64,000 bases of DNA from Verrucomicrobiia bacterium (GTDB lineage Bacteria; Verrucomicrobiota; Verrucomicrobiia; Limisphaerales; DASXHY01): positions 124,001 through 188,000 of the forward strand of contig DASPIL010000096.1 of NCBI GenBank assembly GCA_035629175.1. Reading direction: 5' to 3'. A program made the translations under genes and the position numbers. Position 1 is the first letter of the stretch; every line of letters begins with the position of its first letter. Below the pieces are notes generated by a model. It was given only the letters and a program-made list of their open reading frames with translations, made no database searches and was not told the origin of the DNA. Of this stretch, positions 1 through 64,000 are shown piece after piece.

Positions 1-616
1 CCTTATATTCCAACTCCTTCCAACCGTCAGTGGGCAGCCCGTGCTTCAGGTAGTTTTCGCCCGCGGCAAACTTGCAGAGGTTTTTGAGTGCGATCACGTC
101 CTTGTTGATTACGGTGTTGGTGACGCCTTCTTTCTTGCGCAAAAGGACGAACTCGTTAATTTGTCGGCGTTCGATTTGGTTGAGACGGGTCTGGCCCAAA
201 AACCTGGCCCATGCCTTGAGTGAGCTGCGCTCCTTTTTGATCGTCAGCGGACCCTTGGCTTCGGTCTCTTCCATGAACGAGAGATAATGCAAATAGTAGT
301 CGGAGAAAAACGGCGTGATCCGGGGACCTGGAAGTATCCCTTGGCGACGGTTGGAGAGCAGGGCGGCGTAAGCCTCCTTGGCTTGGGTCACGTTCTTGGC
401 GGGCAGGTTCTCGTCTGTGAAGAGCGGGACGCGGCGCGGCGTGTTTTTGCCCGGCAGGCAAAGCTGGGCGTAATACCTTCCGTTCCGTTCCCAGATACCC
501 TCCAAATCCCTGCCGCGACCGTCTTTGACCTTCCGGAACCGGTATTTCTCCGCGCTGACGTTGGCGATTTCGGGCTCGATGCTGCCTTTGGTGTCGGTGG
601 TAGACTCGTTATTCAT
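1..616 (-). CDS. Tyrosine recombinase / phage-type integrase, N-terminal part (runs off the left edge)
   Basis: Reading down from an ATG at 616, the frame stays open to base 1 (205 codons), so the C-terminal catalytic half lies outside the window. The start reads MNNESTTDTKGS. It is followed by an arm-type segment (WERNGRYYAQLCLPGK) typical of integrase N-termini, then a helical core-binding (SAM-like) domain around residues 100-190, including TIKKERSSLKAWARFLGQ and INKDVIALKNLCKFA. Family knowledge: such proteins cut and rejoin DNA at att sites through a C-terminal R-H-R-Y set, which cannot be seen here. The gene points away from a tRNA-Met 90 bases off, a common neighbourhood for integrated elements. 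Sure of the class, unsure whether the full gene is intact. Confidence 0.8.
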   Translation of the reverse strand, partial: MNNESTTDTKGSIEPEIANVSAEKYRFRKVKDGRGRDLEGIWERNGRYYAQLCLPGKNTPRRVPLFTDENLPAKNVTQAKEAYAALLSNRRQGILPGPRITPFFSDYYLHYLSFMEETEAKGPLTIKKERSSLKAWARFLGQTRLNQIERRQINEFVLLRKKEGVTNTVINKDVIALKNLCKFAAGENYLKHGLPTDGWKELEYK

Positions 617-639
617 GCTGGGGCTGACACTAGCACAAA

Positions 640-889
<250 letters not shown>

Positions 890-947
890 AAGTAGGTTTC
901 CATTCCCTTGCGCAATGGCGGTCCGCGTGCCACCGTCGGCCATTCAC

Positions 948-1604
948 ATGAACTCAGCACGCGCTTTCCTTGCGATGGGACTTTTGGTTTCAGCGATGCT
1001 CTCGACCGGCTGCCGCTCCACCTACTACGCGGCCTATGAAAAGTTTGGCGTCCATAAACGCGACCTGCTGAAGAAGAATGTCATCGCGGCGCGCGATGAC
1101 CAGAAGGAGGCGAGCGAGCAATTCAAGGATGCGCTGACGCGGCTGCAGGAGATGTATGGATTCAGCGGCGGCAACCTCGAGAAGACGTATCGGGCGCTGC
1201 AGGCCGAGTATGACGATTGCGCCGCCCAGGCGGAGACTGTCCGGGAACGCGTTCGCGAAGTGGAAACGGTCGCCGAAGACCTGTTCGCCGAGTGGGAAAG
1301 GGAGATTCAACAGATCTCAACACCAGCCTTGCAGAGTGGCAGTCGCAGACAGCTTCAGGCGACGCGGACGCGCTACGAAAGCCTGCATGACGCGTTGAAG
1401 GCGGCGGAATCGAGCATGCCGCCGGTCCTTACCCAGTTCCGCGATCACGTTCTGTATCTCAAACACAACCTCAATGCCCAGGCAATTGCGTCATTGAAGG
1501 GCGAGGCAATGAGCATTCAAACGGATATTTCCAAGCTGATCGCCCAGATGAACGCTGCAATCGCGAAGGCGGATGAATTCGTCAAGACCCTGCAGACGGA
1601 GTAA
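948..1604 (+). CDS. DUF2959-family lipoprotein
   Basis: A 218-residue protein. The ATG at 948 is preferred because it opens directly into a signal peptide (MNSARAFLAMGLLVSAM) ending in LSTGC, a plausible lipobox, so the mature protein would be a lipid-anchored envelope protein. The rest is almost all helix with coiled-coil character: YYAAYEKFGVHKRDLLKKNV at the start of the domain, a middle rich in Glu/Arg heptads, and a C-terminal helix IQTDISKLIAQMNAAIAKAD. The opening and length match the DUF2959 family, whose function is not known. It stands alone on this strand, with a tRNA upstream and a repeat-rich spacer downstream. Confidence 0.75.
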   Translation: MNSARAFLAMGLLVSAMLSTGCRSTYYAAYEKFGVHKRDLLKKNVIAARDDQKEASEQFKDALTRLQEMYGFSGGNLEKTYRALQAEYDDCAAQAETVRERVREVETVAEDLFAEWEREIQQISTPALQSGSRRQLQATRTRYESLHDALKAAESSMPPVLTQFRDHVLYLKHNLNAQAIASLKGEAMSIQTDISKLIAQMNAAIAKADEFVKTLQTE

Positions 1605-1626
1605 CACCGAGCTTCTCATCGCGTAG

Positions 1627-1670
1627 CGCAGATTTCCACGTCGGCCGTATCGCGTGTTTCCAAACCTGCG
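1627..1670 (-). repeat. Dispersed GATACGG repeat, inverted copy
   Basis: On the minus strand this reads CGCAGGTTTGGAAACACGCG followed by ATACGGCC and GACGTGGAAATCTGC. It shares the core TTGGAAAC..GCGATACGG with the plus-strand copies at 1731-1770 and 8161-8205. It lies in a non-coding spacer between two genes. Confidence 0.45.
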
Positions 1671-1730
1671 CCGCGCTCCAAACCCGGCGGGTGAAGCATT
1701 TCACGCGTAATGCGAGGTCCCGTGCGCTGC

Positions 1731-1770
1731 CGGATTGGAAGCCGGTGATACGGTCCCGAGAAACCTGCGC
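1731..1770 (+). repeat. Dispersed GATACGG repeat, direct copy
   Basis: The core GGATTGGAAGCCGGTGATAC continues GG..GAGAAACCTGCG. It matches the 8161-8205 copy (TTGGAAGCTGGCGATACGG...GAAACCTGC) with a few differences. It sits about 60 bases from an inverted copy, so the 1605-1821 spacer is largely made of this element. Confidence 0.5.
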
Positions 1771-1821
1771 TTCGCACCGAGCCGCGATTAATCCCTTGGA
1801 AATGCGGACGCTTTGGAGAGA

Positions 1822-3237
1822 ATGCGCCGCGGAATGGGTTGGCGTATTCAACATGGCCGAGTCGCGGCAATCGGATTTGTTCTGGCATCGTGGGTCATTG
1901 CTATTTACTGGCCGGCGCTCACCTTCGATTTTGTAGATTACGACGACAACGAATACGTGTTTGAAAACGAGACCGTATTGCAGGGACTGACATCGTGGGG
2001 CTTCATCTGGGCGTTCGTTGATTTTCATGTTTCCAATTATCATCCGATCACGTGGCTCTCGCACATGCTCGATTGCGAGTGGTTTGGGACCGACGCCGGG
2101 GGACATCATCTTGTCAGCTTCGTGTTGCACGCGATCAATGCAGTCCTTGTCTTTCTTGTGCTGCGTTCGCTCACGGGTTCGTTGTGGCGCAGCGCGCTCG
2201 TGGCGGCTCTGTTTGCAATGCATCCCTTGCGCGTGGAATCGGTCGCGTGGATCTCTGAACGCAAGGATGTGTTGAGCGGGTTCTTCTTTCTCCTGACACT
2301 GCTCGCCTATTCGCGCTACTGCGGCCGTCGCACCGCTGACACGACATCAAATGACCGCGGGAATTTTTTGCGCGACAAGAGCTATTGGCTGGCCCTGATT
2401 CTGTTCGTGTTTGGCCTTTTATCCAAGGCGATGCTTGTGACGCTGCCCGCGGTGTTGCTCCTGCTCGATGCGTGGCCATTGAACCGGCTCCGCGCATCGG
2501 GTACTGTGCCCGCGTTCCGCGGTTTGTCCCGGCACGTGCTGCTCGAAAAGATTCCGTTCTTTGCGACTTCGATTTTGTTTTGCCTTGCCACGGTTCTGGC
2601 GCAGCGTGCCGGCGGAGCCATTCGGACGCTGGAGATGGGTGAACGATGCGTCAATCTCCTGGCGGCGTACCAGGGATACCTGGCGAAGACGATCTGGCCG
2701 GCGAACCTTTCCGTCATTTATCTCCGGCCCGAAGGCATTGCGCCGATGGCGACACTGCTCGCGGTGGGTTTATTGATCGCGATAACGGCCGCGGTCACAT
2801 GGAGGCGGAAGTCAGCGCCGTTCGCCACCATGGGCTGGTTCTGGTTTATTGGGATGCTGATCCCTGTCAGCGGAGTCGTACCGCTCGGCGACCTCTACAT
2901 GGCTGACCGTTACACTTACCTGCCCGCGATCGGGTTGATGATTGCGCTCGTCTGGGGCGCGGCGCATTTGCTCAGGCGTGGAAGCGGATTGAAATCAACG
3001 CGCGCCGCGGTTGCCGTCGCGGCCTGCTGCGTGTTGATGGCCTTATCGGTCGCGACGCGGCATCAGCTGCAATACTGGCGCAACACGGAAACTTTGATGC
3101 AACGCACGCTAGCGATCGATGAAGGTAATTTTGTCGCGCATCTGAACCTTGCCGAGTACTACACGCGAATTGGCAATGCAGAACTCGCGCGGCGGCATCG
3201 GGATCAGGCAGCGTTGACAATGCCGCAACTCGATTGA
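1822..3237 (+). CDS. TMTC-like multi-pass membrane protein (GT-C superfamily) with a C-terminal TPR
   Basis: About 471 residues; the ATG at 1822 is chosen, but 1834 is also possible. The first transmembrane segment is followed by FDFVDYDDNEYV, an acidic loop motif of TMTC/GT-C glycosyltransferase-like proteins. NYHPITWLSHMLDCEWFG and HPLRVESVAWISERKDVLSG are hallmark blocks of the same group. There are roughly ten further hydrophobic segments. The last ~50 residues (AIDEGNFVAHLNLAEYYTRI...) form a single TPR, whereas relatives often carry many, so this is a short-tailed member. Related proteins are annotated as O-mannosyltransferase-like or TPR membrane proteins. The substrate is unknown, and enzyme activity is inferred from the fold only. 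Confidence 0.75.
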   Translation: MRRGMGWRIQHGRVAAIGFVLASWVIAIYWPALTFDFVDYDDNEYVFENETVLQGLTSWGFIWAFVDFHVSNYHPITWLSHMLDCEWFGTDAGGHHLVSFVLHAINAVLVFLVLRSLTGSLWRSALVAALFAMHPLRVESVAWISERKDVLSGFFFLLTLLAYSRYCGRRTADTTSNDRGNFLRDKSYWLALILFVFGLLSKAMLVTLPAVLLLLDAWPLNRLRASGTVPAFRGLSRHVLLEKIPFFATSILFCLATVLAQRAGGAIRTLEMGERCVNLLAAYQGYLAKTIWPANLSVIYLRPEGIAPMATLLAVGLLIAITAAVTWRRKSAPFATMGWFWFIGMLIPVSGVVPLGDLYMADRYTYLPAIGLMIALVWGAAHLLRRGSGLKSTRAAVAVAACCVLMALSVATRHQLQYWRNTETLMQRTLAIDEGNFVAHLNLAEYYTRIGNAELARRHRDQAALTMPQLD

Positions 3238-3243
3238 GAAGCG

Positions 3244-4290
3244 TTACTGTTCCACGAGCACACGATCGGTAGATGGCGTCAAGGACTGCAATTCGAAGGC
3301 GTTGCCAGGTTGGGCGAGGGGAACGCCGGGTGCGATGGGTTCGCCAAAATCCGGCGCCCCATCTGCATGCCATTGAAAGGGCTGGATCCGAATGTTGCGA
3401 CGCCATCCGGATCCGCGTTCCTGCGCGGCATGGTAGGCGATCCAGTCTTCTGAACCGTCCGGCGATTTCACAAAAGAAGCGTGGCCCGGGCCGAAGACCT
3501 TGTCCGTTCGCGAAAACACGGGAACGGGTTTTTTGATCCACGATTCCGCCCGCATTGGATCGCCGCCTGTGAACGTCAATTGTCCGAGGCAATAGTCGTC
3601 ACCCCAACTGCCGCTGGCGGAATAAATGATGAAAAGGCGGTTGCTGTTCCAGAGCGCTTGCGGGCCTTCGTTCACCCACGGATTTCCGCGCCGCTCCCAA
3701 TCGTGTTCCGGGCGCGAAATGCAAACGCGATTGCCTGTCACCTGGCAGGGATCGGACATGAATGCGATGTAGAGGCGTTGCTCGACATTCTCGGTTCCCT
3801 CCCAACCGGACCAGACAAAATACATTTGATTGCTGATGGTGAGAACAGTTCCGTCAATCGCCCAGCGATTACCCGGCAGTTTCAGTTCGCCCCTAAAACG
3901 GAATGATTCGAGCGGGTTCTGCGACGTTCCTTCCAGCACGAACATGCGATGATTCGCATTGTCGCCATCGTCCGCGGCGAAGTACACGAACCAGGAGCCG
4001 TCAAGATAATGAAGTTCCGGAGCCCAGAGTTCCTTGGAATAATTCGTGCCTGGGGGAGGGGACCAGACGCGAGACCATGGCTGCGTGCCCAAAGCAGCGG
4101 GCGTGCTGGCGCTTGTGATGAAAATTCCGCGGCCGCCACGGCTTTGGCTCAGGTAGTAAGTGTCACCATGCTGGATCACCCAGGGATCAGCTCCTGGCGT
4201 GATGATGGGATTGGTAAACGTTCCAGCGAAGCTGACCGCAACCAGCGCTTGCCAGAAAATCCAGGCACGAACAACACCGACAAAATTCAC
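3244..4290 (-). CDS. Secreted glycoside hydrolase family 43 (beta-xylosidase / alpha-L-arabinofuranosidase type)
   Basis: 348 residues with a signal peptide (MNFVGVVRAWIFWQALVAVSFAG). The five-bladed propeller signature starts at NPIITPGADPWV, where Asp35 would be the catalytic base. Asp146 in WAIDGTV is the pKa-tuning aspartate and Glu208 in NEGPQAL the general acid, the usual GH43 triad. KELWAPELHYLDG is another strong family block. The protein is about the size of a bare catalytic domain, with no added binding module. Likely role: removal of arabinosyl or xylosyl units from plant hemicellulose outside the cytoplasm, which fits the xylan cluster 48 kb away. Exact specificity cannot be told from sequence. 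It converges on the TMTC-like gene with a 6-base gap. Confidence 0.85.
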   Translation of the reverse strand: MNFVGVVRAWIFWQALVAVSFAGTFTNPIITPGADPWVIQHGDTYYLSQSRGGRGIFITSASTPAALGTQPWSRVWSPPPGTNYSKELWAPELHYLDGSWFVYFAADDGDNANHRMFVLEGTSQNPLESFRFRGELKLPGNRWAIDGTVLTISNQMYFVWSGWEGTENVEQRLYIAFMSDPCQVTGNRVCISRPEHDWERRGNPWVNEGPQALWNSNRLFIIYSASGSWGDDYCLGQLTFTGGDPMRAESWIKKPVPVFSRTDKVFGPGHASFVKSPDGSEDWIAYHAAQERGSGWRRNIRIQPFQWHADGAPDFGEPIAPGVPLAQPGNAFELQSLTPSTDRVLVEQ

Positions 4291-4340
4291 GCAAGCAGCG
4301 TGCAGAATCCTGGGCGCATTCGAAAGGTTCTTTTAGCGCA

Positions 4341-5396
4341 TCACGCCGCGAGCTTGCCTCGCAACAGCTTCAGTGGCGCGCTTCCCGCCTGTTGAATTTG
4401 TTCCATCCTGCACTGCGCCGGTTTCTTGTCCGGCCGCCAGCGCAAGAGGCTGGTGCCATGGCGAAAGCGCCCGCCCGTGAAGTGATCATAGCTGACCTCC
4501 ACAACGAGCCTGGGTTTCAACGGCTGCCATTCCGACGATCGCTTCGTGCTCCAACGACTGGGGCCGCCCGGCGCCTGTCCCGTAAATCCCGGCGCTTCGA
4601 TCAGTTTTTCCAGGCGTTCAGTCAATTCCATCCGTTCGTTCGCTTTCAACCCGGAACAGAATCCGACGTGATGCAAGAGGTCATCGTCATCGTAGAGGCC
4701 GAGAAGCAACGATCCGACGACGCGCGTGCCGCCGACGGTTTTCTCGGCGTATCGGAACCCGCCGATAACGCAGTCAGCCGAGCGATGATTTTTCACCTTC
4801 TGCATTCCCGAGCGGTCGCCGGAGCGGTATTCGAGGTCGAGACGTTTTGCGATGATTCCATCCAGATCTCCTCCAGCCTTTTCAAGCCATCGCCGCGCTT
4901 GTGCGATTCGCGTGGTTGCGGGTGAGAGGTGCAGTGACTCCTGTTTGAAGTGGCGCGCCACGAACGATTCGAGCGCGGCGCGCCGCACGCGGAGCGGTTC
5001 GGCGGCCATTGATCGGGTGCTGTTTTCCGCGAGGAGGTCGAAGGCGACGAACAACGCTGGCGTTATGGCGGCCAGTTTGCGGATGCGGCTTTCCGCGGGG
5101 TGAATTCTTTGGAGCAGCGCATCGAAGGAGAATCGTCCCTCAACAGGGACGGCTATTTCGCCATCCAGGATGAACGTGCGTGCTGGCAGGCGGCTGAAGA
5201 TGTCAACCAGTTCAGGAAAGTAGCGCGCGAGCGGCTGGCCGGACTTCGATTGCAGATAAACGTCGTCGCCGTCGCGAAAGACCAGGCAGCGAAAGCCATC
5301 CCATTTCGGTTCGTATTGCCAGTCATCGCCTTCCGGAATGACGTCGACCGACAGCGCCTCCATCGGGGCGAACGGAATCTTCAATGGCAGCGCCAT
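4341..5396 (-). CDS. ATP-dependent DNA ligase (LigC/LigD-ligase-domain type)
   Basis: 351 residues. The nucleotidyltransferase motifs are present in order: motif I EPKWDGFR near residue 30 with the AMP-accepting lysine, LDGEIAV near 98, FDLL (motif IIIa), DGIIAKR (motif IV) and MQKVKNH (motif V). The C-terminal OB-fold ends with FRHGTSLLRWRPDK (motif VI region). The length is that of a stand-alone ligase without polymerase or nuclease domains. Such enzymes seal breaks in bacterial repair pathways besides the essential NAD-dependent ligase. No Ku or polymerase gene is adjacent, so an end-joining role is not supported by context. Confidence 0.88.
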   Translation of the reverse strand: MALPLKIPFAPMEALSVDVIPEGDDWQYEPKWDGFRCLVFRDGDDVYLQSKSGQPLARYFPELVDIFSRLPARTFILDGEIAVPVEGRFSFDALLQRIHPAESRIRKLAAITPALFVAFDLLAENSTRSMAAEPLRVRRAALESFVARHFKQESLHLSPATTRIAQARRWLEKAGGDLDGIIAKRLDLEYRSGDRSGMQKVKNHRSADCVIGGFRYAEKTVGGTRVVGSLLLGLYDDDDLLHHVGFCSGLKANERMELTERLEKLIEAPGFTGQAPGGPSRWSTKRSSEWQPLKPRLVVEVSYDHFTGGRFRHGTSLLRWRPDKKPAQCRMEQIQQAGSAPLKLLRGKLAA

Positions 5397-5537
5397 ACAT
5401 CAACAACATACAACGGCCTGCTGACGGCGAAATGGAGGGAACTCAGCAGGAGTGCCGGCGTCGCGAAGCCATGTTCCCGCAGTCGTGCTGGCTTTTTGCT
5501 TCTCAACGTTTCGGCGGTCCGGCATCGTGACGCGGCC

Positions 5538-5822
5538 ATGAGAATCCTGATCGCCACTGTCACTGCGGGAGGAGGACATCTGGCGGCTGCGGCCGCACTG
5601 GAGGAAGCCTGGGCCTCATTTCGACCCGGGGATCAGGTGGAGCGGGTGGACATGCGGCGCTTCTTTTCCCCGCTTCACCGAAAGATTCATTCGGACGCCT
5701 GCTTCAAACTCGTGGAACGGGCGCCGGAAATTTGGGGAATGGTTTTCAAAAACACGGATAACCCGCGTGCAGCCCGGCGGCTGAGTTGCTGGAAGCAGGC
5801 GCTCCCCACGCTGCAAAAATGA
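5538..5822 (+). pseudogene. Truncated MGDG-synthase-type glycosyltransferase (N-terminal domain only)
   Basis: The ATG at 5538 begins MRILIATVTAGGGHLAAAAA, the glycine-rich acceptor-side loop of MGDG synthase / MurG-like GT-B enzymes. It continues through PGDQVERVDMRRFFSPLHRKI and LVERAPEIWGMVFKNTDNP, both typical of the N-terminal half. It stops after 94 residues, while the family usually has over 350, so the whole nucleotide-sugar-binding half is missing. The stop overlaps the ATG of the acyltransferase (ATGA), so the remnant is still translationally coupled to a lipid gene. Either a deletion joined it to its neighbour, or the domain survives as a small protein. Loss of transferase activity is inferred. 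Confidence 0.6.
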
Positions 5823-7207
5823 GCTATTCGCTTCTTTATCGCGTGATGCGTGGAGTGCTGAGCGTGGCACTAGGTTTTTACTTTCGCCGCATCGAGCGGT
5901 TTCATCCCCAGCGCGTGCCGGAAAAGGGCCCGGTTCTGTTCACGTCGAACCATCCGAATTCCCTCACCGATTCCTGGATCATTGGCGCCACTGTCGCGAG
6001 AAAGGTGAATTTTGTCGCGACGGTTCAGTTATTTCGCTTCAAGGCCGTGAAGTGGTTTCTGTTGCGCTGCGGCGTGATCCCGATCAACCGGGCAAAGGAC
6101 GATCCGCGGGGAATGCGCAGCGTGACCGACACGTTTGAATCGTGCTATCGGGTGCTGGAACGCGGGGAGGCCGTGGGAATTTTTCCGGAGGGCGTGACTT
6201 ATGACGACTCCCGCCTGCGCGAAGTCAAAAGCGGCGCGGCCAGGATGGCGCTGGAATTGGAACATCGCCACGGCGGGAAGTTGGGCCTGAAGATTGTTCC
6301 CGTGGGCCTGACCTATTCTGCCAAAGAGCTGTATCGCAGCGATGTCCTCGCACACTTCGGCGAAGCCATCCTGATCGGGCCGTTTCTCGAGGGGTATGCA
6401 GAACGCCGGAAGGAATGCATCAATCGGTTGACTGGGGAAATCGAGAGGCAGATTCAGGCGTTGATCCTGCACATTCCACAACTGGAACAGACGCGCGTTG
6501 TCGAAGGCGTGAAGCGCCTTTACTTTGAACGGCTGCAGCTCGGGAACCAGATTCGGGAGGAGGCGATATCGCCGCGGAGCGAGGAATTGCTTCTCTCGCA
6601 GCGCATCACATCTGCAGTGGACGAGGTGTTCCGACTTCAACCAGGGCGCGCGGCGCGCTTTGCTGCGCGGCTGGCATTCTACGAACGCTGGCTGGTGCGC
6701 TTGAGGATTTCGGATGAGACACTGGCGTTGTTCCCAAACCGCGACCGTCTGATTGCGCGCAGCGCCTTCTGGAGCTGTGTTGCAATCCTGGGAACGCCCA
6801 TCGCGCTTTATGGCTGGCTGCATCGGATCGTGCCCCATTTGATCATCGAATGGGCAGTGCAGCGTTTCGCCAGTTCTGACAAGCGCAAGGCACAAACTTC
6901 CACGACGAAGATCCTCGGAGGAATCCTGGTCTACTCGGCTTTCTTTCTTTTTTATGCCTCGCTTGTCCACGCCGTTGCTGGCCTGCCGGCAAGCTTCTGG
7001 TATTTGCTGTCATTGCCGCCCGCATCTCTGCTTGCGTTTTATCATTCGCGCGAACTGCGGCGCCTCAAGGCTGCCCTGAGAACGACGTGGGTGCTGTTCC
7101 GCGCGCCCTTTGCCGCAAGGCGCCTGGCCGCGCTTCGCAACGAGCTGATTGGCGAAATCGAATCGGTTCATTCCGCGCGCGCACAGGCGGCAATGCCTCA
7201 GCAGTGA
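5819..7207 (+). CDS. PlsC-family glycerophospholipid acyltransferase
   Basis: About 462 residues, starting at the ATG that overlaps the preceding stop. The acyltransferase domain occupies the first ~220 residues: SNHPNSLTD carries the catalytic His and Asp (an H-x5-D form seen in the GPAT/DHAPAT-like branch), and IFPEGVTYDD is the substrate-binding FPEG block. Later there are hydrophobic stretches near residues 315-340 and 370-410, suggesting membrane attachment. The likely reaction is transfer of a fatty acyl chain to glycerol phosphate or lysophospholipid; the exact acceptor is not determinable. The long C-terminal region is typical of this subgroup rather than of the short PlsC enzymes. 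Confidence 0.82.
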   Translation: MSYSLLYRVMRGVLSVALGFYFRRIERFHPQRVPEKGPVLFTSNHPNSLTDSWIIGATVARKVNFVATVQLFRFKAVKWFLLRCGVIPINRAKDDPRGMRSVTDTFESCYRVLERGEAVGIFPEGVTYDDSRLREVKSGAARMALELEHRHGGKLGLKIVPVGLTYSAKELYRSDVLAHFGEAILIGPFLEGYAERRKECINRLTGEIERQIQALILHIPQLEQTRVVEGVKRLYFERLQLGNQIREEAISPRSEELLLSQRITSAVDEVFRLQPGRAARFAARLAFYERWLVRLRISDETLALFPNRDRLIARSAFWSCVAILGTPIALYGWLHRIVPHLIIEWAVQRFASSDKRKAQTSTTKILGGILVYSAFFLFYASLVHAVAGLPASFWYLLSLPPASLLAFYHSRELRRLKAALRTTWVLFRAPFAARRLAALRNELIGEIESVHSARAQAAMPQQ

Positions 7208-7294
7208 TTCATTTGCTTGTTGCGAAATGTCTTCCCACAGGTCAGAGCGTGGTTCCGGCTATCGCGTGTCGCTGGCTTGCAGTAGCTTCTGCAC

Positions 7295-8101
7295 GTGGCG
7301 AAACCGAATTACATCGAGCTGGCGACGGGCGAACGCATTGCGATCCTTTATGAGGATCGGGCGGTCATGGCCATCGACAAGCCGCGCGGCTGGATGCTCG
7401 TGCCCTTCTCGTGGCAAAAAACCGACCGCAATCTGCAGGCGGCGCTCACGTCATCGATAGCCGCCAAGGATTTTTGGGCGCGATCGCGGAACCTGAAGTT
7501 CATCCGGTTCGTGCATCGGTTGGACGCGGAGACGACGGGAATTCTGTTGCTGGCGAAAAGCCTCGGGGCGGTCGACACGTACGGGAATCTTTTTGAGGGA
7601 CGGAAAATGGAGAAGGTGTATCTCGCCGTTGTCGAGGGCGTGCCGGCCCAGCCTGAATGGATTTGCCGGGCGAAGATCGCTCCCGACCCGGAACAGCACG
7701 GCAGGATGAAAGTGGATGCGCGTGGAGGGAAGGAATCAGAAACAGCGTTTCGATTGCTTCAAACTGTCGGCAACTGGTCGCTGGTGGAGGCGCGTCCCTA
7801 CACCGGCCGGACGCATCAGATTCGCCTACATCTCCTCGAAGCCGGCCTGCCCATTGTGGGCGACGCTATGTATGGAACGGATCGCAATCCAAGGAAGGGT
7901 CTTGGGTTGCGTGCGGTTGAGCTGGCGTTCAACGACCCCTTCAATCGGCAGCGGATTCACATTCGCGCTCCTTCCGAGGCTTTCATGGCGGAATACGGTT
8001 TCGCGGTTCCCGCGCGTGAACGCCCGGCGGCCGCGCAGCCGCAGGAGCGCCTGCTGGCGGATGGGGGAAAGAGCGCGAGGGAAAAGGGGCAACCGACGTA
8101 A
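7295..8101 (+). CDS. RluA-family pseudouridine synthase
   Basis: 268 residues, with a GTG start at 7295. YEDRAVMAIDKPRGWMLVP opens the catalytic domain, and FVHRLDAETTGILLLAKS contains the HRLD motif with the catalytic aspartate. ARPYTGRTHQIRLHL is the third family block. No N-terminal S4 domain is present. The enzyme would isomerise uridines in rRNA or tRNA; which site cannot be said. The C-terminal ~30 residues are charged and low in complexity. It is separated from hemE by a repeat-containing spacer. Confidence 0.87.
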   Translation: MAKPNYIELATGERIAILYEDRAVMAIDKPRGWMLVPFSWQKTDRNLQAALTSSIAAKDFWARSRNLKFIRFVHRLDAETTGILLLAKSLGAVDTYGNLFEGRKMEKVYLAVVEGVPAQPEWICRAKIAPDPEQHGRMKVDARGGKESETAFRLLQTVGNWSLVEARPYTGRTHQIRLHLLEAGLPIVGDAMYGTDRNPRKGLGLRAVELAFNDPFNRQRIHIRAPSEAFMAEYGFAVPARERPAAAQPQERLLADGGKSAREKGQPT

Positions 8102-8160
8102 TGCGGGCTTGGCGGACGGATGCCATTGGCGGATCTCAATCCGTGGGCGCTTTGGACGCA

Positions 8161-8205
8161 TGCCGGGCTTGGAAGCTGGCGATACGGCAGGTTTGGAAAC
8201 CTGCC
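8161..8205 (+). repeat. Dispersed GATACGG repeat with a perfect palindrome
   Basis: Contains TTGGAAGCTGGCGATACGG and the self-complementary 20-mer GGCAGGTTTGGAAACCTGCC at 8186-8205. It is the best-formed copy of the family also seen at 1627-1670 and 1731-1770. The palindrome could fold as a hairpin in the transcript after the pseudouridine synthase gene, but no T-run follows. The rest of the 8102-8316 spacer shows nothing else recognisable. Confidence 0.55.
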
Positions 8206-8316
8206 CAGCGTTCGGGAGCGTTAAAATCGGTGGATTTCTCGGCAATTCGCGTGCAGCCTGCCGGTGAATTTCCAATAGCGTGATGGCCGAAGGCCAAAAC
8301 GACGACGCGCACCTGA

Positions 8317-9408
8317 ATGATGAGTAATAATGCAGTGGAATCAACGGACACGGCCGGCGGGACATTGACTTCCCGGCAGCGGTTTGCGCGCGCTTGCCGC
8401 TGCGAACCTGTGGATCGTCCGCCGATGTGGCTGATGCGGCAGGCGGGACGAGCGTTGCCCGAATACCGCAAGCTCAAGGAGACCCACACGTTCGTGGAAC
8501 TCGTGCAGGATCCGGATCTGGCGACGGAGGTGACACTGCAGCCGATCCGCAGATTTGGCTTTGATGCGGCAATTCTCTTCAGCGACATCCTTGTGATACC
8601 CGAGGCAATGGGGCAGGCGTATCGTTTTCGGGAAACGGGCGGGGTGGTGATGGACTTTGCGGTGCGGAACAAGGCTGACGTGGACAAGCTTTCTGTCGAA
8701 CAGGTGTGCGGGCGATTGAGTTATGTGGACAAGGCGCTGCGGCGGCTGCGCACGGAGCTCGGCGACGACACGGCGTTGATTGGTTTCTCCGGTTCACCGT
8801 GGACGCTCGCGACGTTCATGATTGAGGGCGGGAGCGTTCCGCGTTACAGCCGGGCGCTGGCTGTGTTGCGGGAGGATCCCAGGACCTATTACGCGCTTGC
8901 GGAGAAATTGACGATGGCGGTGGCCGAATACCTGAAGATGCAGATTGCCGCAGGCGTTGACGCCCTTCAATTGTTTGACAGCCACGGGGGGCATCTGAGC
9001 GTGGCGGAGTTCGATGACGTTTCGGGCCGCTGGATGCGCGAGATCATTGCCGAGTTGCGCAGGAAGCATGTCAAGGCTACGCCGCCTGTGATTGTTTTTT
9101 CACTCGGAACGCATGGCAGCTGGCACGATTTGATGGCGACCGGCGCGAACGTGCTGGGAGTGGATTGGCAGACATCGCTTGCCGACGTGCGGAAGATCGT
9201 TCCAGAGCGGATTGCGTTGCAGGGAAATTTGGCGCCGGCATTGCTTGTCGAGGCGGCGCCGGATGTGGTCACACGCGAGACCCAGGCTGTGCTCGAGGCG
9301 ATGCGCGGGCGGAACGGACACATTTTCAACCTGGGCCACGGTTTGACCCCAGGGGCTACGCTGGAGAATATTCAGGCAGTCGTGGACACTGTGCGGAAGT
9401 TTCGATGA
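8317..9408 (+). CDS. hemE: Uroporphyrinogen decarboxylase
   Basis: 363 residues. WLMRQAGRALPEYRK is the family's N-terminal signature with the substrate-binding arginines, and AAILFSDILVIPEAMG carries the key aspartate. GFSGSPWTLATFMIEGG and the C-terminal GHIFNLGHGLTPGA are further hallmarks. The enzyme removes four acetate carboxyls from uroporphyrinogen III to give coproporphyrinogen III in the cytoplasm. Two ATGs lie in tandem (8317, 8320); the first is used here. Its stop overlaps the start of hemN (ATGA), and four haem genes follow one another on this strand, so they are very likely one operon. Confidence 0.97.
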   Translation: MMSNNAVESTDTAGGTLTSRQRFARACRCEPVDRPPMWLMRQAGRALPEYRKLKETHTFVELVQDPDLATEVTLQPIRRFGFDAAILFSDILVIPEAMGQAYRFRETGGVVMDFAVRNKADVDKLSVEQVCGRLSYVDKALRRLRTELGDDTALIGFSGSPWTLATFMIEGGSVPRYSRALAVLREDPRTYYALAEKLTMAVAEYLKMQIAAGVDALQLFDSHGGHLSVAEFDDVSGRWMREIIAELRRKHVKATPPVIVFSLGTHGSWHDLMATGANVLGVDWQTSLADVRKIVPERIALQGNLAPALLVEAAPDVVTRETQAVLEAMRGRNGHIFNLGHGLTPGATLENIQAVVDTVRKFR

Positions 9409-10781
9409 AGACGTTGAACGTAGATCTCGATCTGGTGCGGAAATACAATGTGGCTGGCCCCCGCTACACGAGTTATCCGCCCGCGACGAAGTTCACCGAT
9501 GCGGTGAGCTGGGAGCAGTTGTCGGAACGGATCGAGGCGAACAATCGTTCCACCCGCGACCTTTCCATTTACTTTCACATTCCGTTTTGCGAGACGCTCT
9601 GCTGGTTCTGCGGCTGCACGACAGTCATCACGCTCAATCACGACAAGGGCAAGGCGTATGTGGACTACCTCGAGCGTGAGGTGGCGCGCATGGCTCCGCA
9701 GCTGAATAGCGAACGGAAAGTCGTGCAACTGCACTTTGGCGGAGGATCACCGACGTTTCTCCGGCCAGAAGAAATCCGCCGGCTCGGTGCGATCATTCAC
9801 AGGCACTTTACGTTTGCGCCCGACATTGAGGCCAGCGTGGAGGTCGATCCGCGGCGGCTCACGCGAGATCACCTTGCAGCGTTGCGGGAGATTGGATTCA
9901 ACCGCGCTTCGATGGGCGTGCAGGATTTCAATCCCGAGGTGCAGAAGGCGATACACCGCATTCAACCGCGCGAGATGACGCAGCAGGCGATCGACTGGAT
10001 GCGTGAGCTGGGTTACAAGTCGATCAATCTCGACTTGATCTACGGCCTGCCGAACCAGACTCCCGCGACGTTCAATGAGACCCTGGATACAGTGCTCGAG
10101 ATGAAACCCGACCGGCTGGCAGTGTTCAGTTACGCGCATGTTCCATGGATCAAGCCCGCGCAGAAAATTCTCCAGGAAAAAGTGCTGCCGACGCCTGAAT
10201 CAAAGCTCGAGGTTCTGAAACTCGTGATTGAGCGGCTGACCGCGAATGATCAGTACGTGTACATCGGGATGGATCATTTTGCCAAACCGGAGGATGAACT
10301 GGCCGTCGCGCAGCGGAACAAGGAGCTTCAACGCAATTTCCAGGGATACAGCACACGCGCGGGATCGGACATCTACGCCTTTGGCATGTCGAGCATCTCG
10401 CAGATTCCGGATGCGTACTGGCAGAACGAAAAGGAGCTGCCGAAATATCAGGAAGCGGTCGACGCGGGACGCGTGCCATTGCATCGTGCCTACTTCGTGA
10501 CGGAGGAGGACAATCGCCGCCGTGAAACCATTATGCGCGTGATGTGCGATTTGTCGCTCGATTTCGCAGCGATGTCCCAAAAGCTCGGCATCGATTTTGA
10601 GGAACACTTTGCAAGCGAGCTGGCGGCGCTGGCGCCGTTTGAGGCGGACGGGTTGGTGAGGCAGATTCCAGGCGGTCTTGAGGTGACCGATGCGGGGCGC
10701 TTGTTCATCCGAAACATCGCGATGAGCTTCGACAATACACTGGCGCCTGCAGGCGAACGGCGGCATTCGAAGACCATTTGA
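9405..10781 (+). CDS. hemN: Oxygen-independent coproporphyrinogen III oxidase (radical SAM)
   Basis: 458 residues, starting at the ATG overlapping the hemE stop. The N-terminal RKYNVAGPRYTSYPPATKF is a HemN hallmark that distinguishes true HemN from HemW-like proteins. CETLCWFCGC holds the three cysteines for the [4Fe-4S]/SAM cluster plus the extra fourth cysteine. HFGGGSPTFL and the C-terminal HemN domain with LAVAQRNKELQRNFQGYSTR follow. It decarboxylates coproporphyrinogen III to protoporphyrinogen IX without oxygen. No oxygen-dependent hemF is seen in the window. Confidence 0.96.
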   Translation: MKTLNVDLDLVRKYNVAGPRYTSYPPATKFTDAVSWEQLSERIEANNRSTRDLSIYFHIPFCETLCWFCGCTTVITLNHDKGKAYVDYLEREVARMAPQLNSERKVVQLHFGGGSPTFLRPEEIRRLGAIIHRHFTFAPDIEASVEVDPRRLTRDHLAALREIGFNRASMGVQDFNPEVQKAIHRIQPREMTQQAIDWMRELGYKSINLDLIYGLPNQTPATFNETLDTVLEMKPDRLAVFSYAHVPWIKPAQKILQEKVLPTPESKLEVLKLVIERLTANDQYVYIGMDHFAKPEDELAVAQRNKELQRNFQGYSTRAGSDIYAFGMSSISQIPDAYWQNEKELPKYQEAVDAGRVPLHRAYFVTEEDNRRRETIMRVMCDLSLDFAAMSQKLGIDFEEHFASELAALAPFEADGLVRQIPGGLEVTDAGRLFIRNIAMSFDNTLAPAGERRHSKTI

Positions 10782-10870
10782 CCGTTGCGTTGCCACGACA
10801 TTGTGAATGTTTGCGCTCCTTCAACATTGTCCGGCAGCGGGGATTTCGCATCGTGTCGCGTGTCTGAACC

Positions 10871-12232
10871 ATGAAATCGGTTGCGATCATCGGAGCGGGA
10901 ATCACGGGGTTGACTGCTGCTTTTTACCTGAGGCGCAGAGGACTCGCTGTCGCAGTGTATGAGAGCGCAAACCGGGTGGGCGGCGTTATTCAGTCGGAAC
11001 GGCGGGACGGTTTCCTTGCAGAGTTTGGCCCAAACACAATCCTTGAAACGTCGCCGAAAGTTCGGCAATTGGTGATCGATGCAGGGCTGCAATCACGCCG
11101 CCTGGATCCCGATCCCCGCGCTGAAGCGCGTTACGTAGTGCGCTATCGGCGGCCAGTCGAAGCTCCCGCATCGCCTCCCGGGTTTCTCACGTCGGAGCTT
11201 TTTTCGTGGAAGGCAAAACTCGCCGTGCTGCGCGAACCATTCATTCCTGCGCGCCGCGACGGGGTGGAAGAGAGCATTGCGCAGTTTGTCATTCGGCGGT
11301 TCAACCAGGAATTTCTTGATCATGTGATCGATGCTCTGGTCGCGGGGATTTACGCGGGCGATCCCTACAAGCTTTCGGTGACTCACGCCTTTCCCAAACT
11401 CAAAGCGCTCGAGGATAACTACGGGTCGATGATCAAGGGACAGATCCTTGGCGCGCGTGAACGAAAGAAGCGCGGCGAGGTTGCCAAGGATCGGGCTCCA
11501 AAATTCTCTTTCGACGAAGGCCTGCAGGTGTTGCCCGATGAGTTGGCGAAGCAATTGGGCGATGCGGTCCGCCTGAACTGCCCGGTCACGGAGTTGACCC
11601 GCACGGATGCGGGATGGCGGGTCGAAACAAACGCGGGGCAGTTTGACCACGATGCGGTTGTCTATTGCGGGACGGCCCACAAACTGGCCGAGCTGCGGGT
11701 GAACACTCCCGTTCCACTCGACCTTCCGAGGCTGGCCGAAATCCGTTATCCGCCAGTCGCGAGTGTGGTCTTTGGGTTCAGGCGCGAGGACGTCGCACAT
11801 CCAGCCAGCGGGTTTGGCATGTTGATCCCGAGGGTCGAGGGATTCAAATTGCTCGGCACCATTTTCTCGTCGGCCCTTTTTCCCAATCGGGCTCCAGCCG
11901 GCCATTTGACGCTGACGAGTTACATCGGCGGCGAGCGTTATCCGGAACTGGCGGCGCTTCCACGCGATCAACTGTATGCTCTGGCCCTGGCGGATCTGCG
12001 AGTGCTCCTGGGAGTGCGGGGCGAGCCTGTGTTCCGCAATGCTGTGGTGTATCCGCGGGCGATTCCGCAATACAACGTCGGCTACGGGACGTTTCGGGAG
12101 TTGATGGGGCGGATCGAGCAGAAGGCGCCGGGGCTCTATTTGGCGGGGCATTATCGGGATGGCGTCTCGCTCAGCGATTCCATACTTTCCGGCTGCAATG
12201 TGGCGGAACGGATTCAACCTGGTGGCGCGTGA
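10871..12232 (+). CDS. hemG: Protoporphyrinogen oxidase, FAD-dependent (HemY/PgoX type)
   Basis: 453 residues. The FAD dinucleotide-binding loop is VAIIGAGITGLTAAFYL at the extreme N-terminus, followed by VYESANRVGGVIQS. The C-terminal flavin block LYLAGHYRDGVSLSDSILSG closes the fold. This is the monoamine-oxidase-like, oxygen-using type (often named hemY in bacteria), not the flavodoxin-like HemG of E. coli. It oxidises protoporphyrinogen IX to protoporphyrin IX. It sits 89 bases after hemN and 42 before hemH in the same direction. Confidence 0.93.
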   Translation: MKSVAIIGAGITGLTAAFYLRRRGLAVAVYESANRVGGVIQSERRDGFLAEFGPNTILETSPKVRQLVIDAGLQSRRLDPDPRAEARYVVRYRRPVEAPASPPGFLTSELFSWKAKLAVLREPFIPARRDGVEESIAQFVIRRFNQEFLDHVIDALVAGIYAGDPYKLSVTHAFPKLKALEDNYGSMIKGQILGARERKKRGEVAKDRAPKFSFDEGLQVLPDELAKQLGDAVRLNCPVTELTRTDAGWRVETNAGQFDHDAVVYCGTAHKLAELRVNTPVPLDLPRLAEIRYPPVASVVFGFRREDVAHPASGFGMLIPRVEGFKLLGTIFSSALFPNRAPAGHLTLTSYIGGERYPELAALPRDQLYALALADLRVLLGVRGEPVFRNAVVYPRAIPQYNVGYGTFRELMGRIEQKAPGLYLAGHYRDGVSLSDSILSGCNVAERIQPGGA

Positions 12233-12274
12233 CCCGCGTTTGCCGGGCGTTCGCGAATTGATCTCGAAATTCAA

Positions 12275-13291
12275 ATGAGCAAAGCAGTTTTATTGGTTAA
12301 TTTGGGTTCGCCCGACTCACCATCCGTTCCGGATGTGCGCCGTTACCTCAACGAGTTCCTGATGGACGCTCGCGTCATCGATACTCCGTGGGTGGCGCGG
12401 CGATTCATCGTAAGCATGATTCTATTGAACCGGCCGAAGGAGTCGGCTCATGCTTATCAAACCGTTTGGACCAAGGAGGGCTCGCCCCTGATTGTCACGA
12501 GCCGCAACGTGCAAAAGTTGTTGCAGCAGCGCGTATCGATGCCTGTCGAACTTGCAATGCGGTATCAGAACCCCAGCATTCGGGATGTGGTGCGCAAGCT
12601 GGCGCAGCGAGGCGTCACGGAACTCCTCCTGATTCCGCTATTTCCGCATTACGCGATGTCCAGCTTCGAAACCGCGGTCGTGCGAGTGCAGGAGGTTGCG
12701 GCGAAGATCGCGCCTGGCATGCGCGTCACAGTCCAGGGTCCGTATGGGGACGCTCCTGATTACATCAATGCGCTTGTGGCCAGTGCGGAGCCGTACCTGC
12801 AGAAGGATTTTGATTTTCTGTTGTTCAGCTTCCATGGCGTCCCGGAGCGGCAGATCCGCAAATCTGATCCGACGGGGCGTCATTGCCTGCAGGTGCAGGA
12901 TTGCTGCCGGGTGCCGAGCGAGGCGCACAAGTTTTGTTATCGGCATCAATGTTTTCGAACCGCGGACGAATTTAGCAAGGTGGCGGGCGTGCCTGCCGGA
13001 AAGTGGTCGGTTTCATTCCAGTCGCGCCTTGGAAAAGATCCATGGCTGACTCCCTTCACGGACAAGGAACTGGAACGGCTGGGCCAGCGGAAACTAAAAC
13101 GCCTGCTGGTGATCTGCCCCGCGTTTGTTTCGGATTGCCTTGAGACGATCGAGGAGATCGGGATGCGCGGGAAGGAGTCATTCGTTCAGGCTGGGGGAGG
13201 GGAGTTCTTCCAGATTCCGTGTCTCAATGAACACCCGCTTTGGATTGAGGCGCTGGCGGGAATGGTAAACCGCTTTGCCGGCGAGAAGTAA
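12275..13291 (+). CDS. hemH: Ferrochelatase
   Basis: 338 residues. MSKAVLLVNLGSPDSPSVPD is the classic ferrochelatase opening. YQTVWTKEGSPL, LIPLFPHYAMSSFE and FSFHGVPERQIRKSDPT are conserved blocks, the last carrying the metal-binding histidine. CPAFVSDCLETIEEIGM holds the catalytic glutamate region. It inserts Fe2+ into protoporphyrin IX. Five cysteines are packed at residues 204, 210, 211, 221 and 226, between the HGVP block and the C-terminal half. Cysteine-rich insertions in some ferrochelatases bind a [2Fe-2S] cluster; whether these do is not shown. It is the last gene of the haem operon and converges on the FeoA-type gene. Confidence 0.96.
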   Translation: MSKAVLLVNLGSPDSPSVPDVRRYLNEFLMDARVIDTPWVARRFIVSMILLNRPKESAHAYQTVWTKEGSPLIVTSRNVQKLLQQRVSMPVELAMRYQNPSIRDVVRKLAQRGVTELLLIPLFPHYAMSSFETAVVRVQEVAAKIAPGMRVTVQGPYGDAPDYINALVASAEPYLQKDFDFLLFSFHGVPERQIRKSDPTGRHCLQVQDCCRVPSEAHKFCYRHQCFRTADEFSKVAGVPAGKWSVSFQSRLGKDPWLTPFTDKELERLGQRKLKRLLVICPAFVSDCLETIEEIGMRGKESFVQAGGGEFFQIPCLNEHPLWIEALAGMVNRFAGEK

Positions 13292-13297
13292 CCGAGG

Positions 13298-13672
13298 TCA
13301 GGTGGCCCGTGCGGGCACGAAGAGAGGCTCGACCATGATTGCATGTGCCAGTTGCTCGCTGAGGGCAAGGCGCGCATTGCAGACCTGGCAGATGAAATTG
13401 TTCTGGCTGGTGATGAGTTTTACCACCTGTTCCTCGCCCAGTCCGATTTCCCGCAATCGATTTTGAACTTCCGGGGAGGCGCAGAGCTGCTTGATGCGAA
13501 CGGCGACGCCGGCCTTCACGCGGCTAAGCGGGCAAGGTTCGCAACGGATTTCGCCGGCAGGTATCTTCGCATCGTTGCTCACGGGGTATACAATGGGGGG
13601 AGGAGGCAGTGCGCGACTAACCCCGATTTGCGTTTTGCTGTTCCCGAATTGCAATCCAAGGTCAGCTCTCAA
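13298..13672 (-). CDS. FeoA-domain protein
   Basis: 124 residues from the first ATG, which overlaps the end of the upstream Cys-rich gene by 11 bases. A GTG at 13582 would give a 94-residue form starting at VSNDAKIPAGE. The C-terminal ~75 residues (PLSRVKAGVAVRIKQLCASP, then NRLREIGLGEEQVVKLI) have the FeoA SH3-like pattern known from ferrous iron transport. A CEPC pair precedes the domain, and the internal loop has CQVC, unusual for plain FeoA. There is no feoB nearby. It could be a metal-responsive helper of the aldehyde oxidase operon or of the adjacent haem genes; this is inference from position. Confidence 0.72.
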   Translation of the reverse strand: MRADLGLQFGNSKTQIGVSRALPPPPIVYPVSNDAKIPAGEIRCEPCPLSRVKAGVAVRIKQLCASPEVQNRLREIGLGEEQVVKLITSQNNFICQVCNARLALSEQLAHAIMVEPLFVPARAT

Positions 13673-13868
13673 AGCAGGGACGGGACGGATTACAGAGTTG
13701 AACGCTGACCTGGCAGTCGTCGAATCCGACTTCCGCGAGTGTTTTGTTGCACCAGCAATGCCCGCGGTGGGTCAGTTCATTTCCGCTGGTGGCGAAGACT
13801 TCGTCCTCTTGTTCCGGGATGTAAAGCTTCTTGGACCGCAGGTGGCGGCAGCATTGGTCAGGCTTCAT
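13662..13868 (-). CDS. Cys-rich small protein of unknown function
   Basis: 68 residues beginning MKPDQCCRHLRSKKLYIPEQ. It contains CC, CWC and two more single cysteines near the end (LCNPSRPCFES), plus three histidines, so metal or cluster binding is plausible. The ATG follows the stop of the FAD subunit gene by one base, and its end overlaps the FeoA-type gene, so it is translated as part of this operon. The composition is protein-like rather than a chance frame, and I know of similar small proteins in Verrucomicrobia only from memory. No function is assigned. Confidence 0.65.
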   Translation of the reverse strand: MKPDQCCRHLRSKKLYIPEQEDEVFATSGNELTHRGHCWCNKTLAEVGFDDCQVSVQLCNPSRPCFES

Positions 13869-13869
13869 A

Positions 13870-14832
13870 TCATGCGATCAGTTGCATCAAGGTGCGGCGG
13901 ACCAGCGCGCGGGCCATCGGCACCTTGTATCCATTGTGTTCCATGGGTTCCGCCCGCGCGAGCAGCAGGCGCGCGGCTTCATCGGCTGTGGCCTCGTCCA
14001 GGGTCTTGCCCTGGAGGAAATCATTCGCCGCCTTCACCATGTGGGGCACTGGGGAGATGGCACCGAGCGCAATGCGGACGCTGCTCAGCTGCCTGCCATT
14101 CACGGTTGCGGATACCGAGCAGCTCACAAGCGCCCAATCGAACGATGCTTTTTCGCTGATCTGCTGGTAGGCGCTTTTCTGCGAGGGCTGAACGGGGACT
14201 TCAACCCGGACGACGAGGTCGCCGGCATTCAGGGAATTATGCGCCAGGGGGTTTTCCCATGCCTTGGCGTAGAACTCAGGGATCGTCATTCGCTTTTCCT
14301 GCCCGCCACTGAACACCACGACCGTGGCATCGAGCACTGCCAGGGCGATCGAGAGATTCGAAACGACGGGGCTGATGCACGTGTTGCCGCTGAAGAGGCT
14401 GTGATATTTGTTTTCGCCATGGCGGGCATAGCAAAGATCGCCCTTCTTCTTCAGGCATACCGTGTCGCGATGCCGGTAATACCAGCATCGGGAATGCTGC
14501 GACAGATTTCCCGCAATCGTTGCAACGTTGCGAATCTGCCGGGAACCCACCTCGGCGGCGGCCTGCTGCAGACCTGGGAAGACGCGTTTGAGTTCTGAAT
14601 GATCCTCCAACTCAGCGACCGTAACCGTGGCTCCAAGCTTCCAGGCGGTCGGGCCTGGTTCGATGCGATTCAAGCCGAGTGTCTTGACGTTGACGAGCGT
14701 TTTCGGTTCGACCAGATAATCCTTCATCCGGTTCAACACGTCGTTCCCGCCGCCGAGGTAGGCGCCGTTATCGCCCAATAATTCCCGGGCGCTGGCAGGC
14801 GACGTGGCGCTGGCGTACTGAAATGCGTTCAT
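13870..14832 (-). CDS. FAD-binding subunit of a PaoABC-like molybdenum aldehyde oxidoreductase
   Basis: 320 residues of the CO-dehydrogenase flavoprotein / xanthine dehydrogenase subunit M family. AYLGGGNDVLNRMK and IRNVATIAGNL are the two FAD-binding blocks. Between them and the C-terminal domain lies a cysteine set at 116, 126, 134 and 152 (SRCWYYRHRDTVC... GDLC... GNTC). This corresponds to the extra [4Fe-4S] cluster known in E. coli PaoB and in 4-hydroxybenzoyl-CoA reductase beta, and is absent from ordinary xanthine dehydrogenases. Its start overlaps the stop of the molybdopterin subunit. It should pass electrons from the iron-sulfur subunit to an outside acceptor via FAD. Confidence 0.87.
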   Translation of the reverse strand: MNAFQYASATSPASARELLGDNGAYLGGGNDVLNRMKDYLVEPKTLVNVKTLGLNRIEPGPTAWKLGATVTVAELEDHSELKRVFPGLQQAAAEVGSRQIRNVATIAGNLSQHSRCWYYRHRDTVCLKKKGDLCYARHGENKYHSLFSGNTCISPVVSNLSIALAVLDATVVVFSGGQEKRMTIPEFYAKAWENPLAHNSLNAGDLVVRVEVPVQPSQKSAYQQISEKASFDWALVSCSVSATVNGRQLSSVRIALGAISPVPHMVKAANDFLQGKTLDEATADEAARLLLARAEPMEHNGYKVPMARALVRRTLMQLIA

Positions 14833-16922
14833 ACGACGGGTGCTTTATCCTTGTTCAATGCGTTCAAGATTTTCTGAGGCGTGATCGGCAGGCTGCCGAC
14901 GCGCACGCCGATTGCGTTGGCGACGGCGTTGGCGATCGCGGATGCGGTGGGTATTGTGACCGGTTCTCCGATGCCAATGACGCCGCGCTCAGGCATGTCG
15001 AGGAGCACGACATCGATTTCAGGCATGTCGGCGATTCCGGGCAGCTTGTAGGTTTCGAAATTTGGATTCAGGACCACGCCGGAAAGCTCATCCATGATGC
15101 GCTCCTCGTAGAGCGCGTAGCCGATGCCCATGATGATGCCGCCGTTGACCTGGCTTTCACAGGTGAGCTTGCTGACGATCAATCCGCCATCCTGCACGCA
15201 GGTGATTTTCTTCACGCGGGTGAAGCCTGTTTCTGTATCAACTTCGACCTCGGCGAACTGCACGCCGGCGGCGCCGCTTGACGAGAGACCTTCCTGCCAT
15301 CGTCCCTGAACCGTTACGGGGTTCATGCCGAGCTTGCGGCACGCGCCAATCCATTGTTCGCCGCGGGCGTCCGCGACTCCACTGCGTTCCTGCAGTTGCT
15401 GCAGCGCCCTGGTGCAGGTATCGAAAATGGCGGGCGACACGGAAGCCGCGGTCGTGCTGCCGCCGCTTGCGCCCGATGGCGGGAACGTGCTGTTGCCGAC
15501 GCGCACATCAATTTGTTCCGGCTTTAATCCAAATATGTCCGCCGCGATCACTGCGATGAGAGTCTTGGTCCCCGTTCCCAGGTCCTGCGTACCGCAACGC
15601 ACCTCGACGCTCCCATCGGGATTCACCTGTGCTTCCGCCTGGGTTCCGCGTCCGCCGCCGCCCCAGGTTGCCGCGGCGCAGCCAACCCCGGTTTTGATGG
15701 GTCCGTTGGAACTGCCGGGCTTCTTGTATTTGTCCTTCCAGCCGAATCGTTCAGCGCCCAGTCGAAACTGGCGCGCGCGGATTTCGCGGCTGTTCGACCG
15801 ATCGTTCTTGATGCGCAATTCAACGGGATCCATTCCAATGCGCGCCGCGATGTCGTCGAGCATCGACTCGATTCCAAACGAAGCGGGTGGATGGCCGGGA
15901 GCGCGGAACGCGCGGGCCGAACCTGCGTTCGTTGCTACGGAGGTCTGGCGAACGCGGATGTTCGGAACGTGGTACAGATACGGCGCGGGGATCGAAACGT
16001 CGCCGCTGCCCGCAGCGCTTGCGCCACCCGATGCGAAACCCGGGGTGCCGAAGTTTTCCATTTCGAATGCGAGCAGGTCTCCATCTGCGTTGGCGCCCAT
16101 CCGGAGTTTTTGAAAAGTGGAAGGACGATTTCCTACTGCGAGCGATTGGTCAAAGCGGGTCAGCATCAGTTTGACCGGCGCTTTGGCTTCCTGTGAGAGG
16201 CGCGCCGCCATTCCACCTTCCACGCCCAGGCCCATCTTGGCTCCGAAACCGCCGCCCATGAATTCCGTGAGCACGCGGACTTTGCTCTGCTGCAGTCCGA
16301 GGTAACTGGCAAGGTCATTGCGGACGCCGCCAATTCCCTGCGTCGATGCCCAGCAGGTGACCTCGTCGTCCTTCACAGAAATTGTGTTGCCATGCGTCTC
16401 GAGCGGATGATGCAGTTGCACCGGAGTCGAGAAACTTCCCTCCACGATGACGGTTGAATCCGCGAAACCCTTTTCGACATCGCCGCGTTCGTTGACACGC
16501 GGGCGGGTGGTGTTCAGGCCCTCCGGCCAAACGCGCGGGGCGGTTTCCTTCATTGCCTCGGCTTCCTTTACGACGAAAGGCAGGGGTTCAGCCTGAACTT
16601 CAATCAGGCGCAACGCATCGATGCAGGCCTGCTTGCTTGTCCCGGCGACGGCGGCGATTTCTTCGCCGTAGTAGCGGACGATTCTGTCGGCGCGGTTATC
16701 GCGGAGGATTGCAGCCTTGATGCCAGGAACCTGGCGGGCTTTTTCGAGGTTGATTGCAGTGATCTTTGCAGCGGGCCATTTGGAACGAAGGATCATCCCG
16801 TAAAGCCAGCCTTCCGGCTGGACATCTGAAGGGTACTTCGCGGCGCCTGTGACTTTGTCCGGGGCATCAATGCGCCTGGCGCTGCTCCCGATGTGCGTTC
16901 TGTTTTCAGGCCAGCTTGGCAT
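14829..16922 (-). CDS. Molybdopterin-binding catalytic subunit of a PaoABC-like aldehyde oxidoreductase
   Basis: 697 residues of the xanthine dehydrogenase large-subunit family. RIDAPDKVTGAAKYPSDVQP opens the a/b-hammerhead domain. GGGFGAKMGLGVEGGMAA, FRAPGHPPASFGIES and GTQDLGTGTKTLIA are cofactor-contacting blocks. The general-base glutamate lies in GVIGIGEPVTIPTASAIANA near the C-terminus. It oxidises an aldehyde (or related hydroxylatable substrate) using water and a molybdenum-bound oxygen. Shorter than XdhB of gut bacteria, it fits the PaoC size class. It overlaps both neighbours by a few bases. No XdhC-like insertase gene is seen nearby. Confidence 0.88.
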   Translation of the reverse strand: MPSWPENRTHIGSSARRIDAPDKVTGAAKYPSDVQPEGWLYGMILRSKWPAAKITAINLEKARQVPGIKAAILRDNRADRIVRYYGEEIAAVAGTSKQACIDALRLIEVQAEPLPFVVKEAEAMKETAPRVWPEGLNTTRPRVNERGDVEKGFADSTVIVEGSFSTPVQLHHPLETHGNTISVKDDEVTCWASTQGIGGVRNDLASYLGLQQSKVRVLTEFMGGGFGAKMGLGVEGGMAARLSQEAKAPVKLMLTRFDQSLAVGNRPSTFQKLRMGANADGDLLAFEMENFGTPGFASGGASAAGSGDVSIPAPYLYHVPNIRVRQTSVATNAGSARAFRAPGHPPASFGIESMLDDIAARIGMDPVELRIKNDRSNSREIRARQFRLGAERFGWKDKYKKPGSSNGPIKTGVGCAAATWGGGGRGTQAEAQVNPDGSVEVRCGTQDLGTGTKTLIAVIAADIFGLKPEQIDVRVGNSTFPPSGASGGSTTAASVSPAIFDTCTRALQQLQERSGVADARGEQWIGACRKLGMNPVTVQGRWQEGLSSSGAAGVQFAEVEVDTETGFTRVKKITCVQDGGLIVSKLTCESQVNGGIIMGIGYALYEERIMDELSGVVLNPNFETYKLPGIADMPEIDVVLLDMPERGVIGIGEPVTIPTASAIANAVANAIGVRVGSLPITPQKILNALNKDKAPVV

Positions 16923-17565
16923 AGGAAATCACCTCGGTTTTGCTGCTTACCTGGACGCCGGCAGCTTTGAGCGCGGCTTCGAGTATGCGGGGTTGGGTGC
17001 CGCAGCGGCACAAATTGCCCGAGCAGGCGTGCTTCACGTCCGCGGCTGTCGGCTTGGAATTCTTTTTCAACAACGCGGTGACGCTCATCACAAACCCGGG
17101 TGTGCAGTAGCCGCACATCAAGGCGTCCTGGCTGATGAACGCTTCCTGCACGCGGCTCAGCTTGCCGTCAGCAGCAATGCCTTCAATTGTCGTGATCGCT
17201 TTGCCTTGCGCCTCGATCGCCAGCATTGAGCAGGAATAAACGGGTTTGTCATCGACGAGGATCGTGCACGCACCGCAGCTGGCGCGATCACATACCTCCT
17301 TGGCGCCGGTGAGCGGGGTGAGGTTGCGCAACGCTTCAAGCAGCGTCACGCGCGGCTGCACCTGAAGGTTCACAGGCTTGCCATTCAGTTGAAGCGTGAT
17401 CGGAACGGCGTCGGGTCCGATGACCTTTTCCGCATTCACCCTTTCGAGTTCGGCCGCGACTGCCTGGACTTGCGCCGTGGCAGCTACCGCCGCTGTTGCG
17501 CCGAACGATTTGAGAAATGATCGGCGTGTTACGGAAAAGCCGTCGTTGGAGGAAGCTTCGCTCAT
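16906..17565 (-). CDS. Tat-exported [2Fe-2S] subunit of a PaoABC-like aldehyde oxidoreductase
   Basis: 219 residues. The N-terminus has a twin-arginine signal, SVTRRSFLKSFGATAAVAAT, so the whole folded complex is probably carried to the periplasm, as for E. coli PaoA. The first cluster uses CDRASCGACTILVDD and a later SCSML; the second uses MCGYCTPGF and CSGNLCRCG. Role: electron relay between the molybdenum site and FAD. It is the first gene of the minus-strand operon that continues with the large and FAD subunits, the Cys-rich protein and the FeoA-type protein. Confidence 0.9.
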   Translation of the reverse strand: MSEASSNDGFSVTRRSFLKSFGATAAVAATAQVQAVAAELERVNAEKVIGPDAVPITLQLNGKPVNLQVQPRVTLLEALRNLTPLTGAKEVCDRASCGACTILVDDKPVYSCSMLAIEAQGKAITTIEGIAADGKLSRVQEAFISQDALMCGYCTPGFVMSVTALLKKNSKPTAADVKHACSGNLCRCGTQPRILEAALKAAGVQVSSKTEVISYAKLA

Positions 17566-17686
17566 AGGTAACGAGTTGCAGCAGCTCTGACGGGGAACGC
17601 CAGAGGCTGGTTACGTGAGTTCAGTTCAGAAGACCGCCAAAAGCGAGCGATTTTTTTTTCCACTCTTCGCGCCGAACATGCCGGGC

Positions 17687-18103
17687 TTAACCGAGCAGAG
17701 CGTTGTTCACGGCAGTTTCAAACACTTCGGGCGAAAATGGTTTCTCCAAAGCGCACACTGCGCCGAGTTGAAGGCTCATGCTCAAATTGATTTCGGGATG
17801 GCTGTAGAAGCTGCCGCCCGAAATCGAAATCACCTTTACCGCCGGCCAGCGCCGTTTGATTTCGCCGAGCGTCTCAATGCCGTCCTTGTTGGGCATCAGC
17901 AGGTCGAGCACGACGACGTCCGTCTGTTGCTGCTCGAGGTGCTTCAGCGCTTGGACGCCATCGGCCGCATCGAACACCGAGTAATCGGATTCCTTGAGCA
18001 TCCAGCGCAGAGACATGCGCACGGCGTCATCGTCGTCGACCACCAGAACCCGCGGCCTTGCTGCGATCGGGCTTGCTGGTTCAGGTTGGTTTAAATCTTC
18101 CAT
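17687..18103 (-). CDS. Single-domain response regulator (receiver only)
   Basis: 138 residues from the ATG at 18103; an upstream TTG would add seven. The receiver fold is complete: VLVVDDDDAV with the acidic pocket, VVVLDLLMPNKDG with the phospho-accepting aspartate, SISGGS with the conserved Thr/Ser position, and LEKPFSPE with the lysine. There is no output domain, so it would act by phospho-dependent protein contact or as a phosphate sink. No histidine kinase is adjacent. Confidence 0.87.
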   Translation of the reverse strand: MEDLNQPEPASPIAARPRVLVVDDDDAVRMSLRWMLKESDYSVFDAADGVQALKHLEQQQTDVVVLDLLMPNKDGIETLGEIKRRWPAVKVISISGGSFYSHPEINLSMSLQLGAVCALEKPFSPEVFETAVNNALLG

Positions 18104-18290
18104 TTTGCACCCGGAGCTTTTCAATCGTCCTAGACATCGGGCATTGCGTTAAAGAGGTAAGCCCCAATTGCTTAGAACGCGCGAATGACACCCAAAGTAT
18201 GCATAAACGTGCCTGTGGTTGCGCAACGAAGGCAGGTGCGGAAGAGAGAATGGCAGACGGACGGAGTGGAGAAAACGCCGATTTATAGAA

Positions 18291-18368
18291 TGGTCGGGGC
18301 GGGGAGATTTGAACTCCCGACCTCTTGCACCCCAAGCAAGCGCGCTAGCCAGGCTACGCTACGCCCCG
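18291..18368 (-). tRNA. tRNA-Pro (GGG anticodon), CCA encoded
   Basis: On the minus strand the acceptor CGGGGCG pairs with CGCCCCG, followed by A and CCA (18291-18293). The anticodon arm is CTTGC-TTGGGGT-GCAAG with GGG in the loop. The T arm is GGGAG-TTCAAAT-CTCCC. Both flanks are non-coding: 18104-18290 and 18369-18504 hold nothing else I can identify. Confidence 0.95.
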
Positions 18369-18504
18369 AACCATTGCGGCCGATTGCTCGGACGCGCGGC
18401 ATACTATGCAGCGTGCCCCGAGGCGAAACAACTGCAAAAATCCTTTCGCATCGCGATCCGCATTCTACATCATCGCAGCCCTGTAGCAGCGATGGATTCA
18501 GACT

Positions 18505-19251
18505 ATGGACATTTCGAAACTGAAGGCAGGAGACGAACACTACATGGCGTATGTGGGGCCGCCCGCGCAGTACGACTTCATGGGCGCAACGCAGTTTCGG
18601 CTGCTGTGCACGCTCGGCTTGCGCGCGGGGCATTCGGTTCTCGACGTCGGGTGCGGTTCGCTGCGAGCCGGGCGTTTCCTGATCACGTATCTCGACCCAG
18701 GCCGCTATTGCGGGATTGAGCCGAACGAATGGCTGATCAAGGAAGCGGTCGCAAACCAGCTGGGACAGGATCTTGTAGACCTGAAAAAGCCGCGTTTTGA
18801 TTTCAACAGTGAGTTTCGAACGAATGTGTTTTCACGGGCGTTCGATTTCATCATCGCGCAGTCCATCTTTTCTCACACTGGCGCGGATCTGCTTGCCGGC
18901 GCTCTCCGGAATTTCAAGGCCGCGCTCCACCCAAAAGGTTTGGTGGCGGCAACCTTCATCGAAGGCAAGAAGGACTCGCCGGAGCAGGGGTGGATTTATC
19001 CTGGCTGTGTGAAGTTTCGAAGGTCCAGCGTGGTGCGTTTTGCCAAAGATGCAGGTTTATATGCAACGCCGATACCATGGTATCACCCGCGCCAGACGTG
19101 GTATCTGCTCGCAGCGGATCCGGGGCGCCTGCCAAGTACCCGGATGCTGCGGCATCTCAGCGGGGCTGTGTTGTTCGAACCTGAATTTGCGGAAAGCTGG
19201 AATCCCCGGTTAACGCTCACTGAACGGTTGAAGAATCTGTTCGGCGGTTGA
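18505..19251 (+). CDS. Class I SAM-dependent methyltransferase
   Basis: 248 residues. VLDVGCGSLRAGRFL is motif I for SAM binding near residue 47, and YCGIEPNEWLIKEA supplies the acidic residue that holds the ribose. FDFIIAQSIFSHTGADLL is the motif IV region, followed by a post-motif with GLVAATFIEG. The C-terminal tail (WNPRLTLTERLKNLFGG) resembles those of methyltransferases from sugar or cell-surface clusters, but no such cluster is here. The substrate is unknown. Confidence 0.82.
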   Translation: MDISKLKAGDEHYMAYVGPPAQYDFMGATQFRLLCTLGLRAGHSVLDVGCGSLRAGRFLITYLDPGRYCGIEPNEWLIKEAVANQLGQDLVDLKKPRFDFNSEFRTNVFSRAFDFIIAQSIFSHTGADLLAGALRNFKAALHPKGLVAATFIEGKKDSPEQGWIYPGCVKFRRSSVVRFAKDAGLYATPIPWYHPRQTWYLLAADPGRLPSTRMLRHLSGAVLFEPEFAESWNPRLTLTERLKNLFGG

Positions 19252-19294
19252 GCGTCCGAACTCGGGGTTTTCCAGGCGACAGTGGAACGGAGAC

Positions 19295-19322
19295 GCGCGG
19301 GTCCACCCAGATGAACCCGCGC
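19295..19322. terminator. Possible bidirectional hairpin between convergent genes
   Basis: GCGCGGGT at 19295-19302 and ACCCGCGC at 19315-19322 form an 8-base perfect stem with a 12-base loop. It lies midway between the ends of the methyltransferase and transketolase genes. There is no clear T-run on either side, so terminator function is uncertain. Confidence 0.3.
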
Positions 19323-19337
19323 AAGCCACAGGCCTGC

Positions 19338-21416
19338 TTACTTGCCGAGCAACGCCAATGCCGCTTCCGCCATTTTCGCGCCGGTCATGCCGTGCTTTTC
19401 GTAAAGGTGTTCGGCGACGTAAGCGCTCTGGCCGAATTCGTCGCGTATGCCGAGTGACTTCATTACATGCGCGATTCCGTTGGTGGACAACGCATGGCTG
19501 ATCTGGGCGCCCATGCCGCAGACCACCTGGTGATCTTCAATGGTCACGACTTTGCCGCACGCCTTCACGGCGGAGCCGATGGTCTCGAGATCGACGCGGT
19601 TTACGAATGGATTGTTGATCACCGTGGCCTTGATTCCTTTCGCCGCAAGAATCTTTCCGGCCTCGGCAGCTTTGCTAAACAAGGTGCCGCAACCAATCAG
19701 GACAACATCGTTTCCGGTCTGGGTGACCTGCGCCTTGCCCCACGGATACTGGGCATTTTCGAGCCAGTAGATCGGGTAGTTTTCGCGGCCCACAAAGAAC
19801 ACATAGCTTTCGCCGTCCTTGCCCGCCTTGCGATCTTCCGCCTGTCGCCGGATCGCTTCATACATCAACGCTTCCGCTTCATTCGCGCAGCTCGGGGCGA
19901 TGACTACGGTGTGGGGAATGGCGCTGACGGCGGCGAAATATGTCGTTGCCTGATGGCTTGCGCCGTCGGCGGCGTCCTGGAATCCGACGTGTGAAAACAT
20001 CGCGATCACGGGCGCCTGGGACAACGCTGCCATGGTCAACGGCAGATTGCCCTTGGTGACGCCGAACTGTCCGAACGTGTCCACGATGCTGACGAATCCG
20101 GCTTTGCTGAGCCCCGCCCCGACGCTGACCATGTTGGCTTCAGCGATGCCGACATCGATGTAACGTTCCGTGGCTTTCTGAAAAGTGCTGATGCCGGTTG
20201 ATCCCTGGACATCACAGCTGACGGAGAAAACAGGGTAGCCGTCTTTCGCGGCCCGTATGGCACCCGCAGCGAGGCCTGCCTGGACCTTGTCCTTCTTCAC
20301 CGCAGGGGCTGCGGGAGTTGGGGCGGTGGGATTCATTGCGGCCTTCACCTTCTTCTCTCCTTCCTTCTGCTCCCAGTCCGCGCGCAACTTTTTGCCCCAC
20401 GTCATGAGGTCGTCGGGAACAGGATCGCCTCCGTAGATTTCGTTCAGCCATTCGAGAACTTTTTCGCCGTTGGCCAGGGGAAATCCGTGACCGCCCGCGG
20501 CGTTCTCCTGCGTGGACTTGATGCCGTAGCCCTTGATCGTCTTGACCCAGAGGCAGACAGGGAAATTCGGATTGGTGCGGGCTTGTTGAATTCCCTTTTC
20601 GACGGCCTGGTAAACAGCGGGAAGATCATGTCCATTCGGAACCGAGATAACATTCCATCCGAGGGTGCCCAACGCCTGGAAACTCCGCTGCATCGAAAAC
20701 GCGTCCTTGGTGATGCGGCCTGAAAGCTTGGTGTCGTTGTCCGAAATGATCATGACGAACGGATTCACCCGATCCTTCGCCGCCAGCCCGGGAATCGCGG
20801 CGAATGCTTCCTTCGCTTCGCCCTCCATGCTGGCGCCGTCGGAAACGACGCAGATCGTGACGCGATCGTTGCCAATGAGCTTGTCGCCAATCGCCAATCC
20901 CTGGGCCTGGGGCAGGGCAGACGATAGGGGGCCGTTGCTGAGCAGCACGCCCTCAGGATTCAGGTGCGATTCGCCATGGCCCGTGAGTTTGCTCTCGATG
21001 CTGCGAAATCCCTTGAGGTCGTCGAAGGTGAGATTGTCGAATCCATAGTTGGCGCGCAAAGCGTAGATGCCGTTCTCGGCATGCCCGGCGTCATTGACGA
21101 AATTGAAAGCTTCATGCCATTGACGCCCTGTGACGCTGAACATGATGGCATGCACGGCCGCGTTCACTTCGGCGAACGCCGCGGGGCCGCCCCAGTGGCA
21201 GGCCGCGCCGCCGATCACCGCGTGAATGTCCATCAAGGCGAGCAGTGCGCGGGTGGCGCGCGGGTCTGCGACGACGGTGTCTTCACCGGCCAGGTTCTTC
21301 ACCTTCACGGAATACTTGGGCGGGTTTGGGGGCGTTGCCGCGAGCCGGGATTTGAGGGCGAGGGGCTTTAGGGCGGGCGCTTCGACTTTTGCGACGACAG
21401 AATTATCAGCGGCCAT
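19338..21416 (-). CDS. tkt: Transketolase
   Basis: 692 residues, slightly longer than usual because of an N-terminal extension and an Ala/Pro/Lys-rich linker (TAPTPAAPAVKKDK) between the first two domains. The thiamine-diphosphate motif appears as VVSDGASMEGEAKEAF. HGFPLANGEKVLEWL, YIDVGIAEANMVSVGAGLS (with the catalytic glutamate) and DTFGQFGVTKGNLPL mark the pyrimidine domain, and the C-terminal domain ends ALALLGK. It moves two-carbon ketol units between sugar phosphates in the pentose phosphate pathway. It is a divergent member, with GGAACHWGGPAAFAEVNAAV near the start, but all three domains are present. Single gene, not in an operon. Confidence 0.9.
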   Translation of the reverse strand: MAADNSVVAKVEAPALKPLALKSRLAATPPNPPKYSVKVKNLAGEDTVVADPRATRALLALMDIHAVIGGAACHWGGPAAFAEVNAAVHAIMFSVTGRQWHEAFNFVNDAGHAENGIYALRANYGFDNLTFDDLKGFRSIESKLTGHGESHLNPEGVLLSNGPLSSALPQAQGLAIGDKLIGNDRVTICVVSDGASMEGEAKEAFAAIPGLAAKDRVNPFVMIISDNDTKLSGRITKDAFSMQRSFQALGTLGWNVISVPNGHDLPAVYQAVEKGIQQARTNPNFPVCLWVKTIKGYGIKSTQENAAGGHGFPLANGEKVLEWLNEIYGGDPVPDDLMTWGKKLRADWEQKEGEKKVKAAMNPTAPTPAAPAVKKDKVQAGLAAGAIRAAKDGYPVFSVSCDVQGSTGISTFQKATERYIDVGIAEANMVSVGAGLSKAGFVSIVDTFGQFGVTKGNLPLTMAALSQAPVIAMFSHVGFQDAADGASHQATTYFAAVSAIPHTVVIAPSCANEAEALMYEAIRRQAEDRKAGKDGESYVFFVGRENYPIYWLENAQYPWGKAQVTQTGNDVVLIGCGTLFSKAAEAGKILAAKGIKATVINNPFVNRVDLETIGSAVKACGKVVTIEDHQVVCGMGAQISHALSTNGIAHVMKSLGIRDEFGQSAYVAEHLYEKHGMTGAKMAEAALALLGK

Positions 21417-21579
21417 AGGTCTGGTTTAATTAAGATTCTTCAAAAAGTGCGGGCGAATACTTAGCAAACCCGTTCCGGAATGGAAAATGAAACTTCTGCA
21501 AAACACACACAAGGCTCTGCACCTGGAACCGGCCTGCGCGGATGACAATTGCCGCGGCTCGCGCTACTGTAGTTCAGCA

Positions 21580-22077
21580 ATGAATCCGTTGCCGTGGCCC
21601 GACAACCATCATCTCGACGCCGCCGAAGGGTGGCTCGAGCTCGATGTACCGGTTGAGGCGGCGGACGAGATTCAGCAGATCGCGCCGGAATTGCGCCTTC
21701 ATCCTGAGGTGTTGAACGTTCGGTGGCAGATCCTGGCACGCAAGAAGGATTGGCGGAACGGGCTGGTGATCGCGGGCGTGATCAGCCGGCTTGTCCCGGA
21801 ATCGCCAGTCGGCTGGATTCATCTTTCCTACACTCTTCATGAAATGGGACGCACGCGGGAGGCGTGGGAAAACCTTTCGCGTGTTGCCCCGCAGTTTCCG
21901 GGCGACTGCACGATCGCTTACAATCGCGCCTGCTACGCATGCAGGCTGGGAAACCTGGAAACGGCGCGGGACCTGTTGCGGCGGGCGATGCAGCTGGGAG
22001 ATGAGGGACAGGTCAAGGAAACCGCGCTTTCGGACCACGATCTCGAGCCGCTCTGGCGTGCAATCCGGGAATTGTAA
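21580..22077 (+). CDS. TPR-repeat protein
   Basis: 165 residues from the ATG at 21580. An upstream in-frame codon at 21487 is less likely, since the extra 31 residues have no protein-like pattern. Helix pairs fit TPR units, for instance SPVGWIHLSYTLHEMGRTRE and DCTIAYNRACYACRLGNLET, followed by ARDLLRRAMQLGD. No signal peptide, so probably cytoplasmic. Similar short TPR proteins are common in Verrucomicrobia and act as protein-protein adaptors; the partner is unknown. Confidence 0.7.
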   Translation: MNPLPWPDNHHLDAAEGWLELDVPVEAADEIQQIAPELRLHPEVLNVRWQILARKKDWRNGLVIAGVISRLVPESPVGWIHLSYTLHEMGRTREAWENLSRVAPQFPGDCTIAYNRACYACRLGNLETARDLLRRAMQLGDEGQVKETALSDHDLEPLWRAIREL

Positions 22078-22167
22078 TGGCTGCGATGGGAACGAGCGGG
22101 CGCGATCGGGCGCTCAGCGGTTTGTTTTGTTGAACGCCGGGGGGTTCGCCTATATCTATGTCGCGAC

Positions 22168-22791
22168 ATGATAAAGGCGTTGCTACTGATCTTTTTGCCG
22201 CAACCGACATGGGAACACATCGCAGGCGTGCAGAGGAAAGCATTCGTTCTGTTTCTCACGTATCTGCTGCCGCTCCTGCTCATCACAACGTTCGCTGAAT
22301 GTTACGGGCTCGTGCATTGGGGAAAACCGCGCGGACAGGTGGAACACGTCACCCGGTTTACGGTCGCGCAAGCCACGGTTTTCGGGGTGGGACGCATCCT
22401 CAGCTCGATCGCCATCGTGCTCATCCTGGCGAAGTTGATCAAGGCCCTTGGCGAAACGTTTCACGGCCGGCATTCAATCCACCAGGTGTTCACGCTGGCG
22501 GCGTATTCGCTGAGCCCGCTGTTCGTCGTGCGCATCTTCAACATGTTTCCGGGGGTGTCACCGTGGCTGACGTGGGTGATCGGGCTGGTTCTGTCGCTCG
22601 CTGTCCTGTATCACGGGCTGCCCGTCATTATGAAGCCGGATCCGCCGCACGCGTTCGGCCTTTATCTGATGAGCTCGCTCATGCTCACGATCGTCACGGG
22701 ATTGATTTGCTTCCTCACGGTGTGGTATTTGCGCGGGAAGTTCGTGAAGCTCGATGACGCCATTTCGAACCTGATCAAGTCTGCAACATGA
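22168..22791 (+). CDS. Yip1-family integral membrane protein
   Basis: 207 residues with about five transmembrane segments: FLTYLLPLLLITTF, ILSSIAIVLILAKL, the region around SLSPLFVVRIF, TWVIGLVLSLAVLYHGL and LMLTIVTGLICFLTVWYL. PVIMKPDPPHAFGLYL between the last two helices matches the Yip1/DUF1282 family pattern. Function in bacteria is not known. Its stop overlaps the start of the next small gene, so the two are co-translated. Confidence 0.68.
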   Translation: MIKALLLIFLPQPTWEHIAGVQRKAFVLFLTYLLPLLLITTFAECYGLVHWGKPRGQVEHVTRFTVAQATVFGVGRILSSIAIVLILAKLIKALGETFHGRHSIHQVFTLAAYSLSPLFVVRIFNMFPGVSPWLTWVIGLVLSLAVLYHGLPVIMKPDPPHAFGLYLMSSLMLTIVTGLICFLTVWYLRGKFVKLDDAISNLIKSAT

Positions 22792-23042
22792 CGACAACGG
22801 AGCAGGAACTCCTGGCCGCGCTCGGCGATCTCGAGGCGGGGGTCGCCGCGATGAAAACCGCGCAACCCCGCCCGAACCTGCTGCCGCTGTTTTCACGGAT
22901 CGACACATTGACGGCTCAATTGCCGGCGGAGGCGAGTCCCGAGTTGTTGCATTTCCTCAGGAAACGCAGTTATGAGAAGGCGCGGTTGTGGCTGGAAGAT
23001 CGCCGCGATCAAATCCTGCGCGGCGGCTGCCGGAGCGACTAG
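22788..23042 (+). CDS. Small protein of unknown function
   Basis: 84 residues, starting in an ATGA overlap with the Yip1-type gene. Mostly helical and charged: EQELLAALGDLEAGVAAMK, then LLHFLRKRSYEKARLWLEDR. No cysteine motif except one near the end, no signal peptide. The overlap and the matching codon use suggest a real gene. It could be a soluble partner of the membrane protein. I do not recognise it. Confidence 0.6.
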   Translation: MTTTEQELLAALGDLEAGVAAMKTAQPRPNLLPLFSRIDTLTAQLPAEASPELLHFLRKRSYEKARLWLEDRRDQILRGGCRSD

Positions 23043-23111
23043 CCTGGACCCTGCAAAGGCGTTCAGTCCAGGTTTCCCCAACAGCACGCCTGCGATTCTC
23101 TCCCGGGTTCA

Positions 23112-24488
23112 ATGATTGCCATCAACGACACCATAGCGGCGATCGCCACCCCACTCGGCGAAGGCGGCCTTGCGGTGATTCGCATTTCGGGCAACAACGC
23201 GATTGCGGTCGCCGAGAGCTGCTTCACGCCGGTCGGAAAGGGTTCCGGAAAACTTTCATCGGCCGCCACCCACACCCTGCATTACGGGCGGATCAGCCGC
23301 AGCGGAGAAGTTGTGGACGAAGTGCTGGCGGCCGTCATGCGCGCGCCGCGAACATTCACGTGTGAGGATGTTGTTGAGATCACGTGCCATGGCGGTGTTG
23401 TGCCGGCGAAGGCGGTTCTCGACACCGTCCTGCAGGCGGGTGCGCGGCTGGCCCACCCAGGCGAATTCACGCGTCGCGCCTTCTTGAATGGGCGCATTGA
23501 CCTGGCGCAGGCAGAAGCCGTCGCGGACATAATTCATGCTCGCACTGATCTGGCATTAAGGGCTGCCAATGAACAGCTCGCGGGGAAGCTGTCCGGCCGC
23601 ATCAACATGTTGCGCGATGACCTGGTAAAGACACTCGCGCATGTGGAAGCGCACATTGATTTTCCCGAGGAGGATATTGCACCGGAGACGCGTGACCAGT
23701 TGTTGAGCCGCCTCAGCCGGGGCGTGGAGTTCATTGACGAACTGCTGAAGACTGCGGACGAAGGCCAGATTTTGCGGCGCGGCATCCGCGCCGCGATCAT
23801 CGGCCGGCCGAATGCAGGCAAGTCGAGCTTGCTGAACCAGTTGCTGGGACACGAGCGTGCCATCGTGTCGCCGATTCCCGGAACAACACGCGACACGATC
23901 GAGGAGACCGCCAATATCCGGGGATTGCCGGTGATCTTTGTCGACACTGCCGGCCTTCGCGAGGCGCGGGACCAGATCGAAGTGGAAGGAATCCGCCGCA
24001 GCCGGCACATGGCGGATGTTGCAGACCTTGTCCTTCACGTCATCGATCAATCGGAGCCATTGACGGAGTCGGATCGAGCGTTGCTGGCGGATTTCGCGGG
24101 AAAGAAGCGCGTGGTGGTGCGGAACAAGACGGACCTGCCCGCGCAACTGCAATTGCCCGGGCTGATCGAGGCTGAGGCCATCAGCGTGTGCAGTGTCAGC
24201 GGCAAAGGCGTGGAGCAATTGAAGGACGCGATGACGCGGCTCGTGTGGTCAGGCGGAGTGGGCGGCGAGATGTCGCAGGTGATGATCAACTCGCGGCATC
24301 AGGACGCCCTGGCGCGGTCGCGCTCTGCCCTGTGCAGAACGATCGAAGCCCTGAGTGCAGGTGATACGCTTGAGCTCGCGGCGATGGATTTAAGGATCGC
24401 GGTCAATGCCATTGGGGAAATTGTCGGGAAGACCACGACCGAAGATTTGTTGGACATGATCTTCAGCCAGTTTTGCATTGGGAAGTGA
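23112..24488 (+). CDS. mnmE: tRNA-modification GTPase MnmE
   Basis: 458 residues, standard length. The N-terminal tetrahydrofolate-binding domain starts DTIAAIATPLGEGGLAVIRI and includes HPGEFTRRAFLNGRIDLAQA. The inserted G domain shows GRPNAGKS, the switch region IPGTTRDTIEE, DTAGLR and NKTD. The last four residues CIGK are the invariant C-terminus that carries the modifying cysteine. With MnmG it installs the aminomethyl-type group on U34 of certain tRNAs. Its 3' end overlaps lnt on the other strand by 99 bases. Confidence 0.97.
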   Translation: MIAINDTIAAIATPLGEGGLAVIRISGNNAIAVAESCFTPVGKGSGKLSSAATHTLHYGRISRSGEVVDEVLAAVMRAPRTFTCEDVVEITCHGGVVPAKAVLDTVLQAGARLAHPGEFTRRAFLNGRIDLAQAEAVADIIHARTDLALRAANEQLAGKLSGRINMLRDDLVKTLAHVEAHIDFPEEDIAPETRDQLLSRLSRGVEFIDELLKTADEGQILRRGIRAAIIGRPNAGKSSLLNQLLGHERAIVSPIPGTTRDTIEETANIRGLPVIFVDTAGLREARDQIEVEGIRRSRHMADVADLVLHVIDQSEPLTESDRALLADFAGKKRVVVRNKTDLPAQLQLPGLIEAEAISVCSVSGKGVEQLKDAMTRLVWSGGVGGEMSQVMINSRHQDALARSRSALCRTIEALSAGDTLELAAMDLRIAVNAIGEIVGKTTTEDLLDMIFSQFCIGK

Positions 24489-25856
24489 GCGGGCCGGCAA
24501 AGCGAATGCGATCAGCGCGGCGACCGAGATTCCAATGCTCAACAGCGCCAGCCAGCGATCGATTGGAAGCGAGCCGGAACGCGGCAGTTGCAGCTCAGCG
24601 TATATGGTTGCGTTCTCTCCGGGAAATCCCGCCGTCGTCTGAACGGAACCATCGCGATCGATTGCCTGCGAGATCCCTGAACTCGCGAGGCGGAAAACGG
24701 GAAGCCCATATTCGCGCGCCCGCACGGGGCCGACGAGCGCATGCAGTTCGTGCTGCCGCAGGCCCCAGTCGGCCACGTCCATTGTGGGAACGACCAGCAA
24801 TTGGGCGCCCGCACACACAAGCCGATCCATGACGCGGGTGTAACTGAGGTCGTAGCAGATTGCGATTCCGATTCTGCCCCAGGGCGAGTTCCAGATCGCT
24901 TGTCCAAGGGCAGGGTGGCCATCCTTGAAAAATTGGATCGGCACGCTCTTTGCCTGTTTAAACACGATCGTTCCATCCGGGCCGACCACGAATGCCGTGT
25001 TAAAGAAGCCGCCTGAAGGTGACGCCTCCTTGCCGCCAACGATGAGGTGGCGTTTGTTGTCGCGGCACCATTTTTTGAGAGAATCGGGCACGGTGCCGTT
25101 CAAGGTGTATTCACTGAGAACAAGAAGTTGCGCTTCGGGATGCTTGGTGATCAGCGAGTCCAGCGCGCCCGGGAGGCTGCATTCCAGCGGGAATTCCAGC
25201 TGCACACCGGCGATTCGCACGGATGAAACCGGAACATCGGCTCGATCCGGATGGCCCAGGACGAAAACGCAGAGGACGATGGCGAAACACAATGCGAAAT
25301 GCGCGCGCCACCGCAGCGTGAGAACGGCCGCCCCACAAAAGGCGCCCAGGAACGAGATCCCATATATTCCAAGAACGGACGTTGGGATTTCTGCGACTCC
25401 GCCAAGGACGCAGCCGATATTCGCCCACGAAAACTTCAAGTAGTAGAGTTCGCTTCGCGTATATTCGAGTGCGATCCAGAAGCAGGGAGCGAGCACCAGG
25501 GTCCACCGTGTTCCGAACCGGCGGAGGATTGCGCGCGTGATGCACACGAAGAGTGCAATCCAAAGCGCGAGCACCAGCCACAACGTGATTGCGGCGGCTC
25601 CAAAGATTTTCCAGAAGAACGCGAGCTGGGGCGCGATGCAGGCGAGGGCTGTTGCGAGACCGCTATAGAATGCCTGCCGGCCCGTTGGCAGACGCGTGAG
25701 TTGGAAAAGGAATACGAAGTAGAAGAAGGCGGCGAGGTGAAGAACGGGAGCGGGTGGGGCGGCGTAGGCGATATGGAAGCAGGCGATCGAAACAAGGGCG
25801 GAAGCGGCAGCTGAAATAGGCGGGATGGTCGCAACCGCGTTTTTGATGGCATTCAT
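24390..25856 (-). CDS. lnt: Apolipoprotein N-acyltransferase
   Basis: 488 residues. The first ~190 hold about six transmembrane segments with WIALEYTRSELYYLKFSWANIG. The nitrilase-type catalytic domain follows, with the glutamate in LVLSEYTL, the lysine in the KQAKSVPIQFF region and the cysteine in IGIAICYDLSY. It adds the third acyl chain to outer-membrane lipoproteins at the periplasmic face of the inner membrane. After the last transmembrane segment a ~25-residue tail runs into the mnmE region on the opposite strand. The start overlaps the stop of the MarR gene (ATGA), so the two are translationally coupled. Confidence 0.9.
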   Translation of the reverse strand: MNAIKNAVATIPPISAAASALVSIACFHIAYAAPPAPVLHLAAFFYFVFLFQLTRLPTGRQAFYSGLATALACIAPQLAFFWKIFGAAAITLWLVLALWIALFVCITRAILRRFGTRWTLVLAPCFWIALEYTRSELYYLKFSWANIGCVLGGVAEIPTSVLGIYGISFLGAFCGAAVLTLRWRAHFALCFAIVLCVFVLGHPDRADVPVSSVRIAGVQLEFPLECSLPGALDSLITKHPEAQLLVLSEYTLNGTVPDSLKKWCRDNKRHLIVGGKEASPSGGFFNTAFVVGPDGTIVFKQAKSVPIQFFKDGHPALGQAIWNSPWGRIGIAICYDLSYTRVMDRLVCAGAQLLVVPTMDVADWGLRQHELHALVGPVRAREYGLPVFRLASSGISQAIDRDGSVQTTAGFPGENATIYAELQLPRSGSLPIDRWLALLSIGISVAALIAFALPARSLPNAKLAEDHVQQIFGRGLPDNFPNGIDRDP

Positions 25857-26311
25857 GCATCCTCCTCTGTGAGTCGTTCAGCGCTGCGAGCCAGCCCGGC
25901 AAGATCGGCCTGGAGTTCGCGCAGCCGCCGGGCCGATGTGCCCTTCCAGACGCCCTCTGCCAATGAATGAAATTCGGGCACAATGGCCTCCAGCAACTTT
26001 TTGCCAGCGGCCGTGAGAACGACGCGGTATGCGCGCCTGTCTCCACTGTTCTCATGACGGCCCAGCAACCCGCGCTTTTCAAGGCGGTCGACAAGCCCGG
26101 TCACGTTCGAACGATGGGTGAGCAGAAACCGTCCGAGTTCGGTTTGGGAAAGTCCTTCCGGCCGGCCTGACAGCAAATTCAAAACATTGAACTGGCTTGG
26201 GCTGATATCCCAGCGCGCAAAGAATACGCGGCTGGCGTTCCACAGCGTGTCGGCGGTCCGAAGCACCTGGAGCAAGGCCTGATAGCGGGGAGAGGTGTTC
26301 GGGGAGGTCAT
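25853..26311 (-). CDS. MarR-family transcription regulator
   Basis: 152 residues from the ATG at 26311, chosen because upstream in-frame sequence overlaps the operator-like repeats and is not protein-like. The winged helix reads WDISPSQFNVLNLLSGRPEG, LSQTELGRFLLTHRSNVTGL as the recognition region, and RHENSGDRRAYRVVLTAAG as the wing with the DxR motif. The protein should bind DNA as a dimer and respond to a small ligand or redox change. It is coupled to lnt, and inverted repeats directly upstream suggest autoregulation and control of lnt. Confidence 0.87.
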   Translation of the reverse strand: MTSPNTSPRYQALLQVLRTADTLWNASRVFFARWDISPSQFNVLNLLSGRPEGLSQTELGRFLLTHRSNVTGLVDRLEKRGLLGRHENSGDRRAYRVVLTAAGKKLLEAIVPEFHSLAEGVWKGTSARRLRELQADLAGLARSAERLTEEDA

Positions 26312-26327
26312 GGCTTTATGTCTATAG

Positions 26328-26348
26328 ATCAACTGTTGATATGTCAAC
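26328..26348. promoter_or_regulatory. Probable MarR operator (overlapping inverted repeats)
   Basis: ATCAAC-T-GTTGAT at 26328-26340 is a perfect inverted repeat, and its second arm is shared with GTTGA-TATG-TCAAC at 26335-26348. Three alternating GTTGA/TCAAC arms start 17 bases upstream of the regulator's ATG, where an autoregulatory site is expected. AT-rich compared with its surroundings. Confidence 0.55.
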
Positions 26349-26400
26349 AAAATGTTTTGGACGTTGAAAACAGCTGCGGCCATCGGCGGCGACCGGACGT

Positions 26401-27840
26401 TCAGCGGCCTGGTTCGACCCGATAATAACGGGCGGGCGCGGGGCTCGATGCCGGGTCTGCGAATGTCCAGGCTCCGTCGGAACCGACTGTGTTGGTTTGA
26501 AGCGGAAGCCAGTCCAGCAGGTTGCTCGACGTGGCCATGCAGTAAACGTGGCCTGGGGGGCCGGCGACATGGAGGGTCAACGGAAGGCTGTGCGAAACGA
26601 TGGACAGGGCGGGATGATCCAGGGCTCGCCTGAGGTTCAGCCGGCCGCCGCTGACGCACAGGTTTGTGAACGTGTTGATAGTGTCTGTTGCGGAGAGAAG
26701 GCGGTTTATGAGTTGTTGAGGGTTCAACCCTGAGGCGGATGGCGACATCAAGGCGAGCGCACCCACGACGACGGCCGACGCCGCTGAGGTGCCTTCGCGC
26801 GTGCTGTAATCGGTGTCACTGTTGATGCCAGTTGAAAACATCTCCGACCCTGGGGCGAACAGGTGAACGTTCGTTGGTCCATGGTTCGAGAAATTCCAGG
26901 GCGTGTCGAAGCGCGTGGAGGCCGCCACAGACACGATATTATCCAGCCGGATGCAGGCCGGGTAAAATGGGGCGTTGTCGACGTTGGTGGCATTGTTCCC
27001 CGCAGCCGCGGCCACCACAATTCCATCAAGGCGCGCCAGCCAGATCGCGTTTGAAACGGCGGCTGAGAATGTTGAACCGCCCCAGCTGAGGTTGATCACA
27101 CGGGCGCCATTTGTTCGGGCGAACTCGATGCAGGCAACAGCATGTGAATTGAATCCGTTGCCGAAGGCGTTCAGAAACTTGCAGGCCATGATGGAGGTGC
27201 GCCATGCAACACCGGAAATTCCCTCTGCATTGTCTGCCACGCCTCCGATGATTCCAGCGAGGTGCGTGCCGTGGCCGTAGTTGTCCCACGGATCGTGCCC
27301 GCCTGTGAGAGCGTTGAATCCTGGTGTTCCGTCCGCGGGATTGCGCCAGATATTTTCCAACAGGTCTGCGTGCGTATGACGTACTCTTGAATCGACAATG
27401 GCAATGACGACATTGCTGGCAGTGCGCACAACGTCCCACGCGAGCTTCGCGTCGATGTCCGCTCCCGCAGTTCCGCCGTCCTGTCCAAAGTTGTTGAGCC
27501 ACCACTGTGTGCCGTCAGCAAGCCGCGGATCGTTCGGAAAGGTGCCTGCGGCCGACACGACGTAATCAGGCTCGGCAAAATGCACGAGGCCGCTGGATTG
27601 ATATCGAGCCACGGCTTCTTCGACAGAGTCGCCTTGTGCAAGCGTGACCAGTTGGACAGTGCTCGAACACTGCGAAGCCCGGCAGCCATGCTCGGCGTGC
27701 AGTCTTTGCAATTCCCTGTCTGCAGCAGCGCGCGGCAGGATGAGGATGCGTTCGGGATGAAAGGAGAGGGGGGCAGCGGGAACCTGTTCCATCCGCGCCA
27801 GCATGAGCAGGACAACGAACGATCGAAGGAGTGAACGCAA
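26401..27840 (-). CDS. Secreted subtilisin-like serine protease (S8)
   Basis: About 479 residues. No ATG is available near the 5' end. The TTG at 27840 is chosen because AAAAGGGA lies 6-13 bases before it and it opens a signal peptide (MRSLLRSFVVLLMLARM). An upstream TTG at 27879 is possible. An inhibitor-like propeptide follows. The catalytic Asp is in VIAIVDSRVRHTHADL, the His in NYGHGTHLAGIIGG and the Ser in EGTSAASAVVVGALALM; the usual GTSMAxP is altered, but the serine is kept. The oxyanion Asn is in VVAAAAGNNATN. The last ~60 residues form a beta module ending ARYYRVEPGR, also seen in three other secreted proteins here. Confidence 0.87.
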   Translation of the reverse strand: MRSLLRSFVVLLMLARMEQVPAAPLSFHPERILILPRAAADRELQRLHAEHGCRASQCSSTVQLVTLAQGDSVEEAVARYQSSGLVHFAEPDYVVSAAGTFPNDPRLADGTQWWLNNFGQDGGTAGADIDAKLAWDVVRTASNVVIAIVDSRVRHTHADLLENIWRNPADGTPGFNALTGGHDPWDNYGHGTHLAGIIGGVADNAEGISGVAWRTSIMACKFLNAFGNGFNSHAVACIEFARTNGARVINLSWGGSTFSAAVSNAIWLARLDGIVVAAAAGNNATNVDNAPFYPACIRLDNIVSVAASTRFDTPWNFSNHGPTNVHLFAPGSEMFSTGINSDTDYSTREGTSAASAVVVGALALMSPSASGLNPQQLINRLLSATDTINTFTNLCVSGGRLNLRRALDHPALSIVSHSLPLTLHVAGPPGHVYCMATSSNLLDWLPLQTNTVGSDGAWTFADPASSPAPARYYRVEPGR

Positions 27841-27906
27841 ATGGATTCCCTTTTGAAATGAGGAGCTGAATGCCGTCAAACCCCGGCCGCCGCAGCCTGA
27901 CCCAGA

Positions 27907-28932
27907 CTATTTTGAGTTTGATGAAACCCGCTTGAGGAACTGAAGCTCCTGCAGCACGCGTCCCGTGCCTTCTGCAACCGCGCTCAACGGGTCATCTGCA
28001 ATGTGAACCGGCAGGCCTGTCTCTTCTGCCACCAGGCGATCGATGCCTCGCAGCAGTGCGCCGCCGCCTGCCATCACGATGCCGCGATCCACAAGATCAG
28101 CAGAAAGTTCCGGCGGACACCGTTCGAGCGTGATGCGGACCGATTCAAGAATCTGGGAAAGCGGTTCCTGGAGAGCTTCGCGAATTTCCTCGGATCGGAT
28201 CGTCAGCGTTTTCGGCAGGCCGGCGCTGAGGTCGCGCCCCTTGACCTCCATCGTCAATTCCCCATCGAGCGGAAACGCGGACCCGATGCGGATTTTGATT
28301 TCTTCGGCAGTCCGTTCGCCAATCATCAGGTTGTAGGCGCGCTTCATGTGCGCCACGATCGTCTCGTCAAATTCATCGCCGCCCACGCGCAGGCTGCGGC
28401 TGAAAACAATCCCGGCCAGCGAAATGATCGCGATTTCACAGGTGCCGCCGCCGATGTCGACAATCATGTTTCCCGCGGGCTCATGAACGGGCAGGCCGAC
28501 ACCAATGGCTGATGCCATGGGTTGTTCGATGAGATAGACCTCGCGCGCACCGGCATGCGTTGCGGAATCCTTCACGGCGCGTTTTTCGACTTCCGTGATT
28601 CCGGAAGGAACGGCGACCACGACGCGCGGTGCGATCAGCTTGCGATGATGCACCTTTTGGATGAAGTGGCGGAGCATCGCCTCCGTGATTTCAAAATCCG
28701 CGATCACGCCGTCCTTCATGGGACGGATGGCCACGATGTTGCCGGGTGTGCGGCCGAGCATGCGCTTGGCTTCGTCGCCGACTGCGAGGACGTTGGTGGT
28801 GCCGGCCTGGATTGCGACAACAGAGGGTTCTCGGAGAACTATGCCCCGATCCCGGACGTACACGAGAGAGTTGGCTGTTCCGAGGTCGATCCCAATGTCA
28901 TTGGAAAACAGGGTTTTAACTTGTGCAAACAT
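27907..28932 (-). CDS. mreB: Rod-shape-determining protein MreB
   Basis: 341 residues from the ATG at 28932, which gives the standard start [20 protein letters not shown]. An ATG seven codons upstream is unlikely. The actin-like phosphate loops [15 protein letters not shown] and [15 protein letters not shown] are present, with [18 protein letters not shown] and [13 protein letters not shown] later. It forms membrane-bound filaments that steer cell-wall synthesis. Relatives are often followed by mreC and mreD, but here the next genes are a protease and a regulator, so no mre operon is seen. Confidence 0.96.
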
Positions 28933-28953
28933 GCATTTGCCTGACGACGGCAA

Positions 28954-28983
28954 ACATTAGGGGCCGGGAGACAGACAGGTCAA
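28954..28983 (-). promoter_or_regulatory. Possible sigma-70-like promoter of mreB
   Basis: On the minus strand TTGACC (28983-28978) is followed after 18 bases by TAATGT (28959-28954), about 21 bases before the mreB start. The -35 matches five of six consensus bases. The position is right but untested. Confidence 0.35.
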
Positions 28984-29234
28984 GTTAATCGTCAGCATAT
29001 GACCCGACACAGCATTCCGCGCTCGAGTCGTTGGCAGCTGCTGGCAATGGAGCTGACCGAAGCAGCCGCGAGCCACGACGATGATTGATGATCTGATTCG
29101 GTTTGGCGGCGTTGACATGCAATCCGTAAATACCGGCATATCACCCAAAAGTGTTATCGCGCCCGCTTTACATTTGTGACTGCACCCGCGAAGACTCTGC
29201 GCCGTCTGAAGAGAATCAATGAAAAGTCTTCCCT
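28984..29234. other. Spacer between mreB and the beta-repeat gene
   Basis: No gene-like frame is convincing on either strand. A TTGACA lies near 29112, with a poor -10 match about 18 bases on. It probably holds the plus-strand promoter of the next gene, but I cannot place it. No strong ribosome-binding site precedes the ATG at 29235. Confidence 0.3.
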
Positions 29235-32200
29235 ATGAAATGTATTCCGGAATATCCGTGTCCGCGTCCTGGTCGCAAATTACTCAGTTCCCTGGCTGCC
29301 GTGGCAGCTTTTACGCAGGTTTTTTCCGCGAGCGCGGGAACGGTCGCCTACTGGCGTTTCGAAGGTGATGGCGTGAACACGCCTGTCGCGGGCGTGACGC
29401 AGGTGGAGGATACGGACGAACGCACCACGACGGCAACGGGCGTTGGCATCAGGGTTGTGGATGTCTCTGGCAATGGCAATACCGTGTGGGCCTGGCAGCA
29501 TGACTTCGCGGGCGCAACGTATGCGTCGACGGTGCCCGCCGCGACGATCCCGCTGACAGGTTCTCCAAATAATTTCAGCACGATGAACGCGGGAAGTTTT
29601 CCTGCGTTGTTCACATGGTCGGCTCAAAGCGCGCCAAGCGTGGACCTGGAAACCATCAAGCCGCTGCAGTGGACGATTGAAGCTTCCATCCGATCGACAG
29701 ACAACACAGGCCATCGAACATTTGTCGGGCGCGATGGAAACGGCGTGAGTGCCGGAGGGAGCGCTGCGCCTTTGTATTTCAAGCACTTTGACGGAACCCT
29801 GCGCGTTGAGTTCGCAGACGAAGCCGGCAATTTCTACACCGTTTCCGATTCAACGGGAACACTCGCGCTCGACACGTGGTACAACGTCGCGGTGGTGAGC
29901 GATGGCACGCGAGTCAAGTTGTACAAGGATTCCGGCGCGGGATATCAATTGGTCGGCAACATGATCCTCACCCCTGGCGACACGCGTCTTGCGTATGACG
30001 ATGCGGGATCGACTACTGCAGGCGACGCGCAGTGGGGATGGACGATCGGCCGCGGCCGATACGGCACGAGCGATCTTCAGTCCGACAATCACGTGGACCG
30101 CTGGTTTGGCGGAATCGATGAGGTGCGGATCAGCGACTCAGCGTTGAAGCCGAGCCAGTTTCTTTTTGCGCCGACGAATGTGTATGTGATCAGCGGCCCG
30201 GTGCCGGCCAGCCAGACAGTGGCCCTGGGATCACCGGCGAGTTTTGCGATCGAAGCCGGCGGCCAGAACCCGGCGTATCAATGGCGGCTCAATGGCACGA
30301 ACATCAGCGGAGCCAACAGCGAGGGTTACACCATCAATTCCGTTGGAGCGCAGCACGTCGGCAGCTATGACGTGGTGATCTCCAACAGCGGCAGCTCGCG
30401 AACCAGCAGTGTGGCGACGCTTTCGATTCACTTGCCGCGGAACGTCCAATGGGCGGGCGTGGGCAACGTGTGGAATACCTCCTCGGCGAGCTGGACCACC
30501 AACAGCGGAGCGAATCTCATCTCCTACGTGGACACGGATCATGTCACATTTGGCACGCTCGGCACGGTTCAGTCCGCGATTTCGGTGGAAGGCACCCGCA
30601 CGCCTGGATCGATGGTTGTCTCGGCTGGCAATTATTCCCTGAGCGGGGGAAGCATAGGCGGCAACGGATCGTTGACCATTGAAAGCGCAGGAGCACTGGT
30701 TCTGGGAACCACCAATTCGTATTCAGGCAACACCATGATTAATGGCGGGCGGTTGCAGGCGGGAATCGCCAGTGCAATTCCGGACGGTCTTGGCGCAGGC
30801 AACGTGACGATTGCCGCCGGGGGCGTTCTCGATCTGGCCGGCTTTGCTGACACAATCAATGGTTTGTCAGGCGCGGGAGTGATCACCAACTCGAGCACCA
30901 ACTCCGCGGTGTTGACCGTTGGAAATAGTGGCGCCGCCCTGAATTGGGCGGGCAGCATCGCGGACACAACCGCCGGCCATGTTGCATTGATCAAAGCGGG
31001 AACGAACCAATCAACGATCAGCGGAATCAACCGCCTGAACGGCACCGCGGCGAACCAGATCAACGGTGGCATCGCCACCATTACGGGATCGCTGCTCATG
31101 CCTGCGGGAGAATTCTGGATCGCCGAAGGACCCGTGACGGCAAGCGTCACGCTCAATGGCGGAACGATCGCGGCTTCAAACAATTGGTTCGTGGTGGGAC
31201 GCAACAGTTCTGCAGCGAACGGAAAACTGACGGTGAACAGCGGCCTCGTGGTCAAGGGCGGCAATGGCAATTTCGTTGTCGGTTCTTTGGGGGCGACCGG
31301 CGAGCTGATCGTCAATGGCGGAACCGTGCTGAACAACGCAAACCTCTGGCTCGGCGAAGGGGCCACTGCGAACGCCACCCTTCGATTGAATGGCGGTTTG
31401 GTCCAGGCGAACCAGATTCGCCCGAATGGCGCGTTTGCAACGTCTGTGGCCTATTTCAACGGCGGCACACTTCAGGCGAGCGGATCCAGCGCGGATTTCA
31501 TTGTCTCGACCACGCCGTATATCCAGACCGGCGGGCTGGTGTTTGACAACAACGGTTTCGACGTGACGATCGCATCGATTTCGCTGCAGGAAGACGGAGC
31601 GTCTCCCGGGGGCGGATTGCGAAAAATCGGAACCGGAACGCTGGCCCTGAACAGCGGCGCCACTTACAGCGGCCCCACTGTCGTCACGGCCGGAACACTG
31701 AGTGTCAGCCCCGCATTGACCTTCTATACGGCGACTGCGGTGACGGTCAGCAATGCAACGTTGCAGATCGACGCATCGGGCGGATCGGCTTCCTACTCGG
31801 CAAACAGCCTTACGCTTCAGAACAACGCCGTCCTGCAGATTGGTTATGGCACGGTGACTGGAAATCCGGCCATTCCGGCATTGTCAGTTGCGGGCGGCAT
31901 TTCAGCGCCCGGCACAGGAATCAAAATCAACATCACGGGCGTCGGCCTGCAGATCGGCCAGTTCCCGCTCATCTCCCACAATGGCGCGCCCCTGCCGAAT
32001 CTCGCGAATATCACCCTTGGCTCGGTTCCTCCCGGAGTGACCGCAAGCCTCGTGAACAACACCGGCAGCGGAACGATTGATCTCAATGTGACGGCCACGG
32101 GACAGAACCTTTCGTGGTACGGTTCGGTGAACGGGAACTGGGATATCAATGCCAGTGCGAACTGGTTCGACGGCTTCAGCACCACCGCGCGCTATCTGGA

Positions 32201-35200
32201 GTATGGATCAATTGGCGATCCCGTCCGTTTTGACGACACGTTGTTTAATGATTTCGTCAATCCTCCTCGCACAAACATCGCGCTGGCCACAACAGTCCGG
32301 CCCTTCACAGTGGTTGCGGACAGCACGCACCCGTATCGCATTTTCGGCTCGGGCGGAATTGCCGGGGCGGCTTCGATCATCAAATCAAACACAGGTTCGC
32401 TCACGTTGAACACTGTAAACAGCTACACGGGCGGCACCTTTATTCGGGGCGGCGCGCTCGTGGTGAATTCCGACGCAGCCCTCGGATCAGCCTCAGGCGG
32501 CATCACCCTCGGCGGTGGTTCGCTGCGCTTCACGGAGAACGCGACGAGCCTGCGACCGATCACGATGGCCGCGGAGTCGGCATTCTTCGTGGATGCCGGA
32601 CGCACGGTGCAGTACGGCGGCGTCATCAGCGGCAACAGCCGGCTCAACTTCGACGGCGCCGGCACGAAGATCCTCACCAATCGCGGCAACGTCCTGGTTC
32701 ATATCAAGAATGGTTCGCTGGTCCTCGAAGGCGATGCGCGCTACACGAACACCACCTGGACTGCGATCGCTCCTTATTACAACAGCGATTATGAATCGGT
32801 CAGCGCGAGCCTCGTGTTACGCGGCAATGCGACCTTCGACACGGGCAACAATGATTTCAATGTGTCGGATTCAACGCTCGCCGGCGGTGGCGACAACGGG
32901 CGTTTGGACATCCAGGACAACGCGATCCTGCGTTTCCGAAACCTGTGGATTGGCAAAGGCTTGAACGCGACGGGCATGGTGTACCAGACCGGCGGTGTCT
33001 GGACGAACCACTACGGGCCAAATGCAGATCTGCGTATCGGAGGCAATGCTGCGGATCAGGTGGATACCTTTGGGCGATACCAGATCTCCGGCGGACGTGC
33101 GGATTTCCGGCGCCTGCTTCAGGTCGGCGCGTACGGGATCGGCGAATTGCTCGTCAGTGGCGGTCAGTTCAACAACAATGCGTCGGTGGTGATCGGCCGA
33201 TTCCCCGGCAGTCGCGGAACGGTCGCGGTTACAGGCGGCCAGTTCAACCAGCTCGGGAGCGGCAATGTGGTGATCGTGGGCGAGAACGGCACTGGCACAT
33301 TCCAGGTTGGCGGCACTGGCGTTGCAACGCTTGCAGGCGCGTTGAATGTCGGCGGCTTTGGAACACCTGGAACCGGAACCGTGCACCTGGCAACGGGCGG
33401 ATTATTGATCACGCCTCAGGTGCGGATGGGCTCGGCCCTCGGCACATCGACGTTCAACTTCGATGGCGGAACATTGATGGCCAGCGGACCCAGCGCAACC
33501 TTCATGCAGGGATTGAACATCGCGAATGTCCTGGCGGGCGGTGCAAGGATCGATTCGTCAACGAACAATATCACGATTGCTCAGGCGCTCCTGAACGCCG
33601 GCGGCAACGGTGGCCTGACGAAACTCGGATCGGGCACGCTCCTGTTGAAAGGCGCAAACACCTACAGCGGCCTCACGACAGTCACTGCCGGGACGCTGCT
33701 CGTCACACCGTTGCATCAAATTCCTGCGGGCGCTGTATCCGTGGCCGATGGCGCGACGTTCGGTGTGGCTGGGGATTCCGCTGCGAAGATCGGCAATCTT
33801 ACGCTGGGCAGCGGCGGCGCGACAACGTTGAGCATCGTGCTGACCGGCGCGACGAACCCTGCCGCTGCAGTACTTGAAGCAGGAGTCATTACGATCAACG
33901 GCATAAGCACGGTCCGCCTCGGCGGCACGTTCACCGCAGGAACGTTCCCGATTGTGAAGTACACGGGTGCGCTCAGCGGATCGTTCAACGCGACAGTGGC
34001 AAGCAGCCAGCAGGGCTTCTCTGGGATCCTTTCCAATCACGTGGCGGGCAGCACGCTTTACGCGGTGGTTCTGAACGCCGGCACGGGCCTTGTCTGGACC
34101 GGAACCAACGCCGCACCTGGCCTTGCGAATCGCTGGGACATCGATTCGACCGTCAACTGGCTTGCAGGTTCGACCCCCGTCAAATACCAGGAACCTGTCG
34201 TTCCTGGCGACTCTGTCGTTTTCAACGATCTCGGCAGCGGCCTCGTATTGCTCAGCAATGTTGTCAGCCCCTCGAGCGTGATGGTCAGCAACCAGTCGGT
34301 GGGTTATTCCATTGCCGGCAGCGGCCGAATCTCCGGCGTCGCCGGCTTTGGCAAACGAGGGACTGGAACTGTCACGAACGCATTGGCCGGGAATGATTAC
34401 CAAGGGAACACCGTGATCAGCGAAGGCACGCTTCAATTGGGCAGTGCCACCGCAGTTCCCGATGGCATTGGCGCGGGAAACGTCGTCGTCAACACCAATG
34501 CCGTGCTGGAGCTCGCAGGTTTTGGCGAAACCATCAACGGCCTGTCTGGGGCGGGCAAAGTGAACAACTTCACCGGCACCCCGATCCTTACCGTCGGCGG
34601 CGCGAACGCAAGTTCGACATGGGACGGCACGATGGATTGGACCGCTGGCGGACTTCGCCTCATCAAGGTGGGAACGGGCACGCTGACGTTGACGGCCACA
34701 AACCGGTTGAACGGTGCGAACAACCAGGTCAATGGCGGCAGCGTGATCGTCAGCACGAACTCCGAGCTCAACATCACGGGCGGTGATCTGTGGATCGCTG
34801 AAGGAGCAAACGCGGGTTCGATGACGGTTAACAACGGTGTCGTGAAGGTCTCGAACTGGGTCGTGATTGGCCGCAACAACGTGGCTGCCGACGGCACCCT
34901 GACAATCAATGGCGGCAACTTCAGCAAAACCACAACCTCGGGATCATTCGTCATCGCTTCACTGGGAGCGAAAGGCCGATTGGTGATCAATGGCGGGCAG
35001 GTGCTGAACCCGAGCCAGTTGTGGCTGGGTGAGAATGCGACGGCGGATGCGGAACTGCATCTGAACGGCGGACTGCTTCAGGCGGCACAACTTCGCCACA
35101 ACGGCACTGCGGGTGTTAACCAAACGGCGTACTTCAACGGCGGGACTCTCCAGGCCTCGGCTGCGAGCACCGACTTCATCCAGGCTCCTGTCGTCCCTGT

Positions 35201-35990
35201 GATTCGCAGCGGTGGACTGACCCTCGATTCGCAGAGTTTCGCAATCAGCATCCTCGCGGGTTTCACGGAAGACGCGACATCGATGGGCGGGGGGCTCACC
35301 AAAACGGGATCCGGCACGGTTTACATGAACGGTCCCAACAGCTACAGCGGGCTCACTCACGTGGCAAACGGCACGCTTGCAGGCAGCGGATCGATTGCAG
35401 GGCCCGTGACGGTGGGCGCTTCGGGAACGATCGCCGCGGGCGATGGGACGTTGAGCATGGGCGTGCTCACCCTCAATGGATCCACGCTCACGTTGCACGG
35501 AAATGCTGGCTTCCGCGTCAGCAAGGACGGCGGCTCTCCGATAAGCGATCAGATTGTCGGGATCGGATCGGCCCAATATGGCGGCTTCCTGACGATCAGC
35601 AATGCGACGTCTGATGGAACACCTCTCGTGCTCGGCGACACCTTCACACTGTTTAGCAGTGGCGCCGGCGCCGGGAATTTTGCCGCCGTCCTGGGCTCTG
35701 CCGGCCCCGGATTGGGATTCAGCTTCAACCCCGCAAACGGGACGGTGACAGTCGTGACAGCGGCTCCAACCGGGCCGACGAACATCACGGCCTCACGCAG
35801 TGGAAACACTCTGACGCTGTCCTGGCCATCCACACATCTGGGCTGGGTGTTGCAATCACAGACAAATGCCCTCAGTACTGGATTATCGATCAACTGGCAC
35901 GACATCGCCGGAAGCGCTTCGAGTACGCAGGCTGTCTTGAACATCAACTCCCTTGATCCAGCGGTGTTCTATCGGCTGCGTCAGCCGTAA
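29235..35990 (+). CDS. Giant secreted autotransporter-associated beta-strand-repeat protein with LamG-like and Ig-like domains
   Basis: 2251 residues. A signal peptide ends near residue 35 (AAFTQVFSASAG). Residues ~38-300 are a concanavalin/LamG-type domain (TVAYWRFEGDG ... WFGGIDEVRISDSAL). Residues ~315-400 are an Ig-like domain (YQWRLNGTNISGANSEGYTI). The bulk is beta-strand-repeat sequence with units such as GTGTLALNSGATYSGPTVV and GSGTLLLKGANTYSGLTTVT, and GNWDINASANW-type module starts. Two ~0.94-kb segments are paralogous (see findings). There is no autotransporter barrel and no PEP-CTERM tail; the end is a ~60-residue module closing FYRLRQP. Likely an extracellular adhesin or surface-layer protein, by family analogy only. 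Confidence 0.85.
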   Translation: MKCIPEYPCPRPGRKLLSSLAAVAAFTQVFSASAGTVAYWRFEGDGVNTPVAGVTQVEDTDERTTTATGVGIRVVDVSGNGNTVWAWQHDFAGATYASTVPAATIPLTGSPNNFSTMNAGSFPALFTWSAQSAPSVDLETIKPLQWTIEASIRSTDNTGHRTFVGRDGNGVSAGGSAAPLYFKHFDGTLRVEFADEAGNFYTVSDSTGTLALDTWYNVAVVSDGTRVKLYKDSGAGYQLVGNMILTPGDTRLAYDDAGSTTAGDAQWGWTIGRGRYGTSDLQSDNHVDRWFGGIDEVRISDSALKPSQFLFAPTNVYVISGPVPASQTVALGSPASFAIEAGGQNPAYQWRLNGTNISGANSEGYTINSVGAQHVGSYDVVISNSGSSRTSSVATLSIHLPRNVQWAGVGNVWNTSSASWTTNSGANLISYVDTDHVTFGTLGTVQSAISVEGTRTPGSMVVSAGNYSLSGGSIGGNGSLTIESAGALVLGTTNSYSGNTMINGGRLQAGIASAIPDGLGAGNVTIAAGGVLDLAGFADTINGLSGAGVITNSSTNSAVLTVGNSGAALNWAGSIADTTAGHVALIKAGTNQSTISGINRLNGTAANQINGGIATITGSLLMPAGEFWIAEGPVTASVTLNGGTIAASNNWFVVGRNSSAANGKLTVNSGLVVKGGNGNFVVGSLGATGELIVNGGTVLNNANLWLGEGATANATLRLNGGLVQANQIRPNGAFATSVAYFNGGTLQASGSSADFIVSTTPYIQTGGLVFDNNGFDVTIASISLQEDGASPGGGLRKIGTGTLALNSGATYSGPTVVTAGTLSVSPALTFYTATAVTVSNATLQIDASGGSASYSANSLTLQNNAVLQIGYGTVTGNPAIPALSVAGGISAPGTGIKINITGVGLQIGQFPLISHNGAPLPNLANITLGSVPPGVTASLVNNTGSGTIDLNVTATGQNLSWYGSVNGNWDINASANWFDGFSTTARYLEYGSIGDPVRFDDTLFNDFVNPPRTNIALATTVRPFTVVADSTHPYRIFGSGGIAGAASIIKSNTGSLTLNTVNSYTGGTFIRGGALVVNSDAALGSASGGITLGGGSLRFTENATSLRPITMAAESAFFVDAGRTVQYGGVISGNSRLNFDGAGTKILTNRGNVLVHIKNGSLVLEGDARYTNTTWTAIAPYYNSDYESVSASLVLRGNATFDTGNNDFNVSDSTLAGGGDNGRLDIQDNAILRFRNLWIGKGLNATGMVYQTGGVWTNHYGPNADLRIGGNAADQVDTFGRYQISGGRADFRRLLQVGAYGIGELLVSGGQFNNNASVVIGRFPGSRGTVAVTGGQFNQLGSGNVVIVGENGTGTFQVGGTGVATLAGALNVGGFGTPGTGTVHLATGGLLITPQVRMGSALGTSTFNFDGGTLMASGPSATFMQGLNIANVLAGGARIDSSTNNITIAQALLNAGGNGGLTKLGSGTLLLKGANTYSGLTTVTAGTLLVTPLHQIPAGAVSVADGATFGVAGDSAAKIGNLTLGSGGATTLSIVLTGATNPAAAVLEAGVITINGISTVRLGGTFTAGTFPIVKYTGALSGSFNATVASSQQGFSGILSNHVAGSTLYAVVLNAGTGLVWTGTNAAPGLANRWDIDSTVNWLAGSTPVKYQEPVVPGDSVVFNDLGSGLVLLSNVVSPSSVMVSNQSVGYSIAGSGRISGVAGFGKRGTGTVTNALAGNDYQGNTVISEGTLQLGSATAVPDGIGAGNVVVNTNAVLELAGFGETINGLSGAGKVNNFTGTPILTVGGANASSTWDGTMDWTAGGLRLIKVGTGTLTLTATNRLNGANNQVNGGSVIVSTNSELNITGGDLWIAEGANAGSMTVNNGVVKVSNWVVIGRNNVAADGTLTINGGNFSKTTTSGSFVIASLGAKGRLVINGGQVLNPSQLWLGENATADAELHLNGGLLQAAQLRHNGTAGVNQTAYFNGGTLQASAASTDFIQAPVVPVIRSGGLTLDSQSFAISILAGFTEDATSMGGGLTKTGSGTVYMNGPNSYSGLTHVANGTLAGSGSIAGPVTVGASGTIAAGDGTLSMGVLTLNGSTLTLHGNAGFRVSKDGGSPISDQIVGIGSAQYGGFLTISNATSDGTPLVLGDTFTLFSSGAGAGNFAAVLGSAGPGLGFSFNPANGTVTVVTAAPTGPTNITASRSGNTLTLSWPSTHLGWVLQSQTNALSTGLSINWHDIAGSASSTQAVLNINSLDPAVFYRLRQP

Positions 35991-36018
35991 TCGCCGCAGG
36001 CACAATCCAACCATTCGT

Positions 36019-36052
36019 GGCGGGGAGATCAGCGATGATCTCCCCGCCTTTT
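36019..36052 (+). terminator. Strong rho-independent terminator after the beta-repeat gene
   Basis: A 13-base perfect stem (GGCGGGGAGATCA at 36019-36031 and its complement at 36036-36048) with a GCGA loop, followed by TTTT. It starts 29 bases after the stop of the 2251-codon gene and isolates it from the complex I operon. Confidence 0.9.
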
Positions 36053-36190
36053 ATTTCAACGGATGCATCCGACGATCGCCGCGTGATTAAAGCGGGTGAT
36101 CAGATTTAACGGGCCTTTAGTCACGACCCTCCGGCGTCTGCGGGGCGACATCACTTGACCTCATTGGATAGCGCCCCTAGCTTGCGGTGC

Positions 36191-36457
36191 GTGGCGACTC
36201 CAAAAAAACGATTGCGTAAGAAGGCTGTGCTGCTGGGCATTGGACTTGATTCGGACGGACACAAGCGCGTGACAACGGGGCCAAACTTTGCGCTTGTGGG
36301 CGGGTCTGCTGAAACGCACGAGGTCATGACCGAGAAGGCCATCAAGATCAACGAAAGGCTGGCCGCGAAAGGCAAGCGTCTTGAGGATGTCAGCCGTGAT
36401 GAATTTGAGGAGATCGCGCATTCAGTCGGACTTCGTCCGCCTGAAGGGCAGGAATAA
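36191..36457 (+). CDS. Small basic protein of unknown function
   Basis: 88 residues from the GTG at 36191. An earlier ATG at 36155 would add 12 residues of poor quality. The sequence starts VATPKKRLRKKAVLLGIGLD and continues TGPNFALVGGSAETHEVMTE, then KAIKINERLAAKGKRLEDVS. The lysine-rich start and the well-ordered helical end look like a genuine protein, and it resembles small conserved proteins I associate with Verrucomicrobia. It lies between the terminator and nuoA, on the same strand. No function is proposed. Confidence 0.62.
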   Translation: MATPKKRLRKKAVLLGIGLDSDGHKRVTTGPNFALVGGSAETHEVMTEKAIKINERLAAKGKRLEDVSRDEFEEIAHSVGLRPPEGQE

Positions 36458-36600
36458 CCTCGGAACGTTTTTCCGGGAGCACGGGACGGACGCGCGCGAT
36501 GTGCCGTTGCTTGGCCATTCCTGCACAATTCTTGCCCATTTCTTGACGGGGCAGGGTGGCGTTGGTTACGGTGCGGCAACGTTTAAGCAAATCGTTTCAT

Positions 36601-36978
36601 ATGCCGTTTGCGGAAAATCCTTACCTGCCGATCCTGGTGCTCATTGTGGCCGCGATTGGATTTGCTTTGACGCCGTTGGCGCTGGCCTGGTTGTGGGCAC
36701 GGAAATTCTCTCCGCAGAAACCCGGACCTGACAAAAACGCCACCTACGAATGCGGCCTGGAATCGAAGGGTGACGCCTGGGTTCAGTTCAAAGCTGAGTA
36801 CTATCTCTACGCGATCATTTTCCTGATCTTCGACGTTGAAACCATCTTTCTGCTTCCCTTTGCCGTGGCATTCACCGGCCTGTCAGCCGGAGCCTTCATT
36901 GCCATGATGATCTTTCTGCTGCTGTTGGTCGAAGGTTTGGTGTGGGCGTGGAAGAAAGGTGTGCTGAACTGGAGATGA
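36601..36978 (+). CDS. nuoA: NADH-quinone oxidoreductase subunit A
   Basis: 125 residues from the ATG at 36601. Three transmembrane segments. The loop after the first contains [20 protein letters not shown], with the conserved cysteine next to the quinone site, and [13 protein letters not shown] follows in the second helix. It is part of the membrane arm at the junction with the peripheral arm. First gene of a 12-gene complex I operon; nuoB begins 7 bases later. Confidence 0.94.
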
Positions 36979-36985
36979 CACGACC

Positions 36986-37597
36986 ATGGATGAGAGTTTA
37001 AAAAGTGAATTGCAGAAGCAGGGCGTCTTTGTGACGACGCTGGAGGACCTCTATAACTGGGGTCGCAAGAACTCGCTGTGGCCGCTGGGCTTCGGGCTGG
37101 CCTGCTGCGCAATTGAAATGATTGCGGCTTCGATGTCACGCTGGGACCTCGCCCGTTTCGGGGCTGAGGTGTTCCGGCCTTCGCCGCGCCAGGCAGACCT
37201 GATGATTGTGGCGGGGACCGTGACCAAGAAAATGGCGCCCCAGGTGGTGCGGCTCTACAACCAGATGTCCGAGCCAAAATATGTGATCGCGATGGGCGCC
37301 TGCGCGATTTCCGGCGGTCCGTTCAAGCAGGGTTACAATGTGCTGAAAGGGATCGACCGGTTTCTGCCGGTTGACGTGCACATCCCTGGATGTCCGCCTC
37401 GGCCCGAGGCCCTGCTGCATGCCTTCATGACACTGCAGCAGAAGATCGATGAGCAGAAGCTCACGGGTGCGGATCGGCCACGGCATTTGCACGCTGGCGC
37501 GCCGAGCGAATTTCCGGTGCCTCAATTCGGCGAACACGACCTGGTGCCTTCCAAGAACACCGAGATTTGGCAACCGCCCGGAATGGTTCGGACTTGA
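36986..37597 (+). CDS. nuoB: NADH-quinone oxidoreductase subunit B
   Basis: 203 residues. The N2 [4Fe-4S] ligands are visible: the tandem cysteines in [11 protein letters not shown], the cysteine in [13 protein letters not shown] and the one in [12 protein letters not shown]. It holds the last cluster before quinone. The C-terminal ~35 residues after the conserved fold are variable and hydrophilic ([20 protein letters not shown]). Confidence 0.95.
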
Positions 37598-37636
37598 ACC
37601 GCACGGCTCCTGCCGGGAGCCGGCTTCAAACAAATT

Positions 37637-38269
37637 GTGGAAACTCTCGAGCAGATAAAAACACGGGTAGAACTGTCAGTTGCGGGCGCGCGTTTGGAGA
37701 TCGTTCCGAACGACAGCCCCTCGGGCCAGCGTTCCCTGCTTGTCGATCGTGAGCACGGATTTGCCGTGGCCAGGTTCCTTCGGGATGATTCCGCTCTCAG
37801 GCTGGATTACCTGTCGAACGCAACCGGATTGGATTTCCTCGACGCCGAGCTGGCCGAGAAGATCAAGGTGAAGAAGGTCGTCGATGGCGTGGAAAAGGAG
37901 GTTGAGGAGGTAAAGAAGACCTTCCGGCCGGGCTGCCTCGAGGCCGTCTATCACCTGTATTCCATTTCCCTCAAGCACGGCCCGCTGGTGCTTCGCATGC
38001 GCACGCCCAACCGCACCGATGTCACGCTGCCTTCCCTTACGCCGCTCTGGCGCGGCGCGGAATTCCAGGAACGCGAGATCTACGATCTGTACGGAATTGT
38101 CTTTGAGGGCCATCCCGACCTCCGGCGCATTTTGATGTGGGACGAGTTCAAGGATCATCCGATGCGAAAGGACTACGTGGAGCCTGACGATTTCGAATAC
38201 GAGCCAACTCCGCACGACGAAGTCCTCGAACGCGCCAAGGCACACCAGGCAAGGGAGGGAGCGCCGTGA
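37637..38269 (+). CDS. nuoC: NADH-quinone oxidoreductase subunit C
   Basis: 210 residues with a GTG start at 37637. The conserved C-subunit core [20 protein letters not shown] and the downstream [21 protein letters not shown] block are present. It ends at [17 protein letters not shown], and its stop overlaps the GTG start of nuoD (GTGA). C and D are separate genes here, not fused as in E. coli. Confidence 0.93.
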
Positions 38270-39447
38270 ACACGCCTTCGGTTGAGATTCCCGGCATTCC
38301 GGCGCAAAACTACACCCTGATGCCGAAGCGCAGCGGCAGCGCTGTTGATGGCGACTTGCTCGAGATATCGATGGGTCCGCAGCATCCCTCGACCCACGGC
38401 GTGTTTCGCATGGACGTCGTGCTTGATGGCGAGCGCGTGGTGAAGCTGAAACCCGTCTTCGGGTATCTGCATCGCAACCACGAGAAGATCGGGGAGGGTA
38501 CAAGCTATCTGGCATCCATCCCATATACCGACAGGCTCGATTACTTTTGCTCGATGACGAACAACTGGGCGTATTGCATGTCCGTCGAGAAACTTGCGGG
38601 ATTCCAGGTGCCCGAACGCGCGGAGTACCTGCGCGTCATTCTCGCCGAGCTGACGCGGCTCCAGAATCACGCCTCGTTGTGCGGCTTTCTCCTGCAGGAC
38701 ATGGGAGCGATGGGAACGCCGCTCATGTATGCGTTCCGCGAACGCGAGAAGATTCTCGATCTTTTTGAGTCCATCAGCGGCGCGCGAATGATGTGCAATT
38801 TCATGCGCTTTGGCGGGCTGCGTACGGACGCCTCGGAAGCGTGGCTGCGCGAGGCGCAGAACATCGTCGATGCCTTTCCGCGTTTCCTGGAGGAATTCGA
38901 AACGCTCCTGAGCGAGAACGAGATCATCATGGCCCGCACTCAGGGCGTGGGTGTCCTGCCCGCGAATCTTGCAATCAGTGCAAGCATCACCGGCCCGATG
39001 CTCCGGGCCAGCGGCGTCAATTATGACATTCGCAAGGTGGACCAGTACGGCATCTACGATCGATTCGAGTTCCGCGTGCCGCTGGGCGAACATGGCGATG
39101 TGTACGATCGTTACATGATGCGTGTGCTGGAGATGCATGAATCGATCAAGATTCTGCAGCAGGCTTTGAAGGCGATTCCGGGCGGCCCGATCATGGATCC
39201 CAAATCGAAGCTGCGTGGATTCCGGACAAAGCCCGGCGAAGTGTACGGCCGCATTGAAGCGCCGAAGGGAGAGCTTGGTTTTTACCTCGTGAGCGATGGC
39301 TCGCCCAATCCCTATCGATACCGCGTGCGCCCGCCGAGTTTCATCAACCTGACGATTCTTGAGGACATGTGTCTCGGGCACAATGTCGGCGACATCATCA
39401 TCATTTTAGGAAGCGTGGATATTGTACTGGGCGAGGTGGATCGGTGA
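38266..39447 (+). CDS. nuoD: NADH-quinone oxidoreductase subunit D
   Basis: 393 residues, GTG start. [20 protein letters not shown] is the family signature, with the histidine that lines the quinone pocket. [13 protein letters not shown] and the C-terminal DIVLGEVDR are also standard, and residues near [19 protein letters not shown] border the quinone site. It sits at the base of the peripheral arm with NuoB. A 47-base gap precedes nuoI. Confidence 0.95.
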
Positions 39448-39494
39448 AACCGTGTTCCCCTCGACGTGCAACGTTGAACTTTGAAGTCTGAAGT

Positions 39495-40154
39495 ATGTTA
39501 GGCGAAGCAATCATCAAAGGCATGGCGGTCACCGCCAGAAACTTCTTCGGAAGTTATGTCTCGGCGGAGCGGCTGCCGACGATCGAGTATCCGGACGAAC
39601 GGCAGAAACTTCCGGAGGCTTCGCGGCAGTTTCCATTCCTTGTTTACGATGGCGAGGATCCCAAGAAGGGGTTGCGCTGCGTGGCGTGCCAGATTTGCGA
39701 GAAAGAATGTCCGCCCAAGTGCATTTACATCGTCAAGAGCAAGGACAAGCGGGTGGATTACAAGGGGCAGCCACAGTTTTACCCGGCGGTCTTCGACATA
39801 GATCTTTCCGTGTGCATGAGCTGCCAGATCTGCGTGGAGGTTTGTCCGTTTGAGTCCATCAAGATGGACACCGAATTCGAGCTGAGCAACAGCGACCGCT
39901 TTGGCGGGTTGCTCGTTAACAAGCATCAGCTGGCCATGTCGAACGAGCATTATCATCAGATACACCCGACTGACGCGGCTGAGTCGGATGCGAATATGGC
40001 GGCGGAGAAAGCCAAGGCCGTGGCGAAGGCGAAGGCAGACGCTGAGGCGAAAGCGAAGGCTGCTGCTGAAGCGAAGGCCAAAGCCGCGGCTGCCGCCCCG
40101 AATGCGCCCGTGGGTACCGAGCCCAAACCCGCTTCGGCTCCCGCCGCGCGATGA
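39495..40154 (+). CDS. nuoI: NADH-quinone oxidoreductase subunit I with a long Ala/Lys-rich tail
   Basis: 219 residues. Two [4Fe-4S] motifs are intact: CVACQICEKECPPKC and CMSCQICVEVCPFES. The conserved fold ends near residue 165 at NEHYHQIHP; about 50 residues then follow that are nearly all Ala, Lys, Glu and Pro (KAKAVAKAKADAEAKAKAAA and on). Such tails are variable in the family but this is long. nuoE, nuoF and nuoG, usually found between D and I/H, are absent here. Confidence 0.92.
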   Translation: MLGEAIIKGMAVTARNFFGSYVSAERLPTIEYPDERQKLPEASRQFPFLVYDGEDPKKGLRCVACQICEKECPPKCIYIVKSKDKRVDYKGQPQFYPAVFDIDLSVCMSCQICVEVCPFESIKMDTEFELSNSDRFGGLLVNKHQLAMSNEHYHQIHPTDAAESDANMAAEKAKAVAKAKADAEAKAKAAAEAKAKAAAAAPNAPVGTEPKPASAPAAR

Positions 40155-40332
40155 GTTCGCACGGTTCCAATAGCATCGGGCAAGGCTGGATTTTTTCTTC
40201 TGGCGTTCTCGCACGCTCTGTTTATTTTCCGCGGTCCGCAGCGGCCCGGCTGCGCGGCAATTCCATGCGGCTTGAGTGTGCTGATTCCCATCTGCGCCAG
40301 GATGGACCCTTTTGGCGGATGGATTGGTGAAC

Positions 40333-41514
40333 ATGGCTGAGACGATCGACCAGATTTTTGTCACGCTGAAACATTGGCTCGTTGGCTTCGCGCCCGAGCC
40401 GTGGCAGCCGTACCTCGCCGTGCTCATCTCCATCGCGGCGCTGATGGGCGTGTTCGCTTCGCTGTTCGCCATTACCACAATCCTCGAGCGCAAAGGCCTT
40501 GGCCGGATTCAGAATCGGCTTGGCCCAAATCGCGTTGGACCGTTTGGTTTCCTGCAGCCTGCGGCCGACGGCATCAAGGCCTTGATCAAGGAAGACCTCG
40601 TTCCGCGTTCCGCGGACAAGGTGGTGCATTTCCTTGCGCCCCTTTTCCTGGTGCTTCCGCCATTCCTGGTCCTCGCCTTGTTGCCGGTGGGACGGAACAT
40701 GACCCTTGTTGATTTCGATGCCGGCGTGCTGTTCTTCTTTGCGGTGGCGGCGTCGATGGAGCTTTCGGTGTTCATGGCGGGATGGTCGAGCCGCAACAAG
40801 TACTCGCTGCTTGGCGCGATGCGCGCGATTGCGCAGATGATCAGTTACGAAATTCCGCTGATCCTTTCCAGCGTCACGGTCATCATGATGGTTGGCTCGC
40901 TTTCGTTGACGCAAATCGTCAATGCGCAGGGTGGATTAACGAACGGGCTCGCGCAGTGGCATGTGTTCACTCCATGGGGTTTCGCCGGGTTCATCCTGTT
41001 CATGATCGCAGCAACCGCTGAATCGAATCGCTCGCCGTTCGACCTGCCGGAAGGCGAGTCGGAAATCATCGCGGGCTATTACATCGAATACTCGGGATTC
41101 AAGTTTGCCCTGTTTTTCCTGGGTGAATACCTCGGTTTATTCGCGGTGAGCGGGCTGGGCATCACTCTCTTTCTCGGGGGCTATCACGCTCCGCTCGCGT
41201 TCCTGCAGTTCATCCCATCGTGGGCTTGGTTTTTCCTAAAGCTCGTGGTCCTGATCGCCGTGTTCATCTGGGTTCGCGGGACGCTGCCGCGCCTGCGACA
41301 GGATCAGCTCATGAATTTTGCATGGAAGTTCATGCTCCCCATGACGCTGTTGAACATCCTGGTTGCGGCGATCTGGCATTTCATGCAGCCGCTGCCGGGC
41401 ATCACACGCTGGGTCGCATGTTCTCTGTTAGTGATTGGATCCTACGTGTTGCTGGGCCGGGGGCTTGTCGATCGCGGCCGGGTTGGGCCGCGCACGTATC
41501 GTTTTGCGGAATGA
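40333..41514 (+). CDS. nuoH: NADH-quinone oxidoreductase subunit H
   Basis: 393 residues from the ATG at 40333. LERKGLGRIQNRLGPNRVGP and LQPAADGIKALIKED form the conserved N-terminal block at the quinone chamber. AEYLGLF-type, ESNRSPFDLPEGESEIIAGY and RGTLPRLRQDQLMNFAWK follow. It has eight or more transmembrane helices and joins the peripheral to the membrane arm. The 178-base gap before it shows no gene. Confidence 0.95.
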   Translation: MAETIDQIFVTLKHWLVGFAPEPWQPYLAVLISIAALMGVFASLFAITTILERKGLGRIQNRLGPNRVGPFGFLQPAADGIKALIKEDLVPRSADKVVHFLAPLFLVLPPFLVLALLPVGRNMTLVDFDAGVLFFFAVAASMELSVFMAGWSSRNKYSLLGAMRAIAQMISYEIPLILSSVTVIMMVGSLSLTQIVNAQGGLTNGLAQWHVFTPWGFAGFILFMIAATAESNRSPFDLPEGESEIIAGYYIEYSGFKFALFFLGEYLGLFAVSGLGITLFLGGYHAPLAFLQFIPSWAWFFLKLVVLIAVFIWVRGTLPRLRQDQLMNFAWKFMLPMTLLNILVAAIWHFMQPLPGITRWVACSLLVIGSYVLLGRGLVDRGRVGPRTYRFAE

Positions 41515-41529
41515 CGTTGAAGTGAAACC

Positions 41530-42033
41530 ATGACACTCGGCTTTGCCATCATAGCAGCATTGATCATCGGATCCGCAGTTGCGGCGATGACGCTGCGGCA
41601 TTTGATTCATTGCTCGCTCGCGCTCGTGGTTGCGTTTGCGGGATTGGCGGCTGTCTACCTGCAACTGCACGCGCAGTTCGTGGGCTTTGCGCAGTTGCTT
41701 GTGTATGTGGGCGCTGTCTCGATTCTTGTGGTGTTTGCCATTCTGCTGACTCGCAGTGGAGAGAATCGCGAGGAGAAGGTGTTCTCCACAAGCTGGGTGG
41801 CAGGTGTGGGAGTCGTCATCGGAGTGGCGGGTGTGCTGGTTTGGGCCGTCAGTCGCAGCGAGTTGACGAGGACTGCCGGCACGGTCGCGCCGACAGTCAC
41901 TGTGCGTCAAATTGGCGAAGCATTGATGCATCGTTATGTTTTGCCGCTCGAAGTGATTGGACTTCTCCTGACCGCGGCGCTCATCGGAGCTGTGATCATT
42001 GCGATGCACGAAAAGGAGGCAGGACATGAGTGA
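41530..42033 (+). CDS. nuoJ: NADH-quinone oxidoreductase subunit J
   Basis: 167 residues with five transmembrane helices. HLIHCSLALVVAFAGLAAVY and the conserved LLVYVGAVSILVVFAILLT helix (with the pi-bulge region) identify it. Its end overlaps nuoK by 8 bases. It forms part of the core of the membrane arm. Confidence 0.92.
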   Translation: MTLGFAIIAALIIGSAVAAMTLRHLIHCSLALVVAFAGLAAVYLQLHAQFVGFAQLLVYVGAVSILVVFAILLTRSGENREEKVFSTSWVAGVGVVIGVAGVLVWAVSRSELTRTAGTVAPTVTVRQIGEALMHRYVLPLEVIGLLLTAALIGAVIIAMHEKEAGHE

Positions 42034-42337
42034 GCTCGCGGGTTATCTGCTGCTTTCGTCATTTCTCTTCGCGATTGGTCTGGCGGGTGCCCTTACGCGC
42101 CGGAATTCGATCCTCGTGTTGATAGGCATTGAGCTGATGTTGAACGCCGCCAACCTGAATTTCATAGCCTTCTGGCGATTTGGCCCGAATCCGGAAGCGC
42201 TTGGCGGCGTGATGTTCGCGGTGTTTTCCATCGGCATAGCCGCGGCCGAGGCTGCAGTGGGGCTGGCGCTGATCATTTCCATTTACCGGCATTACCGGAG
42301 CGTGAACGTGGATGATGTTTCGAGTTTGAAGGGATGA
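42026..42337 (+). CDS. nuoK: NADH-quinone oxidoreductase subunit K
   Basis: 103 residues from the ATG at 42026, fixed by AAAAGGAGG six bases upstream. Three helices with the two conserved glutamates, in LVLIGIELMLNAANLN and AAEAAVGLALIIS. These form the central proton path next to NuoL/M/N. The stop overlaps nuoL (ATGA). Confidence 0.95.
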   Translation: MSELAGYLLLSSFLFAIGLAGALTRRNSILVLIGIELMLNAANLNFIAFWRFGPNPEALGGVMFAVFSIGIAAAEAAVGLALIISIYRHYRSVNVDDVSSLKG

Positions 42338-44430
42338 GCTGGATTGTCAAAAACCTCTGGTTGATTCCCGCGCTTCCGGTTCTCGCCGCAGCGATCAGCG
42401 CGCTTGCGCCGCAGCGAGCGAAGAAGCTGTCCGCGTCGCTCGCCATCGGTTCAATGGCGGGGTCGTTTCTGCTGTCCTTGTGTGCATTTTTGCGCGCCAT
42501 GGACCAGCCTGCCGGCGCGGCGCGCGAGGTGTTCCATTTCCCCTGGTTGCAATTCGCATCTGGTCAGAGCGGCGTCCTGCAGTTGGGCTGGGTGCTGGAT
42601 CCGCTCACGGCGGTCATGCTGGTGATGGTCACGTTTGTTGGAACATTGATCTTCATTTACAGCGTTGGCTACATGGCGCACGACCAGAACTTCACACGGT
42701 TCTTTACGTTCCTCGCATTGTTTGCAGGCGCGATGCTCGGAGTGGTGATCGCGAACAGCCTGTTGCTGCTGTTCATCTGCTGGGAGCTCGTCGGCCTGAC
42801 GTCGTACCTGTTGATCGGATTCTGGTATCACAAGCCGAGCGCGGCGGCGGCGGCCAAGAAGGCGTTTATTACAACCCGCATTGGCGACGTGGCGTTTCTG
42901 CTGGGAATGGTCTGGCTCTACTCGGCAACAGGCACGTTGCAGTTTTACACGGATAACGGGACGGGCTGCATGGAGCACACAGCGCTGGGCGCGCTCGTTT
43001 CCCAGACTACCGCAATTGGAATGGCGGTTTCGACCGCGATCGGGTTGCTGATCTTTTTTGGAGCGGTCGGCAAGTCCGGGCAGGTGCCGCTTCACGTGTG
43101 GCTGCCGGATGCGATGGAAGGCCCGACGCCTGTCAGTGCCTTGATTCATGCGGCCACAATGGTTGCGGCCGGAGTGTTTCTCGTGGCGCGCGTTTACCCG
43201 CTGATGAGCGTGGTTCCGGAGGGGAGCACCGCCGTGCCCGCTTCGTTGCAGGTGGTCACGTGGATCGGCGCCATCACCGCCGTGTTTGCGGCATCGATCG
43301 CGGTGGCGCAGAACGATATCAAGCGCATCCTCGCTTACTCAACGGTTTCACAGCTGGGTTACATGATGATGGGACTTGGAGTGGGCGGAGTCGCTGTCGG
43401 AATGTTTCACCTGATCACCCACGCATTCTTCAAGGCGCTGCTGTTCATGGGAGCTGGATCAGTCATCCATGGCTGTCACGATGAACAGGACATTCGGCGA
43501 ATGGGAGGCCTTCGACAATTCATGCCTGTGACTTTTGTGACGTATGCGATTGGGATGATGGCTCTGGCAGGCGTGCCACTTTTGTTCTCAGGCTTCTGGA
43601 GCAAGGACGAAATCCTGCACGCCGCGCATGGCTGGCAAGTGTCGCACATTCCGTTTTACCTGGGGATTGCGGGTGCCTTGATGACGGCGTTCTACATGAC
43701 GCGCCAGGTTGCCCTGGTGTTCTTCGGCACGAACCGCGGGGGCAGCCGCCATGCAGTTGAACCCAAGGGCAGTCACGCGAAAGGCCTCCACGCGAGCCAT
43801 GCGGCGCCCCATGAAAGTCCGGCCGTCATGACCATGCCGCTGGTGATTCTGGCAGTGTGCGCAATCGTGCTCGGCTTCTTAGGCACTCCCGCCTGGCCGT
43901 GGTTTCAAACGTTCCTGACGGGCGCGCACACTGGATCCGGGTTCACGTCCGACGTGGTTACCCTCATGGTGGTATCTTCGGTGGTTGTTTTCATCGGCAT
44001 TGGCCTCGGCTGGTGGTTTTATGGACGCAAGACCCTGCGGACCGCAGACCAGCCTGACGTTCTCGAAAAACTGAGGCCTGATTTCCACAAGGTGCTCGAG
44101 AACAAGTATTGGATCGACGAACTGTATGAACATTCGGTCATCGCGTTTAACGCGTGGTGGTCGCGGTTCTGTGATTTCCTGGACCGCTGGGTCTTCAGCG
44201 GCGTCGTGCAATTGCTGTCATATGGCATTGTGGGCTTGTCGTGGGTGAGCCGTGTTTTTGACGAATACGTGGTGAACCTTGGATTCGATGAGGGCTGTCG
44301 CCGGGTTGGCTTGGGCGGACGGCTTTTGTCGCGGCTGCAGGGCGGCCGCGTTCAAACCTATCTTCGGGTCATCGGCGCCGCATTGGTGGTGCTGGTGGTC
44401 TGGCTGCTTTGGGGGGGCCGGGGCTCATGA
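42334..44430 (+). CDS. nuoL: NADH-quinone oxidoreductase subunit L with an extended lateral helix
   Basis: 698 residues. Antiporter-like core intact: FICWELVGLTSYLLIGFW carries the TM5 glutamate, AVGKSGQVPLHVWLPDAM the TM7 lysine, and GPTPVSALIHAATMVAAG follows. The C-terminal half contains the lateral helix after ENKYWIDELYE (residues 589-599). Between this and the last transmembrane segment there are 72 residues, in which residues 615-634 and 641-660 look like a 26-residue-offset duplication. A His-rich loop (NRGGSRHAVEPKGSHAKGLH and on) sits before the C-terminal helices. Distal proton-pumping subunit; the extension fits a longer membrane arm with an extra NuoM. Confidence 0.94.
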   Translation: MSWIVKNLWLIPALPVLAAAISALAPQRAKKLSASLAIGSMAGSFLLSLCAFLRAMDQPAGAAREVFHFPWLQFASGQSGVLQLGWVLDPLTAVMLVMVTFVGTLIFIYSVGYMAHDQNFTRFFTFLALFAGAMLGVVIANSLLLLFICWELVGLTSYLLIGFWYHKPSAAAAAKKAFITTRIGDVAFLLGMVWLYSATGTLQFYTDNGTGCMEHTALGALVSQTTAIGMAVSTAIGLLIFFGAVGKSGQVPLHVWLPDAMEGPTPVSALIHAATMVAAGVFLVARVYPLMSVVPEGSTAVPASLQVVTWIGAITAVFAASIAVAQNDIKRILAYSTVSQLGYMMMGLGVGGVAVGMFHLITHAFFKALLFMGAGSVIHGCHDEQDIRRMGGLRQFMPVTFVTYAIGMMALAGVPLLFSGFWSKDEILHAAHGWQVSHIPFYLGIAGALMTAFYMTRQVALVFFGTNRGGSRHAVEPKGSHAKGLHASHAAPHESPAVMTMPLVILAVCAIVLGFLGTPAWPWFQTFLTGAHTGSGFTSDVVTLMVVSSVVVFIGIGLGWWFYGRKTLRTADQPDVLEKLRPDFHKVLENKYWIDELYEHSVIAFNAWWSRFCDFLDRWVFSGVVQLLSYGIVGLSWVSRVFDEYVVNLGFDEGCRRVGLGGRLLSRLQGGRVQTYLRVIGAALVVLVVWLLWGGRGS

Positions 44431-45986
44431 CGGGAATGCCTCTGCTCACCTTGCTCACGCTGCTGCCGCTGGTTGGCGGTGTGCTCGTCATGGCCATCGG
44501 ATCCGAGAACCGGAAGGCCGCCCGGCCGTTCAGCATCGGGATCAGCGCTGCCGTGCTGGCATTCACGCTCCTGTTGTTGAGCGCGTTCAATTCGGAATCC
44601 GGCGCATTCCAGTTCGAGGAGAAGCATCTTTGGATTCCCACGCTTGGGATTGAGTACCGGCTCGCCGTGGATGGATTGGGAATGATGATGCTCCTGCTGA
44701 CATCCATTGTGACCCTGATGTCGATGGTCGCATCACGTGGAGTGACGGATCGTCCGCAGCTTTACTTTGGGCTCCTGTTATTCCTGCAGGCGGGGTTGAT
44801 CGGAACGTTCACGGCGCTGAATTTCTTTCACTGGTTTGTCTTTTGGGAGCTGAGCCTGATCCCGGCTTTCTTCCTTGTGCGGCTGTGGGGCGGATCGCAG
44901 CGCGTCGCGGCGGCTGCGCAGTTCTTTGTTTACACCATCGTAGGCAGCATTGGATTGCTCCTCGCATTCCTTGCGCTGTTCCTCGGCACCGGCCATGTCT
45001 CGGATTTCACAGCGCTGGCTGCCCTGGCGCGCAGTGGAGAGTTGCTGCCGTCTGTCGCCGCGAGCCTGAACTGGGCGGGGCTCGACGCTGGGACGGTTGC
45101 GGCCCTGATTTTTGCCGGCGCGTTGCTTGGGTTTGCGGTCAAGGTGCCGCTGATGCCGTTTCACACGTGGCTTCCGGCCACCTACAGCGAAGCGCCATCG
45201 CCCATCACGATGCTGCTGACTGGAGTGATGTCGAAGATGGGCATGTATGGATTCCTCCGAATCCTGCTCCCCATTTTTCCGCAGCAACTGGAGCAATGGC
45301 GCACGCCACTCCTGGTGCTGGCAGTCATCACGATCGTTTTTTCAGCAAGTGCTGCGTTCGTGCAGCGCGATATCAAGCGAATGCTTGCGTATTCATCGAT
45401 CAATCACCTGGGATACTGCATGCTCGCGGTGTTTGCAGTGGCAACGGCCGGATCCGGCGTGCCCCATCCTCCGTTGCAAAAGGCCGCCGCATTGAACGGA
45501 GCATTGCTGCAAATTTTTAATCACGGCCTCACAGCGGCGGCTTTGTTCTGGTTCGTGAGCCTGATCGAACAGCGGAGCGGCGGGGTCCGCGGCGTTGATG
45601 ATTTTGGGGGGTTGCGGAAAGTGGCGCCGGTGTTCTGCGGACTCATGGGCATCGCGCTGTTTTCGTCGGTCGGATTGCCCGGCTTGAACGGCTTCGTTGG
45701 CGAGTTTCTGATTTTCAAGGGTGTATTTCCGTTGGCGATGTGTTCCGCCGCCTTCGCCGTGATCGGATTGCTGGCGACTGCGATCTTTATATTGACGCTG
45801 CTGCAGCGGGTATTCAATGGGCCGCTGAACGCGCGGTGGTCGAGTTTCCCGGACCTGACCACCCGCGAGCGCGTGCTGCTCGCGGTGCCGACCGGATTGA
45901 TGTTCGTTCTGGGCATCTATCCACAACTGCTGCTCGGCATGTTCAATTCAACGGTGGTGCGGATTGTGAATGAACTGCCGTTCTGA
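44427..45986 (+). CDS. nuoM: NADH-quinone oxidoreductase subunit M, copy 1
   Basis: 519 residues from the ATG overlapping the nuoL stop. FWELSLIPAFFLVRLWGG has the TM5 glutamate and GFAVKVPLMPFHTWLP the TM7 lysine (residue 239). LLTGVMSKMGMYGFLR carries the TM8 lysine. About fourteen transmembrane helices, a complete antiporter-like pump. It is directly followed by a second M-type gene. Confidence 0.93.
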   Translation: MTGMPLLTLLTLLPLVGGVLVMAIGSENRKAARPFSIGISAAVLAFTLLLLSAFNSESGAFQFEEKHLWIPTLGIEYRLAVDGLGMMMLLLTSIVTLMSMVASRGVTDRPQLYFGLLLFLQAGLIGTFTALNFFHWFVFWELSLIPAFFLVRLWGGSQRVAAAAQFFVYTIVGSIGLLLAFLALFLGTGHVSDFTALAALARSGELLPSVAASLNWAGLDAGTVAALIFAGALLGFAVKVPLMPFHTWLPATYSEAPSPITMLLTGVMSKMGMYGFLRILLPIFPQQLEQWRTPLLVLAVITIVFSASAAFVQRDIKRMLAYSSINHLGYCMLAVFAVATAGSGVPHPPLQKAAALNGALLQIFNHGLTAAALFWFVSLIEQRSGGVRGVDDFGGLRKVAPVFCGLMGIALFSSVGLPGLNGFVGEFLIFKGVFPLAMCSAAFAVIGLLATAIFILTLLQRVFNGPLNARWSSFPDLTTRERVLLAVPTGLMFVLGIYPQLLLGMFNSTVVRIVNELPF

Positions 45987-45989
45987 GCC

Positions 45990-47507
45990 ATGCTAGCCTG
46001 GACCATCTACATTTCGTTCGCCGGCGTGTTCGCCCTGATGCTCATGCCCGCGGGCAATGCGCGCGCGGCACGCGGGGTCGCGTTTGCAGCGGCCCTGGCC
46101 GGATTCGTGGTTGCGCTGCTCGGGTTCGCGCAGTTCAAGACGGGAACCATCGCGACCGTGGCGGACGCAGCCTGGATTCCAACGCTTGGAATTCGATACC
46201 AACTCGCCGCGGATGGTGTCAGCCTTACGCTGGTGTTGTTGACGGGGCTTGCGGCCGTGGCGGGAATGCTCTTTTCGTGGAACATCGAGCATCGGGCCAA
46301 GGAGTTCTTTGCATTCTACCTCGCGCTGATTGGCGGGGTGTATGGAGTGTTTCTGAGTTTCGATCTCTTCCTGCTGTTTGTGTTCTACGAGATTGCAATC
46401 ATTCCCAAGTACTTCCTGATAGCGATTTGGGGATCGACGCGGCGAGAATACGGGGCGATGAAGCTGGCGCTGTATTCCTTTATTGGCAGCGCGATGGTGC
46501 TGGTGGGACTCGTGGCCGCGTATGTGGTTTCCGGCGCACACACGATGAGCCTCATCGAACTGGCGCAATACCCTTTCCCGCGCAATTTCCAAATGTGGGC
46601 CTTCCCGCTGGTCTTCGTCGGATTTGCAATCCTGGCCGGCATGTGGCCGTTTCACACCTGGGCGCCGACAGGCCATGTGGCCGCGCCGACCGCGGCTTCG
46701 ATGCTGCTCGCGGGCGTGGTGATGAAGCTGGGCGCTTACGGCTGCCTCCGCGTTGCCATGACGTTGTTCCCGGAGGGCATGGCGCAATGGAATTTCAGCG
46801 TCCTTGGCTTTCAATCCTGGCGCGATGTCTTTGCCCTGCTTGCCGTCATCGGAATTGTTTATGGGGCAATGGTTGCACTCGTGCAGAAGGACTTCAAATT
46901 TGTGATTGGCTATTCCAGCGTCAGCCACATGGGCTTCGTGCTGCTGGGTTTGGTCACGCTCAATACGATCGGATTGAGCGGTGCCGTGTTGCAGATGTTT
47001 TCGCACGGGGTCATCGCGGGCCTGCTGTTCGCTGTTGTCGGAAGGATGGTTTATGAACGCGCGCACACTCGCGAATTGCCCTTGCTCGAGGTGATGCGCC
47101 TGTCGCGCGCGATGCCGTTTGCGGCTGTTACGTTTGTGATCGCGGGAATGGCTTCGATGGGGCTGCCTGGCTTCAGCGGATTCATCGCAGAACTGCAGGT
47201 TGTGATCGGCGCGTGGAAGGCGTATCCGGTTTTCGCGCTGATCACCGGCATTGGCATTCTCATCGGCGTGGCCTATACGCTGCGCGCCATGCAGAAGGCG
47301 TTCTTTGGAGACTCCGACGACGCTCAGGGGAAGCCCGTCGTCCACGAACCGATGGAGCCCATCACGGTGCCGGAACGCCTGGGTGCAGTGTTGTTGATTG
47401 GCGCTTCATTGATCGTGGGCGTTTATCCGCATGTGTTGTTGCGCGTGATTGTTCCGAGTTTTGATTCGCCGCTGTTTCAATGGATTCAGAGGGGAGGCGC
47501 ACAATGA
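45990..47507 (+). CDS. NADH-quinone oxidoreductase subunit M, copy 2 (second NuoM-type pump)
   Basis: 505 residues, starting three bases after the nuoM stop. VFYEIAIIPKYFLIAIWG has the TM5 glutamate, and LAGVVMKLGAYGCLR the TM8 lysine. In the TM7 segment GFAILAGMWPFHTW the position of the pump lysine is Leu215 by alignment at PFHTW. VAAPTAASMLLAGVV and GMASMGLPGFSGFIAE are typical NuoM blocks. It is clearly a paralogue of copy 1, not a frameshifted piece. The stop overlaps nuoN. Confidence 0.9.
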   Translation: MLAWTIYISFAGVFALMLMPAGNARAARGVAFAAALAGFVVALLGFAQFKTGTIATVADAAWIPTLGIRYQLAADGVSLTLVLLTGLAAVAGMLFSWNIEHRAKEFFAFYLALIGGVYGVFLSFDLFLLFVFYEIAIIPKYFLIAIWGSTRREYGAMKLALYSFIGSAMVLVGLVAAYVVSGAHTMSLIELAQYPFPRNFQMWAFPLVFVGFAILAGMWPFHTWAPTGHVAAPTAASMLLAGVVMKLGAYGCLRVAMTLFPEGMAQWNFSVLGFQSWRDVFALLAVIGIVYGAMVALVQKDFKFVIGYSSVSHMGFVLLGLVTLNTIGLSGAVLQMFSHGVIAGLLFAVVGRMVYERAHTRELPLLEVMRLSRAMPFAAVTFVIAGMASMGLPGFSGFIAELQVVIGAWKAYPVFALITGIGILIGVAYTLRAMQKAFFGDSDDAQGKPVVHEPMEPITVPERLGAVLLIGASLIVGVYPHVLLRVIVPSFDSPLFQWIQRGGAQ

Positions 47508-48988
47508 GCTACTTTGAGCTGCTCAAACTGGCGCTGCCAGAAACGATCGTGGCGGCAGCTGCGCTTGCGGTGTTGCTTGGAGATTTCTGGATGCGCGACC
47601 TGGCGCCGCGATCACGGCGGTTGCTGGGAGCCATGATTGCGGCGGTTGGCTGCGGCGTCGCAATGGCGTGGATGTTGATCAGCACTGGGCAGACGAATGT
47701 CTTGGAGGGGATTTTCATCGCCGATCCGTTGACGCGAATTGTGAAGATCGGGATCCTCATCCTGACGGTATTCACCATCTTGTTATCGATTGACACCGGC
47801 TTCACGCCGCATATCGGCGAGTATTTCGCCCTTATCCTTCTCGCAACCGTGGGCATGATGTTCCTGGTCAGCTCCGAGGATATCCTGATGATTTTTGTGG
47901 CGCTGGAACTGACGAGTCTTTCGCTCTACATCCTCACCGCGTTCAACAAGCGCAACATCAAGTCTGCAGAGGCGGCGTTGAAGTATTTCCTTTTTGGCGG
48001 AATGGCAGCGGCGTTCACGCTGTTCGGATTGAGTTTGGTCTACGGTTTCTCGGGCTCGACGACGCTTTCCGTGATCGCATCCGGTTTGGCTGGAAAGGGG
48101 GGAGACCCGCTTTTGGTGGTTGCGATTGTGATGGTTGTTGTTGGTTTTGCATTCAAAGTCGCCGCTGTCCCATTTCACCTCTGGGCGCCGGACGCCTACG
48201 AAGGTGCGCCTGTTCCCAGCGCGGCTTTCATCGCATCGGGATCGAAGGTCGCAAGCTTCTTTGTCCTCGCGAAAATAATGATGGTTGGGTTCGAAACCGT
48301 GGAGGGCAGTGGCGCGTGGCGGCAGTTTGTAACCGGCTGGGCGCCTCTGATTGCGATCCTCGCGGCGTTGTCGATGATCCTGGGCAACCTCGCTGCCATT
48401 GCGCAGACGAGCGTTCGCAGATTGATTGCCTACTCGGCAATCGCGCACGCAGGCTACGCGCTCCTTGGAGTCGTGAGCGATCCCGGCGCCGGGGTTCCTG
48501 CGTTGATTTATTATGTCCTGACCTATGGATTAACGACCGTGGGCGCCTTTGGTGTGGTCGCAGTGGTGGAGCAGGGGACAGGTGCGGATCGGCTGGTCAA
48601 TTTCGCCGGGTTGAGCCGCCGTTCGCCCGTCGCTTCATTCTGCATGTTCATTTTCATGTTGTCCCTGGCCGGCATTCCACCGCTGGCCGGATTCTTCGGC
48701 AAGTTCTACGTCTTCGCCGCGGTCCTGCAGAGCGATCCCAACCTCGGACTTCTCTGGCTCGTGGTGCTGGCCATCGCGATGAGCGCGGTGTCGTTGTACT
48801 ACTATCTGCAGGTGCTGAAGCAAATTTATGTCGCGGAACCTGGTGCCGATGCGGTCGCGTTTCCCGTCTCGCCTTTACGCCAGACCGTGCTGATTCTCCT
48901 TGCCCTCGGCGTTGTGATCCTGGGTTGCGCACCCTCGCTCCTGCTGCAGCCCCTGGCGAATGCAGTCGAGGCAATTGCCGGGCATTGA
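47504..48988 (+). CDS. nuoN: NADH-quinone oxidoreductase subunit N
   Basis: 494 residues from the ATG in the ATGA overlap. MIFVALELTSLSLYILTAF has the TM5 glutamate, GFAFKVAAVPFHLWAPDAYE the TM7 lysine and FIASGSKVASFFVL the TM8 lysine. SLAGIPPLAGFFGKFYVF is the C-terminal hallmark. Last gene of the complex I operon; a secreted protease gene follows after 61 bases. Confidence 0.95.
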   Translation: MSYFELLKLALPETIVAAAALAVLLGDFWMRDLAPRSRRLLGAMIAAVGCGVAMAWMLISTGQTNVLEGIFIADPLTRIVKIGILILTVFTILLSIDTGFTPHIGEYFALILLATVGMMFLVSSEDILMIFVALELTSLSLYILTAFNKRNIKSAEAALKYFLFGGMAAAFTLFGLSLVYGFSGSTTLSVIASGLAGKGGDPLLVVAIVMVVVGFAFKVAAVPFHLWAPDAYEGAPVPSAAFIASGSKVASFFVLAKIMMVGFETVEGSGAWRQFVTGWAPLIAILAALSMILGNLAAIAQTSVRRLIAYSAIAHAGYALLGVVSDPGAGVPALIYYVLTYGLTTVGAFGVVAVVEQGTGADRLVNFAGLSRRSPVASFCMFIFMLSLAGIPPLAGFFGKFYVFAAVLQSDPNLGLLWLVVLAIAMSAVSLYYYLQVLKQIYVAEPGADAVAFPVSPLRQTVLILLALGVVILGCAPSLLLQPLANAVEAIAGH

Positions 48989-49049
48989 AGGGCGCTCTGC
49001 GTCCTGAATTCCCCTCGTTTTTTTGTGGAGGACGCCGATAGAATGCGAC

Positions 49050-52000
49050 ATGCATAAACCGCCTTTTTTAATGCGGCCAGGCGAACTTTTCCAGGCAGCG
49101 CGCTGGTTTGCTTTGGCGTTTTCCCTCGTTTGTTTGGGCAGGTTGACCCCCGACGCGGTGGCACAGGCAGAGGCGCAGTCGGTGTGGACCCGGGCGAGCG
49201 GTGATGCATCCACGAATACGGCGGAACGGTGGGTGAGCCCGGCAAAGGGCACGTTGTTTTCCCGGAACGCCGGCATCTCAAACGCAGAGGCTGCAAAGGC
49301 GCGCGCCGCCGGGCCGGGTGGCTCCGGTGAGGTTGGTACGGAGGTGGTTTTGCCGATGCCAGATGGCACGCTGCAACGATTCACCGTCGTTGAAGTTGCG
49401 ACGATGGAGCCTGAACTTGCCGCGAGATTTCCTGAATTGAAGACGTACGCAGGGCAGGGGGTGGATGATCCGACCGCGACCGTTCGATTGAACCAGTCGC
49501 CGTTCGGTTTGCATGCGCAGGTGCTGTCGGCAGGGGGCGCGGTTTACGTGGATCCCGCTTATCGCGGCAATACTGACCTGCACATCAGCTACTACAAACG
49601 CGATTACCCAATGCCCTTCCCGATGCAATGCATTTCGGAGCCGAATGTTCAAGCGGCCGAACCGGACAGCGGTTCGCCTGAAGATGCGCAACGAACGATG
49701 TTCGGCGCAAATTTGAGGACGTTCCGGCTCGCAGTCGCGGCCACGGGGGAGTACACGCAGTTTTTCGGCGGAACAGTCAGCAACGCGATGGCTGCAATCG
49801 TCACCGCAATCAATCGCATCAATGGGCTGTTCGAACGCGAGTTCGCGGTGCGGCTGGTGCTGGTTGCCAACAACCATCGGATCATTTACACGAGCGGAGC
49901 CTCTGACCCTTATTCGAACAACAACGGGTCAGCGATGCTCGCGCAAAACCAGAACAATCTGACTGCGGAGATTGGCGCGGCCAATTACGACATTGGCCAC
50001 GTTTTCAGCACGGGCGGGGGCGGGATTGCGACGATGCGCTCCGTTTGCACATCGACAATAAAGGCACGTGGAGTTACGGGATTGCCCACCCCGACAGGCG
50101 ACGCTTTTTACATCGATTTCGTGGCGCACGAGATGGGACATCAATTCGGAGCCGATCATACGTTCAACGCGGAAACCGACGGATGTGGCGGGCAGCGCGC
50201 GGCGAATGCAGCGTTCGAGCCGGGCAGCGGTTCGACCATCATGGCCTATGCGGGAATTTGTTATCCGAACGATGTGCAGAATGCGAGCGACGCCTACTTT
50301 CATGCTGGCAGCCTCGATCAGATCCGGCAGTTCCTTTCGTCGGTTGCGTGCGGCACGACCACCGCCACGGGGAATGGCGCACCTGTTGTAAGCACTCCCG
50401 GCAGCTTTTCGATTCCTGCGCAGACACCGTTTGTGCTCGAAGCGGCCGCATCCGATCCAAACGGCGATGCGTTGACGTTCTGCTGGGAACAATTGGATGC
50501 GGGCGGATATTCCGACAACCTGAGCGATCCTGACCTTGGGTATAATCCGTTGTTCCGATCGCTGCCGCCGACGAATGTTCCCGTCCGCTATTTTCCAAAA
50601 TTGAGCAGCGTGCTGGCCAACACGAATTGGAACCAGGAGCGATTGCCTGGCACGACTCGAACGCTCACGTTTCGAGTCACCGCGCGCGACAATCGAGCGG
50701 GCGGTGGTGGCGTTGCTGATGCGGATATGCAGGTGAACGTGATCGGATTTGCAGGGCCCTTTGTTGTCACTTCGCCGCAGGCCGCCGTCGCCTGGACGGG
50801 GGAACAGACGGTGATCTGGGACGTGGCGGGCACGGCCGACAGCCCGATTAATGCGAGCGGCGTCAACATCCGGCTGTCAACCGATGGCGGACAAACGTTT
50901 GCCTATCTGCTGGCAACCAATGTGCCGAACACAGGGGCATGCGTGGTATCCTTGCCTGACGTCTCGACATCGCAAGCACGCATCAAGGTGGAGGCAGCGG
51001 GCAACATTTTCTACGATATTTCCGAGGGTGACTTTACGGTGATTCCACAAACGCCCGTGATGAGCGTTGTTGCGCTGAACCCAACTGTTGAATCCTGCGT
51101 CCCGGCAAATGGAGCCATTGATGCGTTTGAATCCGTGACTGCCGAGCTCGTTCTCGAAAACATTGGAGGCGGACCGGCACTGAATCTCAACGTGTCATTG
51201 CTCACAACCAACGGCATCCAGGCGTTGAGCGGCGTCCAAGCGTATGGCACGGTGGCGCCCGGCGAAAGTGTGGCACGTTCGTTCACCTTTGTTGCTGCCG
51301 GCGCGTGCGGCGGCGTCATTACTGCCGTATTCGCAGTGAATGATGGAGCCCAGAGCCTCGGCGTCGTGACACAGCAGGTTGTGCTGGGTCAGCTGACTCT
51401 GCAGACAAACGTATTCAGCAACATGGACGGAATCGTTCTGGCCGATGGCCTGGGTAGTCCGTATCCATCGACCATCGTGGTTTCAGGCATTGAGGGTTCA
51501 GTATTCCACGCGACAGTTTCCGTGCTGGGCCTTTGGCATACGTGGCCGTCGGACATTGATGCTGTGCTGGTGGGTCCCGGCGGACAGAGCGTTAAACTCA
51601 TCTCCGATTCGGGCGGCGGTTTCGAAGTCAACGGAATCGATCTCGTATTCCACGACACAGGAGATCTTCTTCCCAAGACGAGCCGGATTTTTTCGGGAAC
51701 CTACCGGCCAACGGATCATACAGGCAACCATCCGGACAATTTCGCCGGGAATCCACCCGAGCCTTTTGGCGCGACCCTTGCCCCGTTGCTGCAGTCGCCG
51801 AACGGGGCATGGGCCTTGCATGTGCTCGACCAATACGAGGTCGATGGCGGGTTTATACAGGGGTGGAATGTGACCATTGTGACGTCCAACCTCGTTTGCT
51901 GCAGTACGATCGCGGCACCTGCATTCACGAGCACGACAGTGTCGAACAATGTAATTCGGTTGAACTGGAGCGCAGTTCCGGGCGCGCAGTATCAGGTTCA

Positions 52001-52136
52001 ATATCGGACCAACCTGACGACAGGCAGCTGGATGAATCTCGGCGCGCCTTTGTCGGGTGCCGGCAATCAACTCACGTTCACCAACTCCACGGGTTCCGAT
52101 CCGATGCGGCTTTACAGGGTTGTCATCCAACCTTGA
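49050..52136 (+). CDS. Secreted reprolysin-like (M12B) zinc metalloprotease with a P-type domain
   Basis: 1028 residues from the ATG at 49050. A signal peptide follows a basic start (FALAFSLVCLGRLTPDAVAQ). A propeptide-like region precedes the catalytic domain, which begins near RTFRLAVAATGEYTQFFGGT. The zinc site is HEMGHQFGADH (His360, Glu361, His364, His370). Later domains include an Ig-like stretch, a TSPQAAVAWTGEQTVIWDVAG beta module, and a proprotein-convertase P domain (LGLWHTWPSDIDAVLVGPGG ... DNFAGNPPEPFG ... GAWALHVLDQYEVDGG). The final ~60 residues (IRLNWSAVPGAQYQVQYRTN ... RLYRVVIQP) match the C-terminal module of other secreted proteins here. Probably an extracellular protein degrader. 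Confidence 0.87.
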   Translation: MHKPPFLMRPGELFQAARWFALAFSLVCLGRLTPDAVAQAEAQSVWTRASGDASTNTAERWVSPAKGTLFSRNAGISNAEAAKARAAGPGGSGEVGTEVVLPMPDGTLQRFTVVEVATMEPELAARFPELKTYAGQGVDDPTATVRLNQSPFGLHAQVLSAGGAVYVDPAYRGNTDLHISYYKRDYPMPFPMQCISEPNVQAAEPDSGSPEDAQRTMFGANLRTFRLAVAATGEYTQFFGGTVSNAMAAIVTAINRINGLFEREFAVRLVLVANNHRIIYTSGASDPYSNNNGSAMLAQNQNNLTAEIGAANYDIGHVFSTGGGGIATMRSVCTSTIKARGVTGLPTPTGDAFYIDFVAHEMGHQFGADHTFNAETDGCGGQRAANAAFEPGSGSTIMAYAGICYPNDVQNASDAYFHAGSLDQIRQFLSSVACGTTTATGNGAPVVSTPGSFSIPAQTPFVLEAAASDPNGDALTFCWEQLDAGGYSDNLSDPDLGYNPLFRSLPPTNVPVRYFPKLSSVLANTNWNQERLPGTTRTLTFRVTARDNRAGGGGVADADMQVNVIGFAGPFVVTSPQAAVAWTGEQTVIWDVAGTADSPINASGVNIRLSTDGGQTFAYLLATNVPNTGACVVSLPDVSTSQARIKVEAAGNIFYDISEGDFTVIPQTPVMSVVALNPTVESCVPANGAIDAFESVTAELVLENIGGGPALNLNVSLLTTNGIQALSGVQAYGTVAPGESVARSFTFVAAGACGGVITAVFAVNDGAQSLGVVTQQVVLGQLTLQTNVFSNMDGIVLADGLGSPYPSTIVVSGIEGSVFHATVSVLGLWHTWPSDIDAVLVGPGGQSVKLISDSGGGFEVNGIDLVFHDTGDLLPKTSRIFSGTYRPTDHTGNHPDNFAGNPPEPFGATLAPLLQSPNGAWALHVLDQYEVDGGFIQGWNVTIVTSNLVCCSTIAAPAFTSTTVSNNVIRLNWSAVPGAQYQVQYRTNLTTGSWMNLGAPLSGAGNQLTFTNSTGSDPMRLYRVVIQP

Positions 52137-52225
52137 CGCCAGGCAGCCACGCGGCGTCCGTATCGCAGGCAAGTTGCCGCGCTCGCGCTGCGGTCCAACG
52201 AGACGGCTCGGGACATACTGTTTTC

Positions 52226-52243
52226 ATACGACATTCGTCGTAT
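52226..52243. promoter_or_regulatory. Palindromic operator candidate upstream of the GH30 gene
   Basis: ATACGAC-ATTC-GTCGTAT is a perfect 7+7 inverted repeat with a 4-base centre, 69 bases before the GH30 start. A near copy (CATATGACACTCGTCGTAT) lies at 57912-57930, before GH10. The 19 bases from the preceding C differ at two positions only. Typical size and symmetry for a LacI/GntR-type repressor site; the regulator is not in the window. Confidence 0.6.
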
Positions 52244-52311
52244 ATCAGCGGTGGAATGCCTTCTGTAGCTTTCGCGCACACACTCAATGTATTGGCTGCG
52301 CCCGTCTATTC

Positions 52312-54396
52312 ATGCCGAAAGCCGCGATTCATCTTACTCCATCGGCAGTTACATTCCCAAGCATTGCAGGCCGTTTGCTTCTCGGTGCTGCTTTGCTGAC
52401 TGCGACGATTCAGTCAGTCGACGGCGCCGATTCCTCAGTGACGTTCGAAGCCGAGTCGGGTCAGTTGGGTTCGGATCTCGCACAAGAAACGGCAGGCGAG
52501 GTTCATTACATCCATCCGTCAACGGATCGAATCAATCCTGGGAATCCCGGCAGCCCTTCTCGCGTTGGTACCTATACTGTGACGTTTCCAGCCCCGGCGG
52601 TTTACGAGCTTTACGCACGAATGCGTGTCGGGCCGGATGCACCAAATGACGACAGCCTTTTTTACGGGAATAGTTTTGGGGCAAAATCCCCGGTGAGCGA
52701 TGCTGATTGGGTGACGGTGAATGGGTTGGGAGCCGCAGGCTTCACGGACGGTTCCTCCATCGTGACGGGCGGAGGCCAAGCGGGAGCCAACGTCTGGAAA
52801 TGGGTGAACCTCTCGCAGTTCACTGGCCGAAATGGATTCCCGGTGAGTTCGACCAACCTGACACAGAGCTTCCAGATCGGCGCGCGCGAGGATGGTCTTC
52901 AAATCGACAAATTCGTGTTCGGGATGGCGGGTGTGCAATACACCGTGGCAAACCTGGATTCCGCGGCAGACGGATTCCTGCCCCCAGCGTCAGCACAGTT
53001 GAACTGGAATGATCTCCGCCAGCAAATCGACGGATTCGGAGGAGGCGTGGTGTTCCTGAATGACGGATCAATGCTCAACAATGCGAATGCCGACACATTG
53101 TTCAAAATGGATGCGCCGAATCGCCTCGGCCTCACGCTGCTGCGGGTGCGAGTGGAGCCGAACAACAATTGGTCGAACAGCGTGGGTGCCTGGAACGGCA
53201 GTGTTAATGAGGCGAAACTTGCCCGTGCGCGCGGCGCCGGTGTGCTCGCGTCCCCCTGGACGCCGCCCGCGGGATTGAAGACGACGACCAACATTGTCGG
53301 AGGTTCCCTAAAGCTGGAGCACTACCGCAGCTACGGCCGGTACTTGGAAAAGTATGCCAGCAACATGCTTGCGAATGGCGTGCCGCTAAGTGCGATCTCA
53401 ATCCAGAACGAGCCAGATTGGGATCCCGATTACGAGGGTTGCGTCTGGACGGGAACACAGTTGCGCAATTTTTTCCACACCAATGCGGGCGTCATCAAAA
53501 GCGCCCCGGTGATGATGCCGGAGTCGCTGGGTTTCAACTTCGCGCTGTCCGATCCGTCGCTCAACGATCCCATTGCTGTCACGAACATCGCGCTGATCGG
53601 CGGCCACCTGTACGGTTTCCCAAACATCGTTCCCTATTCGAACGCGCTGAATAAAGGGAAGCGGGTCTGGCAGACTGAATATCTCGTCAACGACCAGACG
53701 ATGGAAACCTCGATCCAGACGGCAAAGCAAATTCACGACTGCCTGACTGGCGGAAGAATGAGCGCCTACATCTGGTGGAAATGCCTTGGCAACGTGAATG
53801 GCCTGTTGAGCGCTTCGGGCGTCGTGCAGCGGCGCGGCTACGTGATGGCGCAGTTCAGCCGGTTCGTGAGGCCGGGTCATGTTCGAATAGGTGAATCCAA
53901 TTCCGGATCGGGTGCGGTGAGCGCGTACCGAAACATCACCAACAACCAGTTCACCATCATTGCAATTAACACCTACGGTTTGCCGCTCCAACAAAATTTC
54001 CAGCTGACGAACTTTCCAGCGGCGGTCATGTTGAAACCCTGGATTACCTCGGCAAGCCAGTCCCTCACGGCGCTGTCCGAATTCAGCGTAACGAACGGGT
54101 CCTTCCATTACACGCTGCCGCCGAACAGCATCGTTTCGTTTGCGGGAGCCGCTCCAATCGTGCAGCCGCTGATCAGCGATATCGAGATCTCCGGCACCGA
54201 ACTCATATTGAAGGGTGCGAACGGGAACGCACCAGGAACTGAATTTCACACTCTCACCTCAACAAACCTGGAAACGCCGCTGAAAAGCTGGACGATCCTG
54301 TCGACGAATCAGCTCGGGCATGGAGGAACATTTCGGGTGACGAATATTTTTGACGCCAGCGAAACGGCGAGATTTTTCCTGATGCGACTGCCCTAG
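52312..54396 (+). CDS. GH30-type xylanase (glucuronoxylanase-like) with an N-terminal carbohydrate-binding-like domain
   Basis: 694 residues from the ATG at 52312, which opens a signal peptide (SIAGRLLLGAALLTATIQSV). The upstream open frame overlaps the preceding gene and is rejected. Residues ~45-210 form a CBM6/35-like jelly-roll (FEAESGQLGSDL ... YELYARMRV). The GH30 barrel starts at QQIDGFGGGVVFLN. The acid/base is Glu367 in SIQNEPDWDPDYEGCVWTG and the nucleophile Glu456 in VWQTEYLV. The block around YEGC resembles the GH30_8 glucuronoxylanases, which cut xylan near glucuronic acid branches. The C-terminus is a beta module ending ARFFLMRLP. First gene of a xylan cluster with GH8 and GH67. 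Confidence 0.85.
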   Translation: MPKAAIHLTPSAVTFPSIAGRLLLGAALLTATIQSVDGADSSVTFEAESGQLGSDLAQETAGEVHYIHPSTDRINPGNPGSPSRVGTYTVTFPAPAVYELYARMRVGPDAPNDDSLFYGNSFGAKSPVSDADWVTVNGLGAAGFTDGSSIVTGGGQAGANVWKWVNLSQFTGRNGFPVSSTNLTQSFQIGAREDGLQIDKFVFGMAGVQYTVANLDSAADGFLPPASAQLNWNDLRQQIDGFGGGVVFLNDGSMLNNANADTLFKMDAPNRLGLTLLRVRVEPNNNWSNSVGAWNGSVNEAKLARARGAGVLASPWTPPAGLKTTTNIVGGSLKLEHYRSYGRYLEKYASNMLANGVPLSAISIQNEPDWDPDYEGCVWTGTQLRNFFHTNAGVIKSAPVMMPESLGFNFALSDPSLNDPIAVTNIALIGGHLYGFPNIVPYSNALNKGKRVWQTEYLVNDQTMETSIQTAKQIHDCLTGGRMSAYIWWKCLGNVNGLLSASGVVQRRGYVMAQFSRFVRPGHVRIGESNSGSGAVSAYRNITNNQFTIIAINTYGLPLQQNFQLTNFPAAVMLKPWITSASQSLTALSEFSVTNGSFHYTLPPNSIVSFAGAAPIVQPLISDIEISGTELILKGANGNAPGTEFHTLTSTNLETPLKSWTILSTNQLGHGGTFRVTNIFDASETARFFLMRLP

Positions 54397-54421
54397 TTGA
54401 AACAATTCCGAATACATCGTC

Positions 54422-55714
54422 ATGAATGCACATTTTCTCTCGGTGCCCTGCCGCTGGTTTTGCGGCCTGGCATGTGTCGGTTTGTTGATGAATGCGGCGG
54501 CGGCGGACAATGGGGAGAGTGCCGACGGCAACGGCGCGTATGTGACGAAAAAGTATCGGAACCTGTTTGCGGAACTCGGAAAATCGCCCCTGGAAATTCG
54601 GGGGAAGATTGATTCAGCTTTCCAGCAACTGTTCCATGGCGATCCCGCCAATCAAGCCGTGTATTACGAGGCAGGAACCAACGAGAACGGGAGGCTGGCA
54701 TTTGTCACGGACATCAAGCATCGCGACGTGCGGTCGGAAGGCTTGTCATACGGCATGATGATATCCGTTCAACTCGATAAAAAAGCGGAGTTCGATGCGA
54801 TTTGGAATTGGTCGAAGACTTACCTGTATGTCAGCGAAACCAATCATCCGTCTTACGGCTTCTTCGCATGGCAGGCGCGGACCAACGGCGTTCGTATGAG
54901 CCAGTTCGTGGCGCCCGATGGAGAGGAATACTATGTGATGGCACTGTACTTTGCCGCGCATCGATGGGGCAATGGAAAGGGCATCTACGACTACAAGGCA
55001 CAGGCCGATGAACTGCTGTCGCGCCTTCTGCATCGGCCCGTGATCGCGGGACAGATCCCGTGGCGCGGGAACACGCGGACGGTGAAGGGAGGGCCCTTGT
55101 TCGATCGCGAACACAAGATGGTGCTGTTCACGCCGAGCGATGAGCGATCCCGGTTCAGCGATCCATCGTACCATTTGCCGGCGTTTTATGAACTCTGGTC
55201 GCGCTGGGGGCCAAACGAGGATTCAAAGTTCTGGATGGAAGCGGCAGCTGTCAGCAGGGATTATTTTGTCAAAGTCACCCATCCGGAAACGGGATTGAAT
55301 CCCTGCTACGCGAACTTTGACGGATCATTGGTCCCAACACATGGCAGTTACAGCACGAACTTCAGCTACGATGCCTTTCGCACGGCAGGCAATTGGGCCA
55401 TGGACTGGTCGTGGTGGGGCAAGGACCCGCGCCAGAAGGAATTGAGCGACCGCTTGCAGGCGTTTTTTGAGTCGCAGGGAACCAACTATGGATGCGTGTT
55501 CACTCTGGATGGAAAGAGGCTCGAGGAACGTCACGCACAGGGATTGGTGGCCATCAACGCTGTCGCAAGCCTTTCAGCCGCGCATCCGCGGGCGAAGAAG
55601 TTTGTTGAGGAACTGTGGAACACGGAAACGCCTGACGGGTTGGAGCGTTACTACGAAGGGCTGTTGTATATGATGGCGTTGCTGCATTGTGGCGGCGAGT
55701 TTCGGATTTGGTGA
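54422..55714 (+). CDS. GH8 reducing-end xylose-releasing exo-oligoxylanase-like enzyme
   Basis: 430 residues with a signal peptide (WFCGLACVGLLMNAAAA). The GH8 signature SEGLSYGMMISVQLDKKAEF carries the catalytic acid Glu106. YGFFAWQA and FVAPDGEEYYVMALYFAAHR are consistent with the Rex subgroup, which frees xylose from the reducing end of xylo-oligosaccharides, rather than with endo-acting GH8. The second catalytic residue (an aspartate in the middle of the protein) I cannot assign with certainty. 25 bases after GH30 and 10 before GH67. Confidence 0.85.
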   Translation: MNAHFLSVPCRWFCGLACVGLLMNAAAADNGESADGNGAYVTKKYRNLFAELGKSPLEIRGKIDSAFQQLFHGDPANQAVYYEAGTNENGRLAFVTDIKHRDVRSEGLSYGMMISVQLDKKAEFDAIWNWSKTYLYVSETNHPSYGFFAWQARTNGVRMSQFVAPDGEEYYVMALYFAAHRWGNGKGIYDYKAQADELLSRLLHRPVIAGQIPWRGNTRTVKGGPLFDREHKMVLFTPSDERSRFSDPSYHLPAFYELWSRWGPNEDSKFWMEAAAVSRDYFVKVTHPETGLNPCYANFDGSLVPTHGSYSTNFSYDAFRTAGNWAMDWSWWGKDPRQKELSDRLQAFFESQGTNYGCVFTLDGKRLEERHAQGLVAINAVASLSAAHPRAKKFVEELWNTETPDGLERYYEGLLYMMALLHCGGEFRIW

Positions 55715-55724
55715 AAACGGCCTG

Positions 55725-57878
55725 ATGACACATCGGTTCATGAATATTTCCCGAAGAGAGTTTGTTGCAGCGAGTCTCGCCAGCGTTGCGGGCCTCTATG
55801 TTGGCGGATGCGCGACAGATGGCGATGGCCGCGCCGCTGCTGCGGCGCTTCCGGACGAGGACGGCTACAAGCTGTGGCTGAGGTATGAACCGCTCCGTCC
55901 GATGCTTCGAAATTACCGCCAGGTCGTGCGGCAGATTCGGGTCGATGGGAATTCTGCAACGGCTGGTGTCATCCGCGACGAACTTGCCATGGCGCTGTCA
56001 TCGATGCTGGAACAGAACATTCCTGTTATAAAATCAGCACCTGGGCAGGGTGCGATTGTGGTGGGAACCCCCGCGGGTTCGGCATTCGTTCGCCATTTAA
56101 ATTGGAATGCTGAATTGGCCGGCGTCGGCGCTGAGGGGTTTTTGATTCGTTCCATTCGATCAAACAACCGCCACGTGACTGTGATTGCAGCCAATCAGGA
56201 CATCGGCGCGCTTTATGGGGTCTTCCATTTCTTGCGCCTGATGCAAACGGGATCGCGCCTGGGTGATCTCAACATCCAGGAGAGCCCAGCGCTTCAGCTG
56301 CGTCTCATGAATCATTGGGATAATCCGAACGGCACTATTGAGCGCGGCTACGCTGGCCGGTCGCTCTGGCAGTGGAATGAACTGCCACGGACGCCAAGCT
56401 CGCGATACAAGGACTACGCGCGTGCCTGTGCCTCGATTGGAATGAACGGGTCAGTGGTGAACAACGTCAACGCCGATCCGCGCATCCTGACGGGAGAATG
56501 GCTTCGCAAAGTGGCTGCCCTGGCGGATGTGTGGCGGCCGTATGGAATTCGAACCTACGTGAGCGCCAACTTCGCGGCCCCCGTGCGCGTAGGTGGTTTG
56601 ACAACAGCGGATCCACTGGACCCGGCCGTGATCACCTGGTGGAAGGCCAAGGCCGACGAAATCTACGGGCTGATTCCGGACTTCGGTGGCTTCCTCGTCA
56701 AGGCGAACTCAGAGGGGCAGCCAGGTCCGAAGACTTACGGGCGGACCCACGCCGAGGGTGCGAACGTCCTTGCCGACGCGCTCGCGCCTCACAAGGGGAA
56801 TGTCATGTGGCGGGCATTTGTTTATGACGAGGACGTGGACCCCGACCGCGCCAAACGGGCCTACATCGAGTTTATGCGTCTCGATGGAAAGTTCCGCCCC
56901 AATGTCGCCATCCAGGTGAAGAACGGTGCCATCGACTTTCAACCGCGCGAACCGTTTCACCCGCTTTTTGGCGCCATGAAGCACACGCCTGTCATTGCCG
57001 AAATCCAGGCGACGCAGGAATACCTCGGCCAGGCACGGCATCTCGTTTACCTGGGAACGATGTGGAAGGAGTTCCTGGACGCCGACACACATGCGCACGG
57101 CAGCGGTTCCACAGTGGCCAGTGTGCTTTCGGGCAAGGCGGAGCCAAGCCGCATCACGGGCATGGTTTCCGTTGTAAATCCCGGGCTCGATCGCAACTGG
57201 TGCGGACATCACTTCTCCCAGTCCAACTGGTATGCGTCCGGACGTCTGGCATGGAATCCGAAACTCGCGGCCGGTGCAGTGGCGGAGGAATGGACGCGGA
57301 TGACGTTCACGAATGATGAGAAAACGGTTGCAGTGATTCGTGACATGATGATGTCGTCGCGGGAGACCTTTGTGAACTACACGATGCCACTAGGACTCCA
57401 TCATTTAATAGGCGGCGATCATTACGCTCCCATGCCCTGGAATAATCGCGCGCCGAGGGAGGACTGGACCGCAACCTATTACCATCAGGCGTCGGAGCAG
57501 GGGATTGGATTCGATCGCACCCGGCGAGGAAACGGCGCGGTGGAACAATACTTCCAGCCTGTCTGCGACGAGTTCGATGACGTTGCGCGATGCCCGGAAA
57601 AGTTCCTGCTCTGGTTTCATCGATGCGGTTGGGAGCATCGGATGCGTTCAGGAAAAACCCTTTGGGACGAACTGTGCGCACACTATCACGCGGGAGCGAG
57701 TCAGGCAGCGGTCTTGCAACAGACTTGGGATTCACTCAGGGGAAACGTCGATGCTCAACGCCACAGGGAAGTTGCTGAGCGCCTGACGATCCAGGTGACG
57801 GATGCGGCAAAGTGGCGGGACCAGATCCTGGAGTATTTCGCGCGCTTCAGTAAGCGGGCTGTTCCCCGTCCCGCATGA
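55725..57878 (+). CDS. GH67 alpha-glucuronidase, Tat- and lipobox-bearing
   Basis: 717 residues from the ATG at 55725; 55740 is an alternative. The N-terminus SRREFVAASLASVAGLYVGG is a twin-arginine signal ending in a cysteine, so the enzyme may be lipid-anchored after Tat export. The GH67 catalytic region has VKANSEGQPGPKTYGRTHAE with the acid glutamate, and IDFQPREP plus EIQATQEYLG with the Asp/Glu pair. It removes 4-O-methylglucuronic acid from the end of xylo-oligosaccharides, the natural partner of the GH10/GH30/Rex enzymes around it. The usual N-terminal domain (ALSSMLEQNIPV region) is present. Confidence 0.93.
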   Translation: MTHRFMNISRREFVAASLASVAGLYVGGCATDGDGRAAAAALPDEDGYKLWLRYEPLRPMLRNYRQVVRQIRVDGNSATAGVIRDELAMALSSMLEQNIPVIKSAPGQGAIVVGTPAGSAFVRHLNWNAELAGVGAEGFLIRSIRSNNRHVTVIAANQDIGALYGVFHFLRLMQTGSRLGDLNIQESPALQLRLMNHWDNPNGTIERGYAGRSLWQWNELPRTPSSRYKDYARACASIGMNGSVVNNVNADPRILTGEWLRKVAALADVWRPYGIRTYVSANFAAPVRVGGLTTADPLDPAVITWWKAKADEIYGLIPDFGGFLVKANSEGQPGPKTYGRTHAEGANVLADALAPHKGNVMWRAFVYDEDVDPDRAKRAYIEFMRLDGKFRPNVAIQVKNGAIDFQPREPFHPLFGAMKHTPVIAEIQATQEYLGQARHLVYLGTMWKEFLDADTHAHGSGSTVASVLSGKAEPSRITGMVSVVNPGLDRNWCGHHFSQSNWYASGRLAWNPKLAAGAVAEEWTRMTFTNDEKTVAVIRDMMMSSRETFVNYTMPLGLHHLIGGDHYAPMPWNNRAPREDWTATYYHQASEQGIGFDRTRRGNGAVEQYFQPVCDEFDDVARCPEKFLLWFHRCGWEHRMRSGKTLWDELCAHYHAGASQAAVLQQTWDSLRGNVDAQRHREVAERLTIQVTDAAKWRDQILEYFARFSKRAVPRPA

Positions 57879-57912
57879 ACGTCGCGTGAATTCCAGTTTT
57901 AACGCCCGCGGC

Positions 57913-57930
57913 ATATGACACTCGTCGTAT
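57913..57930. promoter_or_regulatory. Second palindromic operator candidate, upstream of GH10
   Basis: ATATGAC-ACTC-GTCGTAT, an inverted repeat with one mismatch. It matches the site at 52226-52243 at 16 of 18 positions, including both outer arms, and lies 125 bases before the GH10 start. Two such close matches inside one catabolic cluster argue for a shared repressor or activator. Confidence 0.58.
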
Positions 57931-58054
57931 TCAGGGGTGCGTGCGTTTTGGATAGTTTGCGATGGCCGCACGGTTCCCATGTAATCGATGAGACCGTCCA
58001 GGCGTCCAACTCGGCACCACTTGCAGGTTCGCGGCGGCAGATAAATAGAATGTT

Positions 58055-61016
<2,962 letters not shown>

Positions 61017-61107
61017 GGCGGATTCGCAGCCGGCACAAATACTTTGTCACGAAGTCAGGGCCGGTCGATTGCCGAACAGATGAGGGGCCGTCGCGGCGGC
61101 ACAGCAC

Positions 61108-61125
61108 GCACCCGATTGTGGGTGC
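61108..61125. terminator. Weak hairpin after the esterase gene
   Basis: GCACCC (61108-61113) and GGGTGC (61120-61125) form a 6-base stem. No T-run follows. It sits between the esterase stop and the next start, so it may attenuate transcription, but support is thin. Confidence 0.22.
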
Positions 61126-61150
61126 TCGCAACTAACCAAATTGTCGAGAT

Positions 61151-64000
61151 ATGAAATGCCGAATGCTGTACCACTTTGCCACCGCCGCTTGTTTTATTTT
61201 CATGTTGTTCGGTGTTCCCGCAACATCTGTTGCGGACGTCGTCATCAATGAGTTCCTCGCGAGCAACGGAGGCGGATTACGGGACGAGGATTCGCAAAGT
61301 CCAGGGTGGATCGAATTAGTGAATCGCGGTGCAACCCCTGTGAACCTCGAGGGCTGGCGCCTGACGGACGCCGAAGACGACCTGTCCAAGTGGACCTTCC
61401 CTGCCGTCACCCTGCCTGCCGGCGGCCACTTGATCGTGTTCACATCGGGCAAAAATCGTACAACGCCAGGAATGCCGCTTCATGCGAATTTTCAACTCAG
61501 CAACTCGGGCGAGTATCTTGCATTGGTGCAACCCGATGGGACGGTGGCCCATGCCTATTCTCCGGCCTATCCAGGCCAGCGTCAGAATGTTTCTTACGGA
61601 ATCGAGACCCCAATGATTCCAACGTTGCTCGTTGCGGAAAGTGCCAGCGCCCGGGTGTTTGTCCCAGTGGACGGAAGTTTGGGAAGTTCCTGGACAACGT
61701 CGGGCTTCAACGACACTGCATGGACGCCCATCAACGGCCCAGCCGCCTACAATGTTGGGGTCGCGGCGACGCTGGTTCTGGCAATGGATGTGAATGATCG
61801 CTCGTCTGCTGCGGGTCCGTTGACACAGGCCGGGTTCTCGTCGTTCGTTATCAACTCGGCGGGTTCCAGCACCGCGATTCAGACAGCGCCCACGTTTCGA
61901 AGCTTCGGAGGCGTCACTGTCACTCTCTCGAATACGCCTGGCTTTGGCTACGATGATCGGCTGCGCAATGGCCCGGGCAACAGCGGGGCATTTAATGAAT
62001 CACTGCTCCTGCGCGATTATGTCAGCTCACAGGACGACAGTGGCACGGGCGGTTTGGATATTCGACTTTCAGGATTGGCCGGGAACCTGCCGCATCGCGT
62101 CACGGTTTGGTCGTTCGACGGACAGGGTTTTGGAACAAAAGTCTCGGACTGGTTCGCCAACGGCAATCTCGTAAAAGGCAATTACGCTTTCTCGTCCAGC
62201 GCCGCTCCGACAAACAATCAACAGTATCGTTTCCAGTTCAACGCAGCCGCAACGCCGGCGGGAACACTGTTCATTGCTGGCCGGCGGGATCCGGTGAGTT
62301 CTTCGTTCGGAGTGTATCTGAACGCGCTTCGCGCCGAACGCCTCACACCGCAGGCGCCGACGAATGCCGTAGGCAATCTGATGCTGAGCAATAATGCCAC
62401 AGCCTACATCCGTGTTCCGTTCAACGTGGCGAATCCGGCCGCGTTTCACAGCTTGCGGCTTCGCATGCGTTACGACGACGGAATGATTGCGTACATCAAT
62501 GGGCAGGAAGTGGCTGTTCGCAATGCTCCGGCAATTCCCCAATGGAACTCGGCGGCTGCCATGGCGAACGACGAGGCGCTAATCGAGGAAGTAGTTGTGG
62601 TGCCACTCGGCGGATTACTTCAAGCAGGGGCGAACGTCCTGGCAATCCACGGCCTGAACGCAAACGCGTTTGATTCGGATTTCCTCGCAGCGATCGAATT
62701 GGAGGGCCTTGCCAGCGGAACTCCTATCGAACGTTACTTCGTTCCGCCGACGCCAGGCACAAACAATGGCGTGGGTTATGCCGGACTCGTGGCTGAAACG
62801 CAATCCAGTTTTGGCCGCGGTTTCTATTCAAGCCCGTTCACCGTTACAATCACATCCACAACCCCGTCAGCGTCGATTTACTGGACAACCAACGGAACCC
62901 TTCCATCGCCAACGAATGGCGCGCTCTACACCGGTCCCGTTGCGATTCCCGGAACGCGCCTGCTGCGGTCGGCGGCTTTTCTGGCGGGTCATGTGCCGAG
63001 CGTGCCTGAAACACATTCGTATATTTTTCTGAGCCAGGTGCTCCAGCAATCCAGCACGCAGCCTGGATACCCCGCGGTGTGGCAGGGGAATTATCCCGCG
63101 GATTACGGCATGGATCCGAATGTCGTGAACCACCCTGTCTACGGCGCAACAGTATCGAATGATCTCCGTTCCATCCCGACGCTTTCGCTCGTTTCCTCTC
63201 ACGACGCGTTCTGGAGTTCTTCGATTGGGATTTACCCCGATGCGATGCTCGAGCGCGAAGTGCCCACGTCTGTCGAGTTGTTCAACGGAAACAACGTTTC
63301 ACAGTTTCAGATCAATTCTGCGATCCAGATGCATGGGCAGGCGGGGCGCGACAACACGCGTTCCGCGAAGCACTCCTTCCGCCTCGATTTTAAAGGCGAG
63401 TACGGCCCCACGCGGCTGGATTATAACTGGTTTGGAGGGGGTGTTTCGGAATTTGATAGCATTATTCTCCGGGCAACCTGGGCCGACACATGGACCACGC
63501 GCTATGATCCATTCAGCGGCGTGACACCCCCTTATACGGAGACAAGTCCGTTGCGATACCGGCCGGAAACAGCGACTTACCTTCGCGATGTGTGGGTAAA
63601 AGAAACCATGCGCAGCATGGGGCACCTGGCGTCCCGCAGCCGTCATGTGCATCTCTACGTGAACGGCCTTTACTGGGGCATCTACAATCCGAGCGAGCGG
63701 CTGGATACGGGATTCTTTGCGAACAATCTCGGCGGGCTCGAGAAGGATTGGGACATCGTCAAGGATCGACAAGACCTCCCCGGCGGGGGATGGAAGGCAG
63801 AACTGCAGGACGGCAGTGATGCGGACTGGACCAATCTCATCGCTTTTGTGAACTCAGGCATTCACAGCGAACCTGCATTCCAGGCGGTGGCAGCCCAGGT
63901 GGATATCAATAACCTCATCGATTACATGCTGCTGCATGCCGTGGCGGAGGCCAACGACTGGCTTCAGGACGCCAATCCCCACAACTGGGTGGCCGCCCAT
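61151..64000 (+). CDS. Secreted lamin-tail / CotH-kinase-like protein (runs off the right edge)
   Basis: The ATG at 61151 opens a frame that stays open to base 64000 (950 codons), so the end is outside the window. A signal peptide (HFATAACFIFMLFGVPATSV) is followed by a lamin-tail domain, DVVINEFLASNGGGLRDEDS ... GWIELVNRG ... VNLEGWRLTDAEDD. Middle parts look like beta modules, including a chitobiase-type C-terminal repeat (SIYWTTNGTLPSPTNGALYT). The region from IQMHGQAGRDNTRSAKHSFR to YVNGLYWGIYNPSERLD is CotH-like, a family with atypical kinase folds. Function in this group is unknown; extracellular location is inferred. Confidence 0.82.
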   Translation, partial: MKCRMLYHFATAACFIFMLFGVPATSVADVVINEFLASNGGGLRDEDSQSPGWIELVNRGATPVNLEGWRLTDAEDDLSKWTFPAVTLPAGGHLIVFTSGKNRTTPGMPLHANFQLSNSGEYLALVQPDGTVAHAYSPAYPGQRQNVSYGIETPMIPTLLVAESASARVFVPVDGSLGSSWTTSGFNDTAWTPINGPAAYNVGVAATLVLAMDVNDRSSAAGPLTQAGFSSFVINSAGSSTAIQTAPTFRSFGGVTVTLSNTPGFGYDDRLRNGPGNSGAFNESLLLRDYVSSQDDSGTGGLDIRLSGLAGNLPHRVTVWSFDGQGFGTKVSDWFANGNLVKGNYAFSSSAAPTNNQQYRFQFNAAATPAGTLFIAGRRDPVSSSFGVYLNALRAERLTPQAPTNAVGNLMLSNNATAYIRVPFNVANPAAFHSLRLRMRYDDGMIAYINGQEVAVRNAPAIPQWNSAAAMANDEALIEEVVVVPLGGLLQAGANVLAIHGLNANAFDSDFLAAIELEGLASGTPIERYFVPPTPGTNNGVGYAGLVAETQSSFGRGFYSSPFTVTITSTTPSASIYWTTNGTLPSPTNGALYTGPVAIPGTRLLRSAAFLAGHVPSVPETHSYIFLSQVLQQSSTQPGYPAVWQGNYPADYGMDPNVVNHPVYGATVSNDLRSIPTLSLVSSHDAFWSSSIGIYPDAMLEREVPTSVELFNGNNVSQFQINSAIQMHGQAGRDNTRSAKHSFRLDFKGEYGPTRLDYNWFGGGVSEFDSIILRATWADTWTTRYDPFSGVTPPYTETSPLRYRPETATYLRDVWVKETMRSMGHLASRSRHVHLYVNGLYWGIYNPSERLDTGFFANNLGGLEKDWDIVKDRQDLPGGGWKAELQDGSDADWTNLIAFVNSGIHSEPAFQAVAAQVDINNLIDYMLLHAVAEANDWLQDANPHNWVAAH

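Follow-up and report, generated by a model that had tools for sequence, protein, structure and literature searches.

Cys68, a small cysteine-rich protein encoded beside a predicted Tat-exported molybdoenzyme of the xanthine oxidase family

The xanthine oxidase enzyme family is textbook biochemistry. PaoABC of Escherichia coli has a Tat-tagged 2Fe-2S subunit (PaoA), an FAD subunit with an extra set of four cysteines (PaoB), and a molybdenum subunit (PaoC), all encoded in the order A-B-C. PaoB and PaoC hitchhike on PaoA in export, according to PMC4273604, and the last gene of the pao operon is paoD, according to PMC3909100. Three other known families bear on the locus described here. The XdhC/PaoD family (PF02625, PF13478) shares with the protein of interest its operon position and its dedication to xanthine-oxidase-family enzymes. 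The YkgJ-type CxxCxxCC protein (PF03692), whose gene lies near paoA in E. coli K-12, is likewise small, cysteine-rich, and close to pao genes. The FeoA family (PF04023) supplies a domain carried by a neighboring gene, independent of the enzyme.

An A-C-B operon related to PaoABC

The window analyzed here is a stretch of 64,000 nucleotides from a Verrucomicrobiia bacterium (GCA_035629175.1, contig DASPIL010000096.1). Three enzyme subunit genes were confirmed in its operon, in the order A-C-B, with the gene for a 68-residue protein, denoted Cys68, after them. The cluster consists of the following genes:

16906..17565, minus strand: PaoA-like 2x[2Fe-2S] subunit with a Tat-type signal, 219 aa; Fer2 and Fer2_2 above the Pfam cut-off
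14829..16922, minus strand: PaoC-like Mo-cofactor subunit, 697 aa; MoCoBD_1, MoCoBD_2, and Ald_Xan_dh_C above the cut-off
13870..14832, minus strand: PaoB-like FAD subunit, 320 aa; FAD_binding_5 and CO_deh_flav_C above the cut-off
13662..13868, minus strand: Cys68, 68 residues; no Pfam or NCBIfam family above cut-off, recognized by linkage, conservation, and dN/dS
13298..13582, minus strand: FeoA-domain protein (PF04023), a neighbor judged not to be part of the system
12275..13291, plus strand: ferrochelatase-like protein, presumably HemH, convergent, at the cluster end and outside the system; in 6 of the 30 loci read, a relative lies opposite FeoA

Xanthine oxidase family domains (2Fe-2S, FAD, and Mo-cofactor) exceed the Pfam cut-off on all three subunits. 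The 2Fe-2S and Mo subunit genes share 17 bases, the Mo and FAD subunit genes share 4, and the Cys68 gene starts one base downstream of the FAD gene stop, the one-base spacing described in the first-pass annotation. Promoter and terminator signals were sought, and none rose above shuffled sequences. As annotated, xdhC and paoD are both missing from the window operon.

The 2Fe-2S subunit, to which a Tat signal was assigned, has an RR motif that is clear by eye (SVTRRSFLK); the TAT_signal profile lies just under its cut-off, at 20.7 versus 22.7 bits. The cysteine columns of the FAD subunit agree with the annotated set at 116, 126, 134, and 152, and another cysteine is found at 238. In the Mo subunit, E653 of the GIGEP stretch is invariant among 12 A-C-B Mo subunits, and we take it to be the catalytic glutamate of the active site. 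The first PDB match of this subunit is an aldehyde oxidase large subunit (5y6q) and the second is PaoC (5g5h). The operon product is a molybdoenzyme of the xanthine oxidase family, predicted to be exported by Tat. It is probably an aldehyde oxidoreductase, with the substrate suggested by analogy to relatives only.

Set against PaoABC, the operon has the four-cysteine set and probably the Tat signal, and its gene order is A-C-B, not A-B-C. Identities to the E. coli subunits are 39% for PaoA, 30% for PaoC, and 31% for PaoB, and the core operon ends in Cys68 in the window and in paoD in E. coli. The window PaoA-like subunit is not the E. coli equivalog because it misses the NCBIfam PaoA cut-off (161.7 versus 322 bits); the PaoC model is likewise missed (370.3 versus 1180 bits). 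On the tree, E. coli PaoC groups with four A-B-C loci that lack Cys68, and the window sits opposite, among the Cys68 carriers, with an SH-like support of 100 for this split. Two loci without Cys68 (L048 and L050) fall inside the carrier side, as one loss. The tree was built by FastTree from 95 rows of sampled sequences only, with other xanthine oxidase families outside it and a long-branch warning for E. coli PaoC and L113. L088, L170, and ten Mo-subunit frames that were too short did not enter it, nor did L049, L111, and L174, which have no such frame. By this comparison, the A-C-B enzyme differs in type from PaoABC of E. coli. Closer PaoABC relatives occur in the window's own class (L053, L054, L055, and L058), with PaoA and PaoB identities of 51-63%; none has Cys68, and the RR motif is seen in L054 and L055 and not in L053 or L058.

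Sequence, distribution, and linkage of Cys68

The seven cysteines of Cys68 lie at positions 6, 7, 38, 40, 52, 59, and 65. Residues C7, K13, C40, C59, R63, and C65 are invariant in 102/102 sequences, which were picked by profile match, a selection that favors conserved residues. Only four of the seven cysteines are conserved, and conservation is low aside from the key residues. The gene is nevertheless more than chance, since it is conserved beside the FAD subunit in three phyla and has a dN/dS of about 0.2 (one close pair, L012/L013). Compared with PaoB, Cys68 is less conserved in close relatives (40% versus 64% in L041 and 39% versus 63% in L043) and not in the distant L003 and L004; the former pattern also fits an assembly factor.

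Pfam, NCBIfam, and PDB gave no recognizable relative. The best Pfam match scores 14.2 bits where the cut-off is 27, no NCBIfam model scores above cut-off, and the best PDB match has an E of 1.2 with one of the four cysteines matched. The YkgJ protein differs in cysteine pattern and gives no BLAST match at E 1 or better. To our knowledge, the cysteine spacing fits no Fe-S or Zn motif. AlphaFold2, run on an alignment of four sequences, returned no usable model (pLDDT 43.6). No signal peptide is seen by eye, no relatives were found on viral contigs or plasmids, and a casual look noticed no fusion to an enzyme subunit. Big open frames around some Cys68 matches in GC-rich genomes are taken as frame overlap. 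Titles and abstract openings of the literature searched mention no small cysteine protein.

Whole-genome searches place Cys68 in Verrucomicrobiota, Planctomycetota, and Glassbacteria. It is present in 15 of 236 genomes of the window's class (13 from one search plus two found later) and in 81 of 294 sampled genomes from the phylum of the Planctomycetales genome. Absences are soft because the candidates scored per genome were limited (at most 20 first-look candidates in the 294-genome survey, at most three in another search) and at least one real Cys68 was missed (G502, in L215). The PaoB search of the window's class used a limit of 1e-40, which places weaker relatives outside the sample.

Each of the 101 other loci read (L170, a duplicate of L003, was removed before counting) has a PaoB-like FAD gene upstream of Cys68 and in the same orientation, which bears out the earlier claim that the small protein belongs with the enzyme. 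From the FAD gene stop to the first invariant cysteine codon of Cys68 the median distance is 45 nt, and it is at most 150 nt in 99/101. The survey of 294 genomes gave 82 Cys68 places, 81 of which were examined for neighbors; every place found was read except the one in G288, and none lay away from PaoB. Among the places read, the co-occurrence check proposed in the annotation found no Cys68 independent of the enzyme. Such linkage, spanning three phyla, and the grouping of carriers on the tree make it improbable that Cys68 merely shares a transcript with the enzyme and does not act on it, as an unrelated regulator or stress protein, for instance, might.

In the stretches read around the 101 loci (2-16 kb), xdhC occurs at a minimum of 11 loci, mocA at a minimum of 6, and DUF1326 at a minimum of 24. 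Set beside these, the strict linkage of Cys68 resembles that of a subunit gene more than that of a maturation gene shared among enzymes. Linkage would also be expected, however, of a non-subunit gene that serves a single enzyme. Among the PaoA-like subunits encoded at carrier loci, 83 of 86 have the RR motif. Eight A-C-B loci whose downstream sequence is complete (L048, L050, L206, L207, L209, L211, L216, and L217) lack Cys68, which is therefore not needed for catalysis in general. Only weak subunit columns, none of them clear, separate A-C-B enzymes with Cys68 from those without.

Chaperone replacement, FeoA, and cluster loading

The first-pass annotation had proposed that the two small proteins, Cys68 and the FeoA-domain protein, stand in for XdhC/PaoD in cofactor sulfuration or cluster loading. 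The lack of xdhC and paoD in the window operon favors this, as do four of 59 carriers (G381, G411, G417, and G463) in which no XdhC was found, although draft gaps may account for them. Against it, 73 of the 77 Cys68-bearing genomes tested have XdhC (18/18 and 55/59, the 59 being 55 of the 80 other carriers from the 294-genome survey plus 4 carriers from another search), and xdhC is close to the Cys68 operon at 11 or more of the 101 loci. The window's own genome has one xdhC, on another contig. In two drafts (G111 and G136) the sole genomic MoCoBD_2 match is the A-C-B Mo subunit, and both XdhC and Cys68 are in its cluster. The Pfam search also found no PF02625 or PF13478 domain in Cys68. As counter-evidence, the annotation had named an xdhC elsewhere clearly serving the enzyme together with independent occurrence of the small genes. 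Half of this is borne out: an xdhC does lie elsewhere in the genome and FeoA occurs on its own, but Cys68 stays tied to the enzyme. The replacement reading is largely refuted and now scarcely credible.

FeoA fares no better as an enzyme partner. The gene is found in 80/97 genomes of the order. Pao-type genes adjoin it at just two of the 30 loci read, both among the six where ferrochelatase faces it. The protein does have the annotated CEPC and CQVC motifs and the domain (45.4 bits in the longer TTG form, cut-off 23). The annotated overlap with Cys68, however, requires a TTG start at 13672; a GTG start at 13582 leaves a gap of 79 bases. The GTG start is likelier, since its 94 aa product is about as long as the whole FeoA open frame of the nearest relative, L002 (97 codons including stop, 8531-8821). 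There the start of the FeoA match lies 366 bases beyond the Cys68 match, and the FeoA gene is not tightly coupled to Cys68.

Loading of the FAD subunit cluster alone was likewise rejected as the task of Cys68. Fewer than four cysteines occur in the FAD subunit segment in 22/100 loci (not counting L111 and L174, whose FAD subunits are truncated by the end of a contig or stretch), where Cys68 keeps its four cysteines, and the relatives L053, L054, L055, and L058 have the FAD four-cysteine set without Cys68.

Proposed role of Cys68

Cys68 probably serves the A-C-B enzyme, either as one of its components or as a helper dedicated to it. We place a probability of about 0.48 on its being a peripheral fourth subunit in which the four invariant cysteines would bind a metal centre, either Fe-S or Zn. 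In this mechanism, Cys68 would assemble with the other three subunits in the cytoplasm. Having no visible signal of its own, it would then be exported by Tat together with the PaoA-like subunit, in the way that E. coli PaoB and PaoC travel with PaoA. Outside, it may either relay electrons or stabilize the complex. The genome's ordinary XdhC would take care of sulfurating the Mo cofactor and inserting it.

A serious competitor, with a substantial chance though well short of even, is that Cys68 stays in the cytoplasm as a factor dedicated to assembly or quality control of the A-C-B enzyme and acts beside XdhC on the 2Fe-2S clusters, subunit joining, or Tat release. Cys68 comes last in the core operon, as paoD does in E. 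coli (PMC3909100), has no signal peptide by eye, is poorly conserved outside the key residues, and is lost in a few lineages that keep the enzyme. It is also retained where the FAD cysteine set is reduced, and at each of the eight 2Fe-2S cysteine columns of the PaoA-like subunit, 95-100% of rows retain the cysteine. Weighing against such a factor, Cys68 is not seen unlinked, while XdhC and MocA are mostly unlinked in the stretches read. An assembly factor for one enzyme could likewise stay linked.

If Cys68 is a fourth subunit with a metal centre, it might further represent a new family that gives a widespread type of exported enzyme an electron outlet or a built-in export check absent from three-subunit PaoABC; the DUF1326 protein, probably exported, would be a possible partner. 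This wider proposal is less likely than not, and literature searches on DUF1326 found no papers. An accessory protein of the Cys68 kind was not met in Pfam, NCBIfam, PDB, or the literature titles and abstract openings searched. Its strict linkage offers a handle on how exported enzymes of the xanthine oxidase family hand off electrons and on a maturation check before Tat export.

The operon and its small cysteine-rich protein

The operon contains three subunit genes in the order PaoA-like, PaoC-like, PaoB-like (A-C-B), followed by the gene for Cys68, a protein with seven cysteines. Successive pairs of the four genes overlap or have one base between them.

17565-16906, minus strand: PaoA-like subunit gene (Fer2/Fer2_2 domains)
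16922-14829, minus strand: PaoC-like molybdenum (Mo) subunit gene (Ald_Xan_dh_C, MoCoBD_1 and MoCoBD_2 domains)
14832-13870, minus strand: PaoB-like FAD subunit gene (FAD_binding_5 and CO_deh_flav_C domains)
13868-13662, minus strand: Cys68 gene (68 residues; no family over cut-off in Pfam and NCBIfam searches)

The source genome, G000, is a 5.4 Mb draft in 108 contigs. Verrucomicrobia subdivision 3 bacterium UBA3939 (L002), the nearest named relative among those compared, has the identical gene order, with protein identities of 69-79%.

A search of the PDB found no relative of Cys68 (best E 1.2), whereas genome contigs, scanned once, contained three relatives, from Verrucomicrobia, Glassbacteria and Planctomycetales. 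Whole-genome searches located Cys68 in 13 of 236 genomes of the window's class, 81 of 294 in the phylum of the Planctomycetales genome and 5 of 121 in that of the Glassbacteria genome; a profile added two further class members (L056 and L057). All 101 distinct loci read, counting L088, whose frames overlap, have a PaoB-like gene 5' of Cys68 on the same strand, which bears out the first-pass annotation's claim that the 68-residue protein goes with this enzyme. The first cysteine of Cys68 that never varies is encoded a median of 45 nt beyond the PaoB stop and at most 150 nt beyond it in 99 of the 101, the larger spacings being 335 nt (L051) and 847 nt (L130). Cys68 probably belongs to the A-C-B enzyme. 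Values of dN 0.079 and dS 0.37 between L012 and L013 (NG86), and of dN 0.26 with near-saturated dS between the window and L002, show that purifying selection acts on its gene.

Residues C7, K13, C40, C59, R63 and C65 are unvarying in the 102 aligned sequences, and G48 (101), D50 (95), T43 (94) and W39 (84) are near-constant; the remaining three cysteines of the window's protein are not conserved in this alignment. With four cysteines that never vary, Cys68 may have a metal site, and we know of no motif that fits their spacing. The FAD subunit of the window has the cysteines 116, 126, 134 and 152 originally described. By plain tally of cysteines within the segment, fewer than four occur in 22 of the 100 Cys68 loci where it is readable (one cysteine in 11, two in 1, three in 10). 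The set is partly or mostly gone in L004, L056, L057, L092, L095, L096 and L104, among others. Cluster loading had been proposed for Cys68, and a role as FAD-cluster loader alone fails, since its four cysteines stay in all 22 reduced loci.

A separate enzyme type, with and without Cys68

A FastTree phylogeny of 95 Mo subunits, without other xanthine oxidase (XO) families, places E. coli PaoC with L053, L054, L055 and L058 (support 100), loci of the window's class that have the A-B-C order and no Cys68. On the opposite side are the 88 Cys68 carriers, the window included, and two A-C-B loci without Cys68, L048 and L050; E. coli PaoC and L113 drew a long-branch warning. The four A-B-C loci are 51-63% identical to PaoA and PaoB of E. 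coli, whereas the window's subunits reach 39% and 31%. Both types occur in one genome, G172 (L039 and L053). Judged by sequence, the carriers' enzyme is a type separate from E. coli PaoABC.

Among the 294 Planctomycetales-phylum genomes, with at most three candidates scored in each, at least 89 Mo-subunit matches reach 600 bits or more, in 88 genomes, 75 of which had already yielded Cys68. Reading the 14 matches of the other 13 genomes revealed Cys68 after all in G502 (L215), a contig end before the place of Cys68 in seven (L208, L210, L212, L213, L214, L218, L219), and room for Cys68 yet none there in six (L206, L207, L209, L211, L216, L217). Two weaker matches of 514-519 bits (L220, L221) are also without it. 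Because some loci have room but no Cys68, the protein is typical, not universal, in the A-C-B type. Losses at eight loci and modest conservation weigh against an essential part in catalysis.

XdhC, FeoA and other neighbors

Cys68 and FeoA were initially suggested as possible stand-ins for the XdhC/PaoD chaperone. In E. coli, PMC3909100 describes PaoD as an XdhC-like chaperone, not a subunit, that is required if the sulfurated cofactor is to be inserted. XdhC turned up in all 18 Cys68 genomes of one test and in 55 of 59 of another (not in G381, G411, G417 and G463), which contradicts replacement. The single XdhC match of G000 is on contig C51, away from the operon; the genome has two XO-family Mo proteins, the window's own and one on C40. 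The latter lies in a second XO-family enzyme (L223 5299-7973), read as IorAB-like with an IorB-like Mo protein and with no FAD subunit gene seen adjoining.

XdhC lies inside the stretch read, which varies in length, in at least 11 of the 101 Cys68 loci: upstream, where a MocA-like gene immediately precedes PaoA (L040, L043, L046), upstream of PaoA with a MocA-like gene and a gap (L051), directly 3' of Cys68 (L171-L174), or elsewhere within the stretch (L003, L097, L124). At L040 4372-8884, two XO-family enzymes flank XdhC- and MocA-like genes, as if these were common to both. In the drafts G111 and G136, XdhC most likely serves the A-C-B enzyme, because its Mo subunit is the sole MoCoBD_2 match in the genome and XdhC is in the same cluster.

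The FeoA-domain gene 3' of Cys68 more likely starts at GTG 13582 than at TTG 13672, since the entire open frame of L002 is similar in length to the GTG form. Three genes at 9165-13291 (plus strand) run toward it; we take them to be HemN-, HemG/HemY- and HemH-like, for heme synthesis by appearance, the one facing FeoA presumably being ferrochelatase-like (HemH-like). Within the order, 80 of the 97 genomes have the same FeoA, far beyond the number carrying Cys68, and PaoB adjoins it in only 2 of 30 loci read, the window and L176, so the suggested partnership of FeoA with the enzyme does not hold. L176 may be the same species as L002, their matches having equal identities. A ferrochelatase lies opposite FeoA in 6 of the 30, the window and L176 among them; in G191 both are on C15 and the enzyme is on C116. 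FeoA is read as an iron/heme neighbor 3' of the operon in the window's lineage.

In 24 of 101 loci, including L039, L043, L044, L045, L002, L047, L051, L056 and L057, the A-C-B operon has nearby a DUF1326 (PF07040) gene whose product has a signal-like N-terminus. By Pfam search in the window's class, the gene occurs in 11 of 15 Cys68 genomes (one under cut-off) versus 0 of 5 without; Pfam-negative G165 and G136 have linked copies by BLAST. The copy in G000 is unlinked (L222 5422-6120; 52% identity to that of L039). As a lead, the protein is a possible further partner of the enzyme, and shared ancestry could also account for the co-occurrence. In E. coli K-12, ykgJ (L205 7854-8183), a gene with a CxxCxxCC metal-chelating domain, is 1.3 kb from paoA; its product has no similarity to Cys68 by BLAST.

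Proposed role of Cys68

Among the loci read, Cys68 is never seen unlinked, and XdhC, MocA and DUF1326 mostly are. Because constant linkage is that of a subunit gene, a fourth subunit of the A-C-B enzyme is slightly ahead as the proposed role, with a dedicated assembly factor slightly behind. Of the 86 carrier loci that have a PaoA frame, 83 show the RR motif; L095 and L099, two of the three that do not, begin at a contig end. PMC4273604 describes E. coli PaoB and PaoC as exported by riding on the Tat-tagged subunit, and this is the model for export of Cys68: as no signal is seen in it by eye, it would need to ride on the Tat-tagged PaoA-like subunit. As a fourth subunit, Cys68 would bind metal, contact the enzyme, be exported and take a redox role, all of which we infer.
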